Part shown: positions 1 to 64,000 of the stretch, one piece after another
Numbering within the stretch: the stretch's first letter is position 1
Layout: each line of letters opens with the position of its first letter
Source of the DNA: Stromatinia cepivora
Taxonomy: Eukaryota; Ascomycota; Leotiomycetes; Helotiales; Sclerotiniaceae
Assembly (NCBI GenBank): GCA_014898415.1
Contig: RCTD01000010.1
Span: 868,001 to 932,000, forward strand
Direction: 5' to 3'
DNA length: 64,000 bases
Notes under the pieces: generated by a model
Told to the model about the DNA's origin: nothing
The model's input: the letters and a program-made list of their open reading frames with translations, nothing else
Databases searched by the model: none
Translations under genes and position numbers: made by a program

Positions 1-3000
1 TTATAAACTAATTATAACTTTTTCTTGGATCGATTACAGAGTATATATATACCTAGAAACTATTTAATGTTTTCCAGATCTTATAATTCATATATAGTTT
101 TGATTTTTTTAATAATCTTTATGGCAATTGATTCGTTTTTCTTATAATAAATAATTTGAATATTATTTACAAAGAAAAGAATTATAATGATATACTTTGG
201 GTTAATATATAAATATGGTTTCTCCTTGTATTATACCAATTCTAGTTTTTCGAATATCCGAATGAAATCCTTAAATTATATAGTTGGGGAATCTTATAGA
301 TTATACAAAGCTCGATCGATTATAACATTTTTGTTTGGGATTTTGTATTCATCAAATAAATAATATACAATTGGAATATCGAAAGGATCGCATAAAGTAT
401 TGATAAAAATGTTGATTATATTGTATTACTTTATTTCGAGATCGTATTTAATAATGATTACTATTATAATTCAGAATAATCGATCTGTTAATATAGTAAT
501 ATAAATAATCTCAATAATATTCTTAATCTAAAGATCTTTTTGTATTATTAAATATAAATAGCAATAAATAATTAAATCTTGATTATCATATTTATATATA
601 AATATCCATTGAAGGGAAATCAATTTTGAAGATTCCGATCCAGAATCGATTTTATACCAGGTTTTCTTAATCTTAAGGTTATTAATCTCAAGATCGCAAT
701 TCTATTTGAATTAATATTTTATTTGATGATCTTTTAATTGGTAATAAAAACAAAGTAATTTTGAAGTTGCAAATATATGAATTCAAGGAAATGATATTAT
801 TTGTAATCCATTGATCGTAGATCAAATAGAAGGCAATGATGGTTTTGCTTCAATTCTAGTAGTAATTATATTGTGAACTGTTACAAATTGAAAATATTCC
901 TTTATATTGTCTATTCCTTATTGATCAGATTAGAATATAGAATGAAAATTGTTTAAATGAGGTAATCCTATTGAATCTATCTTTTGAAATATAATAGTTC
1001 TTATATAGAATCCAGTATTGGGATTGTTCTCTTGATGATATTGCTATATATATAATTGCCTTTGTATATATACTGATTATTCTGGAATATAAAAACCAAA
1101 TAACTTTCGGAAGAAAGGTGATTTTGAATAATAATTATATAATTGAAATTCAAACGGATTGATCTGAACCCTAAATATTTCAATCCTTATAATACGAATT
1201 CTTTTAAATATCTATTCGAGATTATGAATCTGCGAATCTTTTATAAGTCGATCAAATAAATATATAAGGTGTAGTAGTCTTTATAATAATTGGATTTCTT
1301 TTATGGAATATTTTAATTGATTATTCTAATATATATGCTTTTTTTTGGAATGTTGAAGTTGATCGATTAAAGCGATCTTTGGATTACTTTTGTATATATT
1401 ACAAAGAACTTCAATAGTACAATTAATAGACTTATATTCTATATTCCTTATATTAATATATTTGATAAAATCGGGATCTGTATTATTATTATAAGTATTT
1501 TTTTGAATAATATCAATATCTTTATCTATAAGATATGGTTGTTTTTCAATAAAAAAGTCGGTTTCTCTAATTTCTTTAATAGAAGAATCGATTGATATTT
1601 ATATATCTTTATTATATATTTTATCCTTATTATCTAAAGGATTAGATGGATTGGATAATCCTAAATCGATTTCTTTATTCCCATTATCATTCTTTAGATC
1701 TATATTTACCTTCGAGATCAATTTGTTTGTAGGCAATAGATTTGAAATATATTTGATGAATAAATCAAGGGTTTTTCGATCCGTGAAAATAGGTAGATAA
1801 GTGAAGTCCTTATAATTGTCCTCGTTTTAAATGATTGTTTTGTCCAATTCGATATAATCTTATAGATCAAGGGTTCTAACAAGTTGTTTAAGCTTTTCTA
1901 TAATGTGAATATCGATTATTCGATTGATGGAATTCATACGATAAATGAATTCTTTATTGAACATTATATTTCGAATAATAATAATTCTATCGAGTTTAAA
2001 TATTTATATATAATAGATCAGTATGCCTGGGATATAATCCATTAAATATTCAATATATACTTAAGGATTGATTTTATATTATTTCCTATTAATTCTAACT
2101 TTTCTGTTTTTATCCAAAAAATAAATTCGGTATCTATATTTGTAGATTCTATTCCAATTGGGATAGAGATTGTTAGATATTTTCTTTGTAAGTAGAGGAT
2201 TATTTTTGTAAAGATAATTACAGAATTATATATCGAGTATCTTATTAAACGATTTGAAGGATTTAGTTTTCAAAGGATTTATATTATATAGATAAGTAAT
2301 AGTTTGCATTATTTCTATTTACAATTTGTTTGATAAATTTATTGTGATTTATATTTTTATTTGTTTTATAATTATTTCTTGTTTTATGTATTCTGATTCT
2401 TTATTGAATTCATATATATGAGATAGGGATAACTCGAGTTTAATATCTTTTTGCTTGATCTATTTCTCAAATAATATTGTTCTTATAATTCTAATAATAG
2501 ATATATCATTATTCTATTTAATCATTACAATCGCTAAATTATATTTATAGTGAATCTAGGCTATAAAGTTTTGGATGATTATAAATACTTCGTTATATAT
2601 TTTGTAGTAGATTGAATATAAAAAGATTTTACTATAGTATATTTCTTTAATCAATAAGAATCATAATATATTATTATATCTTTTATCGAAATCAAAAAGA
2701 TCCTATTGAATTTTGTAGAAGGGCTGAAATGGCTAGTAATCATTTGGAGTACAAGAAATGATTTATTTTATATAAATGTAAATGCAATCAATACAATTGA
2801 AATGAATAATACCTTTTATTTTGATGTTTTGTATTGCAAATATTAAATGTTCAAGAGTTTCCTTCTTTAAATACTTAAAATATTTATATTATATTTCATT
2901 TATATCTTCTTTTGGAAAAAATAGATCGTAAGAATAATAGAATACTTTATTTATTTTTCTATTCATTATTGAATATATTATAAAAGGATTGCTTATAGAA

Positions 3001-3074
3001 ATAAATAAAAGAATATTCGAATAAATAGAAAGCGATTTGTATTCTAAAAATACAAAATTTTCAATATAAATGTA

Positions 3075-3524
3075 TTAAATAATTATTATACTATTTATAT
3101 AATCTTTTTTACAAAGAATACAATCATATCTTGAAAACCATAGGTCGGCTTTTTTTAATTGAATTTCCGAAACGATATTGATATAAAAACCAAAGATGAA
3201 TACTATATCATTCAAGATCAGATTATTATTAAAGTAATTTTCTTTCTTGATGATCTTTTTGATAATACAAACCCTGTATCCTAAAACTTGGAAATTGGAA
3301 GTGTCTGCTTTTATAAAATTACTAGGATCGGATGGTCGATATCGATGATCATTTAACAGAGATATATCGTTCATAATATATATAGTATTACAATTATCGA
3401 ACAAGATACTATTAAATAGATAATATATTTTCATTATTGTAAAGTATACCCCTAATTGATTGTATCGAATATCCAAGATAATAATGTTAATTAAAGGTCC
3501 TAAAGGATCAATAGAATCTTTCAT
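3075..3524 (-). pseudogene. copia-type gag-pol protease segment, inactive
   Basis: A 149-codon open stretch that resembles the aspartic protease region of fungal Ty1/copia polyproteins: a short hydrophobic run, an active-site-like triplet, then NDISLLND, YRPSDPSNF, a VLGYRV motif and LNDIVFIFGFYINIVSE, matching the family pattern of a conserved block ending in a NIVS motif. The active-site triplet, normally D-S/T-G, reads D-N-C, so catalysis is lost. Upstream in the same direction lies a Cys-Pro-Cys/His patch (about 3690-3750) that may be the zinc-binding region. The first methionine at 3524 is not a real start, because the frame is part of a longer damaged polyprotein. Confidence 0.65.
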
Positions 3525-4941
3525 CTATTTCCTTTTGATTCAATCAAGATGAAATTGTTTTTATAAATATAATCTTGTTCGATCCCTAATTACTTATAGT
3601 TCGTTTTCGTTGAATATCTTTTTGAATAATGAATTGGTCCTTTTGATAAATGTTAACTCTATAGCTTTACAATTGTATACAATATGATTATGACCAATTC
3701 CATTATTCCATTCAGATTCGGTTCTACAAGGACATTCCCAGATCTTCTTGATTTTCTGATTACTTTTAGAATTGATATTCTTTTTATTCTTTTTAAACCT
3801 TTTATCATTTTGAAAAAAGATAAATATAAAATATACTCCTCCTTTAATTTTTAAAAAAATAGAATCCTGAAAGATTAATCCTTCAAAAATGTCTTTGAAT
3901 TACTTGAATGAGAAATTGAATAATCCGAACTAATTGTTTATCTTAATCTATATAATCATAGTATTTGCCCAGATTAGAAGTATCCTGATATCAATAACTT
4001 ATAGAAAAATATTGATAACAATTTCATCCTATACTTCAATGATTTCGTATACAAAAGCTTTAATATAAATTATAATCCAATCCCTATACCATTTGATAGG
4101 ATCGGTTCTGCCGAACGAGGTTTGCACTAAAATAGATCGATATTCTTATAGTATTATAAGTTTGACAATAATTACTATAAATGCGAACTTCTTTTTGAAT
4201 ACATTGATGATCGTTTTGAATGGAAAAGCTGTAATACCCTGATTGAAAATGGATAACTCTATAAGATGTATTTGATCAATTGACGATTCGATTCATTTGT
4301 AAATATCCTTAAAAGCTTTGTAATTCTGTATATATTCTTGTTATTGATATCGATACTTCAATTAAAGAAAAGTAAGCTCAAAAAAGATTTCTTGGAAAAT
4401 AATTAAAAATGAAGTAATAGATTTATTAAAAGTAGATCCCGATATATTATTATCAGAATCTTTTATTTTTGTATTTCTATTAATATTTTCCCTAGATTGA
4501 ATCGTTACAAGATATTTCGAGAATTTTTTTTGATATTGAGTTTGTTTCTTTTGACTATATTTGATTTGAAAATCGATAATGAAAAGTAAAATAGATAGTT
4601 TGATTGAAAATTAATCGATTTGAATATAGATAGGTTCACTTGTCAAATCAGAATTTGAAATAGATATTGCTGATATAGAAACAAATGGATTGTTCTCTGG
4701 ATTGATTGAATCCCAGATTCCTTGAACTTGATATTTATTTTTCAAACATAGATACCATTCTAGTTATTGAGTATGGATTGTAAGAAGAAGATCGTTTTGA
4801 TCCTTTGCTATATTGAATAAAAATAACTAAATTGATATGAATATTGAATTATAGATAAAATAGGAATGATATTTTAAGAATGATCTTTTGAATATTTAGT
4901 AATCATCGAATAGGAAGTTGTATAGATTTTAAGAGCTATTA

Positions 4942-4951
4942 GGTTCATAAC
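4942..4951 (-). other. primer-binding site, half initiator-tRNA-Met type
   Basis: Directly after the LTR the minus strand reads GTTATGAACC. GTTATGAGCC is the complement of the initiator tRNA-Met anticodon region (GGCTCATAAC), so the site differs by one G-to-A. Priming from a cleaved tRNA-iMet half is known for Drosophila copia and yeast Ty5. The tRNA match is from memory of conserved initiator sequences. Confidence 0.55.
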
Positions 4952-5260
4952 TATCACAGGATAGTATGATTACACAGCACTTTCAGGGATCGTTGAATAG
5001 ATAATACATGTGATTGGTAGAGTAAAAGAATTGAATGATTTGTCTTTGATTATATGAATCAAGAACTATATATATAGAACAAATGAATAATTATCTAACC
5101 GATATATACTTTAAGTAGACTAGATCTTTGTTTATTAGTATATCAGGATCATTTTATCAATTGATGGATTAGTAAGGGCTAGTAGATCCTTCATTCCGAT
5201 TGAAAAGCATACGCTTTGATCCTTCATAAGATACAGGGGATTGCGGGGCTTTCCGTGACA
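4952..5260 (-). repeat. 5' long terminal repeat of the copia-like element
   Basis: On the minus strand the segment begins TGTCACGG at 5260 and ends GTGATA at 4952. With one C-to-T change the ends would be the perfect inverted pair TGTCAC/GTGACA that fungal LTRs usually show. It contains a TATATATA stretch near 5070 that could be the LTR promoter. The GC content of the first 50 bases is clearly higher than the surrounding DNA, which helps place the outer edge. The partner LTR lies outside the window, so no target-site duplication can be checked. Confidence 0.7.
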
Positions 5261-6533
5261 TATATTATATTTTGTAGTTATTTTTATCAATTAAATAAAA
5301 AAAAGAGGAATATTAATATAATTTTTTTAAATAATAAAATTCAATAATAATACAAAATAATTCAAATCAGATTATAAAAATACTCAAATACAACAATATT
5401 ATCAACTTTTATACACAAATTATCAATATATCGGAGATATCGATTTTGAAGATATATTTTATACTTTTTTATAAAATTTATTATTCAATTCTTCTCTAAA
5501 AAGCGGCCTATAATCTTTTCTACAAGGTTTTTGATTATACAACTTATAAGGGGTATAAATCTTTATATCAATTTATTAATTTGATCAATTAAAATCTTTT
5601 CTTGTTTTTTTAAAAAAGATTAATAAATTTCAGTATATACAATATTACAGGAAATGATTTTGCTTTTATAACACTAAAAAAGCATTGAATAATTAATTTT
5701 GAAGAAATTTGTTATTTAAGTATATTTAGGGTACTCTTCCCCTTTAATTTGAATTAATACAAATTCTATACAGACCTCTGAAGGTATATCGTCGCTATAT
5801 CCATCCATAATGGTTGATATTTTATAAAATTAAAAGTGCGTGCAAGATGTGGGGTCGTGCATGATGTAGGGAAATCGGTTACGGTATGGCCATTGATATA
5901 TATGGATCTCATCTTTTCCATTTGGCACCAATTGTTCTCCGGATTGGGGATATATAAAGTCAAACAAACTTCGAGGACCAAAAAGTGGTATGGCATGACA
6001 GAGAAGTATCTCCAAGCAATGATCACTCGCTCTCTTGTCTTTTCAACTGGCAGCATTTTTCCCTCTTTAAAAAAGGCACTGAGTACGAAGAAGTCTCTAA
6101 TGCAGCATTATGATGAGGCGCAAAAAGTACAACTTCCATCGCAAGTGAGAATGAGACTGTCACGTGATAACGCGATCGTCACACAATCCCCCGCATCTCA
6201 ACCAGTATCGGAGGTTCTAGCTCTCTAAAGACAACGAATCTAAATCAAGGTATTGGGTTTTCTCACACGAGATGTTTAACCTCGACGGTCCTTCAAAGCT
6301 TTCATCCTTTGTGTTTGTTCAATTGGAATCCATACTTGAGTGCAAATGCGTCGATGATACACGACACCTTACGCCTTCTTTGCAGTCCCCGTTCATAATT
6401 CATCCCCTCTCAATTATTTGAAATACATATTAGATCCTAAGAATACCTCCCTGTATTGCATCAAAACAAACTAAAGAGTGGGTGGGATTGGTCCATACTC
6501 CTTGTGCCCGAACTTATGCTAATATTATTTCAG
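5261..6533. other. AT-rich flank grading into normal intergenic DNA
   Basis: From 5261 to about 5760 the DNA stays AT-rich with A/T runs and no readable frame, so RIP-like damage or an older insertion extends past the LTR. From about 5770 composition returns to normal. Open frames on both strands at 5766-6228 overlap each other and look like chance. The last part, ending TTATTTCAG at 6533, resembles a splice acceptor with a GCTAAT branch-like site, so the next gene may have a 5' leader intron. Confidence 0.6.
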
Positions 6534-8087
6534 ATGGAACGGCCATTGAATACGAGTAGAAGTTCGGACTACGAGTTGGTCAATGATATAAAAAACGAGC
6601 CAACAAATTTTTCTGACAATGAATCGTCCGATATGTCGAATGAAGATCCTGCCGAAGATGGTGACGAATCTGATCTTGAGTCTGAAACAGTCTCAATTTT
6701 AGTAATACCTACCTAGAACCATAGCTAGTTTCTAGTAGTGGATCTGATGATGGATCGAATAACGAGATAAACGTCGACTCTGATCGTGATTCTTTTGAAT
6801 CCGATAACATGAAAATTGGATCAAATGGATCAAATGATGATTCAGATGCTGAACCTCAAGCCAGAGTCACTCATTCAGATCGTATGAGTGCTCTCACTGA
6901 TGATTACGATAGTGGAACTGATAGCGATTCAGTTGGAAACGATGAGAGTTTACGGTATCGATTTCTTGCCCCAGTGCACCGAGGAAATGACTTTGTAGGA
7001 GAATCAACTTCAAATTACCTTAGCCTTGGAGCATGCCGAGACATCATACCCCTTCGACCTGTTTTCTCAGAGCAAAAGATTTTGAAATGGAATAAAGAGT
7101 TCCGCGACCTGAGACGCAAATATTCTAACGATAAGCTTGAAATTGTGACGGTCCCGGCCTGGAGGCAAGCGGAAATAATCCAAATCAAATGCCACGACTG
7201 CCCATACAGGCTCTATACATTTCAGCTGGGAAATACTCAAGCCATCAAACTACACGTTGAAAGCGTCCCTCATGCCAGCAACGTTGCCTGCAGAATGATG
7301 CGGGATGGAAAAGATCCAATATTGACAGATGCCATGAGAACGAGGAACGAAAAGCGGAAAGCAAGGATGGCATCGTACACTCATAACGAAATGGGTCAGA
7401 TGTGGGTGTCCGCGTTCAATACGGCATCCAGTGTTCACAAAGCAGCGCAGGATGCAGATTCCAGGAATACTCCTATTGCTGGGCCCTCCCTTGTCCAAGC
7501 TCACGCAGGTGTAGACGGAACTGCATTACCTCCGAATGCTTCTTCTCAGTTGCAAAATAGAGCGCATACTGTACATAAGCGGCATAAGCCCTATTCTGTA
7601 TCGACTGATAAACATATCTCTAGAGGGAAACGCAGATGCTTGGTAAGTAGTCACCGGTCAAGACAAACTCATCAAACAATTTTAGACTTGTAACCAATAT
7701 ATTCAATCTCAGGAGCAGACTCGCGACGGTAATTTAGCCACGCCATCCAGTAGCCAACGTGCGGTCGTACCATCTTCACCAAGACGAGCCAGAGTTCCGA
7801 CAATTTGTGGCACCCCAGATCGTCCTAATTCCGGCCGTGATAGACGAACATTGACATTCAATGACTCTGACGATGGCACGGGCCGAGAAGAAATAACAGA
7901 AAATTTGAAGCGAAGTATTAAGAAGCTGGAACTGGAGTGTCTTCGCACCAAAGCGGTTGTGGAAGAATTGCAGACAGAGGTTAAAGAGCTAAAAAGGACC
8001 ACCGACTCACAAGAAAATCTACTTATAGGGTTTGCGAAGAATCCCAGTGACTACTTTCAGAGACGTATGGATCAGTTGGAAAACTGA
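6534..8087 (+). CDS. orphan acidic protein with zinc-finger-like motif and C-terminal coiled coil
   Basis: I do not recognise the family. The proposed exons are 6534-6660, 6729-7642 and 7713-8087 (471 aa). The second intron is convincing: GTAAGT donor, CAATCTCAG acceptor, phase 0. The first is doubtful (GTGACG donor) and is invoked because the Ser/Asp/Glu-rich frame shifts between 6660 and 6735; a real frameshift is the alternative. The N-terminal ~140 residues are acidic and low-complexity. The middle holds CHDCPYRLY followed by HVESVPHASNVAC, a spacing like a C2H2-type zinc finger. The last ~60 residues (from about 7900) are charged with leucine heptads, a likely coiled coil. The gene ends DYFQRRMDQLEN. 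It is the first gene beside the left RIP block. A DNA- or chromatin-associated role is possible but unproven. Confidence 0.6.
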
Positions 8088-8538
8088 AACGGGAATGCTG
8101 ATGGCGATACTTTTACAACGGCCACAAGTATATGTAGGTGGGCCAAAATACATGGTGGCTGTGGTAAGGCATAGTTTTAGACGGAGTTTATCGTTTTCGA
8201 GAACAGATCAATCGTGCCAGACGGAAACATGTTGTATCATATATCGGTTGATTATATGTGTAATTACTAATTCGTTGAATCTTCTTAGCTCAAAGATACT
8301 CACTTTCTTTTGCGAAATCTCCGAGGACTTTTTTTTTGTTTCCGTGTTTGAGTGGCTTCGATTGATACCCAAATGGTTCTCCAATTGCCGAGTGACCAAA
8401 AGCAACAAATCATGCTCGCATCACCCTATAAGTACATCCGCACTATTTATTTATTACCAGCACCAAAAAAACATTGTGAAGACGCTCCAAGATATCTTGC
8501 ATCAATTTTTGAACGTGCACTAGACTACCTATTATCTC
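8088..8538. other. convergent intergenic region
   Basis: This is the 3' flank shared by two converging genes. It contains a T-rich stretch near 8327-8338. No coding or RNA signal is seen; open frames here run through the tail of the neighbouring oxygenase gene on the opposite strand. Confidence 0.5.
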
Positions 8539-9930
8539 TCAAGCCATCGCATCAAACGGTCCTCTCAGCATCTCATCATAAGCCTTATGAAAAACATCCA
8601 TATTCTTCCAAACCTGTCTCAAATACTCATTTCTCTCCTCCATCTTTTCCGGCGCCACAACTCTTCGTTCTCCTTGTGCTCGAGCGGCTGCAACTAACAA
8701 GGCCGTTTTAGGTTGTCTTATTTCTGCGAATTCGGCAAAGATTTTAGTTAGGTCTTCTGTTGAGAGATCGGCGCTGGCGTCGGGAAGAAGTCGTTGGAGG
8801 TGGTAGCAATCTTCCCTATAAAGATGTTAATAATATGTTGAAAACATTGGTGGAATGGTATCAGCATACATAGCTTGATTAGCACCTTGTCCCAAATGTG
8901 GACTTGTAGGATGTGCAGCATCACCAATAAGGATACATCTCCCATCATACCACTGTTCAGCATTCAAGCCCGGTCTATCGAAGATTCCATACTTAAGCAA
9001 TCTTCCCGCACCACTAATCAGTTCTGGAATTGGCGAAGCCCAATCTTTGAATTGTTCTTGGAGATCCGCTTTTTGAGCAGCAAGCTCTTCGGGAGTCGCT
9101 GGGCGCCAAGTCTCCTTTTCTTCTTCGCTTTGTCGCTGCGTGATTGCCCATGATGAATGGGTGGGGGAGACTGGATAATGAATGAAATGGGCGGCGGGAC
9201 CGAAAACATTCAACAATGTGTTCTGGAGAGATTTCGGTGTGGGTGAAAATCCTACGGTCTGAACAAGTTAGTATTATTGGTTGACAATTGAGGTTAGGAT
9301 AATACCTGTATTAATCCCGTATACGTAGCTTCAGGCTCATTGTAACCTTTGCGTTTAAGCAAGATATCTCTCGATGCAGCTTTAATACCATCACAACCTA
9401 TAAGAAACGAGCCTTCGATTCTCTGACCAGCTTCTGACACTGCTACCACACCCTTCTCACTTTCTTCAATACTGGCCAGTTTCCAGCCCGGATGGAACTC
9501 GATACCCGCATCCAAGACGGCCTTTTCAAGAGCCAAATTGAATGTGGTTCTTTTGGTTCCACAAGCAGGTTGACCATATGTTCCCTTGAGCGACTTGAGC
9601 AAATCACCACCTCCAAGAACTTCACCAGTATGTGTCTTATCCCAAAACTGTTCCCCCCATGGCGCATTATCGGTCACTGCTGTGGCAAGACCGGCCAAGT
9701 TTAGTACTTTTAGACTATTGCGTGATCAGCCATTTCAATTCGAGTAAATAGTTGTTATGATTAACATACCCATTTGGTTGTAGAAATAGCGATCCACCTG
9801 CATCGCCCAATACTCTAACCTTTTCCACAACAATTGGAGTGTATCCCTTTTTCTGGAGTAGAATTGCGATCACCGGACCTGCAATTCCGCAGCCAATGAT
9901 GATGACCCTTTTAGAATTTGCTTGAGACAT
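8539..9930 (-). CDS. FAD-dependent monooxygenase (PF01494 type)
   Basis: A class A flavoprotein monooxygenase of the salicylate/phenol hydroxylase-like group, which hydroxylates aromatic or related substrates using FAD and NAD(P)H. Exons on the minus strand are 9930-9770, 9714-9306, 9258-8870 and 8815-8539 (411 aa); all introns are 47-55 nt with GTATGT/GTATTA/GTATGC donors and AG acceptors. The three family fingerprints are present: GxGxxG as GCGIAG at residues 13-18, the DG motif in LIGCDGIKA near 160, and the GD motif in LIGDAAHPTSPHLGQGANQAMED near 300, with the last residues joined across the third intron. The length is normal. No signal peptide is visible, so it is likely cytosolic. The substrate cannot be told. 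No partner biosynthetic genes lie beside it; the neighbour on its 5' side is a tRNA. Confidence 0.93.
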
Positions 9931-10452
9931 ATTGATAGGTATTGAAGATAGCGGAAGAATGTTGAATGAATTTTTATTTCAAAATGAAACTTTAGGAGAT
10001 ATTCTTATATACTTCTTTGTCTTTACGATTCTTCCCTCTTGGTTCGGGTTTCCATGTCGAGGTCGGAATCTCCATGGAGTGAATTGCCTGATGACTGTAC
10101 CGGTGACATAGAGGCTTACAGCGGGGTAAATTGCAGCTAAGCGCAAGTTGTCAGCCTTCGAGGGTGCACGAAGACATGTGTGCACGTTGGAAGGGGGGGA
10201 GATCACGGTCAATGTTGTGCTATGCTATGGGTTACGCCGCCCCGCAACATGACTTTATTTACAGCATGTGGTTGGGACCAAAAACGCAGCCTGATATGTG
10301 GAGCTGCTGCGGAAGAACCATAGCACCCCTTAGCACCCTTACGTAAATAGATCCACAAATACAACTCCACACTCAAAACTCTAGACGAGAAGCAAACAAT
10401 AAAAGCCATCTCAAAAATAATTCAGTTACTTTGCAAAAAGATACAAAAAAGC
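9931..10452. other. intergenic, upstream of the monooxygenase
   Basis: About 520 bp between the monooxygenase start and the tRNA terminator. It includes a GC-richer patch near 10160-10330. I see no conserved gene or RNA; the open frames on both strands are short and overlapping. Confidence 0.5.
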
Positions 10453-10456
10453 AAAA
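10453..10456 (-). terminator. RNA polymerase III terminator of tRNA-Ser
   Basis: The first T4 run on the tRNA strand lies 13 nt after the tRNA 3' end, with a second, longer run (T6) at 10445-10450. Both are standard Pol III stop signals. Confidence 0.7.
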
Positions 10457-10469
10457 GAAACTTAAGATC

Positions 10470-10549
10470 GACGTCGGCATGATTCGAACATGCGCCCCCG
10501 AAAGGAATTGATTTCTAGTCAATCACGTTAACCACTCCGTCACGACGCC
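10470..10549 (-). tRNA. tRNA-Ser (anticodon AGA)
   Basis: Read on the minus strand, an 80-nt cloverleaf fits fully. The acceptor pairs GGCGTCG with CGACGTC (one G-T pair). The D arm has the ACG/CGT stem and a GGTTAA loop. The anticodon stem ATTGA/TCAAT encloses the loop CTAGAAA, giving anticodon AGA. A variable arm with a TCC/GGG stem, as in serine tRNAs, precedes the T arm GCATG-TTCGAAT-CATGC. There is no intron. The B box is intact. CCA is not encoded, as expected in eukaryotes. Confidence 0.95.
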
Positions 10550-10994
10550 TTCCTTAATTTGTTGACATTTCCGTCAATTTCAGAACCATATTCTTCGGGA
10601 ATAAATGCTTCGGAGAGAAATTGACCAACAATCTAATCCATGCCCTACGACAACCTTCATAAAAAGCAATAATCGTATCAATTTATAAAGTAAAGATATT
10701 TCGGTCGCAAGTTGTCTCGAGGTTGGAATTTTTTGATAATATCGGAATCAACATTTTAATCGACGACCTTTGTTCATTTCATCGATGTGTGTGATTTCTC
10801 TCTAGTCTGTCTTCCAGCCCCTTCATCTCATCGCCTAATTTTTTCGTATACCATCCTCTACTACCATATTATCTTCCCACTTCCCTTCTCAAATATACAA
10901 AAAAATTACTCATACTTTTTATCCAAATACAAAAGTATCATTCCGGGGTATCAATTACATCCCACCTAACGCCAAGTTAAAACCAAAAAGAATC
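10550..10994. other. intergenic between tRNA-Ser and RGS-LOV gene
   Basis: About 445 bp. It contains pyrimidine-rich stretches around 10790-10900 and the 3' flank of the minus-strand RGS-LOV gene. No gene is seen. Confidence 0.5.
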
Positions 10995-12901
10995 CTACAT
11001 CTTCGGCGCCACAGTCAAAACCACCCAAGCAACTCTCCCCTCTTCATCTTTACAAGGCGTAAAATGACAAACATATTTTTCCTCCGCCCTCTCCCATCCC
11101 CTCTCTCTATCAATCGCCGCACCTCCGAAAATTCCCTGTGATTTTTTGATTTCTTCAATTCCAGTCAGGAGACCCGTTTCCACTGATACTGCTCTTCCGG
11201 CTTTTATACCTTCCTTGACTACGTTTTTGAATGTTCGGGGCACGGATGATGGGGAGTGTTCGATAAGGATTTTGAAAATATCTTTATCGACTATAGGAGC
11301 CACTTCTCCGTTGGGGAGGTTGAGACCAAGCATGTCGATTATACTTGGGGAGTAGTATTTGACGATGAGATTTTGTGATTGCGCTTGGTAAGATAGGACA
11401 AGATACTGTTTTTGATGTTAGTGAATTTTAGACAGCCTTTGAGATATTGAACACACCTTTGAATAAGCTGTATAAAATTCTTCGACTTGTGTCTTGAATT
11501 GTAATTTCCCAACCCTATCAATCAATTCGCCTTCCATACCAGCTTCATCCCGGATCGTCACCGCCTTAGCATTGTATTTTTTGAAGCTTTTAAGGAAGGA
11601 ACTTTTTCCATAAATACTCTGAGTATTGGATTCTTTACTTCGAACACTAGGAGCTTTCCTACTTCCCTCCTTCACACTCTCGGTATCTTCATCGTTTAGA
11701 CTCAAAATCCGAAGAACATCGGTACGACTGTGAATCGTCGTACTACAGTTTATTTGTCCACCAAGAAAAAATCTGACATCTCCATTACCGTCGAGTAAGG
11801 GAGACACATAAAGGAGATTCCAAAATGGATCACCGTTTTTGCAATAATTGAGAAGTAATTCAACGGTTTCTTCACAGTTTTGAATGGAAGTTCGTAAACG
11901 TTTTGTTGCCTGACGATCAGTATATGACCCTTGCAGGAAACGACAGTTTCGAGAAATGATGTCTGCTCTAGAATATCCCGTGACAGAGACGAAGCCATCT
12001 GAGGCAAATACAATTGGATTATCCGCCCGCCTTCATTCTGTCAGCTTGGAATCTAGAGGGATAGTAATTTTGGATGGGACATACTTTGGATCAGTCAAGC
12101 AAAAACAGTCACCCAGACCTGGATATCTTTCTCTATCATTTGCCAATGCCATAGTGGCGGAAGCAGTAACCTGATGTTTTACAAAACGTGGATACAAGTC
12201 GCTAGCCAGTAGTTTTTCAATCTGCTCCTGGGATTCATTGAAAATATCTTGGAGGCCGGGAAGAACATTGTATGTTGCGTTCTTAATATCATGTGATAAT
12301 TGCCGAGTATGAGAACTAGAAATATTGATTTGCTTTGGTGCCTCCGATGAGATGAAAGTCGAGTGTATGGTGGAAAGAAGACGAGTTGCCTCATCTATCA
12401 ACCAATTATATTCATCAATCTAGTTTGCTATTTTTAGCACTTGCACACATACAACGAAATGCCATTTTAGCATACCTTTTGCAAAAATTCGAGATTCTCG
12501 GAACAAGAACGACCCTGACAAAATTTCAAAAATCGATGCGCGGTCGTCGGATTATGAAGCACAATATAAAAAACTTCAGAGCTAAAGAAATCCGCAAAAT
12601 TTCCTGCACCACTCAAACCTACACCATTCCTACTGTTTACACTACCTCTATCACTAGGACTCGTTCTCATCGAGCCTCTTGTGCTACTTTCAGCACCTCT
12701 AGCGTTTGTAACGCGACGTGGGCTTCCGGATGTGGACTTGGTGGAGTTGGGACTGATCGGATCTCGTTTCGATCCTGGAGTTTCTAGTAAGGTGGATAAT
12801 GGAGGTAGAGGAGCCGTTTTGTTGTAGGAATCTTCATCGCGGAGAGTTTTTGACGGCATCGCATCCCTGTTCTGGTAGTAGTGGTCAATTGAGTCCGTCA
12901 T
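10995..12901 (-). CDS. RGS-LOV photoreceptor (BcLOV4-like)
   Basis: A fusion of a regulator-of-G-protein-signalling domain with a blue-light LOV flavin domain. Exons on the minus strand are 12901-12476, 12419-12085, 12030-11457 and 11405-10995 (581 aa); introns are 51-56 nt. Residues 1-100 are Ser/Pro-rich and disordered. RGS spans about 102-230, with SENLEFLQK and LYPRFVKHQ near its ends. LOV starts at about 256 (NPIVFASDGF) and has SRNCRFLQG with the photoactive Cys at about 283, then DPFWN and the FFLGGQ strand, so flavin-contact Asn and Gln are kept. A helix-rich linker and a second PAS-like C-terminal half follow. BcLOV4 of Botrytis cinerea, the described member of this class, moves to the plasma membrane in blue light. 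A light-gated G-protein or membrane role is therefore expected. The third intron-free LOV exon makes the Cys call secure. Confidence 0.93.
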
Positions 12902-14189
12902 TTCTTTGCAAACTCAAAATGAATTATTTAGCGCAACAGTAATCCAACAAACACGTGGAGAAGCTTCAGAACGCATAGAAAAATGCAAAAACCATATCGA
13001 AGCACGAACTGGCGCTTCCCTAAGGTAAAGTAAGAAATATTGAACTTGCGGGCCCATCCTAAGCGTGGCTCTAGATTCTACCAGATTCGGCATATGAGCC
13101 GATCCATGCCCCGAGATTTGTCTCTTGGCCGCCCGTAAATGTTAGATCTTGGTGCAGGGGATGGAAAATCTCTTGAACTTCAGACCCGCTCATTCACATT
13201 TAGAGGGATGGACGCCGATCTGACCCAGATGTGATGGCCCGATGTGATTGGGGAAGGTTGACCCAGCAACTCTTTTTAAAGGCGAAGATCAAGGGTGAAG
13301 CGTTCCTCCAGTCTTCTGTTGAGGTCATAATGTCCCGATTGATGTACAGATGCGGCACAAGCTTTTCACAAGAGTCAACCACGTAATGACGAACAGCAGG
13401 AACATATACTCTATAACAGGGCATTTCACAGTAGATTACGACCAACCAGAATCGAAACTTGCGCCGTGAATTTGAACGAATTGCGTTAGTTCTAATATTA
13501 CTTTGGGACGGAATGGGTGGCCGTCAAAAACCTGGTGCCTGGATTAATCTTGCATCCCTGATTCAGGACATAAATTGCAGTACGCACTGTAAATAATTTT
13601 AGACAAGCGAGAATAATGAAGGAGATTTGGACTTAACTTAAAACTCAACCTGCAAACTCAATCTCCACATCATCTGGAACCTACAGGACCACCTATCACC
13701 GCGGAACCCTGTCACTGGACTCTGAACATGATAATGATGATATCCACAAACGCTGAAAAGCTACAAATTAGGACGTCCCGAACCCCGATGACAGAAAACG
13801 CTTTAATCATATATCACTCAATTGTCTCTGTTCCCGAACTCCGCAGTGTTGCTCAGAGTCACACGAATTTTGCTCGCAAAAAAATAATTCGGGACTTTTT
13901 CCTCATAAAGCACATGTGCCGAGAATCGAGGTTTATCTTATTTGGCTGTGTTTGCGAGAGAAACATTATCAGGATTTCATGTTATTCGAGTACCTCATAA
14001 ACGTATGTTCATGATATTTCTCATAATCGTAAGTACATTCGTTTCTTTTAAATCCATCGCAGGTGTGGACCATGAGACGTGAAATTTATTTACATGAAAT
14101 GTAAGCCGCTTCTCTTCCATACCTGCGCCATATCCACATCGGATCTCAAGCATGCTTGATATCGAGATCGTTATGTGTTTCTCTTCAAT
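12902..14189. other. intergenic region upstream of RGS-LOV
   Basis: About 1.3 kb separates the RGS-LOV start from the stop of the next minus-strand gene. Composition is normal. No conserved frame is visible on either strand; 13200-13445 and 13728-14000 hold short open frames without any recognisable protein. It probably contains the RGS-LOV promoter and 5' leader. Confidence 0.5.
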
Positions 14190-15842
14190 CTAAATATTCA
14201 GACCCCGCATAACTCTGCTTCTCTTACTCTGTGGATGGGCAGGGGCGGTGATTGTTGCACTGGAAGAACATCCATTCGCACCACACTTTTGGTAAAGTGT
14301 AATGGCAGCATTACCGCCGCATTTCTCGGCACTGTTCCCAGCGCAGGGCATAATACAGTCACCTAGCATACCAGCAACGGGTGCTCGGTCTGCAGGTAGA
14401 GTGTTATCGCAATAACATTGACTTCCAAATTCCATGCCTGCATATGTATGTCCCTTGGATGTACAGAAATCCACACAAGCTTCAATGGTCATGGAACTGT
14501 TGCCTTCCCAATCAGCATTTAATGTTCGGTTTCCTGCATCGTCGGTGCCACATCCAAGATAAGTCCAGCCTTTGGAAGTCCTTAGATCGACGATGCCAAT
14601 TGGCAGCGTGGCGGCGCTGGAGGCGGCAGGGTTAAAGCGGGAAGGGAGAGTCTGAAGTGACTTTGCTAAAGCTGCATCTTGGGGACAGGCGGGTGGTGTA
14701 TACTCTGCCGGGCCTGATGAAGGTGCATTGCAACCAGGAAGCGCGTGAAGGACACCGCTTACGGGCTCGTTGATCAGAGGCGCAAGTTTGCATTCTTGGG
14801 TATCGGATTGATCGTAAAAGGTAAATGTCTCGCTGGGGCAATCTGGTTGGCCATCGAGGCAGTTATTTATTCCTTTAGTGAGTGTTGGGATATCCCAGCC
14901 ATTGACCTTGGGCTATGTTAGCTTGACAAGATATCATTTAAGGTGGAACGTTGAATAACTTACAAAATCGCCATGGAATCCGTAACCGGTAGTATCACCA
15001 TTAGCAAGAACAAAGGGCTGAGAATCACCATACCAATCGTTCGCAAAAAGATCAGTACGATATGTGACTTCGAAGAATAAAGTCATCATATGATGAGGAT
15101 GTGAAGCTGGACAACGACCACCGTCATAGTCACCATCCACGGGATACGACATACGCGATTTGTAATCCGTGGCAGTTACATTGACTCCATCCCAACAAGA
15201 AGGCATTGTAACCTGAAGTCGAAGACCATCTGGACAGTTGATATTTGGGAATCCATTTGTTTGAAGATCTGTTCCAGTACATCTGAAACTAACAGCTCGG
15301 TCTGCAAAAGAAGAGTCGTTATAACTTCGTCGATTTGTATCTCCCGCAATCATACGAAAATTCTCAGGGAATGGAACGAGCGGATCATTATCTGGACCTG
15401 GACGTTGACTTAAGGAAATTTTAGTGAACAAACAATCTAACAGTTTCTCCAAATTTCTCAGAGCCCAAACTCACAGATAATAAATAGCCATTCCACCAAG
15501 ATTTCCATACCCATCATCTCCATTAATAGGCACAGAAATAAAACTGCCATTCTGAGCCTTATAGTAAAGCTTCGGGGTCCAATAATTTGACAAATCTTCC
15601 TTGACATTGCATGTACCACATTTAGCAGCACGAGCATCGGCATATGTCATATTGGCGCCGAATCCACTGCCGCCAGCGATAGCATGGACATGAGATGCTG
15701 GGAGGATTCCAGGACTGATTACTGGATCGACACGCTCGTCAACGAGACGACTGTAGCATTGGATGACAAATGTGGTGCTTGCTGGCGAAATGAGCGATCC
15801 TAGCAAGGCGAGACCGAGTGTTTGGGTTGATTTGAACAACAT
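14190..15842 (-). CDS. secreted DUF1996 and WSC-domain protein
   Basis: Exons on the minus strand are 15842-15475, 15408-14964 and 14906-14190 (509 aa). The acceptor of intron 2 could be CATAG six bases earlier; I chose AAG because it gives the usual HGDFxNGW motif. A signal peptide is clear (MLFKSTQTLGLALLGSLISP). DUF1996 covers about residues 25-290, with the characteristic HVHAIAGGSGF, WTPKLYY, CPDGLRLQVTMPSCWDG and GYGFHGDF blocks. A cysteine-rich WSC domain fills about 405-495 (GWTYLGCGTD, AGMEFGSQCYC, CGGNAAITLYQ). WSC domains bind wall glucans; DUF1996 is common in secreted fungal proteins of unknown activity. No C-terminal membrane anchor follows, so it is probably secreted or wall-bound. 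Confidence 0.93.
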
Positions 15843-16794
15843 CGTGACCGTTTTATTGTCGAGTGCGTGTTGTAGTTAAGAAATGGAATCACGATTTTGA
15901 TTCGCGCGCTGCTTGATCGGCTTTTGAAGCCAAGGGAGTGAGTGTATTGTATATCGAAAGAGCGTGTAGTTGAATTGAAAGAACGTACGATCAGGTATCC
16001 AACCCGATCCAAGTAAAAGTGAAATGAAGAAAAAGTGAGAATGAAGGAACGAAAAAGCGACGACTTAACTTGCCTCCGTAGAAAAGAGAAAGACCAAAAG
16101 GAAGGAAAACAAATCGAGAGAGGGGAAACATGAGAAAATTATATTAATCTCCTACGAAAACCCCATCTCCAAATTCTCACATCTGATCAGCCAAGAGAAT
16201 CCCATTGGTATTGTAGCACAAGGAATTTCCAGAGAATAATTTGAATACTGTTGGTTCCAAATTACCGTGAATGTTGCCTTATGACAGGAGAATCAGAATA
16301 TGAGCCGAGAATTTTAAATGATAGGATCGCGGTTCTTATCCGAAAGTTATCGCATCTACCTACACGATGTAAGAAGATACTGAAATTGCTTGTGCTGGGC
16401 CGTAAGGCTGTACCCCTGATGCTCTTTTTAGTTACCTTGGGTTACACTGTCGCTCGTACAACTTCTTGAAACAAGGTGGCGGAAGTGATTGGCTGGGAGT
16501 ATGAGAGGTGTTCTAGACAGCGCGAGGAGTTGCATTTTTGAGACTAGGAACTTTTGGAAACCGTGTGCAGAGACGAAAATGCTTATGTTGATAGGAGTCA
16601 TAGGATTTGTGACGAACAGCATAAAATCAATGTTCCGGAAGCTTATCAGGAGTTTGTAGTATATTTTCGTTTGGGGTCGATCGGCCACTTGTCAGCCAGA
16701 TGGTGAAGAGAGAGGTTGCTTGCTAATACCTCCCGCCTTCTTTATTAAACATTACTATAAGATAAATTCGTGCTGATAATGCCCAGTATACGCC
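15843..16794. other. intergenic between WSC gene and F-box gene
   Basis: About 950 bp. The first 250 bp upstream of the secreted-protein start are purine-rich on the plus strand (many GAAAG runs near 16020-16140), a likely leader or promoter. The rest shows no gene. Confidence 0.5.
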
Positions 16795-17399
16795 TCAATT
16801 ACAGTCCCCCTTTCCGAATATATCAACATCTTCCGTGATAGGGGATGTTCTGGTCGGAGCTATCACAATCGCCAGCAAAGCAACCGTCACCACGGCTAAC
16901 CACAGAGGGGTTCCCGATCTGAGATATCTCCAGACCACCTTCAAATGATGGTTGCCTTTCTTTTCCACACAAACGCTCCTTCCTAATACCAAACATCCCC
17001 TCCCTCCCGGCTTACTGTCACATTCTTGATGCTCTCTCCTTCTCTTCATCAACAGCCTATGAATATCATTAATTCTCACATCTTGACATTATGAAGCTTA
17101 GTTAAGACTCACGCAACACTCCCTCGACAAAATCTAAGATCACTTCCCAGTTCACATTTACTATCACTTGGACAATCCAAATGTAGCCGCCGTCTCTGAA
17201 TCAGCCACTCTATCTTCAAATGTAACCCAGTATATACAAAAGAGTAGAAATATCGATTCGCGTGCTTTAAGGAAAGCGCATCTGGATATATCAGATGAGA
17301 AGTTATCAATAAATGAATTTCTTGTGGTAGATCTAAAAGATTGAGTTTGGGAATACAATGTTCCGCATCAGGTATGGAAAGAGTGTGGTATTTCTTCAT
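16795..17399 (-). CDS. F-box protein with C-terminal membrane segment
   Basis: Exons on the minus strand are 17399-17113 and 17056-16795 (182 aa), with one 56-nt intron (GTGAGT donor, CATAG acceptor). An F-box-like helix bundle is seen at about residues 18-55 (LNLLDLPQEIHLLITSHLIY then ALSLKHANRYFYSF). The middle is Arg/Cys-rich, like many small ascomycete F-box proteins whose second part begins with a dibasic REHxEC motif. Near the C-terminus there is one hydrophobic segment (LWLAVVTVALLAIVIA), suggesting anchoring to a membrane. F-box proteins act as substrate adaptors of SCF ubiquitin ligases; the target here cannot be read. It is transcribed divergently from the exonuclease V gene. Confidence 0.75.
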
Positions 17400-18026
17400 C
17401 GTGTGGTTATACTATGTAGCCGGGATCTGTCATAGAAATAAATATATGATTCGATGTATCCATGAGGGGGAAAAGATATTGATATATAATTCGTGCTGCC
17501 TGTATCATACCAAGAGCAATTGTGAATTAATGAATACGATGATTTGAAAAGTGGTGTTTTTGACCAGGCTGCCGCTTTTGGGGGAATGTGATTCGTTCTG
17601 GAGTGGAGTGACGAATAGCTGAGTATGTATTTCGTAATGAATGCCGTGTTGTGAACGCTTTCAGAAGAGAAATACTGATTCACTAGAGTCATGACTCAGG
17701 CTGGCAATGGTATTTTATGGCACAGGGTGAATGCTAACAGAGTTACTCTTACAAAGCCGTCACTACTGTAGCAAATGGTCTGGTTGATTGTCTACACCAA
17801 TTCTCAAGAGCATAATAATATTCAGGGTTCCCAAACTTAAAAAAAATCAATATCGTTGAATAAAATCATATCGACCAATTGCAAGAATTGTGAATTGCCC
17901 CAAGAATTGCCACGTGATTACGTGATTTCCCGTCCGCCAAGTGCCAACGGAGTGGCAACAAAGCGTCATGGATTGTGCGAAAACCACCAAAAACACTAAT
18001 GGATCGCACCAAATGCACGTATCGGC
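17400..18026. promoter_or_regulatory. divergent promoter region, F-box / EXO5
   Basis: This 627-bp region lies between two divergent starts. Near 17910-17960 it has short inverted motifs with ACGTGAT and a CCGCCAAGTGCCA element. The minus-strand open frame at 17396-17692 has no protein-like features. No mapped sites can be claimed. Confidence 0.4.
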
Positions 18027-19673
18027 ATGGCTAGTCCTGCCGTAGACGAGGCAGAGCATCCTCAAAATGTTGAGGACAGTGATTATGGCTCAGATTTCTC
18101 ACCGGAAGAAGTTGAGATAGTAGAGAAATTGTTATCGCCACTCAACGAAGCAACTGAGATCGAAGACAATCCAATTGTGAACGAAATCGAGTATCATGAG
18201 TCAGAACGCACTCTTCGCCTCCCTCGAGTTTTTGGAAAGGAGCAGATTTCGCCTCTGCTCCAGGCTATTCGTGATGCGGAGAGGGTTGCTGAGCAAATTA
18301 ATACTTCAGTCGCGAAACGCGAGTACTATCCTGACTGTGAGCATATATTCTCTTCGCCATCATTAGATTTCTGGCTTACGTGGTAGCCCTTAGTGAGTAA
18401 TCGAATAGCTGAAACCGTGCCAGCTGCACCCGAAACGATAGTCACGAATGAAGTCGAAGCAAAGCCTGCAGAATCTGCAGATCCTGTACCTCGCGACACT
18501 CGAACGCCCATCGAACGATTTCGTACCGCGCCGAAGAAACCACTCTCGGTGACAGATCTCGTATCGCCAGCGTGGTGCGAGCTTCAATACTGGTATACAT
18601 TGACGAAACATGGAAGGAAGAAACGAACACCAGCTATGAAGCAAGGTAGTGCTGTACATAAGGTCTTGGAAGATCAGGTGCATAGGACTGTTCAGATCGA
18701 CATCCAAACGAGGGAAGATGCCTGGGGCCTACAAATATGGAATGTGATACAAGGGTTACGAACATTAAGAGAAACGGGACAAACGAGGGAATTGGAAATA
18801 TGGGGTACTATTGATGGATTGGTCGTTAATGGAGTTATTGATGAATTGAGCTACATCTGTCCGGATACTGAATTGGAGGAATCTTTACAGGAAAAGACTG
18901 AGAGGGAAAAGAAATTGCCACCTCCAGATCAAACTTCTATATCGGATTTCTTTAAAGCACCGGGTGCTATTGCAGAGGTGACACGGACGAGAAGACGGGC
19001 TCGATCGAACAAACTATACATTTGCGATGTTAAAACCAGAGGTGTTCGTACGCTACCAAACAACGCAGCCTTTCGCCCCACCCAGATGCAGCTTATGCTA
19101 TATCATCACCTTCTATCCGCGCTTGCCACAAACACGGTCGATTTTTCTGCCTTGGCCGCTCGCTATAGGTTGGATACAGCCAAAACATTTTCAGATGCAT
19201 TCATTGCTCAAGTAGGTAGCATGAACGATGATTATGGGGAAATATACGAAGACGCTCTTGAGGAACAGGATGATTCGGCGCCAATTTCTAGTCAAGATTC
19301 TATGAGTGTTCTCCTTGCCCACAATAATCTCAGTGCTCTTTGGTCACTCATGATATCTGAATTTCAAATCACTCTCCCCGATGGTGCTGGATCATTGGGA
19401 GGAGTGTTGAAAGCAGAATATCGATCGCGAGATAGTGGAGAAATAGTTGGAATCAAGACTATACCTATGGATAATCAAGAATTGGATTCATACCTAGAGG
19501 AAGAACTGCGTTGGTGGAAAGGAGAAAGAGAAGCGAAGGGGGTCAAAGTAGAAGAAGCATTTAAATGCAGGACTTGTGATTTTGCGGAAGAGTGTGAATG
19601 GAGATTACACAAGGTTGAAGAAGCTACTGAGAAGGCTCGGTTGAAAAAGAGGAGGAAGAGAAGTGTTGTATAG
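18027..19673 (+). CDS. EXO5: exonuclease V (EXO5/DEM1 family)
   Basis: An Fe-S-cluster single-strand DNA exonuclease; in yeast it acts in mitochondrial DNA maintenance. Exons are 18027-18336 and 18394-19673 (529 aa); the 57-nt intron uses a GTGAGC donor and TTAG acceptor, needed for frame. The first ~130 residues are acidic and family-variable. The nuclease core begins SVTDLVSPAWCELQYWYTL, giving the first cluster cysteine, followed by KQGSAVHKVLEDQVH. The active-site block is ICDVKTRGVRTLP (D...K motif), then PTQMQLMLYHHLL. The remaining cluster cysteines lie in FKCRTCDFAEECEWR near residue 505, with a basic tail (KKRRKRSVV). A QTSISDFF sequence at about 290 looks like a PIP-type PCNA-binding box. 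Length and motif order are normal. Confidence 0.94.
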
Positions 19674-20226
19674 CTGCGTTCAGGAATCTCTATGATATCT
19701 GCATGGCACTCTCTGTAGTTATGTTCAGATCGAAGTCATGACCTTATACATGACCATTCATATATACATATCCTATTATGATTCTTTCTAGTGCATACAT
19801 TTTCTAGCTCTTTGGTTGACGCCCAGCGAATCCAGGTGGGCCATTAATATTCTTTCAATTATGAGATGTAATTGAGCCTGCTTTGCTATTTGCCCGATTT
19901 AATACCAGTAGCTAGGCTGTATACTGAAAATATGTTTGCGTATCTAGCAATTCTTTCATTTTTCTGAGTCATTTGATCTCACCCGACAATATCAATCATG
20001 GGATATGTACAACTATGAATGCAAACATGATATTTTCCCAAAGTTGCGGAAACCGGAAGGCTTCCGGGTCACCGTCGTTGTCATCAATTAGTAGCAAACT
20101 TCTTTCCCCTAGGAATGGCGTAAGCACACAAGCTATATAAATGCCAAAATTGAACCAGTTTCTTTTAATTCCTCTCCTCACTTCCCTTCCCTTTCACCTC
20201 ACACCACCACTCCCAAGCCATCCAGC
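19674..20226. other. intergenic, upstream of 20227 gene
   Basis: About 550 bp between two plus-strand genes. The last 60 bases before the ATG are strongly C/T-rich, typical for a fungal leader. Nothing else is recognised. Confidence 0.5.
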
Positions 20227-21330
20227 ATGTCCTCATCCCCTGACCCTCCAGTCCACAAACCCACCATCACCAGCACATCCCTCCACACTATGGGCGCCTC
20301 GCTAATACCCTACCTCAACATGAAAGTACACCATCTGATTCCCTCGCGACGGTGGAAAGAAATCGAAGTTACAGGCCAGCACACGCGCAGCACCCCCGCC
20401 ATCATCTACAACAAGGAAAAAAACGATAAATCGTTTAATACGCAACGACCCACCGCAACGATTTTCGCGGGTGATAAATTGCGCATCAATTGTTTTCCGG
20501 GGAGAGATTATGTGCAGCACTATGCTAATATTATCGCGACGCATTTGGCGATTGAGGGGAGAGATCCGGAGATTGTGAAGGTTGTACTTCCTGGGGAGGA
20601 AGAGGGGTATGAAGTGTTTCTCAATTCGAATCTGAGGGGTCTGGAGACTGAGCGGACAAATTTGGTGATTGTGGGATCGATTCCGGACGATATCTTAAGA
20701 TCGAGTGAACCCTGGAGCGGTGGAGAAAATGCAGATGAGTTATTTTCGTGGCACACTAGTACTCGACCAAACGGATTCAAAGTCACGATTTTGAAATGTC
20801 GAGTTAGTTTCTGGGGTGATTTGGCGGGGCAATTAGTAAGATGTTTGAGGGAAATTTGTGGTGTTAGTTTACAGTGTGTGATCTATGTTGGAAAATTGGG
20901 TACGTTAGCCGAGGAACATAAGCCGAATTTGACGTTGGCGACGGGATCAAGTAGTTATGTTCGAGGGGAATTCATCGAGTGGGAAAATCCAATCAGTGAG
21001 AGGATATTGGGGAAGGTGCAGAGGGGCGTGCATTTTACGTCGGCTTCGGTGTTGGATGAGGATCATGTGTGGTTTGAGAAGATGAGGGAAAAGTTTTGTT
21101 GGGTGGATCCTGAGATTGGTCATATGGCTTTTGCGGCGAGGGAAAAAAAGATCAGGTTTGGATATCTTCATATTGTGTCGAATAATTTGGCGGGGAAGTT
21201 TGAGTATGATTTGGGGAATGAGAGGGAGGCTATGGTGCTCAAAAATAGAGTGTTGATGAATGAGTGGATTGAGAGGATCTTGAATGATTTTATAGAAGAG
21301 TTAGATGCGCAATTGGCGAATGGGGTGTAA
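20227..21330 (+). CDS. hypothetical protein, possible nucleoside-phosphorylase-like fold
   Basis: A single-exon, 367-aa gene that I do not firmly recognise. Several blocks recall the purine nucleoside phosphorylase / nucleosidase fold: CVIYVGKLGTLAEEH (like the strand-glycine loop that binds phosphate), then LTLATGSSSYVRG, FTSASVLDED, a WVDPEIGHMAFAA stretch where the family has an acidic residue after the ribose-binding strand, and LHIVSNNLAGK near the end. The N-terminal ~100 residues are variable and start Ser/Pro/Thr-rich. No signal peptide or membrane segment is seen. Catalytic residues cannot be assigned with confidence; it may be a diverged or non-enzymatic member. It converges with the SDR gene 180 bp downstream. 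Confidence 0.8.
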   Translation: MSSSPDPPVHKPTITSTSLHTMGASLIPYLNMKVHHLIPSRRWKEIEVTGQHTRSTPAIIYNKEKNDKSFNTQRPTATIFAGDKLRINCFPGRDYVQHYANIIATHLAIEGRDPEIVKVVLPGEEEGYEVFLNSNLRGLETERTNLVIVGSIPDDILRSSEPWSGGENADELFSWHTSTRPNGFKVTILKCRVSFWGDLAGQLVRCLREICGVSLQCVIYVGKLGTLAEEHKPNLTLATGSSSYVRGEFIEWENPISERILGKVQRGVHFTSASVLDEDHVWFEKMREKFCWVDPEIGHMAFAAREKKIRFGYLHIVSNNLAGKFEYDLGNEREAMVLKNRVLMNEWIERILNDFIEELDAQLANGV

Positions 21331-21510
21331 GACTGGCTGGTAGACTTTGGAAATTTGCTGGAACTTAGACTAGAAGCTGTTATGTTTCCTTCATAATGGG
21401 CCTTGAAGAGTGCCAAACTGAAACATGGTAAGTAAATACATGAGCGGTAAATAATAAACTTTAAACTAGAACCGTAATTCTATCTCAAACTTTAACCTTA
21501 CACATTTAGC

Positions 21511-22632
21511 TCACCAAGGATGTCTCCTCCCATCCCATGTCCAAAATGTCGCTACCCCTACCTCTTCTGGTATCCCTGCCGCCCAAGCAGTCGATTTCCC
21601 ACCCTCATCAATTCCACTTCTCCCCTTCTCCTTTACCACCTTTAAACACCCTCTTACACTCTCATCAACTCCTATAATCCCCTTGACTTCCCAAGGTAGA
21701 TCTACATCCTTCGCCATATCCGTATTCACTTCACCTGGATGAAGAGCTAATATAATCGGTGCCTCGGATCCTTTTTCTCTGTGCAGTTCGGCGGCCAGAT
21801 GCTATATCCATGGATGTGTGAGGAAGGAAGGGCAGTGGTATTTTGGGTGTATAGTAGCGAAAAGGGGAGTATTATGAGGCAGTAGAGTAACTTACACGTA
21901 ATCCCATATTCAGCGCAGCTTTCGAGGCAGCATATGCGGCGAAGCCATCTTCGAATGAACGGAAGTTTACAGCGGAGCCGGAATCAGAGGATATGAATAC
22001 AATGTTAGAGATCCGAGATTGAGGTATGGAGAGAAGATGTTTGGCGGCAAGAAGTGGTCCAATGGTATTAGTCTGAAAGTGGTGATTGTAGGACTGAGAG
22101 GTTCTGTCGAAATTAAAGGAGTGATCGTTAGTACTGGATACTCGCCGATGCACCATGAATCATTTGTTAAATATATGAAATGACCGGGATATTAACGAAA
22201 ACGTCGTGGAATAGATTGTGTGAAACTTTTCAATCCCATTGTATGTACAGCGAAAATCTCAAACGTAGAGCAGATAATCCATCACAGTAATAACATAACT
22301 TACCCTCCAAGCACTCTATTCGGCCATTCCAAGACCCCCGCATTGATAATCACCGCTTCAACAGGACTCCCCAACAACAACCCCGGTACAGCGAGGCAAA
22401 GACTTTCGATAGTCTGTTCATCCGTAACATCACATTTCACTGTCCATAATCTAGGCGGCGCGTGGAATTCCTTGTCCAGTTCATATAAAGTTTGCGGTGG
22501 TTCAGTGGATCGATGGGTTGCGATGACGATATTGCTGGGTGATGCTAGGAGTAACTGTCGTGTGAATTCGAGACCAATGCCTCGACTGGCGCCTAGAATC
22601 ACATAGTACTTTGAGCTTGAAAGAGAAGCCAT
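21511..22632 (-). CDS. short-chain dehydrogenase/reductase
   Basis: A classical SDR, NAD(P)-dependent oxidoreductase. Exons on the minus strand are 22632-22304, 22103-21896 and 21801-21511 (275 aa). Intron 1 is 200 nt, long for this window, and has a textbook TACTAAC branch site before TTTCGACAG; intron 2 is 94 nt. Motifs: cofactor loop GASRGIG at about 14-20, acidic CDVTD near 68, NAGV near 96, FISSDSG near 140 and the catalytic YAASK near 160. Residue His-Pro-Gly-Glu-Val-Asn-Thr after the active site is the usual LHPG-V-T strand. It resembles fungal C-factor/sniffer-like SDRs, whose substrates are mostly unknown. It is divergent from the CBM1 gene. Confidence 0.92.
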
Positions 22633-23061
22633 GGTAGAATTACAAGGTAGTAAATGAAGTTCGGTGATGTGTCAAGATGGGGTGCAGATGGATTCACATG
22701 ATATAGTGCCGCTTTAATATAGATGAGGAAATCCATTGATATTAGTGATATATGTGTAACAAGAAGTAGAAGGTCTATTTTGTAACCCGAGATTTGCTCA
22801 TGTTTTTTCGGATGCTTGTCTTCATTTTGTCTATATGATTTCAAAATTAAGTCTCTTTCTAGAAATCGGGGGTCATACGGACGAGAATCCAATTTAAATA
22901 TATTTGCCTTTACGGACTTCTCGGTCCGGGTAAGATATTGCTATAGAACCACTGAATATAAGTATACGATGAATGGGCAGGCAATCCCAACTCCTCCATC
23001 ACTTTCTGTGAATTCACTCCATAGATACCGATAAAGTAAGAAGAGTCCTGTTTTTTCGATT
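22633..23061. promoter_or_regulatory. divergent promoter region, SDR / CBM1 protein
   Basis: This 429-bp region lies between divergent starts. No defined motif stands out; a GAAxATA-rich segment lies near 22890. Function is inferred only from gene arrangement. Confidence 0.4.
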
Positions 23062-24097
23062 ATGCATTTCTACAGTCCGTTACGAGCGACTCTGCTCATA
23101 GCAGCAGGAATCCAGGAGGTGTATGCACAGCAATCCGCGTGGGGTCAGTGTAAGTTAGGTTTATGAAAGAGGAAGAGATATCCTAGACATGGCTAACAAA
23201 TTCGGGAGGGTAGGTGGAGGAACAGGTTGGGCTGGTGCAACTACCTGCGTTTCGGGTTATGTGTGTACTTATTCTACGTAAGACTTTCTTTTATCCCAAT
23301 TCGTTCCGTGTCCATTTTCCGAAGCTTTGTTGCATTGTCTCGTTCCTTGACCTTTGCTAACCCTGCAAACAGTCCATGTAAGTCAGCACACTCTCATCCC
23401 ATGTTCTAGCTTCCGCTTATCACTTCACTCAAAAGACTATTCCCAATGTCTCCCTGGTACCGCATCATCCTCAACGGGTGTAACCACGCCCGGCACAACA
23501 ACTTCCGGTACACGAACCACGACAGTCTCTGCAACCACAACTGGTGCAGCCTCATACCCAGGAGTGACACTCCAAAGTGGCTACTATTGGATTCGCGCTG
23601 TTGAATCTCCAAACTTCCAGTCAGTCTACTTCCATTTTCCGCTCACCTGTAACATCGATATCAGAATAGAGATGACAGAAAAGTTGACCACCGTGTGCCG
23701 TAGTTCATACCTCCAAGCCTCACCGACTAACAAGCCCGGCACAGCCCTCCTAGCCGACAGATCAACCGCCGGCCAATACCAAATCGTTTCCGGCCAACTC
23801 ATCCAGCTAGTCGCACCCAATACTTTCCTCTATGCAAACGTCCAACCACCTGCCAATTCCTCTGCCGTTAAACTATCCATGACATTCAATACCACTCAAA
23901 ACACATTTGGTACGTTTGCGTTTAGTGGGGATGCCGTAACATGGAGTGTAGCTAGCATTAGTAGGCCAAATTTGAGTGCATGGTTGGTTTGTGGCGCTCA
24001 GGAGTTGTGGATAAACTTGGGGAATTATGCATATTTGACGCCAACGGGATGTGTGGATGAGACGATCCACTATTTCAATGGAGCGACTGTAAATTAG
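23062..24097 (+). CDS. secreted CBM1 (cellulose-binding) protein with a 5-nt microexon
   Basis: Exons: 23062-23149, 23214-23277, 23373-23377, 23436-23619 and 23704-24097 (244 aa). The signal peptide is residues 1-22. A complete CBM1 follows: cysteines at about 30, 41, 47 and 57 with the canonical x10-x5-x9 spacing, and aromatic residues W27, W35, Y53, Y54. The exon TCCAT is only 5 nt, flanked by CTGCAAACAG and GTAAGTCAG; without it the frame and the STPYYSQC motif are lost. A Thr/Ser linker (about 62-92) leads to an unrecognised ~150-aa domain starting YYWIRAVESPNF and containing two cysteines. Intron 4 (GTCAGT donor) is 84 nt and in frame, so retention is possible; I removed it because the spliced NFHSYLQ join reads better. 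The protein probably binds plant or fungal wall polysaccharide outside the cell. Confidence 0.88.
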
Positions 24098-24255
24098 GGG
24101 GGGCTGACGACACACAAGCAGCAGAAATTTTAAGGAGGGATGCATGAAAATTCGATTTTATATTGTGATTGTACATACCTGATGGATTATAAATACATGA
24201 ACGCCTAAAACACGCACTGAAACCCAAGACCCAAGCTTTTGATACACCCGAAATA

Positions 24256-26281
24256 TTATACAGAGCTGGCATCTTGCTTCTTTGCCGCTCGTTTCAATAA
24301 GCAGTGGTTTCCCCATTTCCTGCGAAATTTCTCTGGAATGAAGGGCAAGTCTGGCAACCATATGGTTCGACCAAGGATGTGAGTTTGGGATGCGTCAAGA
24401 AATAGTTCACATTTTACCGCCTCCCAGTTTTCGACATCCATAATGTAGTGAGGCTCGAGTTCGGAGGCTATGGAATCAGGGTAGTATGTGTCGACCAAAA
24501 AGTTGCAAGTTTTCAGGTCAACCTGTTGACAAAATTAGATCACCGCCAAAAATACGATGAGGCGAGATTTGCTTACATATTTGCCCATGTCTTCAATGTT
24601 TTGGTCATTCATACCTGAGGGGATGAGCCATGTTGACCAAATTCCAAATCCCTCACTAGCTTCAGAAAACTCGCCGGGGAGCAGACCATCGAACTCGCTC
24701 TTGACAAATTTTGCTTTCATGCCATTTGGCAAATGATAAGAGCTGGGGAACCTGTACCATTCTTTACCGAAGCAGACTGAATCTCCTCGTGACCCAAGGG
24801 TACCATTTTGGAGAGGACTATATATCTTCAATGGCGCCGAGTATGCTGTATAGATTCCATAAATCCTTGCTAAGCCAACGTCCACGAATCCGATGACAAA
24901 GAAGCTCACAAACAACAGCTTCACTTTGGCTGGAATCTTACCAATCAAGGTCCTAGGATCCGAACGGCCAAAAGCCGCCAGGAGAATGTGGAGTGACATG
25001 GCCGCATTTAGTGCAAGGCAGGGGTACGCTGGGTACATAAAGCGCTCTTCCTTGTGTGGTTGAAAGCTAAAAATCGCAAGCCATATGTAAAATGGTGCCA
25101 CAAAGACAATGCTGCGAAGAGCTGTTGTGGTACCACCTTCTCGCGACCCGAATAGCTTTTGAAGTATGAAAAGAGGGAGGGCTGAAATTGCAAGCACAAA
25201 CCAAATATTGAAATTGAGAAGTAAATTACGGATATAAAAATGCCATGGTTCAGTACCATATATCTCAGGGCCTCTTCCCTCACCACTGAAGATATTATAA
25301 AGAACAATGTTCAGAGGGACAACCACTAATTGTCTGTAGAAAAAGCCAGAAACAAGGAATTCGAAGAGCTTGTTTCAACGTCAGCAACTATTAGAGGATT
25401 GATCCAAAGGAACCTTACCAGAACAACAAGTCCTCCAACGACTCCTCTAAGGAATCGCATTACGGTATCGATGATTGCGTCCTTATCGCTCAAACTAGCG
25501 AAAATAACCTCTTCAATCAAGAAAGGGGCAGATAAGGCCATAGAGAATGGCCAACCAAGAATTCCTCCGACTGCAAACCAAAAGATACCCTGCGCAGTCT
25601 TCAGGCCTCCTCTCCAGTTCATGAAAGCAGCCATTCCAAGCATAGTTGTGTACATAGCGAAGCTCGAGGGTAAGAAAGAGGCTGAAGCATGGAAGAAGCC
25701 CGGAGTAAATATGTTTGCCATCATGAAGAACATTGCCACTCGCGGATTCAAAGTTCCGTTAATAACTCGAAACATTTGCGTCTGGCACAGAGCGCAGATA
25801 AATGCGAGACCATATCGAATGAAATAGAATTCGCCAAGCTGTTATTCAATTAGAATACTAATGGCCAATCAAGGATTGGGTTGTCTGTACCTTCGTTGGA
25901 AATGGAAGTAGTCTTCTAAAGTTCCCCATCAAGGCATGAAGAGTGATGTATAACCAACTTCGAATTGCATATTCTGGAGAATATTCCCATGTCTGTAATC
26001 CATAGCCATGACTGAGATAATGTGTCGGTTCCCAGTAATTAAAGGTCTCGTCGCAATCTTGTATAGGGGCATACAGAGCTGCCAAAATGTTTGCTCCTAG
26101 GAAGACGTAAAATGCGCCGATGGGTTTGACGGCGAATGGAGTGGCAGGTCTATGAAAGCTTGGTCAGTGAACATTTGTACATCAGCATTGTGAGTACCGA
26201 CTTCTTCTTTTTTGAATGTGAAGCTGTAGAGCCTCCTCCTCCTCGAGCTGAACTCGAATTTACAGGCTGTGGAGGAGCCAT
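24256..26281 (-). CDS. ALG9: ALG9-type alpha-1,2-mannosyltransferase
   Basis: An ER multi-pass GT22 enzyme that adds alpha-1,2-mannose from dolichol-P-mannose to the N-glycan precursor. Exons on the minus strand are 26281-26202, 26149-25891, 25838-25419, 25368-24577 and 24522-24256 (605 aa, normal length). The family signature DCDETFNYWEPTHYLSHGYG sits in the first luminal loop, followed by GLQTWEYSPEYAIRSW. Later blocks are GPEIYGTEPWHFYIRNLLLNF and HKEERFMYPAYPCLALNAA, both ALG9-like. About ten hydrophobic segments are visible. Intron 1 is the weak point: the obvious GTACTC donor is out of frame, so a GTCGGT donor four bases earlier is assumed. Intron 3 ends at AACAAG, giving LFEFLVSGFFYRQ. 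It is divergent from NAF1 and convergent with the CBM1 gene. Confidence 0.93.
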
Positions 26282-26731
26282 TGTTGTAATTGAATGGAAT
26301 TTACTAGAGTAGTAGATTTTCAATTGTTCAGCACAGACTTTCAACAATGACATCGTGTTCTAGCACAATATTTGCATAAAACATATGGGTAGATTTAATT
26401 TATGCATGCTGATAAGGAGTGCACAAGCTTAGCTCCTGGCACTAAGATTAGAAACCCCTGTTAATCGAGACCCGAGCTTTGGGAAATAATTTGGAAATTT
26501 TGAGATCAAAACTTTCTTGTCAATGACATCTCAGTATTGGATAGGAACCAATTTTCTTAACTTTTTTTGATACCCATATTCATATTGTATTTTATAATAT
26601 TATATTGGTGCTTCTTGTTTATCTTACACATTGGAATTGAAAAAAATTGATATTCCTGCCACCAAAGACATTCGGACGCAACACGCTGCCATCCAGTCCT
26701 TTCACAATTTGTTTCGATTTCGAAAAGAAGC
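26282..26731. promoter_or_regulatory. divergent promoter region, ALG9 / NAF1
   Basis: This 450-bp region separates the two starts. It is AT-richer near 26570-26650. An upstream in-frame ATG for ALG9 lies at 26353, but the protein-like sequence begins at 26281. Confidence 0.4.
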
Positions 26732-28894
26732 ATGAGTAATTCTGATTCAATTTTGTTGATTCCTTCGGAAGGAGAGCATTCTCATTTACAAGGGGGAAAT
26801 GAAGAATCTGCCTCATCTTCATCAACATTTTCCGGCATACCTGGATTGGGCCGTCTTGGAAATGCGCCGAAATCTGAGAGTTCAAAACCATGCACGGGGA
26901 GCGACATCGCAGAAAACCACGTAGAAGAATCGGCTGTGTCCCAAGAGAAATTATCAGAAAGTACCAATGGTCAAGCTCAAGAAGATTCCACAATGGCAGA
27001 TGCCGAATCTTTACTTCAAGAATCTGCAACTTCTACAATTATTCACAACGCGACCTCAGAAATCCCCTCTAAAATCAAAGATGAGGGTTTGCAGGTGATG
27101 GGAATTGATTCAGAGCGAATAGAAAAACAAATTGATTCCGAGATGCGACAAGTTCCTCAAGAAGATGCCAAAGTCAGCACACATGACACCAACAGTAATG
27201 CGATGGACGCTGAGACTTTGAAGCCCGCCACAGAGCCACATGTCAAACAAGAAATAGAGGTGCGATCAGATGAATATCTAGGAGCTCAGCCTAGTACAAG
27301 CGATATCCAAGTACCAGAGAGTCACTCCGATCCGCCCAATCTGACACATGCTTTGGAGGCGATGCTGGGAGGTCTCATGCAACCTGCGGGCGTGGTTGCG
27401 GATGTTTCAACCACGGAAGATGCGCCAGCAGCACAGGCGACAGAATCTGAACACCCAGAATGGGAGATTGACTCATCTCCATATGAATCATCCTCCGACT
27501 CGTCAAGCGATAGTTCATCTGAAGACGACAGCGAAGATGAGGATGGAGAAAATACATATAAACTGTTAAGTCCAGAAGAGCAAGCTAGAATCCTGATGGA
27601 AGGTGATGGTGGTTCAGATGACGAGGGAACCTCCAAAGGTGCAAAGGGTGCTGGAGCTCAGCTACGGACGAAGAATGAAGTACCAGAGGAGATAATTCCC
27701 AAGCCAGACGTCACAATTACACTGGAAATGCCCATCACAAAATTGGGAGATGTGGAAGGAGTGGTGGACAACATCGTTCTCATCAAAGCTTTCACAACCG
27801 GAGAGTATCAAGTATTGAGAGAGGAATCTGTGTTATGTTTAGAGGATCGCAGTGTTATAGGTGTGGTCTCAGAAACATTGGGTAGAGTGGAACAGCCATT
27901 GTATTGTGTTAGGTTTACGAATGCCGCAGCAATTACTGAAGCAGGACTGTCCGTTGGGACAACAGTTTACTACTCTGAACAACACTCAACATACGTTTTT
28001 ACACAAGCTTTGAAGGCATACAAAGGCACAGATGCTTCCAACTTGTATGACGAAGAGGTCGGCGACGAGGAAATGGAATTCTCGGATGATGAAAAGGAAG
28101 CCGAGCACAAACGAAGGATAAAACAAAAGAAGGCAGAAAAGAGAGGTGGTAAGACCCAACAGAATGGTGGCCATTCACATGGCGGACATGCGTCGCAACA
28201 GTCGTACGCCGTCGGTAATGGCGCCGTGTTGAACTATGACGAAGCCGAGGATGGCCCTTATAAAACCCTCACTCGACCAACTGGATTTACTGGCGGTGCA
28301 AGTGGTGGTGAAGCCCCCCAAGAGGGTTCTCATTATAATAGACCAAATCAACGTGGTGATCATGTAGGTAGAGGCAGAGGAAGGGGTCGCGGGGATAGAG
28401 GCAGAGGAGATAGGGGTCGAGGACGAGGACGAGGTGGCGGAAATAATGATCGAAATAACAGCCATCCTCGTGGTGCCTCATCCCAAGCAAACAATGCATT
28501 TTCTCCGCCCAATCCAAGTCCTGGATTATTCAACTCTCAGCCAGCCTCCTTACCGCAAAAGCCTAACTTTCCACCTCCGCCACCTTCTTCAAACATATAC
28601 AGCAATCCGGTTCAGCCGCAACAATATCAACCTCAACAACCACAGCAATACCCATCACAGCAACCTCCAGTATGGCCAATGTACCCACAAGGTTACCAGC
28701 AACCATATCAACAACCTCAACCAAGTTTCCCGCCTGCACAGAGTAATTGGCCAGGCATGCCCCCTCCTCCTACCATACCAGCAGGAGCTTTCATAAATCC
28801 GGCATTCTTCACCCAGCAAAATGGATCAAATCAAAACAGAGGAAACCAATGGACCCATCCAGGGCAGCAAAATGGGAATGGAGAGAGCAGGTGA
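26732..28894 (+). CDS. NAF1: H/ACA snoRNP assembly factor NAF1
   Basis: NAF1 is needed for early assembly of box H/ACA snoRNPs and is later replaced by Gar1. This is a single-exon, 720-aa gene. Residues 1-310 are acidic, Ser/Glu/Asp-rich and disordered, with an SSDSSSDSSSEDDSEDEDGE run near 255. The Gar1-like beta-barrel core covers about 325-450 (LGDVEGVVDNIVLIKA, LCLEDRSVIGVVSETLGRVEQPLY, GTTVYYSEQHSTYVFT). A charged KR/E-rich segment follows, then an RGG-type region at about 544-570 (GRGRGRGRGDRGRGDRGRG), and a long Pro/Gln tail with poly-Pro stretches. This order (acidic, core, basic/RGG, PQ-rich) is the fungal NAF1 layout. Expected location is the nucleus. Confidence 0.95.
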   Translation: MSNSDSILLIPSEGEHSHLQGGNEESASSSSTFSGIPGLGRLGNAPKSESSKPCTGSDIAENHVEESAVSQEKLSESTNGQAQEDSTMADAESLLQESATSTIIHNATSEIPSKIKDEGLQVMGIDSERIEKQIDSEMRQVPQEDAKVSTHDTNSNAMDAETLKPATEPHVKQEIEVRSDEYLGAQPSTSDIQVPESHSDPPNLTHALEAMLGGLMQPAGVVADVSTTEDAPAAQATESEHPEWEIDSSPYESSSDSSSDSSSEDDSEDEDGENTYKLLSPEEQARILMEGDGGSDDEGTSKGAKGAGAQLRTKNEVPEEIIPKPDVTITLEMPITKLGDVEGVVDNIVLIKAFTTGEYQVLREESVLCLEDRSVIGVVSETLGRVEQPLYCVRFTNAAAITEAGLSVGTTVYYSEQHSTYVFTQALKAYKGTDASNLYDEEVGDEEMEFSDDEKEAEHKRRIKQKKAEKRGGKTQQNGGHSHGGHASQQSYAVGNGAVLNYDEAEDGPYKTLTRPTGFTGGASGGEAPQEGSHYNRPNQRGDHVGRGRGRGRGDRGRGDRGRGRGRGGGNNDRNNSHPRGASSQANNAFSPPNPSPGLFNSQPASLPQKPNFPPPPPSSNIYSNPVQPQQYQPQQPQQYPSQQPPVWPMYPQGYQQPYQQPQPSFPPAQSNWPGMPPPPTIPAGAFINPAFFTQQNGSNQNRGNQWTHPGQQNGNGESR

Positions 28895-29455
28895 TGCATG
28901 TTGGACCATGTATTTTATTGTACCTAAGATTAAAATTGAGCCATATTCCGTCGATGATGCCCCAGATACGTAAATTGCGATGAAGACCCTTCACCTTCAA
29001 AGTCAATTGCACGGGTTAGTACCGAAACAACTTTCCACGCTTTATGACCGCCTCAATTATGGCCAAGTGGCTCTCTTCCTTCTGGCGTATAATAAAAATG
29101 AATTATGCCGAAACCTCCTCCCGGTTCATGATTGCAGGTCGTCCCATTTCAATCAATTGGCATCTAGTGAATTAAGATCAAGAGTATTTTTTATGCCTTA
29201 TGAGGTGTTTGTATGCCGTCATGATGTTGAATGTGATAATCCATACCCGAAACGGCAAAAAAGTCCCTTGCGATAAGAACAAATTTGGTGGGGATCTGTC
29301 CCGCGACAGATCTTGTCATCCATTCACTGATTCACGATGCATATATAAATATATATTTTCGTTGATGCTATCAACATGTTTTCATTCAAGTCAATTCATA
29401 GATTACAGTCTAGATTTCTATCTCTTCCCTGGCTCGAAATTAAGTTCTCTTGAGA
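28895..29455. other. intergenic between NAF1 and DUF3445 gene
   Basis: About 560 bp between tandem plus-strand genes. A short TATATAAATATATATT stretch lies at 29340-29357, about 100 bp before the next ATG, and could be a TATA-like element. No coding signal is found. Confidence 0.5.
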
Positions 29456-30913
29456 ATGGGTGAGACGAAGTTGAATGAACTCCAACTATGGACCAGATCT
29501 ACCTGCGAGCGAGTCAAAAGCTCGGAAGCCGCTCGTATGATTATCCATAATCAGAATATGCTGTTGTATGGTGCGGGCTTGGTCTGCCTTGCCGCGTGGC
29601 TGTTGATAAGGGCCGCGACGATGTTCAAGAAGCCGAGACATGCCAGGCCGAGAACGCCGGATTTGGAGAAGCCGATATCTAGGAATGGAAAAGCGCAGAG
29701 ACCGTTGGGAGGTTAGTATTAACCATTAATCGGTGAATAATAGCTGATTTCTTGACAGTGTGGGAGCCCATGCAATTCAAACGCCCAACGGCAGTTCCAT
29801 TTGCAAACTGGGATGTGCAGCAAACGAAGCCAAACGCATATCGACCATTTCGCCATGGACCTTATCACATCACCATGGGATTACGAACCATGGATTGGAA
29901 TGAATGGATAGGTACATGATTTTCAGCCCAAGCGGAAGGCTGCATGGCTAACATCTCTAAGAATTGGACAACCACTACATGAAGTACCATGACGACAAAG
30001 CCAAACGTATTATCGAACGTGGCGCCAGGTCTTGCTATACCGATCCTTCGGCATTTGATGGTGCCGTTGAGCTGCTCGAAGAACTTTGCGCATATCTCCC
30101 AGAACGTTATCCTACACTCTACAGACGTACTCCGGTCGGTATGGACAATCTTCTAACTAACGAATCTTTCAACATCGTCGAACGGCCCCTTGCAGAAGAT
30201 CCAATGCAGATGGCAGCCCGCTTTACCCAGGATGATCTGGCCATCATGTTTGAGAAGGAAGATGGCCAATACTATCTACTTGCTGGAGCCATTTTACTTG
30301 CGGGGTTTTGGCGTTTGGAGGATAAATTGGGTATGCCATTGAGTGAGATCCACACATCTGGCGACGTGCCAGGCTACAAAGCGAAATTGGAGAAAGGAAT
30401 GATGAATTTTTTTCGTAGGGTTCAGCCTAATGCGCCCGTTCAGCGTGTAAGCATCCCTAGCTTGCGCCATTATGGCTACCTGCATACTAACCGATGTTTC
30501 AGAACAACTATTTCATTCAAGTGGACGATCAACTAGCATGGTCATCAAGCATTGGTCCCGAAGATGGAGAGCCCGGTAGCGTGAGCTGGGATACTGCGGA
30601 GAAGAACAGAGCGGTTGAACATCATTGGTTTCGTTCTGAACGGCAGACATTGAGGAGACTGCCGAGATCTGGCGGTGTGGTGTTCACGATCAGAACGTAT
30701 TTTTATCCGATCACGAAAATATGCGAGGAGCCGTATGTGCCTGGGAGATTAGCAAGTGCCGTGAGAAGTTGGGGTGATGATGTGAGCAAGTACAAGGGGA
30801 AGGAGAAGTATGGTGAAGTTCTATTAAACTATCTGGACAAGAAGCATGAAGAGCAAGTTGAAGCGGGGCTGGATGTGGAGAAGGAAGAGGAAGTCAGAGC
30901 ATATCCATACTAG
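29456..30913 (+). CDS. DUF3445 protein (heme-dependent oxidative N-demethylase-like) with membrane anchor
   Basis: Exons: 29456-29711, 29759-29911, 29962-30446 and 30503-30913 (434 aa); introns are 47-56 nt with GTTAGT, GTACAT and GTAAGC donors and a good ACTAAC branch in the last. Residues about 35-55 form one transmembrane helix (MLLYGAGLVCLAAWLLI), followed by a Lys/Arg-rich stop. The DUF3445 core (PF11927) begins at about 100 with HGPYHITMGLRTMDWNEW and runs through HITMG, LDNHYMKYHDDKA, AGAILLAGFWRLEDKLGM and WSSSIGPEDGE. In bacteria the family includes the alpha subunit of a heme-dependent dimethylamine N-demethylase. The fungal members are uncharacterised, so the reaction here is unknown. 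The start at 29456 is preferred over an in-frame TTG two codons upstream. Confidence 0.88.
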
Positions 30914-32287
30914 TGCGCGTTTTTGGAAACTGGAGGTGTTGAAGATGATGCCACTTCGGAGGCGGGCTTTGAGCCTGCACATGCTACCAGCGTCTGGAGC
31001 TTTTGGGCTGGAAAATAGCCGTGAATGATCTAAAATATTAAATACTATTTTACACATTTATGAGAGGAGACATTTGATGCCGGCCGCAAGCCTACTTTCG
31101 CCAATCCATTAATTCACGTTGACAGTAAAAACGAATTAACTATCACAGGTTCTATTACAAGCCCCTCGAAGGATCAATTGCTTCAGAATATGCCAAATCT
31201 CTTTTGTCTCGGAAAGCAACACACCGCCCCTAAGGCCGTCCACGACTTGTCAATATTCGCATCACGTGAACACAAACAGAATAGAGGCTGAAGCAAATAG
31301 ATTAAGGTATTTACTCCATCATACTGTTCGAAATATTCCATCTTTCTTTCCTCACGCTGGTCGTGAATTTTTCTTCTTAATTTGGCGCTGGTCGCCGTTC
31401 TTTAACACTAGAACTACATGTCGTGGTATTGCCAATGCGGCGTTTGTCTCCATTGTCATTTCCTTAAGACTTCTATTATCTTGTTGTCTCTTTTCCTTCG
31501 TGGTTACATTAAGCTTTTATCATTATTTTCAAGACGGTTCTCTTTAACAATTGTCAATTGTGGCTCGTTGACGTGGTGAGCCAAAAGCTGTGGTTAGAGG
31601 GCCACTTCCCGACCCCGAACGCTTGAAAAAGGCAAGGGCGAATCCATCGCTGGTGCAGTCTTACTATCTTCATTTTCGCATCCGGCGGGTATTATGGCAG
31701 TAAGTCACTCATGATATATCTATCCTATTAGCCTATTGCTAATGGAGACACAGTCATTGTAGAAGGGTGAAACAGCTGAGAGATGAATACCCGGCGTGCG
31801 ATCATCAATATCCATGCGAGAACCCCCTCTATCCTCCCGAATTAGGAACAATTGATGATGAACAAACAAGACATCAAAACATCACACCAGGTATCATCCA
31901 ACCGTCTAGTTAATACTACAACATCCGGATCCTCACTCACCCATCAATAGTTACCCCATCCTCATCGACTTACGATCCTTTGAGCAACCTCACTCATAGT
32001 AATCAAATTAGAGAACCAGGCTTTTTACACTCGTGCCGCAGCACTAGCAGGGCAAAGCCAACCCATCTGTGGTCGACTATACACACCTCACTACCGAGGC
32101 TTCGATGGCAAAAACGGTGATTTCCAGTCCGGCTGGGTCCGGTTTTGGAAATAGAGATGCCCAAGCTCATGCAGCCCAATGGGCCAGGCCAATCACTCTA
32201 GGCTCGTCAAACACGTGATGGGCCAAATCTACAGGAACAAAAGGATCGAGCCATTGGGTTTGCAGTGGCCTTTGCATGCCACAACAA
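30914..32287. other. gene-poor interval with exon-like fragments
   Basis: About 1.4 kb with no intact gene. Around 31563-31680 one frame stays open without a start codon (ending near a GTAAGT donor at 31690), and 31770-31910 holds another open stretch after a CATTGTAG acceptor. Joined, they would read through, but I recognise no protein and see no start. The rest is non-coding. It may be a decayed gene or a non-coding transcript. Confidence 0.4.
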
Positions 32288-33027
32288 ACACACTGAGAAT
32301 CGGAGAGCTTTAACCAAGAACCTCTTGATGGACTTTACCTCTCCAAGAGGTAGAACAGGCCATCAGAGATGACCATTACACAGCAGTCCTACGTGGATGG
32401 ATTGGCTTGCGTGCCGGGGGGAAGGGAAGTGCTAATGCTTAAGGAAGTTCATGCATCGTGATAATCTAGTGACTGAAGTTTTAAGCAAAGTATTGGCACT
32501 TCTTGACTGGGACCCAAGTCCCCCTACACCCTTCCGAATTCTTTCTCATCTTATAGCTAATCATTGGACCAACTCACGATCTTCACTTTCTCATTACAGG
32601 AAACAACATCCATTGGTATTCCTCCTACAAAACAATTCCGAACCACAATTGATCGAACAAACCTTTACACATATCAAATATCATCCTCTCCTTCCTCCTA
32701 CAAAGCAATTACAAACCGCAATTGACCGAAAAAACCTTTATGTATATCGACTATCATTCTCTTCTTAAAGAAGTGATCATCACCTCCATCTACGCTCTTC
32801 CGGATTCTTCCCCATCTCGTAACTAATCATCGAATAAACTCACCAATTCACCATCCATGAATCTCCGATTCCTCAAGGCCATCTATTCCTTGCCCAAACA
32901 ATCGACTAAAACTTCTTCAGTCATTCATATCACCAGTCCCTACATAATCCAGCATATCGGATATCTCCCTGATGGGTGGAGTGCATCGAGAGGTTTTTGA
33001 TCAAAGCTCTCCGATTCTCGGTGTGTA
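32288..33027. mobile_element. 740-bp element with ~55-bp imperfect terminal inverted repeats
   Basis: The left end CACACTGAGAATCGGAGAGC is matched in reverse complement at the right end (CACACCGAGAATCGGAGAGC read from 33027 inwards). The match continues with few changes (CTTT, then AACCTCT, GATG, ACT, ACC) for about 55 bp. The interior has no protein-coding frame of use, but contains a ~73-bp pair of direct repeats starting CCTCCTACAAA (about 32620 and 32693) and a second pair starting CTTCCG-ATTCTT (about 32532 and 32794). This is the shape of a non-autonomous DNA transposon (MITE) with expanded internal repeats. I could not identify a target-site duplication, so the exact ends and superfamily are open. 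Confidence 0.6.
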
Positions 33028-36000
33028 GGTATCATAGTGGTCCCGAGAGGGAATTGCATGGAAGGTGTTCAATGTTTTGATGGCAACAATGCCTCCGTGA
33101 CGCAGGGTAATGCCTGGGTCTTGTTGTGGGATGCAAACAGTTTTAATGAAGCAGAATCAAGCATTGAGAGTGTTAGCTCGAATACAACAGACATTTCCGG
33201 GTGAGTAACTTACATCATTTCCGCTTTTCTGGGCCACGATTAATTATACCCCTTCACGAACTTGCTCAGCCCTATCTAGAAAAACGCGTAGTTCGTGGCA
33301 AGAAAGCATCGCTGATAAATTTTCCTCGTTAGAGACTGCATCCTTCGGGAAATATCTTTTGCGGAGGCAGTTCTGCCGCTAAAATAAATTCTAGGAAGAT
33401 ACATCCGTTTTCCCCAAATCCTTACTCAACGCTTTATGCAGTGACCAATGGATATAAGGTCTTGTTGTCAATCATAACCTCAAAACTTGGGCTTTGTAGA
33501 TTAGGTCTTTTATCTATATCACAGCATTAAGCTTCGAATATGATCTGGGACGAACTCAATATCCTGTTATCTATTTGTACTGTGGCACCGAACATACAAG
33601 CACCCAAGAGTCGTGCTTTTCCTGCAATGGATGGACCTTAACGACTCATGAGCACGGGGAACGCAAGCCTACTGATTGGAAGGTCTTCATAATCACAGCA
33701 AGCTATTCTAATAAAGTTAAGACCGAATATTTTGGTCGCCGGATTTTTAGTACTCGGAACTCCTATGGTACAAATTGCCTCAATAGAAACGTCACTCCAA
33801 TCTGCTAATGCCTCTCTTGTACAGTGTCTCCAAATTCACTCTCGCATTATTTCATCGCCAACTTGTTCACTTCAAACTATTCAGATTTGTCTTGTGAATT
33901 GTCTCCACAAATAGAGATGGAATTGGTTCGAGGACCTCCCGGGCGAGTACGTTTACACTCGAGCATCTGCTTCTTTCCCTTACATTGTTCACTTCCAAGC
34001 TCACATCTTTCTAGGTTGCTCTTTTAACCATGGTGGACCGACTGTAAGTTACAGTGGCAGACAAATCAACATATCTTGCCTTGAATGAATTGATCGCGTC
34101 TTTATCAAGGAGAAGAGATCTGAGTTTGGAATAACAAAAGGAACGCCAAGTTGCGTGCCTATCCAGAATGCCCATACCGCCTTTAGGATTCTATCTGCTT
34201 TGCAATAAATCCAAGTTTCAGATGCAAGACTTTTGTTCGGTCTCTGCGACAGTGTTGGTGGGAACTCGGTCACGCAAATAATCAATTTTTCTCGACGTAA
34301 AAGAGCACGCATTCATCAATTGTGTCTGTGACCACCGGATAGCAGAACTGACAAAGAGCCGGTCTTTTAAGCATTGCACAAGTCCCAGGATTAGGAATGT
34401 TGTTCTCAAATATGTTGGATGAAATTCGATTTGTATTTGAATGGTTCAAATAGCCATTGTAATCTCAAGACATTTCTGGGTCAGAGATGCGGTGTAGGTC
34501 AAAATTCCCATTTTCAAGCCGAAGAACATTTTATTTTGACCAGATATTGGAAGATGAGCATGATATAGGGCTACTGACATGGACATCCATGGCTTCGCAG
34601 CCCATCATCCTTATCTAGCTTGGCGATTCTCAGCTCAACGTTAATACTGTGGAACAGTAAATCCGGCCCTGTTGCTTTCGCAATCTGTAATGGTATTTCG
34701 GCTCACTCTGGTGCAGCAGCACCTTCAGCATCAATTGATCCAAGCCGCTGCACAAGAATGACGCGGCAACCATAAAGTGGAAAGGGTCACGGAATGCTGT
34801 GGTCAATGGTATTCAATTCCTCGTTTCTGGTGCAGTCGATTTCAACCACGACCATCATCACCTTCAATATGCTGTTCATTTGTGACGCAGCCATCGAGAA
34901 TGAAATGGGTCACATGCCCTATTATCATCCTATTGACAAAAATGCTCCTTTCAACATCATCACACAGAAAGAATCCAGGCCCTTGAGCAAATCAACAACT
35001 CGCTCCCTGGACGCAACGAACAAAAGTTGAGGGATTGATAGGGGACGAAAACATTAATAGCCGGAACAATGTCATTGAATCCCAGAGTGGGGATAGCCGG
35101 TGACTTCTAGCATTATAAGGAGATAAATACATGCACGCCAGGATTTTCCTCTATACACCGTAGAAAATCGACTACAGAGAATTCCTGCCACTATTCTCGG
35201 ACATTGAGATATGCGACTCGATACATTTGAATTGCCACAATGCAGTTTGACTCACTAAGAATCAACCAGAAGCGATCCCATTAAGATTTTATCAATACGA
35301 ACAGTCCTAGTTTTTAGGAACCCCTTACTTGCCTCCGAGGACACCAAGAATCCAACTCATTGCTGTCAGAGAACGTTTGGCAATGCAGTGGTGACTTACA
35401 TTCAACAGTAACCCAATCGTTCATCTAGATTCGTGACATGCTGCTTGTAAGATGAATATACGTATTCGAGACTTGGAATCGAAATTCATCGACCTAAGGA
35501 GATGCGTCTAATCATGCGCGTTTATACCGAGATTCAGTGAGCTTCGGCAAAACCACTTCACATAGCCACAAGAATCACAACTAAGATATGAGAAGCGGAT
35601 ATCCACCAAAGGGCACAATTCGCAAGTATTCAAATTAATTCCGATTCGTCCTATTGACAAGCCAATTGTCGGATTCTAAATAAGCGGTCCCCTCTAGCAT
35701 CCGTCCTGCTTGGCAAGAATCCAATCCCCCGAAGGACACCCCGTTCTCATAGAGTCTCTGAGAAGTCCATTTCATTCGCATACGTACCTCCTGGGCCTCC
35801 CTGTCTGCGAATCAAGATTCGGCTAAAACCTAAGCATGAAATAGCGTTCATAATGAGACCCACGAGATTGGCCTAAACATCGACCACTGGTTACAGCTTT
35901 CGTTGAAGAGACACCAACAATGAAAGGGTTTGTTGATGATTGCATCTCAGGAAACCGTTTGGAAGAAAAGTTATCATTCACCAAGCTGAGGGTCAAAGGA

Positions 36001-36540
36001 AATCCCATCGTCAACAACTTCCAAGTTTCCTGGCGGTTACAGAGTCCATGGTTTCTCTCCCAATATATGGTTTCCCAAAGAGTAAAATGGTTAGGCGTCC
36101 TCACTTACAGCAGCCTCAAATAAACGACTTTCAATCGATTTGACTGAAATCTCTAGTAAGTCGCTCACACTTTTTCTCTTGGTTACCGAGGAATTCGAAT
36201 TTAAATCCACCGGATGGTCCTGGCGAGTCTGTCGCTTTTCCTGCAAACCATTTGATGAGATAAATTATGTATCTGCTAAGGAAAATCTTCCTACGCTTCT
36301 ACGGCCGTGGAAATAGAGGCCCATGAGCGAGTGGTTCGAGCCTTGACCAACAAATGTGCGGCCTGGCACATCAATCATCATCTGGGACCATTATCACTAA
36401 TGTTCACCGTACTTCTCATCCCGAGGTCTGCCTTTGCCATCCAGTCAACGTTACGCTTTCGTGTCTACTCCAATATTCCTCGGTCGATGGAGAAAACACA
36501 CCAATTGCCACCTGACACCCTAAAAAGACTTCTAACCACA
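33028..36540. other. large gene-poor interval
   Basis: About 3.5 kb without an intact gene. At 33031-33198 one plus-strand frame (IIVVPRGNCMEG...NTTDISG) is open, exon-like, and ends at a GTGAGT donor; it lies immediately outside the inverted-repeat element. Elsewhere short frames overlap on several strands and look like chance. Composition is near normal, so this is not RIP-type damage at the level of the window ends. Confidence 0.45.
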
Positions 36541-36900
36541 CAGCCGAAAATCCCCACGATCGTAAGCTATGGAGAACACGGTGAAGAATTTAGCTGAGGA
36601 GCACAGGCTTATGATGTCAATCCGATACGCGCCATTAAGCTACTGCTTGACCCTACACAGGGCATGCCATCCTACATTCCAGCATCGACTCTGAAAGTAG
36701 ATGGGGAACCTTGGAACTGGATTGCCATACAGAAGGGATATCAATTGCCAACAAAACACGCCACGAGAGCACAAGACTGCTTCTTGAAGAATCTCCATTC
36801 CATATTCGTGGAAGTCTACCAAATTATCGACTCGTCATCCCACGAGAGCCGATGTCTTCCGAAAGTGCAAGCATGGCAATTGATAGGAAGTTTTGGGTAA
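36541..36900 (+). pseudogene. Hsp70-like (actin-fold ATPase) pseudogene fragment
   Basis: One plus-strand frame reads IPTIVSYGEHGEEFS, a TGA stop at 36595-36597, then GAQAYDVNPIRAIKLLLDP, MPSYIPAST and a more diverged stretch to about 36830. This matches the block after the first ATPase segment of the large fungal Hsp70-like family, where tryptophan precedes GAQA; TGG to TGA explains the stop. No N-terminal phosphate-binding motif is visible upstream in the right place, and the C-terminal half is not recognisable. It is therefore a truncated, inactive remnant. The identification is from pattern memory. Confidence 0.6.
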
Positions 36901-37797
36901 AGTATCGAAGCAGAAACACGAAACACATATTGGAGTTGAAGTATCAAGCAGGGAGCCTCTAGGTTCGTTGATAATACAGCGATCGTGATTATTTTGAGGG
37001 CAACGGATTATTTTAACTAAGAAACGGTTTTTCGAGAGGAACAGATTTTACATTGGACAAAGGAAGGAAGACCAGGATAGAAAGAGCTTAGTAATTGGAT
37101 GGAGTCTAGGACGCCTACGGTTTTGTTCAGGTACAGATGCCCTTGTGAGAATAACTTTCAGATTGGTTACAATATACAAAACTGGAACGAGATGATGGTC
37201 ATTCAAAATCTTGGTGGATGACTCCTAAAGCTAGAATAATACAGAAATTTCAGAACGATTGAATCCTTCAATACTGTGATGCGTTGCTCGTGACTGTAGC
37301 CAGTGGGCCGTATTTTATGGGGAGTTTCCATTAGGATCATCAATTAGCTCTCACTAAGATCGAGGAGCTGAGGGTTCGCCAACCGATTTATTCTGCCCGA
37401 ACAGGCAACAGGTCGTTGATCTTTGTACCAATTTACGACATGAGAGGGTATGGGTCTCATAATTTGGAAAAGGGAAGTGGGAAATGCATAAAGTATCAGG
37501 GTGTTTATTATCGGTGGTGGACTAGATGCTCGGTAAATGGCCGTCTATTTCACCAGGTGTCACGGAATGTCGGGATATTCACTTCATAATTCTAGAAGTT
37601 AAAAATCCATTGCTCAATGTCTTATTATTTTGTGAAACGGTTTTTAAAACAAACTATCTATAATCTGGCTCCACATATACTGAGTCACTTGCTGCTCCCA
37701 CTAACCTTGCCCAGCAGCGGGCAAGGCCAGCAAATAGGCCTCTTGTGACTTGCAAATAAGAATAATCCACACGCGCGAAAAACTTCCGACTCTCTTC
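36901..37797. other. intergenic
   Basis: About 900 bp between the Hsp70-like remnant and the hypothetical gene. No further pieces of the remnant can be recognised and nothing else stands out. Confidence 0.45.
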
Positions 37798-38643
37798 CTA
37801 CCTTCCAGCTATCTCCATCACTTTCTGTTTCTCCCCCAAAAATCTCATAATCATCCTAACCCAAAACTCCGAAAATCCCATAATCATCAACCCACCATCA
37901 TCAAGCTGTATAACCATCTTATATTGATAATCCCAAAGATAACTTTCTTCAATCGGTCCATGTTTTCCCTCGTCCCAATTATCAGATACTTCGCGCCAAA
38001 TCCGAGGTGTGTGGAATATATCCCGCGCATTTTTATATTCGATTTTTTCTCTGTCGTATCTGATTTTTAGTAGCTTCCTTGGAGGAATATTGTAGAACAG
38101 AGGATAGGGATCTTCATCCACGATAACTTTTACGTCGAAGAGTTTGGCGGTTTGGATGTTGGCCATGGGAAGATTTATTTCTGATCTTTCCCAGAGTTGC
38201 AAGTTGGTTGAGGTTGTTTGGGTTTCTCTCGGTCCAAAACTTTTGTCTTGCTTTTTAGCTTCGCTTGCTTTCACTAGGCGTTTCTCGTCTTTGCGTTTGG
38301 GTTTCTGCTTTTCTTGTCTTGCTTGCATCCTCTTGTTGACCTTTGATACAGACAATTTCGATGTAGAACACCAGGATCTTAGCGTGTTCAGCTTCTTCGT
38401 CCACAACTTATGTCGTCGCCTATCCTTTTCCCGAACTCCTCTTCTTCTCATCTCCAGCTGGACCTCCTCAGCCTCAAGAATCAGTCGTAAGTATAGTTCA
38501 TGGTGTTTCCTCAGAATATCCATGAATTTTTCATCAAGGCTTTCATTATCCCATTCCAGAACCTTATGATAGATTATGGACTGAGATTCGAGATAGAGCC
38601 ATTCTATACTATCGAGCTCTAGATCCGTTTGCTCATCGCTCAT
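37798..38643 (-). CDS. hypothetical protein, 281 aa, charged with basic helical middle
   Basis: I do not recognise it. The first ATG in a sensible place is at 38643 (MSDEQTDLELDSIEWLYLES); the frame is open for 30 more codons upstream without ATG, and an AG acceptor near 38719 makes an unseen 5' exon possible. Residues about 40-150 are rich in Glu/Lys/Arg/Leu and probably helical (LRLILEAEEVQLEMRRRGV). A Lys/Arg/Gln segment around 140-165 looks like a nuclear-localisation type patch. The C-terminal third (NIPPRKLLKIRY, YQYKMVIQLDDGGLMIMGF) appears to be a folded beta-containing domain. No signal peptide or membrane helix. Codon use looks like a real fungal gene. Confidence 0.6.
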   Translation of the reverse strand: MSDEQTDLELDSIEWLYLESQSIIYHKVLEWDNESLDEKFMDILRKHHELYLRLILEAEEVQLEMRRRGVREKDRRRHKLWTKKLNTLRSWCSTSKLSVSKVNKRMQARQEKQKPKRKDEKRLVKASEAKKQDKSFGPRETQTTSTNLQLWERSEINLPMANIQTAKLFDVKVIVDEDPYPLFYNIPPRKLLKIRYDREKIEYKNARDIFHTPRIWREVSDNWDEGKHGPIEESYLWDYQYKMVIQLDDGGLMIMGFSEFWVRMIMRFLGEKQKVMEIAGR

Positions 38644-38872
38644 GGATTTCTCAACGAAGAGTGTCAGCGCAACTTTTTGTATCTCGATGATTTTGCGTTG
38701 CTTCTCCTTTGACTCTATCCATAGGATCCGCAAAAAAATATAAGATCATAGGATATGCGTTCATGCGATTAAAACGTGCAATTGGCTGAGCATAATATTC
38801 CGAGTGTGAGGAGCTGTATTTGTTGAACCTTTTGATGTATGCAATTTCTCGTTTGAAAGCTGTATATGGACC

Positions 38873-39082
38873 TTAGAAAAGCCAAGTCAATGTGTAGATT
38901 AGTAACATAGGCGCGAGGATTCTAATCAATTGGTGGAAACTGCTGTTTTCATTGCGCCAATTTGGATCCATGTATATATGGGCGGCGAGAAAAGGTATTC
39001 CGCAGTAATGAGCGAAGAAGAGTGATGAATATCTGCCTTTATACCACTTAGCCGTGACCTTCCACAATTTTTCTGGAGGCAT
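38873..39082 (-). CDS. possible small membrane protein, 69 aa
   Basis: An ATG-initiated frame (MPPEKLWKVTAKWYKGRYSS) with a plausible fungal start context. It has an aromatic, basic N-terminus, a moderately hydrophobic segment (LFFAHYCGIPFLAAHIYM) and a strongly hydrophobic C-terminus (ILAPMLLIYTLTWLF). The pattern resembles small mitochondrial or ER single-pass proteins, but I recognise no family. It could instead be a 5' exon of the 37798-38643 gene, though I found no fitting splice pair. The upstream AT-rich pyrimidine tract is compatible with a promoter. Confidence 0.35.
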   Translation of the reverse strand: MPPEKLWKVTAKWYKGRYSSLFFAHYCGIPFLAAHIYMDPNWRNENSSFHQLIRILAPMLLIYTLTWLF

Positions 39083-41040
39083 CGTGAAGCGAATTGTTAT
39101 TGATGTTGTAGAAAGAGTAAGAGTATAAGTGTATGATGATTGTATTGATGAATGTTGAAAAGAAAATAAGTGTGAATTTAAAAGCTGTGGGAATGACGAA
39201 ATGGCCTAGATGCTAGCTCCCGTTGAACTAAAATGACAGAGGGCTACGACTTTAGTTCGGAAGAAAACCGAGGAATCTATATATCGGGATTTTCAAATAC
39301 ATGAGTTCGAGTCTGGGGAATGACAAAACTGTTACAAGTGGATGTATTTTCCACGGAAGGAGCAAGTCTAAATGAATTTGATTATATTAGCAGTTTTGTC
39401 TCTTTTATTGAAACAATTGTTATTATTAAGTCATATGCTACAATGATTCTTTTACACTTATTACAAACCATGGGTCTGAATAGGATAGTATGGTATCTTG
39501 CTCATTCATTTCAAAGCTTACTTGCGAGAAAAGCCCATACCACATAGTTCATCGTATTTGATTCTATCGGGCCTGGTATCCTCATATAATTTCGAAATTA
39601 GGTTTCTTGAATTCCTATGATAATAAAGTACACGGCAAAACCCTTGGGGGGGGGGATAGAGGAGTGTATATGTGTATTTACTGCTCACTTCATTCAGAAA
39701 TACAACAAAACATCAATTTTGGGACACGAATCACGGGGAACAAAAAAATTCAATTTCTTTTACTACATTTATTTTGCTAGGCCATTACTCAAACATCAAA
39801 ATAAACAACGAAAAGAAAATCCACCCACAAGAGAATTCGGGCATGGCTGTGTCCATATACTAATACAGACATGCAACAAAACAAAACTCTTCAGACTAAA
39901 TCACGATATATGATTAAGTCCAAAATAATGATTTGAATTATGACGTATTCTATAGATTCTGCGACATTGCACGTGAAGTTCTCGACCGATTATGTGAGGT
40001 GAGAGGGGAGGAATAATATTGTTCTGCTATGTGATGAGAATTTTGATTGATATCCTTGAAGTTCCATATACGGTTGCAAAATGATACCCTATAGTAGCCC
40101 GATACTTCTTGGCTGAAGCTTGGTTATGCGAGAGTAGCTCCTTCGGGCTTATTGTCTTGTACAGAGGCAGCACAGTAAAGAAGGCCCGGTACCAATGAAG
40201 AAGATGTTAATGCTGACCGACGATAAAAACGAGGTTGCAGAGGCAAGTGACCGGAGCTGATCCTAGAAATATACGAGAATGTATGAGCACGGGATATATG
40301 TTGAAGATAGGGGTAGTGTCAAAGCATGAGCTGCGAGACGTCTCGTCAATAGCCAAAAATATTTGAGTCTCTCTACCTGCCTGCTATTCGCGGATCTCCA
40401 TCCCATGCACAAATCCAATCATATCCTAGGTACTTCGAACTGAGTCACAAGAAGGAGAGCACTCTATGCATTTGCACCATAACATGTGGAGAGGAAAAAA
40501 AGCCCGAAGCCATCTGACGAGAGTTGTTTAGATTTTGTCTGGAATTGGAACATTGGGCTTTGACCTAAATATCCCAGCAGAATATCAGTTGAGTCCATTA
40601 AATGTACAGAGATATGTTCATATATCGATAGATATCGTTTGAAATCTATTAGAAGATAATATGAAGTAACCGCTCCACATTTGAACGTTACGAAGGGCCA
40701 TCTGGAACTCTCTGTGGACAACTCGTTGAGTCCTAGATGGATGTCTAACCATTAAAAAGAGCAAAGATTGGCTATCATCACTATCCAATCCGTTAAAAAT
40801 GAATGCGGAGAAATGAAACTATCATTTTCTAGATGGATATCACTCCAATACATAAAAAGCCTCGCTGGGGACCATGCTCCCTCTATTCTATAAACGCCAT
40901 GCCTTCTATATTTATGTCCAATGCCCGTTACGCCGCTGACCGCAGACCCGCTGACTCTAAAATTCTAGTATAATGTCTATGCCTTGCCCATGTAATGCCC
41001 AGTAAATTACACCCCAAAACACAATATATGCTCACTCCGA
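39083..41040. other. intergenic, no gene seen
   Basis: About 2 kb. It includes a run of nine G at 39648-39656 and A-rich stretches. Open frames at 39320-39913 and 40464-40721 are AT-driven with no protein-like composition. The final ~200 bp are the 3' flank of the Mpv17-family gene. Confidence 0.5.
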
Positions 41041-41981
41041 CTAGGCCTCGGCCTTCTGCTTCTGAGCCTCACTGGCACGCTCTTTCCTAACGGTAACTTC
41101 TTTCGACACTTTCGCGATGGTAGTTGTAATGATTTCCTTTTCTGCATTCTCGACGTTCCCGGCCATTTCACCCTCCACTCTTCTATTCAAGAAACTCAAA
41201 TATGTCTGCCACCCAATTGCGATGACTCCCGCGAAAATACTTCTATATTCTTGTGGTATCCATGCGAAACTAATTGCTGTGACCGCTGGCCAGAGTTTAA
41301 TACTGTTCATCATACTAGTCGGAACTGTTCTCTTAACACGCTCGACGACGTCCGGTAGGCTGTCTCCCGAAAGTAATGATTGCATGCCGAAGAAATATGT
41401 ATTGAAGATAGGAGTGAAGAACATTTGATTGACACCGACTTTCATTGCGAGAGAACCGGCTTTCGAAGAGTAGTTGAAGTTTTGGGAAAGAAACATGAAC
41501 CTTTGCTTTGTTAGCCTATTTCCGCATCCCGTCTCCATCGACAATGGGGTAATAGGGGGCCAAACCATTTATAAGATGGAATACTACTGCCCATACTGAT
41601 AACCAATGCTCTCAAAGTACGCTTCCAATCATAATTATCCCCGCAGATACTTTGCGCTGATAAATCTCCCAGAAAATATATCACTAACGAACTGCAGAAT
41701 TGTGTAGTATAAGGACGTTTCCGTTGCGCTCGACCGTATGCCTGAAAAGATCGAGTCAAAGGACCGAGTCGTTGCCATAATGGCAGAGTCGCAATAGTCG
41801 CAGGAATTGGAATCGCAGTGCAATTCGCGGAGGTTTCTGTCAAGGGGTTCGGAAGAGGTGGATGGGTGGAATTACCGGATGTGTGTCTTTTGGAAGTGAA
41901 ATTTGTTTGTTTCCTATGGGTTGGAAAGTGTGAACGTCGCAGTACCACCCGACCAGTTGTTTGAACAGCAAAGAGAGCCAT
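41041..41981 (-). CDS. Mpv17/PMP22 family membrane protein
   Basis: A member of the Mpv17/PMP22/Sym1 family (PF04117), small four-helix proteins of the mitochondrial inner or peroxisomal membrane. Exons on the minus strand are 41981-41566 and 41500-41041 (291 aa); the 65-nt intron has a GTTTGG donor, a GCTAAC branch and a GCAAAG acceptor, and splicing restores the PSYKWFMFLSQNFNYSS segment. The N-terminal ~75 residues are Arg/Ser/Thr-rich and could be a mitochondrial presequence. The family signature is in the C-terminal half: KVGVNQMFFTPIFNTYFFGM and WPAVTAISFAWIPQEYRSIFAG, then the last helix GWQTYLSFLNRR. A charged tail rich in Lys/Glu/Ala follows. The long N- and C-terminal extensions are typical for one ascomycete subgroup. 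Confidence 0.92.
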
Positions 41982-44046
41982 GATGTAAAAGCAATTGTTA
42001 TCGTATAAACATGTTTTAAAGAGAATATGTTGTTTGAATAAAAGATGTTTCGAAATTCCAATCTTGAATCTTGATCAGATGGACCGTGAACGTTGGTAAT
42101 AATACGAAAGCGGGTAAGGCTACTTTGGGGTTTTGTAGATCCTTACGTAAGCATGCGATGACCAGGGTTCAATTTCTATTTTGGGAAAAAGAATATTCTT
42201 GGCATCTTCGACACAATGTAACCGCAGGTTGCAATAGAATGATCATCCCAAGGATTACGGATGACATTGAAAGACTGCACAAACGATTATGTAGCATCCT
42301 AGGACGCTCAAGTTACAAATTTAAAAAATCTCGGTTGTTATATAGGTGGTCCGAATAAATTGCGATAACATCAGATGCCTCTTCTTTTGGATTTGGCATT
42401 ATTCCACCAGACAAGAATGAAACTATATAGTCCTGTAATTACCAGTTAGCGAAGTGGATGATTTTACTCCTTCATCTTCTCTTGCGTTCAATAATTCTAT
42501 TTTGATGAGGAAACCCCGCTTCAAATGGGTGTCGTGAGCTCAGTTAGATGATATAAGACAACATCTGTTATAGATGGATATGAAGCGTGGTATCCAGAAT
42601 ACTAGAAACTTCTAGATTTGTGTTAGGGTTTAGAGGCACAAGAGGCAGCGTGGATTCAGATCGTGATGCTACCTAGGGTAAGGGCTTTCCCCGAAAACTA
42701 ATCTCGGTAATTGGCTCTAGTCTTTTTACTAGTGCTCTAGACTCGAGGTTTATCCCATTAGTACATTCGGATTCCAACGTTCTTCATCAAAGGCCGGCCT
42801 CAATGTGTCAAAAATTGAAAAGTTTGTCTGCCATAATGCGTCATCCATTGAGTCCTGAACTCCGAGGATATGACATGGACTGAACTTGTAGATTAGGAAA
42901 AATTGGATGGATAGACACTTCGTATGGCTAATCTATGATCAAAAATGTGACCAAATAGAGCATGCATCCACGAGCCAGAACATTCGGAAATGCCGATATG
43001 ATTTGCGCACAACGGAGTAAACTTATAAATTAGAAAAATTGATGATACTGTGTGGCAAATACCAACCTATGATGCGAAGATGCCAGAGCACAATGGAGAT
43101 GGAGGATGTTTGACTCAAATTATTACTATGATACATTACATGCAAGTTGAATTCGGGACATGAGGTGATGGAAGTCTGAACTGGCACCTGTCTTTGATTT
43201 GTAGTTTTTACCAAATGCATCTATTGTGATAGAGGAAAGAAATTGAAGAGCTTGCTATACTTACTTATACACTTGCTACCGGTCAGATTGAAAGTGAATA
43301 TCGTGGAAATGAACTTGAACATCAACTCAGACCATAATGAACGCTGTGAATATAAAATCAAGCATTTTGCAAGACAATGATGATTGCTACGATCTGAAAG
43401 ATAAACAGTACCGTTTTACATGCTGGAGGCCTGAAAATCCAAGCTGAATGAAGGCATACACGTGCAAAGGAATATCATGTAAAGGTTCAGAAGCAAAAAT
43501 ACGGGAGAAATGAGGAGTAAGTGAGATGAAAACTAGTGAGATCACTCAAGCGTGAGAGAAGACCAGGCCGATTTCGATCATATTCGAAAGTTGCTTGAGT
43601 ATCATTGGCCAATTTCCAATTAGACTGGAGGGCGATTTCAGATCACCAAGCTAGAATTAGCGGATTGCAAATTTCTATAAGTACCCTCCCACTTTCCCTT
43701 CCTTTCCTCCCTCCAAACATCGTCTTCTCTTTATTCAGATCACTTTTTCTACCCCACTACTACCTTGGGGTAATTCATTCTTTCTTTTACACATGTTACC
43801 TTTGGACTTCCGCTCTCGCCTTCGGGGTCTCGCTTACATCATCGACAATGTAAGGGTAGTATCAACAGTCATGTGTTGACTGCCATGGTGAGTTAGACCT
43901 TATTATCTCCCTTTCCACTGCTTCTCTTTTGATGAACTTACACATACTGCACCGTATGTAGTTTACAGACCTCATCTGGTGGGCCCCTAAGCCCCACCCA
44001 GGACGACTCGAACGATCGACACGAATAATGGATGTGGGGAGGAGTT
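41982..44046. other. intergenic, upstream of the hairpin array
   Basis: About 2.1 kb with no conserved gene. At 43680-43860 there is a pyrimidine-rich stretch followed by an ATG (43794) and a short frame ending at a GTAAGG donor (LPLDFRSRLRGLAYIIDN), which could be the start of a transcript that runs into the array; this is speculative. Nothing else is recognised. Confidence 0.45.
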
Positions 44047-44560
44047 CCAAGTCGCAGGGCGGCAGGTAGGCTTATCTGTTCGGGTCAAGTGCGGCTTGGT
44101 GGGAGGAGATCCAGACTACAGGGCGGCAAGTATACTTACTTGTTCAGGTCAAGTGTAGTCTGGTGGAGGAGGGCAGGATGGGGAGGTTGAATAGGGGGGG
44201 ATGGAGCGGAGGAAGGACAGGGATGGGGGGGAGGAATTCTAAACCACAGGGCGGCAGATAGGCTTATCTGTTCGGGTCAAGTGTGGTTTGGAAGGAGGGG
44301 ACCCAGGTTGCAGGGCGGCAAGTATACTTACTTGTTCAGGTCAAATGCAGTCTGGTGGTGGATGGTTGGGATGGGATGGGAGGACGAACAAAGGACGAAC
44401 GCTGGATGGAAGGAAGGAAGCTAGATTGTATAGGCGGCAAGTAGTCTTACTTGTTCAGGTCAAATGCGATTTGGTGGTGGAAGGCTAGGGCTGGGGGGAA
44501 GTGGCCTCAGATCGTACAGGCAGTAAACAGGCTTGTTTATGCAGGTCAAATGCGGTCTGG
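44047..44560. repeat. array of six ~53-nt two-stem hairpin elements with covarying stems
   Basis: Copies: 44047-44099, 44111-44163, 44239-44291, 44303-44355, 44421-44474, 44507-44560. Each is a 10-nt outer stem, a 6-nt GGGCGG-like strand, a 6-bp inner stem with a 4-nt loop, an 11-nt TTCRGGTCAAR strand, and the closing 10-nt stem. Outer stems: CCAAGTCGCA/TGCGGCTTGG, CCAGACTACA/TGTAGTCTGG, CTAAACCACA/TGTGGTTTGG, CCAGGTTGCA/TGCAGTCTGG, CTAGATTGTA/TGCGATTTGG, TCAGATCGTA/TGCGGTCTGG; differences are compensatory or G-T. Inner stems: CAGGTA/TATCTG, CAAGTA/TACTTG, CAGATA/TATCTG, CAAGTA/TACTTG, CAAGTA/TACTTG, TAAACA/TGTTTA. Spacers are G/A-rich on the plus strand. The strand of any transcript is unknown. 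I recognise no known RNA or element. Confidence 0.85.
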
Positions 44561-44592
44561 GTGGGAGGACAGGGAAGGAGGGGCGGGCCTGG

Positions 44593-44614
44593 ACGAACGA
44601 ACGAACGAACGAAC
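44593..44614. repeat. ACGA tetranucleotide microsatellite
   Basis: Five and a half copies of ACGA just after the hairpin array. A simple repeat. Confidence 0.9.
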
Positions 44615-45261
44615 GCACGGATGTGCTTTATCTGCCAGGGATTTACAACCCCAAGGCCAAGTTTTATGGATTCTAGTGTTTTAATTAACACTAGGTGATG
44701 AAACTTAGATCTGCTCAGCATTACACTGTCGCTGGGTGGGTCTCATTCTATTCCTGGGCTAGCCTGGGGTAGGAAGAGGTCCTTTAGTTAATTCATTCAC
44801 TAATACAATAGTTTTGTGAGATCATGTGCATGATAATCTTTGTTTTATGTTAAGCTGAATTTGGAACCTGTTAACAGGAATTAGAGTTCTGTGACTGTAG
44901 ATCACTATGCCCTTTACTTGCCTAGCGTGAACCAGACAATCTTGCGTGACATTTGGTCTTACTTACTATCTAGTCCCTGTTGCTTGCTCTAGCCGAATTG
45001 AAAATACGGACTACTTTGAATACCGGACTCCCTCACAAACATGTCAGGTGCGATGTCATAGTGGGAAGCTAGAATAGGAGGTTAGTCCTAGCCCTCGGCT
45101 AATTAACATCGGCTTATGTAATCTTACATCTATGACGTCTTTTAAACTAATTAGTTTACCCTTTCCACGATCATTGGACCATTTAAGCAGTCTATACGCA
45201 CTATAATGAACTCAAATTTCTTAAGTTTCTCGAAAGAGCATGGAGAGAATTTGTTACTTTC
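44615..45261. other. intergenic between hairpin array and tandem duplication
   Basis: About 650 bp of non-coding DNA, AT-richer than the hairpin array. Nothing recognisable. Confidence 0.5.
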
Positions 45262-45470
45262 TGTTGCATGTCTGGATGCTACCCATTTGAGTTAGTTGAA
45301 CGGAAGAATTTATTTATTAGTTTGAATAAATTGGGGATTAGTTTTATGAAAAATGTGTATAAAAACCGATACTTTTGTTGCACGTCTGGATGCTACCCAT
45401 TAGAGTTAGTCGAACAGAGTAATTCGTTTAATTATTTGAATAAATTGAGGATTAGTTTCAAAAAAAAATT
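45262..45470. repeat. 113-bp tandem duplication
   Basis: Two diverged copies start TGTTGCAYGTCTGGATGCTA at 45262 and 45375. They share ACCCATT-GAGTTAGT-GAAC and TGAATAAATTG-GGATTAGTTT further in. The plus-strand frame stays open through both copies, so the same peptide pattern (SGCYP-ELVE, LNKL-ISF) appears twice, but with no gene context I treat it as non-coding. Confidence 0.75.
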
Positions 45471-46249
45471 GTTCAGCTCCAATTACTAGAACAGTGACAA
45501 TATATTCTGGTGTATTATAATGCATATATGCCTACATAAGTATTAATCTATCACTTGGTAATCTGGCAATTATGGGACCTATGTAATTATCACTGAACTT
45601 TGATCATCGCATACGTCTATACTCATGCTTGCAACACTTGGTCTAACGAGCAATAAGTATCTCATTCTTTCTGTTTCATAGAGATTCCAATATGGAGCCC
45701 CCATTTATAAGGTAGCTCAATTTGAGAAATTCGTAGAAAATTAATCCACATCCAAAAAGCCTCAATGCTATCCCTACTTGCAACTATTGTTTTAAGCCAT
45801 CAGTATAATGCTAACTACATATGGAAGTGGGAGCCGATTTACCATTGTACACAATTTTTCAAGATGGTTATCGAATTCTTGCTAAAGTATTACGATCCCC
45901 AAAGTAGCTTTTGAAATCACCCGTGACCTGATTTATTTTCATATATTCTAAGAAAAACTGATCCGCCACCGCCTCAACCCTTTCAATAACTGCAATGCCG
46001 GGAATCAATATTAGGACAACCTTGAGTCAGACTTTCACATTGTGGTGATATTGTTCAATCGCCGATGCACTATATTGCATATTTCAATAGTGTACTCAAT
46101 ACATTAAGAGCTAATGACACTACCATATTAGTGCTGAAGAAATTCTCATCATTTCACATGACTGACTCCGATAAACTAATACTAGCGTAGCGCAAGGTGT
46201 ATAAGAAGGGCTTCTTTCCCCCGTTCCTCATTTTCTTTTCTTTATCTTC
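45471..46249. other. intergenic before minisatellite
   Basis: About 780 bp, AT-rich, no gene seen. Confidence 0.5.
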
Positions 46250-46870
46250 ATGCTGGATTCTGGATTCTGCATTCTGCATTCTGGACACTGGGCTGGACTC
46301 AATACTGGACTGGATTCAACACTGGATTGTATTCAACACTGAACTGGATTCAATACTGGATTGGATTCAACAAACTCAATAATGGATTGGATTCAACACT
46401 GAACTGTACTCAAGACTGGATTGGATTCGATACTGGACTGGATTCAATACTGGACTGGATTCAACAAACTCAACAATGGATTGGATTCAACACTGAACTG
46501 TACTCAAGACTGGATTGGATTCGATACTGGACTGGATTCAATACTGGACTGGATTCAACAAACTCAACAATGGATTGGATTCAATACTGAACTGTACTCA
46601 AGACTGGATTGGATTCGATACTGGATACTGGATTGGATTCAACACTGAACTGGATTCAATACTGGACTGGATTCAACACTGGACTGGACTCAACACTGGA
46701 CTGGACTCAACACTGGACTGGACTCAACACTGGACTGGATTCGACAGTGGACACTAGATTCTCGACGCTGAATTGATTACTGGCCTTTGTACTGGACTCC
46801 GGATACTGGATTCTGGATTCTGGATTCTCGACAATGCACTGACTACTGGGCTCCGTACTGCCTACTGGAT
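46250..46870. repeat. CTGGATTC / ACTGGACTGGATTCAAC minisatellite
   Basis: A dense minisatellite built on ACTGGACTGGACTCAAC-like 17-nt units and shorter CTGGATTCTGG units. A higher-order period of 94 nt repeats about three times between 46365 and 46640 (the segment with CAACAAACTCAA, CTGTACTCAAGA and GGATTCGATACT). Because the unit length is not a multiple of three and lacks stops, several plus-strand frames stay open; the resulting Asp/Trp/Ile/Gln/Asn-rich peptides are an effect of the repeat and not genes. Confidence 0.9.
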
Positions 46871-49800
46871 GGATTTTTCTGGGGCTCTTTCCATGGATTC
46901 TCCCCCATTTCTTTTAAGAAACTTGGATCTGGATATTTTCCTCTATCTTTTTGGATCAGCCTGGCAAGCTTCCCTCCTTAGGACATGGATGACTTGGATT
47001 TTTCCTTCAATTTTTTAGGATCCTAGATTTTCTCCCCCAATTATTAAGGGCCTTAATCTCCTCTTCTCCCTATTCTTTTAGGATTAATGGACGACAAATT
47101 TCTAGCCCCACTCTTTTCATTGCAATTGCTTACTTGTTTAGTGTTGTGAAGAAGAGAATTTTCCTGGATCTCATATGTCTGTCTTTTTCCTCTGGTATCC
47201 TGGAACCTTATTTCTTCGAGTCATGACGCCATCATGCCATATCTCCACGGTTCGATGACCATTCCATTATTTCCAAGGAAATCGCCCGGAAAATTCAGCT
47301 ATGATAGAACGGTTCCATTATCATATGTATCGGCTTGAGAGGTTAAACTCTTTTGAGTCGAGAAAGATGGTGAAGTCTGATACTAGATCTAAAACAGTCA
47401 AAGGTTTGATATTACCCCTCCCCTTTTGTACACTATATACCATTATTGACTCTACATGTCCTTTTCCATTGATTATCCCACATTGGGATGCTTCTAGTTA
47501 CCACGGTGTCATATGAAATGATAAGATTACTACTCCATCTATTTCGTCGCCACATGCATATGCCGACCACTTCGAGTATGTGGCGATGAAACCGGCAATT
47601 TCGTTTTTCCCTCAAATGATCAAGCTCATCGAAGATGCCATCCAGGTGTTCGTAGCGTCACGGTAAATCAAAATTGGAGGGTTAGCGTGCGTGACTAATT
47701 GTCACGCTAATTTAGGGGATTTTCGCCTAAATGTTAGATTGAGGGCTAATAAAACTGAACACACCAACCACACTTGAGTAGGGACTATCAAAAAAAATTT
47801 TCATCCAATGATATTATCCGGCTCTAAGGTATGCGCCTTTTATCTGAATACGAGGGAAGAACTAACCACGAATTTCTCCAATCTTGAATCGGCGATGTGG
47901 AGCCAACGAATGCTGTCACGGTAGAAGAGACTACGTTTTAGGTGACTCGGACGCTTGTGAGAACTGCATGAATTATTACCGGCAATTACTTCTTGAAGGC
48001 TAATTCGTGCTGATTGTGTAGATGCCGGTCTATTCGCCCCATGTCTTGATTAATTAAGTATGCATCACGATATCAAAGGCCGAAGTGAACACATCTTTAC
48101 ATACATTATAGTTCCTAGTTTATACGACTCCGAAACCACACCAGTAGGACTAGCCCAGAATTTTTCATTAGCTTGACTACTAACACGAAGAATATTTAGG
48201 GAAACTCGACATTACATACACAAACACCTCATTGCCCACCACCAATCTCTTTTGTTCGAGGCCGGCGCCCGTCATATCCTCTTCCGGTCGGGAGAAATAT
48301 ACAAACTATTAATTGGATCGATCTTTTACTTTCTTTACTGGCACCAAGTCCACAATAATGGAAATTCACGACATTCACGTTCTATGCTTGCATAAAAGCT
48401 GGAATTGGACTATTATCAATACTCGTACGTCATACGCCCGCGAGACAAATCAATCTCGTGGCATCATCTCTACCTCCATTATATATTGCCACTCCTTTTT
48501 TCTCGGAATGTCCACGGCAAAACTCAAAAGTCGAGAAATATATATTACGCACCATTATTTATTCAATCAAGCGTGACTGTTTTCCGCAGTCAACTTGGCC
48601 ACTACTCGACTCGTATTGCCAGAGAGTCTTGATATCCAAATTAGGTTGACACCTAGCGCTCTTACCTGCCATAGTTGATTTCATTTATTGGCCTTGAAGA
48701 GACTAGTCAAGAAATCGAGTGTTCTGACCGGAGACGCCATCGTATTTTTTCGTGTGCATGTTTCCGATGATGAGCATATGAAGGGGGATTTTTTGTTTGC
48801 AGTTACATTGGCACTGGAGAGAATTCGTGAGTATGAGGCAGCCTTTGGAGTCGAAGACAACAAAATTCACAAATGTAAATAGTAAATGGCAAATGGTATA
48901 AAGTCACCCCTCGGTGAGAAATTAACTAAGAATCTACCTCTAACTTTTTAACCAAGAATTCGAGACAAGTATGTTTGCAGTGCCATCAAATTGTGTCTTT
49001 TCAAATCAGTCTAAGTATATCAAGAACAGAATTGAACTTCGAATCCCAATACTTCGTCGGATATGTGTATTCCTCTGAGTCTGTGTGAACTACCGTTTCG
49101 CAACAGCTCTGATTGGTACTAAACCCCTCGGTACATATAAATGTGCCCATTTCGAGCTACAGATTGCTTGGGCTAGCTTCTCACAATCGCTGTTCCTCTC
49201 GCAATTTTACTGGTTTCCTCTATATTATGACGTCAATTTCGAGATTGAACAGACATGCAACATAATGAAATCCAACGGTCCAGACCCTTCCGGATCTGAT
49301 GCTCATCATGCTAGTCTAGAACCAGAAACTAATTCTCGCTATTTTCACGTGTAGGGATAAATTTAGGGCTGGGGCAAGATCAAATGCCGGGCTAAGTATT
49401 GACTGGAACATATAGCTACGATATAGCTACGAGGCTAATTCTGAGCTTATTCATCATGCTTTCTAGAGGGGCTTAGTCATGAAACTTCTAAACGCATTTG
49501 TGAGTATGACAGTGTCACGTTTGAGCTACATTAATTATTGAAATGCGATTCGAAGTAAGGAAAAATGGAGAGTCAGCTTCCGTTTGAGAGTGCTATAGGC
49601 GAAGCTTACAAATAATTCTCCTCAGAAGTAGAAGGGAAACATTGATCTGGGGCTCTACAAGGTTTGTCCTTTAATTCTCAGATTTGTACTTTCCTTGGTA
49701 CTTACACCATAAGAATAAGATGCTTAGGGTTGTACATTGGTAAAACCTCAGAAGGCATTGGTTAAAATTCGACTAGCAGAATTGTGTTGGCTTGTGTGTA

Positions 49801-51011
49801 GTGTAATATTGCTAAGAATTTTGCATTGCGTTTGAATGCAAGCGGCGCTATCATATTGAACACACTGGCCGGACCCTAATTTGATGATATGTGAAAGAGG
49901 GGAAAGTTAGGAACTAAAATGGCTACAAAAATTGCGAGCAACCAGGCAAGTAGAGTATCCATAAACTAGAATGAAAAGTCTCAAGCATGTACGCTGCATT
50001 GGGTTACTGCATATCCGCAATTCTTTCCAACATCTCGAATTTGACTGAAACATATGGGAAGAACCAATGATGTTGCGAGCGCAAAGAGGCAGTCAGTATT
50101 GTGAGTTTTCTAGCTGTGTTCTAGATCGTACCTAGTATATGACAACTAATTTCTCTTATTTTGATCATTGAATAAGGTTGTAGGATTTGTCCATTCCCCA
50201 ATCCCTCTTGGTAATCATATCCATACCTCCTTTTAATCACTTAAGCGACTAAATATGAGGATGGATCAAAGACGGGAGGGGGCAGGCTGGAGGCGTAGAA
50301 CGAGGGAATAATGGTTTTTAACTTCCAAGGCATAGAAAGGAGGACGATTGGTGTCGAAGAAATGAAGGCACAAAATTGTAGAGGGGTTTTGACTCCATCG
50401 AAGCCCCTTCGAAGCGTGATGGGAATATATAAATAGACAACCTCGTACCATATATCATTTTTCAGTAGTCATCAATAAGACGAAAATATAAAATATATCT
50501 TCATTTACAAAAGCCGACCAGAGTTCTTCCAGTACTACATCTCGTCGATGCAGCAGATCAAGAATCCAGGAAAGAGCGGAGAGGGCAATTGAAGGATGCC
50601 ATGACGACATCTTGTGCTGGGAGGGAGGCAGAAATTTGCGTGACATTTGCTATGCCCCTCCTATCGATGCAGTGAATACAATACCGGCGACCGGAAAAAG
50701 TTCTAAAAGTGCGTATTGTCTACCTATGGCGCCTTTTTGTGACATTCTTGCATATTTGACGTGGTGAATGCATATGCAGGTACGAGACAAGGCAAGGGTG
50801 GCGATAACCTAAGCGCGACTTAATCATTACCAATCTAGCGGTCTACGACCCCGCATTCTCAGTAATCAATCGGCAACCCCCACCTGGTATCCCGAAAAGA
50901 TGGAGGCTTTGGACTCAATATATATCTCTTGCTCTACCTCCTTCTATACCTGCTAACATCTGCCAATCTAGCTTTAAGGATTTCCTTCTCTTCTCACCTT
51001 CTCCATACCTC
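46871..51011. other. long gene-empty interval
   Basis: About 4.1 kb with no intact gene. Minor items: an 8-bp inverted repeat (TTAGCGTG/CACGCTAA) near 47682-47711, and an exon-like plus-strand frame at 48688-48882 without a good ATG (VKKSSVLTGDAIVFFRVHVSDDE, then FLFAVTLALERIREYEAAF) that may be a gene remnant I cannot identify. A TATATAAATAG stretch at 50427-50437 is isolated. From 50700 the DNA is upstream sequence of the dioxygenase gene. Confidence 0.45.
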
Positions 51012-52041
51012 ATGCGCGTCCTTCATCGAGCTACAACCCTGTTGAACGCTGTCTGCCACCAATACAGTAATATATTCCTACCCACCTGTCTTGTTCCCGT
51101 CTCCTCATTCTCCACCCCAATCTCAAGCATGTCGACTTCAAGCTCCAATCCTATTGCTCCAGTGATAGCTGTCTGCCATGGCGGTGGTCCTATGCCCGTT
51201 ATTAATGATCCTGGGCATGCCGACCTCATAAAGTCCATGAGCACGCGTATTCCCGAAATACTCGGCATCTCGCCCAATTCTTCCACTTCGAAGCCCCCAA
51301 AGGCTATTGTATTAGTTACTGCGCATTGGGCTGAAACACGTCCTCATATAAGTAGTGCTGAGCACCACGATTTATTGTATGATTACTCTGGATTTCCACC
51401 TGAAACATATAAATTGAAGTACCCCGCACCCGGAAGTCCAGAAGTAGCGAAAGAGGTTTTCGAGCTGTTGGATGGGGCAGGATTGAAACCGGTGTTAGAC
51501 GAGAAGAGAGGTTCGATTTCTCGTTAGCATATCTTTGATTTATATAACTAACCACAATCTTCGAAAAGGATGGGACCACGGCTTATTCGTTCCTCTCCTT
51601 CTCATTTCTCCCGCAGCTCAAATCCCCGTCGTTCAAGTCTCGGTCCTACGATCGAATTCCCCTGCCGAACATTATGCCATGGGCCAAGCTCTTGCACCTT
51701 TACGGTCCCGTGGAATCACCATTATTGGTAGCGGCATGCCAACATTTCACAACCTCCGTCTCATGTTCTCTGGTATCGCGAATACTCCTGCATTTATAGC
51801 ACGCAATAAAGAATGGTCATATCGCTTGACTGAAACATTAAAAATATCCGATGCTGAACAACGGGGGAAAAAACTAGAAGACTGGAGGAATTGGACCGGG
51901 GCTGAGGATGCGCATCCTGAGAGGGGTCAGGAACATTTCTTGCCACTGATTGTATGCGCAGGGGCTGGAGGCAATGAATCGGGTAAAGGCTGGGTGGATG
52001 ACGTTATGGGTTCACCACAATGGTCATATTATTGGGATTGA
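51012..52041 (+). CDS. LigB-type extradiol dioxygenase, 4,5-DOPA dioxygenase-like
   Basis: A class III non-heme-iron extradiol ring-cleaving dioxygenase of the DODA group (PF02900), which opens catechol rings such as DOPA. Exons are 51012-51510 and 51569-52041 (323 aa); the 58-nt intron has GTTCGA and a good AACTAAC branch. Family motifs: HGGGPMPV with the metal histidine, TAHWAE, HDLLYDYSGFPPETYKLKYPAPG, GWDHGLFVPLLL across the splice junction, then GSGMPTFHNLR and QEHFLPLIVCAGA. Two starts are possible: 51012 gives a ~39-residue extension with hydrophobic stretches (targeting peptide?), while ATG 51129 gives the usual ~285-aa enzyme. The natural substrate in fungi is generally unknown; some make betalamic-acid or muconate-type products. 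The gene stands alone between two intergenic regions. Confidence 0.92.
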
Positions 52042-53130
52042 GGGTTTGTAACATGGCTCTTTGATAATATGGCTGAGCAATAGAAATTTGAGGCAATATT
52101 CCGTAAAATATTGGTCATTCATGAATAGTAGGTGTAATAAATTTACTTCTACTCCAACAATGAATAGACCTTTGAACAAGAGTATCTAGTACCGAAAGGA
52201 ACAACACAACTTTGGTACAAATCAGAATTACAAGTTAGACCAGGATATGTTTCGCAGTTCGAAGCGTCTATTCTTCTTTCTTGTACGCTGTTCGTCTTCG
52301 TCAAAATTGCTACAAAACAAGCCTCAATACATAAGCTCAGGAAATATCACACCGCTGAAAGTTTCCAACATGTGAATATGGAGGGGAAAAAATAGTAAAA
52401 TGATAGAGAAAATGGAGGAAGTGGCAAAGATATGTAAGACCAAGCTCGAGAACCCAAAAGCAATAAGAAATAATGGGAGTTTTTGAAACTGGATATAATA
52501 AGGTGGGGGATGAGGATAATCAAGGGAGAATGGACCATTAATGGGTCTTGGAGCTCATTATACGCAAAGAATAGCTAGGCTAGGGGGAAAATAGTATCTT
52601 CCTTGATGATAATCTTGCCTCGAGTGGTTTGGAATCAATGGCCCATTTAAGATAATCTTACATCTCTCAGTCGGTGTCACTGCATGAAACCTATCGGGAG
52701 CCAGCGGAGGAAATAACATGTTCAATATACTTCTTTTTTCAAATGCTTGTTTGTCCTGAAGCATGCTATTCATATGGGTTACTCGGATCTGCTATCAGAT
52801 TTTCAAAGTACCACTTTGAGAGAGTCGCACACCCGGCAAGTTTATTCAAGAGTCTATGCTTGTGAAGATAATCATCGCTAGGCCAAACTTACTCAGATCC
52901 TATACAAAGTCCCAGATATCAAACCTATCCAAGAAGATTTTGTATAGCATGTGATAACTCTCGAGTGTAGTTGGAGGTACTAATGTGGAGATTAGATTAT
53001 ACTAGTCGTGGATAGTATAATAGGTGTGGAAGCTGCTGTGCTAATCACAAGGAAGATCATGTCGATTTCGCAAAAATATACTGTTAATGCGTCGATTCCG
53101 ATAGTACTAGCAATATCTCTATCCCAGCCA
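52042..53130. other. intergenic
   Basis: About 1.1 kb downstream of the dioxygenase. No gene is recognisable; the open frames are AT-rich and overlapping. Confidence 0.5.
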
Positions 53131-53991
53131 TCATTGAAAGCGAACGCAGTATGTTGTTGTGAACAGTTTTACCAAGGAATTTATCGTAGTTCTTGCCATA
53201 GTTTTAGTACGAGAGCCCGAGGTAATTGGTAGATCTGGGGATTGAGGGGCTTTTGCTTGATGCTTGAGTAGATGTACTCGGAAGCTGCAGATATCAACGT
53301 GGGATTTGATGTAGAAATTGACGCTTGGGAAGTAGTGGAAGATGCTAGGCTCGATGGAATGATGGAAGACGAGGCTATTTGCGTTGTGGGAGGTACACTT
53401 GTGGAGATGCGCTTGAGTCATTTGAACTCTTTCATGAACAACGGGTTGGAGGATACGTAGACTTTTGGAAGATCAAGTGACATATGGGTCGGTAGTATTG
53501 TCCATGACCACAGAGGGCATGGATTGCTGAATATCGTACCATGAAGTTCGCGCTGTATTCCACTCAAGGAAATTGTCACCAGTGGCTGAAGCAGTAGTTA
53601 CTATAGCATCTGACGTTTCCAATCCAGTCAGAGAAGCCGAACAGGAACTTTCGGTTGGGCACAAAGTTGTGATAGTGGATATGGATTCCATGCTAACCAC
53701 CGGAGGCTGGAAACGGAATATGAAGTATCGCAGGCGCTTCTTATCAAATTAGAACAAGAGCTACTCTAGTTGACTCGCTGATTTCAAATCTGTATCGGAA
53801 GATACGAAAATCACGAGCTCCGCTGAATCATCCCTAGAATCTCCGGCAGAGTTCAAAATAACCAATAGCTTATTACTCGAAAACTCCCAGAGGAGAGCTG
53901 ATCCTAAATGGCGGGGAGGAAGTATACAGGACCTAAAGAAGATTTTAGTTTGATTCCCGCAGAGGAGATGCTTAAACCCCGAAAACACCAT
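53131..53991 (-). pseudogene. possible decayed Ser/Thr-rich surface-protein gene
   Basis: Read on the minus strand, successive frames give a segment with STITTLCPTESSCSASLTG and TTASATGDNF (53700-53473), then in another frame VPPTTQIASSSIIPSSLASS and TTSQASISTS (about 53400-53290). A hydrophobic stretch follows near 53100-53030. This is the composition of a fungal cell-surface or mucin-like protein with Ser/Thr linker and membrane helix, but the frames do not join with any convincing splice sites and include stops. It may be a broken gene or one with introns I cannot resolve. Confidence 0.25.
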
Positions 53992-55075
53992 TATACCAGA
54001 AATAACAAAGCCAAGACCGAGATTCCCAGCACCTAACTACCACTGCCGAACAGAATCACCAATATACAGAGAGAATAATCAGCCAGCCATCCATACGAAT
54101 CATGAGTGAGATGCCTGCAATACATCAGAGATCATAGTAGACATCACCTTTTCCCAATCTATCACAACAATGACGAACTGAGACTCCATGAATATATAAT
54201 ACTAACTGCCCATGGTAGAAGCTCTTACTATTCTCATACCATCCCCAGAACTCACATCACGGTAGGCATTCAATACCACTTATTCCGGTGCGACGCACTG
54301 AAAAAAAAAACATAAGGGGAGATATATCAAATTGAGTTCATCGTGAACCCAGCCAAACACGAGAGATTCCAGGACGACACCATGTATAATATGATAAACC
54401 ATGAAACCCTAATATGCACCCGCCGAAAGGTTCAAAAAAGGAGACCTGTACATGTACAGTATTCATCACCATGACGAAGCGAATTGTAATCATAGCTATG
54501 AGTTTAAAGTTAAAGTGACGAAAGTGATAGTGGTAGACCATAATCATATCATTCAAAGTATTTTTTGAAGTAACCGTGAAAACACGACGTGTACAAGTAT
54601 TTCAATACTTGCCTCGAATTCTTAGTTGAAGTGATGAAGTTGAATTGATGAATTCATCACTAGGTATCTAATTCAAAACGCAAAACATTGAATTTAAAAG
54701 ATTTGATAGTATCGTACGTAGGTAATTATCTAGGTACAGAGTAAGTCTTTCCTACAAAGACGATAGTTATGGTAATGGTATTCTAGGTATTCAAGGATTC
54801 CTAGGTCAATGGGTGCTTGCTCTTTCCCATTCATTTCCTCAATTCTTCTCCTCTTCTCGTTTCCCTATTCCAAATCGCCTTTGAGGCCCCATTTTCATAT
54901 ACAAAGCTTTTAATCATACAACTGTAATGATAATGCATCCACCCAACCAGCCAATCAATCAATCAAATAAAAATGCCAGGAAGAATTTCTTAGGTATTCG
55001 CAAACGCCAAAACTCCACATGAATCATATCATCTCATCCCATCGTATCCATACCCCTATCCCTATCCTTCATCCT
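53992..55075. other. intergenic, 3' flank of the NIPA gene
   Basis: About 1.1 kb. It contains an A10 run at 54301-54310 and AT-rich stretches. Nothing coding. Confidence 0.5.
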
Positions 55076-57202
55076 CTAAAGAAAAGCCCCCTTTTCTCCC
55101 AACGCAGGATCCCTTCTGGGAGGGGAACGATTTCTCCTATATCCTTTATTTTCAGAACTCCATGGTTCCAATTCTTCTTCTTCATCGAATGAAGGGGTAG
55201 CAGAAGTGCCGGATGGACTTTGAGTTCTTGTATCACCTTTGACGAGTCCAAGTCTCTCTTCTTCAGTAGCATTCTTGATGATTTCATCGCTTCCATGTCG
55301 AGAACCGATGCGCTTTCGGTCGGGTGAGCGAATTTCTTGAGGGGGTCCGTCATTTTGTTGAGGTCCTCCGCTCTTTCTGAAGACATTTTGGAATGAGAAT
55401 TGTCTTTTGGCAGAGTGAGGTGGGGGTGTAGGCGGAACGAGGTTGCTAGATCTAGATAACGGACGGTGCGGATCTTCCGCTATAGTAATATGTCTACCTC
55501 CTGAACCAGTATATTCAGTCTTTTGGTCACGTAAAGCAGTTGGTAGGCCGAAAGTTTGATTATCATGAATGTAGTAAGCTTCATCGCTATGCTCGCTTTT
55601 GTAAATTTCACCATCACCACCTCTGTAGGTACGAATGTCGGTCAAGGGGACGGGATGAGTAGGATTTGGGACATTAGCCGCAGGATTTGTGCCTGATGAA
55701 AGTGATTTACCGCGAGTCACACGGCTGCGAATAGTGCCAAAGATGGAAGAACTAAGACCAGTGCCTGGACGATCTTCTTCGTCTCGGTCTTCCTCTGGAT
55801 CGGGGAAATGGGACATGCCAAGAGGTGGGTGTGCAATAGGTGTTCTAGGAAGAGTTGTTCTAGCGGTTGGTGTATGGCGCATAGTTTCGGGTAGAGGAGG
55901 AACGGCTGAGTCGGCACGAGATCTCATACTCATGCTATAGTTGGAGCCAATGGTGGTTCTACGTCTTCGAAGACCATCCCACTCAATGACCTCATGTTCA
56001 CCAAGCGGCTCCAGGATAGACTCTTCATGGAGCCTCTTGGCTTCCTCCATTTCCATCTTTTGTCTAGTTGTAGAGAATTTTCTAACAATAGCCGCTGCTC
56101 CTCTAATGGCATCAGCCTTTGGTTCAGTTTCTGGTTGTTCTTGTTCGGCAATTGTACGCATTTGGTCGAGATCACCTGCAAAAATGGCAGCATCGGGGAC
56201 GTCTTTGGCTGACTTCGAGAGCTGGAGAAGTACAACTCCAGAGCAAATAACAAAGAAACCCATGACGACCGTAATGATAGAAGTTGGGGTTCCTTTGAAC
56301 CCTCTAAATAAAATAGCGGAGGTGACGATAGTCGAGCTCGTAAACATAACATAATAAGTAGGAGTGACCAAGGCCGCGTTGAAGATATTGAGAGCTTTGT
56401 TCAAATATATGATCTCCGTCAAAAGTGTACAGATGACGAAGACGAACAAAACGTAAAGAAACCATTGGTTATACTGTTTTGTACCACCAATTTGGCTTAC
56501 AATTGCAGCTCCCAGACCTTGTGTCGCAACAACACTAAGTCCTCCAATCAAACTGCAAATTGACAAATACACAAGCATGGACTTCTTTCCATATCGCGGT
56601 CCAGCCCAAAAGGCAAGAAAGATACAGCCGATGATGATGACACCGGCGAAACTTAGAAAACCCGGGGCAATAACAAAATGTTGCATTTCCTGAATCGTTG
56701 CCGCAGAAGCCTCTGCCGGCGCATTCATTACAATAACCACCGATCCAATGATACATAGAAAGCATCCAACTTTCCCAACCATACTGAGACGTTCTTTAAG
56801 AAAAATTGCGGATAAGATGGTGGTGATGACGACACTCAGTGCGCCAAGCGGAGTAACCAAAATTGCATCAACAAATGCATATGCAACAAAGTTACAAATT
56901 TCTCCAAGAATCATAAGGGTCATTCCAGCCCACCAAAGGGCATTCTTAAGGTAGGCAAATCCTTCTCCAGCTTCTTCATTATATTTCTCATTGGCTTTCA
57001 ATAATCCAATCTTCTTCACGACAAAAGATATTCCAATGAAAACTCCTGAAGCCACCGCCAATGATATTCCAATTGCTTTATATATAGGTGGTCGAACCTC
57101 TGTATTCGCATTCGCATTCGTAGAAGAAGTTGTGCCATTCGTAGTATTTGCTCTGGTATATATGAGGTTGGCAGCCAGGAGAGCATGCCCGGCTTGATCC
57201 AT
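55076..57202 (-). CDS. NIPA-type magnesium transporter (DUF803)
   Basis: A single-exon, 708-aa membrane protein of the NIPA/DUF803 family (PF05653), proposed Mg2+ transporters of the DMT superfamily. The N-terminal ~40 residues are Thr/Asn-rich. Nine hydrophobic segments follow up to about residue 335. Family motifs include GVFIGISFVVKKIGL at the first helix, WWAGMTLMILGEICNFVAYA, ILVTPLGALSVVITTILSAI, FLKERLSMVGKVGC and LNKALNIFNAALVTPTYYV. The long cytosolic tail (about 340-708) is hydrophilic, Ser/Pro/Arg-rich and likely disordered and phosphorylated; such tails are usual in filamentous ascomycetes. Probable location: plasma membrane or endosome. Start is ATG at 57202, with a ~500-bp leader/promoter region upstream. 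Confidence 0.94.
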   Translation of the reverse strand: MDQAGHALLAANLIYTRANTTNGTTSSTNANANTEVRPPIYKAIGISLAVASGVFIGISFVVKKIGLLKANEKYNEEAGEGFAYLKNALWWAGMTLMILGEICNFVAYAFVDAILVTPLGALSVVITTILSAIFLKERLSMVGKVGCFLCIIGSVVIVMNAPAEASAATIQEMQHFVIAPGFLSFAGVIIIGCIFLAFWAGPRYGKKSMLVYLSICSLIGGLSVVATQGLGAAIVSQIGGTKQYNQWFLYVLFVFVICTLLTEIIYLNKALNIFNAALVTPTYYVMFTSSTIVTSAILFRGFKGTPTSIITVVMGFFVICSGVVLLQLSKSAKDVPDAAIFAGDLDQMRTIAEQEQPETEPKADAIRGAAAIVRKFSTTRQKMEMEEAKRLHEESILEPLGEHEVIEWDGLRRRRTTIGSNYSMSMRSRADSAVPPLPETMRHTPTARTTLPRTPIAHPPLGMSHFPDPEEDRDEEDRPGTGLSSSIFGTIRSRVTRGKSLSSGTNPAANVPNPTHPVPLTDIRTYRGGDGEIYKSEHSDEAYYIHDNQTFGLPTALRDQKTEYTGSGGRHITIAEDPHRPLSRSSNLVPPTPPPHSAKRQFSFQNVFRKSGGPQQNDGPPQEIRSPDRKRIGSRHGSDEIIKNATEEERLGLVKGDTRTQSPSGTSATPSFDEEEELEPWSSENKGYRRNRSPPRRDPALGEKGAFL

Positions 57203-57820
57203 GATGGAGAATAAGTTGGCGGAAACCGCCTAGAAAAGATATGGGTAATGGAAGTTTTGTATGTCGCTCAATAGAGATCTTTGTAGTTTATTCGGTATTG
57301 GAAAAGGTAAATTGGTAGGTGATATTCCTTGATAATTGAGGAATTGTTTGTTCTGATGGTCGCAAGGTTATTGTTGAGATTGCATGAATTTGGGTGGGAA
57401 GATGTTCTCCGATGATACACAATCTTTGAGAGGATTGAAGATTTTCTGGGATAAGGTATCTTCGAAACCGTAGCTGTCGGGGAAAGATGTGATTTATTTT
57501 GGTTATCTTGTATTGCTAATAGAAGAAGCGTATGAGAGAGGCAAAAATGTGAATGTGGCTTGTATCATACGAGTACTCGAACTGATTGAGTATTAAAAGT
57601 TATTGATTGTGAAAAACGATGTATTCACAAGTGAATCTAATGAACAATTGAAAATAAGTAGTTAAGTTATCTGTCTCGTTTTGCTTGAATCATTGAATAA
57701 AGAAGCATTAACATGAAGAGGGAGAAAACATGAAAGTGGGTTGATGATGTCTGTCCTTCAATTGTACTCTATGTACAGAATTTCCAAAGTGAGCTTGTAG
57801 AAGGTTAGTGGCAGAGTAGT

Positions 57821-57860
57821 TGGAGTAAGTGGGAGTAAGTGGGAGTAAGTGGGAGTAAGT
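57821..57860. repeat. 4 x 10-bp tandem repeat (GGAGTAAGTG)
   Basis: Four near-perfect 10-bp units about 620 bp upstream of the NIPA start. On the plus strand each contains GTAAGT. Confidence 0.9.
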
Positions 57861-58064
57861 GGGTGGATAAGGACGTTCGAGAAGTTAAGTTTGGTGGATA
57901 GACTTCCATAGAGTGACAGTGGACTGGACCGCATTTTAGTTTCTTACTTACTACTACAACTACTCTAGGTATTGTTAATTTGTTGGTACGCTATGTTTTT
58001 TTTTTTTTTTTTCCTAAATTGGAGGTGGCAGGTTTCCGAGGGGCTGGGCTAGCAGGGCAAGAAG

Positions 58065-58107
58065 GGCTAGAAAGGCTAGAAAGGCTAGAAAGGCTAGAAA
58101 GGCTAGG
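58065..58107. repeat. 9-bp tandem repeat (GGCTAGAAA)
   Basis: Four full and one partial unit of GGCTAGAAA, just after a long T-run at 57994-58011. Confidence 0.9.
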
Positions 58108-58850
58108 ATTAAAGTTACTTACAGTAGCAAGTTTTTTTTTATCTTTTTACGGCACAAATCGATACCTTATCATCCAATTATGATCAATAAAAAAGGATAG
58201 GAGGCTGTGCTAGAAGTTATGATGGATCTAGAAGTAGTATATACCGTTATGCAGGTATAGAACAATCTTGGCTCATACTCTAGATGAATAGATTCGTATG
58301 GTATGCTTAAAGTGCTGGTGCTAAGTCACAAGTTCTTTTCTTTACGTCCTAAGACTAATGAAACGAAAGGGGATCGAAGTATATATATGATAGAAAGATC
58401 TGCTTAAAACCATTGAATGGAATTATATGGTTCGATCTAAGGAAGTATATCATCATTGATCAATCACTCCGAGCGTCCCGGTCCGTGTGCCCTATGCACT
58501 TTTAACTGATGTCATCCATTATCGTCGAACGCTCCCTGATACTGTCAGAAGGTAACCTTCCTTATACTCAAGAAATGATTTCTATTGATAACCTAACGAA
58601 GATCGAGTAGTTTCAAGGTTTATCACAACTTGATTTCGGGGTTTTGCCGATTATCATCTTATCTACTCCATACCTACAAAGTATTGCCCCTTTTATCAGT
58701 TCTTAGGTTTCATGGGCATTAATCAAGTTTGATTGGATGAATCAAGTCAATTCCAACTTAACATTCCCTGCATATAGTAAACAAATAATCTATGCAGCTC
58801 GCCCAGCAACCAATACCAACCAAAATAAAGTTTCCATCCTAACATACAGA

Positions 58851-60209
58851 GTATATATTTTAAAACACCTTTTATAACTTGATTCTTATTAATCTAGAAA
58901 GTATATAAAATCTATATAGAAATATAAAATAAAACAAAATGAATTGAATTTATAAAAGATTAAAAATATCATATATAATATATAAAATAAAATTGAAAAA
59001 GAATAAAATATTTAATCAATTAAAAACTTTTTAATATATAATCTTTATTATTTTGCAATCGATAATTATAGAATAATAATTAATTGAAGGATTTGAAATT
59101 GAATTGAAAAATTGAAGAATTGAGATTGAAAATTGAAAAATTAAAGAATGATTTTGATTGATTCTGTGACGCACAAAAGCTGTAGTAGAGCTGAATAAAC
59201 AGGGTCAATTATATTCTTTAAAATCTACAATTGAAGAATTATGGCTCATAAAGAGCGATTAGATATATATATACAAATACCCATTTGTAGGCTGTAGAAT
59301 TGTGTGTAAATGTTATTAGGGTTATTATTTTATTATATTAAATTGTATGATTTGTAATGCATATGTATAGATGATCAATTTATAAATTGATATAGGAGAT
59401 AAAAAGTATTATATGATTAGTCTTCTATAGTTTACGATTTGTAATATTATTCCCTTTTTTGGAAAAAACTCGTTTTCAAGTATTTCATTCCTTTGTTTCA
59501 TTATTATTTCATTGGAAATCAGGTTTTGTGAAGGTTCATGAGCTTTAAATCAATTAGATTAATCATTTTGGTTGATTTGGTCAATTTACTGGAAATTGAT
59601 CAAATTGACCAAATTAATCGATCAAATTGACCAAAATGACGAATGAATTGATTAAATCGATCAAATCATTTATCAATTGATTAAATTAATATTGATTTGT
59701 ATTCTCTTTGATTTGGGGAACTTTTGAAAGGAAAAAGTTTTAATAGAAAAAGGAAGGAGATTGAATTATGGTATAGTAATGATGGATGATTAATATGGTC
59801 AATTCCGAAATCGACCAAGTTAATCGATCAAATTGATCAAATCGACCAAATTGAACGAAATCAATAGGGATGATATTATATTTCGTTCTTACTATATTCA
59901 AGCTTCCCTTTGTATAATTTTTGAAATAATCATAGGTATGAGTTTTTTGAAATATATTGTCTTTGTATTATCTTGGTGGTGGCAGTTCGTCTGTTGTATA
60001 GAACTCGGGCCATATATATATACAATCAAATTCTCTCTAATTTGTATGGGTTTTCGATCTTTTCACAATTGTATACATATGCATTATCATAAAATCATAA
60101 TATCTAATCTACTGTATTGAAGAACACTTTTCTTTCCTTTGGTTTTATGGGTGAATTATCATTTATATGATTATAATTATCCTTTCTGTTTTTATAGAGT
60201 TTTATCCAA
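58851..60209 (-). repeat. AT-rich 3' untranslated/LTR region of the gypsy element
   Basis: No coding is seen. The stretch 59590-59850 is dense in GATCAAATTGACCAAAT-like words repeated in loose tandem. The LTR ends are not identified, so this assignment rests on position between the chromodomain and normal DNA. Confidence 0.45.
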
Positions 60210-60604
60210 TCAATTAATCGATTAAAAGGATCAGGTAATGTTGGATTGGCCAAATGAAAATCGTATAGGAGATACAGTGATGTTTTAAAATCGGAAATAG
60301 AATATTAGATAAGATCGATATCGTTATTAAACTATAAGACTTGATATAATAAGGTTTTTTGTGTTTTCTTTATTGTTAAGACCTTTTTCACTTTTTATTC
60401 CGAATCATTAATTATATTAATAGGCGGAGATGATTCGAGTATCTGATTAGAAAGAGGATTATTATATACTTTGCATAATCGATTTGAAGGGAAAATAGGA
60501 TGAATTTTTATTATAATCAGGAATTCGAGTTTGAAAGAGATGAGCATTCGTAGATTTCGATATCTTGGCTTGGATATGCAATAGGTCTTCTTTTGCTCAT
60601 ACAA
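60210..60604 (-). pseudogene. gypsy integrase C-terminal linker and chromodomain remnant
   Basis: 60604-60395 carries the post-core linker ending IHPIFPSNRLCKVYNNPLS and PPINIINDSE. After a stop the frame continues VKKVLTIKKT, LLYQVL, stop, FNNDIDLI, stop, YSISDFKTS, LLYDFHLANPTLPDP. This follows the chromodomain pattern of fungal chromoviruses, with stops at the aromatic-cage tryptophan positions. Chromodomains direct integration towards heterochromatin. Confidence 0.82.
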
Positions 60605-60679
60605 AAGCTAATCTATTGCGTTCTGTGTATATGCAGGTATCACGCATATTCATATCGTCTGTTGGCTTATTAACATCTT

Positions 60680-60998
60680 CCTTCCATTCCTATATACGTT
60701 TCGATATATGCCTGTATAAGGTTTCGTAGGGTGTAAGCCCTCCTAAAGAGTTGTATAAAAGAGTAAATTGTGTGTAATCTATTATAGATAGGAATTCTGA
60801 CCAATCGTCTTGATAATAATTAATAAATGGTCTTAACCGTTATTGAAGGTATTGATTATAGATTTTAGTTTGATTATCGATTTGGGGATAATGAACAATA
60901 GATAGTTTGAGATCGATTCCTAGGATTTAGCTGAATTCCTTTCAGAACTATAATATGAATTGGGGGCCATAATCTAATACTATAGTATCAAAGGGATT
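60680..60998 (-). pseudogene. gypsy integrase catalytic core remnant
   Basis: On the minus strand, FDTIVLDYGPQFIL, a stop, GIDLKLSIVHYPQIDNQTKIYNQYLQ, a stop, then RLRPFINYYQDDWSEF and LGGLTPYETLY. This is the second half of the D,D-35-E core. The second Asp is in LDYGPQF; the catalytic Glu, usually in a QTE-motif, reads Lys (QTKIYNQ), consistent with G-to-A. Several TAA/TAG/TGA stops lie between. Confidence 0.85.
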
Positions 60999-61169
60999 AT
61001 AATATCGATATACATAGTAGAGATATAATTATACTTGAATTCGAGTATCAATTGATTTATAACAAGGTATGGAGATAGCTTACTTTATCAATTGATCAAT
61101 AATAATTAAAATATTATTATATCCGTATTTATCCTTATTAAAGCTGTAATAATCCATAGTGATATATTA

Positions 61170-61622
61170 TTATATTTGATTAGAAATTGGAAATGGATGC
61201 AATAAACCGGGGGTACGATTATATGAAATGGAACTGTATTTGCAAATGTAATAATTACGTATATATTTGATTATGATATTGTGTATTCTGGACCAGTAGT
61301 ATTGTTGAGATAATAAAAGGTAGGTTTTGCTTATATCAAAATGAATAATAGAAACGGAATTATAGGTTTCACGAATCAGATAAGTTTGAAGATTATCGAT
61401 ATCAGGTATTATTAAACGATCATTGTAAAGTAAAAAATCATTTTGAAGTGATATATATTTATAACCTTGGGTAATTTGTATTCTGAGTATTAGCAAGTTA
61501 TCTATAGTTTTATTTGCTTCGATAATATAATTAATTAAATCGAATCGAGAAGCGATTTCATTCAAATCGATGCTAATAATTGCTGTTTCGTCTAAATGGT
61601 ACTTTCGTAAGGCTTTTCTCAT
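61170..61622 (-). pseudogene. gypsy RNase H-integrase junction with zinc-binding domain
   Basis: A 150-codon open stretch with the H2C2-type integrase N-terminal pattern: FLLYNDRLIIPD, YLIRETYNSVSIIHFDISKTY, YYWSRIHNIIIKYIRNYYICKYSS. The zinc ligands are only partly kept (second histidine position is IIHF, cysteines in ICKYSS reduced to one). The methionine at 61622 is internal to the polyprotein. Confidence 0.8.
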
Positions 61623-62459
61623 AATTTCGGTATCAATTTAATTATCTTTAATAAACTACTGGAAGCGATTTTTCTTTTTGATATAATTCTAAAGATCCAA
61701 TTCGTCGATCTAACGGGTTAAAATGTTAATAAAAGGATTATTTTTTCCAGGGTAATATATAATGATGAAATTATAATCGATTAGAATTTTTGCCCAACAA
61801 ACTTATTAAACATTAAGAGTTTTAGTAATCATGAAATATTCGAGGGTCTTATAATTAGTATAAACCTTAATTTTATATGGTGAACCAATAAGTTCCGCTT
61901 TCCAATAATTGAAAGATCGAATGATTAATAGTATTTCCTTATTATAAACTTTGTAATTCAGTTTAACGGTAATTATAGTTTTGGAGAAATAAACTACGGG
62001 AAATTAATCTTCGTTATACTATTGTGATAATATATTAGCAATTACCCTATCGAATACATCTGTTTCGAGTATACAAAGAAGTCAATGATTATAATATTGT
62101 AGAAGCGAAACAGAGATAAGCTTTTTCTTCAAAATATTGAATACGTTTTGGTATACTTTGTCGAATACGAACTTAACGTTTACTTTAATAAATTCGTTAA
62201 AAGATTTCACTATTATATTATAGTCCTTAATAAATTATCGATAAAAATTACAAAAATCAAAGAATGATTGGATTCCTTTCACTGTTATCAGAAAGATCTA
62301 ATTCTCAACTACTTCAATCTTTTCAGAGTCCATCTTTATTCCTTTAATAAAGATGATAAAGTCCAAATACTTGATGTATATAATATTGAATTTGTATTTC
62401 TTAAGATCCATTTGTAGATCAGCGACTTTTAATCGTTCAAGAATTAATTTAATATGAAT

Positions 62460-62987
62460 TTAGTGTTTTTCTTCGTTTTCAGAATAGATTAGAATATTAT
62501 CGAGGTATACTATACAGAAGACGTCTAGATAATCGAATAGAATATCATTTATATAACACTGGTAGATTGCGGGATCATTCGTTAATCCGAATGGTACGAT
62601 CTTGCATTTGTATGATCCATATCGAATTCAGAAAATAGTATACTCTTCCGAAGCAGGATCTATTCTTATGCAATAGAAAACTTAACGAATATCGAGTTTA
62701 ATAAAGATCTTAACATCGGAAAGCCGAGAAAGCGTTTTGTCGATTAAAAGAAAGGGATACCGATTCTTATATATCAAAGAATTCAATAATCTGAAATCTA
62801 TATAGAACCTCAAATTATTATTGGGTTTCTTGACGAATAGGATGAGTATAGTATAAAGGGCTTGATTGGATTCAATGAAACCTTTATTGAAATTATCCAT
62901 AATATATTCTTTAACGATTTTCAATTGTTCTAGAAATATTTTGTAAAACAGACTATAATACAAAACTTGTTCTTCTTCACCTTTCAA
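62460..62987 (-). pseudogene. gypsy reverse transcriptase, catalytic motif broken
   Basis: The first part (62987-62682) reads through NNLRFYIDFRLLNSLIYKNRYPFLLID and LSDVKIFIKLDIR, the RT N-terminal blocks. After stop codons the same strand continues with VPFGLTNDPAIYQ and VYLDNILIYSE. The catalytic motif, normally YxDD, reads YLDN at 62496-62507, a G-to-A type change. The enzyme is therefore dead as well as interrupted. Confidence 0.88.
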
Positions 62988-64000
62988 TATAATTTTATAA
63001 TTATAAGATCAATTAGAAAGCAAAATGTTTAATTTATACTTGAAAAAAGCTCGATAATACTATTGATATTCAGATAGTATTTCAGATTTTGAATCGATTT
63101 CGGCCAATACTTAATCGAGTTTCTTTCGAACTTTTGTATTCTTGAATTTGATTAGGGCAATCAATACTCTCTCTTCTGTATATCGTTCGTTTCATTGAAA
63201 GTCTATTATATCATCGAATTCTTTCAGAGTAATAATAAAGAATTCAATTTGTTTATCTTTCTTATATTCTAATTGGAACTTATCAGATTTGAATATATAT
63301 AAATCGAAAATTTTGGGCGATATATAGAAAAGGTATTTATAGATCTGTAATGATAGTGTAATTGGTTGAAAAAAAGGTAGATTGAATTTGAAAGAAATCG
63401 GAACCTTTTTCTTTTCAATAAGAATCTGTATTATATTTATATTTAAAGGTTTTTATTATATATCATCAACTACAATTGATCTATTCAATTGTGAATCTCT
63501 TCGATTCCAATATTCTTCGAACTAATCATCTCGTCGATCAACATCTTGTTGGACTAATCGATCGATTTTCCGTTTGTAAAGGGATAATTAAGTAACAAAG
63601 AGATTATTCGAATAAAAGATAGTACAGGATCTCTCTTTAAATTATTCAAGATATCTATTGAAGCAATCGAACTTCGCTCGAATTTCTAATAACCAAAGTC
63701 TACCTAAAATAACATTATAACTCCTTAATTCAATAATAAGGAAAAGGACAAAAAATTGTTCACAATTATCGACTGTTAAATTAAGAAATATGAAATAGAT
63801 AATAGTATAGTCTTATATACCATTATACCCTTTAACTTCAATTGAAACTTCAAATAATATAATTCTGGATTTAAATATAGGAAATAAACAAATAAAAAGT
63901 ATAGTATTAATAAAAGCGAATTCATTTACTTTAAAGTTAATGAATATTCTTGATCAATAAGTATAATCATTTTTCGAAAGGTTACAAGGAAGAATAAATA

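Follow-up and report, generated by a model that had tools for sequence, protein, structure and literature searches.

A family of covarying RNA hairpins in Stromatinia cepivora, arrayed in tandem and present at the start of two candidate small RNA genes

Six RNA hairpins with one common fold (c1-c6) occur in tandem at 44047-44560 on the forward strand of a 64-kb stretch of the Stromatinia cepivora genome (hereafter referred to as the window), which forms part of contig C10 of an assembly of 55.7 Mb in 48 contigs. They belong to a family of ten copies at four loci, in which two stems change in a compensating manner and in which the copies on contigs C15 and C13 are part of a longer common unit. 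The comparison of the copies supports the action of selection on the RNA structure of the family, and the hairpin is probably a previously undescribed RNA part that is recognised by a protein or another partner. The reading preferred here, to which a probability of about 0.5 is assigned, is that the hairpin of a small-RNA parent was copied into the arrays, where it would serve as a docking platform or a decoy for a protein.

The six copies were found where the initial annotation had placed them. Their positions, together with a representative spacer, are as follows.

44047..44099, + strand: hairpin c1, subtype with GTTCGGGTC, model score 75.2 bits
44111..44163, + strand: hairpin c2, model score 75 bits
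44164..44238, + strand: spacer between c2 and c3, 75 nt, purine fraction 0.84
44239..44291, + strand: hairpin c3, model score 72.4 bits
44303..44355, + strand: hairpin c4, duplicate of c2, model score 75.1 bits
44421..44474, + strand: hairpin c5, model score 74.8 bits
44507..44560, + strand: hairpin c6, second subtype, model score 74.6 bits

The copies are arranged in pairs. The c1-c2 and c3-c4 units are duplicates (84% alike across 149 nt) and the c5-c6 pair corresponds to a pair of hairpins, d1-d2, on contig C34 (84% alike over 193 columns). The five spacers of the array have purine shares of 0.72-0.91 and are compatible with hairpins that fold independently. The successive spacings of the copies (64, 128, 64, 119 and 86) do not keep a reading frame and the array is, therefore, not a protein-coding repeat.

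Folded singly, each of the six hairpins was more stable than 200/200 of its own shuffles, with z values of -3.4 to -5.3. On a grid of 7993 windows of 56 nt across the 64 kb, those as stable as c1 to c6 numbered 2, 1, 3, 21, 78 and 35, respectively. A scan of the 64 kb for stretches with at least 18 of the 20 model pairs returned exactly c1-c6 on the forward strand and none on the reverse strand. Within a context of 672 nt folded with RNAfold, c1-c3 were retained with mean pair probabilities of 0.89-0.95, and c4-c6 took other folds, with mean pair probabilities of 0.10-0.39.

At its base, the consensus consists of an outer stem of 10 pairs followed by 2-3 bases of the 5' strand opposite AAR of the 3' strand; above these lie GGC opposite GUC, a 3' bulge CRG, one variable pair, an inner stem and the loop NNCU. 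The inner stem, annotated initially with 6 bp, has 7 pairs, of which one is an invariant G-U. The fixed core can be written as GGC[G/A/U]G facing CRGGUCAA. It corresponds to what had been described as a conserved and unpaired internal loop; the conservation stands, but the unpaired state probably does not, as this region seems to contain an invariant GGC/GUC helix, which is part of the lowest-energy fold in c1-c5 and in e1, the copy on C15. In c6 and its C34 relative d2, the lowest-energy fold keeps both stems and pairs the core differently, and d1 folded alone adopts a different lowest-energy fold. Covariation is silent, for or against, on the GGC/GUC helix, because the core never varies. A common strand layout had been proposed for all six copies, which holds in that a single fold is shared, with the qualification that c5 and c6 have one additional base in the 5' strand and that c6 represents a second subtype, with GGCAG/TGCAGG in place of GGCGG/TTCRGG. 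In this subtype c6, d2 and the 5' hairpin of the candidate small RNA on C15 are alike. Similarly, the statement that the strands between the stems barely change is accurate for GGC/GUC, where no change was counted, but not for positions 17, 36, 38 and 45, which vary. Counted on the tree of the ten copies, the changes per column amount to 0 in the six columns of the GGC/GUC core, 0.5 in the CRG and AAR strands, 1.0 in the loop, 1.07 in the inner stem, 1.8 in the outer stem and 2.0 in the single pair above the core.

The family extends past the window. A DNA search of the genome with the array retrieved C34, with two copies, and C15, with a single copy that matches at 93% over 43 nt. The C15 locus, used as the query in turn, led to C13 (72% identity over 159 columns), where the hairpin model scores 33.6 bits (E 2e-7), and a search from C13 retrieved C13 and C15 only. 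The genome total is ten copies at four loci, i.e. six on C10, a tandem pair on C34 and single copies on C15 and C13, that on C13 being diverged; this number is a lower bound, as word-seed and pattern searches would miss diverged copies. The c6 hairpin is 95% identical to d2, 80% to the C15 copy and 64% to the C13 copy, the latter two being 66% identical to each other. Three pattern searches recovered 6, 9 and 9 of the nine close copies and all of them missed C13; a last pattern search of the genome, unable by design to match c1-c3, gave ten rows for seven copies and no added member. Several non-member pattern rows were rejected. Two of 11 rows (L023 and L024) and one of 11 rows, on contig C6 (L050), had no match to the hairpin model, and seven of 16 rows comprised a six-row array on contig C1 and one row on C3 (L033), the model being unmatched at L027 and L033. 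The C1 rows (C1:767670-768209, reverse strand, L027-L032) form a tandem array of their own, with 72-nt (and 144-nt) spacing and a unit with GGCGGACTAGGTATCACCTCTTGTAGGCGGGTCAAA. Pattern scans gave 0 matches in the viral contigs and 0 in the prokaryote genomes, and a scan of the viral contigs for fungal DNA by way of a neighbouring protein gave no relative. When one open frame of the array was compared with the protein database in search of mis-annotated fungal homologs, there was 1 candidate and none scored.

Two alignments were used for the analysis of covariation, A2 with the nine close copies and A4 with all ten including the diverged C13 copy, and no row was dropped. Standard pairs occupy 179/180 pair cells among the nine close copies and 203/210 among the ten, with two-sided changes in 11 of the 21 pairs. 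The changes at outer-stem positions 4, 5, 7 and 8, which had been noticed earlier in the six copies, are indeed two-sided there, and position 6 joins them among the nine close copies. Column shuffles can be misled by the kinship of the copies; a tree null was therefore added, in the form of a simple simulation of our own in which columns evolve independently along the tree of the copies. The ten-row tree has weak branches; its statistics include the pair 17/36, which the nine-row statistics exclude. For the ten rows, 0/3000 runs reached 203/210 standard cells and 0/3000 reached 11 two-sided pairs. The corresponding values for the nine rows were 0/3000 for the percentage paired, 0/3000 for the covariation score and 2/3000 for the number of two-sided pairs. 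Among shuffles of the nine rows, 0/500 equalled the observed percentage paired, 0/500 the count of two-sided cells and 0/500 the covariation score, and 1/500 attained the number of two-sided pairs; none of six shifted versions of the pairing (0/6) came near the observed values. Taken stem by stem in the nine-row null, the covariation score was reached in 0/2000 runs for the outer and 0/2000 for the inner stem, the percentage paired in 1/2000 and 3/2000, and the number of two-sided pairs in 114/2000 and 32/2000, respectively. Further pair types occur in an ordinary number, which was attained in 448/500 shuffles of nine rows and 172/500 of ten, and the C13 copy breaks 3 of the 21 pairs. The earlier proposal of selection on structure is thus supported with ten copies, a tree null, and slide and shuffle controls.

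The forward strand is probably the RNA strand, judging from the sequence. The variable pairs of the nine close copies hold 16 G-U cells, no A-C cell and one T-C cell, in d1, and nine variable pairs include G-U vs none with A-C (simple sign test 0.002). This asymmetry is support for the forward strand and not proof of it, because the diverged C13 copy has one C-A cell and because an equal asymmetry is ordinary under a null that preserves the letters of the columns (1013/3000). The minus strand folds worse in 9/9 close copies.

The C15 and C13 loci have about 155 nt in common, the hairpin included, with 114/159 columns identical (72%). Beyond the hairpin, this stretch contains two further candidate hairpins, one of AAAACCC/GGGTTT type and one that is GC-rich and has TTCGA in its loop region, as well as the tail GGGCGGTAAGGTTTTGC, which is identical in 17/17 nt. 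A CTATATAAA box stands 33 nt upstream of the hairpin on C15 and 32 nt on C13, and 29 and 28 nt, respectively, ahead of a common CCATC; the tail ends 152 nt (C15) and 147 nt (C13) past the start of the hairpin. The BLAST similarity is confined to the interval from CCATC to the tail, and the CTATATAAA box is visible in a wider alignment. Both loci have TTTT after the last hairpin and A-box-like matches at similar places. A TATA box at about -30 and an end in a T-run would suit RNA polymerase III, but no B box (GWTCRANNC) was found in 500 nt. C15 and C13 look like two genes for a small RNA of some 150-160 nt that starts with the hairpin, its ends being predictions. The whole C15 strand (156 nt) gave a z of -0.88 against shuffles, 40/200 being as stable, and the whole C13 strand (151 nt) a z of -1.81, with 9/200 as stable; the hairpin is present in the lowest-energy fold of the former and absent from that of the latter, and RNAalifold on the two rows gave a partly different fold. 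Owing to these results and to the three broken pairs of C13, the longer predicted structure is not taken as proven. Two open reading frames were observed near the C15 copy, one of 239 aa that contains cysteines, has no Pfam domain and starts about 0.9 kb past the hairpin, and one with eRF1 domains 1-3 about 4.9 kb past it (L013 4993-6147, + strand).

The array probably sits in exon 2 of a non-coding transcript, for which the following features are predicted from the sequence.

43676..43681, + strand: TATAAG, possible TATA box of the predicted array transcript
43888..43968, + strand: predicted intron GTGAGT...CAG, joining a pyrimidine-rich first exon to the array exon

The C34 locus has a counterpart of TATAAG at a like place (L002:1324) and a predicted intron GTAAGT...GCTAAT...TAG before its copies (L002:1450-1492), such that the hairpins of both loci are preceded by TATAAG, by a stretch rich in pyrimidines and by predicted splice sites, a good one at the 5' end of the intron and another at its 3' end. 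The similarity of C10 to C34 begins 8 nt after the predicted start of exon 2 of C34, a point that lies between c4 and c5 in the window, and ends about 10 nt past the last hairpin. The starts of exon 2 are alike, with 1/300 shuffles scoring as high; homology is not clear for the introns (98/300 as high), and for the first exons, which have CTTCGGGGTC in common, it was rejected as not clear (19/300 as high). Neither C10 nor C34 matches C15 in the flanks beyond the hairpin, downstream flanks being compared too. The sole ORF of at least 100 aa on the C34 stretch overlaps the hairpins.

Other features of the window were recorded in passing. A 114-nt unit is present in about 1.9 copies (85% matches) at 45255-45467, and a minisatellite with periods of 17 nt and 94 nt and ACACTGGACTGGATTCA units occupies 46285-46752, in the same intergenic region 1.7 kb past the array. 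A 720-aa ORF with a Gar1/Naf1 domain (26732-28894, + strand) was found some 15 kb away from the array, which is probably a coincidence. The protein encoded at 55076-57202 (reverse strand) is 96% identical to a Sclerotinia nivalis protein and 83-91% to proteins of named Botrytis, Monilinia and Ciborinia species and of Sclerotinia borealis.

Comparison with Rfam 15 (4227 families, self-cleaving ribozymes included) gave no match for the element at gathering or lax thresholds, the best having an E of 3 and a score below about half of the gathering score. A model of a plant-virus pseudoknot (26 nt) at 44069-44094 was dismissed as chance-level (E 8.1). At the gathering threshold, Rfam matched the window once, at a tRNA gene (10469-10549, reverse strand). 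The 3' strand GCAGGUCAAA presumably resembles helix 8 of human SRP RNA, which we take to differ from the hairpin in the opposite strand and the loop; none of the SRP models in Rfam matched at E 10. In a kink-turn, a three-nt bulge is followed by tandem sheared G-A pairs, and the rpl30 motif of fungi is a kink-turn with such G-A pairs. A kink-turn protein site was rejected for the present hairpin: on inspection of alignment A4 by eye, the bases after its CRG bulge are GUC, which faces GGC, and no GA faces GA. The roX RNAs of Drosophila are spliced non-coding RNAs whose tandem stem-loops are bound by MLE. The likeness lies in tandem stem-loop copies that present a protein site several times; the sequence, the fold and the organism differ, and the partner of the fungal hairpin is putative. 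We know of no small RNA parent for the roX RNAs.

No description of this hairpin element was met in the parts of the literature on fungal structured RNAs that were searched. The conserved intergenic structures 1-4 of Gao, Jones and Rivas (2021) are stand-alone structured RNAs of ascomycetes, and the article also reports guide-like RNAs from intergenic regions that consist of a single hairpin and keep their interior loops conserved (PMC8216456). Structure 2, of the Pezizomycotina, has an average length of 144 nt, and the text does not name it with those that have an H box (PMC8216456). It is near the C15/C13 RNA in size and the latter could be structure 2, a likeness of size and description; structures 1-4 differ in being predominantly single copy per genome, and the words tandem, Sclerotinia and Botrytis are absent from the main text of the article (PMC8216456). 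If the C15/C13 RNA is structure 2, the parent would already be known as an orphan and the arrays would be the new part. Li and Breaker (2017) found fungal structured RNA motifs by covariation, including an AU-rich hairpin with 8 of its 12 examples in one species; the candidates described in the text consulted are motifs other than the array hairpin, and tandem, repeat, Sclerotinia and Botry are absent from its main text (PMC5640933). Among the motifs of that text, rpl30 is a hairpin with a purine-rich internal loop, proposed as a site for ribosomal protein L30 (PMC5640933). It resembles the present element in that a protein site is proposed from an internal loop between two stems, and differs in its location, as described there, in the 5' UTR of one gene.

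Several other explanations of the hairpins were weighed. Fixed internal strands on changing stems resemble the pockets of H/ACA-like pseudouridylation guides, whose strands would be fixed by pairing with one target RNA. In the 14 nt past the outer stem, however, an H box (ANANNA) was found in 0/10 copies and ACA in 1/10 (c6), the 3' strand and the outer stem together span about 20 nt where the pocket-to-box distance of H/ACA RNAs is 14-16 nt, and the Rfam snoRNA matches are chance-level (snoR28, E 7.1; SNORA50, E 6.6; SNORD41, E 3, outside the element); we regard a guide as improbable. As a separate observation, an 18-base small-subunit rRNA motif has no exact match in the assembly, from which nuclear rDNA may be absent. 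The hairpin is compact, and its fixed core might also be the pocket of a riboswitch-like metabolite aptamer, with tandem copies for a cooperative response. This seems still less probable, since no locus lies in an evident gene leader and no Rfam riboswitch matched: after the array the next forward ORF with a Pfam domain among those tested, which left aside some small ORFs in between, is LigB at about 51 kb, with its start codon 6.5 kb on; C34 has no ORF of at least 100 aa in the 7.4 kb after the hairpins; and the C15 ORF begins about 0.9 kb away. A tandem layout with an invariant asymmetric core would suit a self-cleaving ribozyme that frees its units by cleavage, an option raised by the initial annotation. 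Even with E relaxed to 10, Rfam offered no ribozyme match; the initial annotation had seen no fit to the hammerhead, twister, pistol, hairpin or HDV cores. The copies on C15 and C13 are single and at the 5' end of a predicted small RNA, where processing of a multimer is not needed; this reading is highly improbable.

An origin at the DNA level, as the end or relic of a small mobile element or as a single-strand DNA hairpin recognised by an enzyme, would account for palindromic arms and for copies dispersed over four loci. Against it stand the small number of copies found (at least 10 in 55.7 Mb), the match of C10 and C34 to C15 in the hairpin alone, the two-sided change of 11 pairs and the presence of G-U without A-C in the variable pairs of the nine close copies, which together leave it very improbable. 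A MITE or SINE was rejected, as many dispersed copies with common ends beyond the hairpin would be expected of it, where at least ten copies at four loci were found. Nor do the homologs look like bare palindromic transposon ends, as had been considered at the outset: the internal core is kept in the homologs of this genome, and the copies are unlike such ends in being few, in having unlike flanks and, on C15 and C13, in forming part of a longer common unit. More serious, though still doubtful, is the view that the hairpin module is real and only the arrays are functional, C15 and C13 being relics and not small RNA genes. The three pairs broken in C13, its lowest-energy fold without the hairpin, and the failure of either whole strand to clearly beat its shuffles are in keeping with it. 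It does not readily explain a box-to-hairpin distance constant to within 1 nt, nor a tail, GGGCGGTAAGGTTTTGC, identical over 17 nt despite an overall match of 72%.

Compensatory stem changes around a fixed core are the pattern expected from a partner that reads both core and shape. Among the options that the initial annotation offered, a hairpin recognised by a protein fits best, and a protein site is favoured by the position of the hairpin at the 5' end of a candidate small RNA together with its multiplication in purine-spaced arrays. In the preferred reading, the parent would be the hairpin at the 5' end of a stand-alone RNA, about 150-160 nt long and encoded at C15/C13, which would start about 30 nt past CTATATAAA. 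A copy of a C15-like hairpin, without the remainder of the small RNA, would then have reached two further transcription units and would have been multiplied in each, to a pair on C34 and to six hairpins in the window, with purine-rich spacers and in a non-coding exon. The closer identity of c6 to C15 (80%) than to C13 (64%) suggests that a C15-like hairpin seeded the arrays; the support for this direction of copying is modest, with short sequences and weak branches. Most likely, the fixed core would be recognised by a protein that acts with the small RNA, and the arrays would offer this core repeatedly, either to dock the protein on a platform or, as a decoy, to draw it away from the small RNA. 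The 7SK and roX RNAs are known to control the availability of proteins. A more specific version, in which the transcripts with two and six copies, built from the 5' hairpin of an undescribed small nuclear-type RNA, are natural multi-site decoys (a sponge) that titrate the protein of this RNA of the fungus's own, is put forward tentatively, as possible and rather less than likely.

Motifs multiplied inside one non-coding transcript are uncommon, and each copy acts as an internal replicate of selection, such that strong covariation evidence was obtained within a single genome. The short fixed core is usable for fishing out the binding partner. If the decoy reading is true, the array would be a natural RNA sponge built from a domain of the small RNA itself. 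In a fungal family associated with plants, the copies point to a parent RNA that exists as a free-standing molecule.
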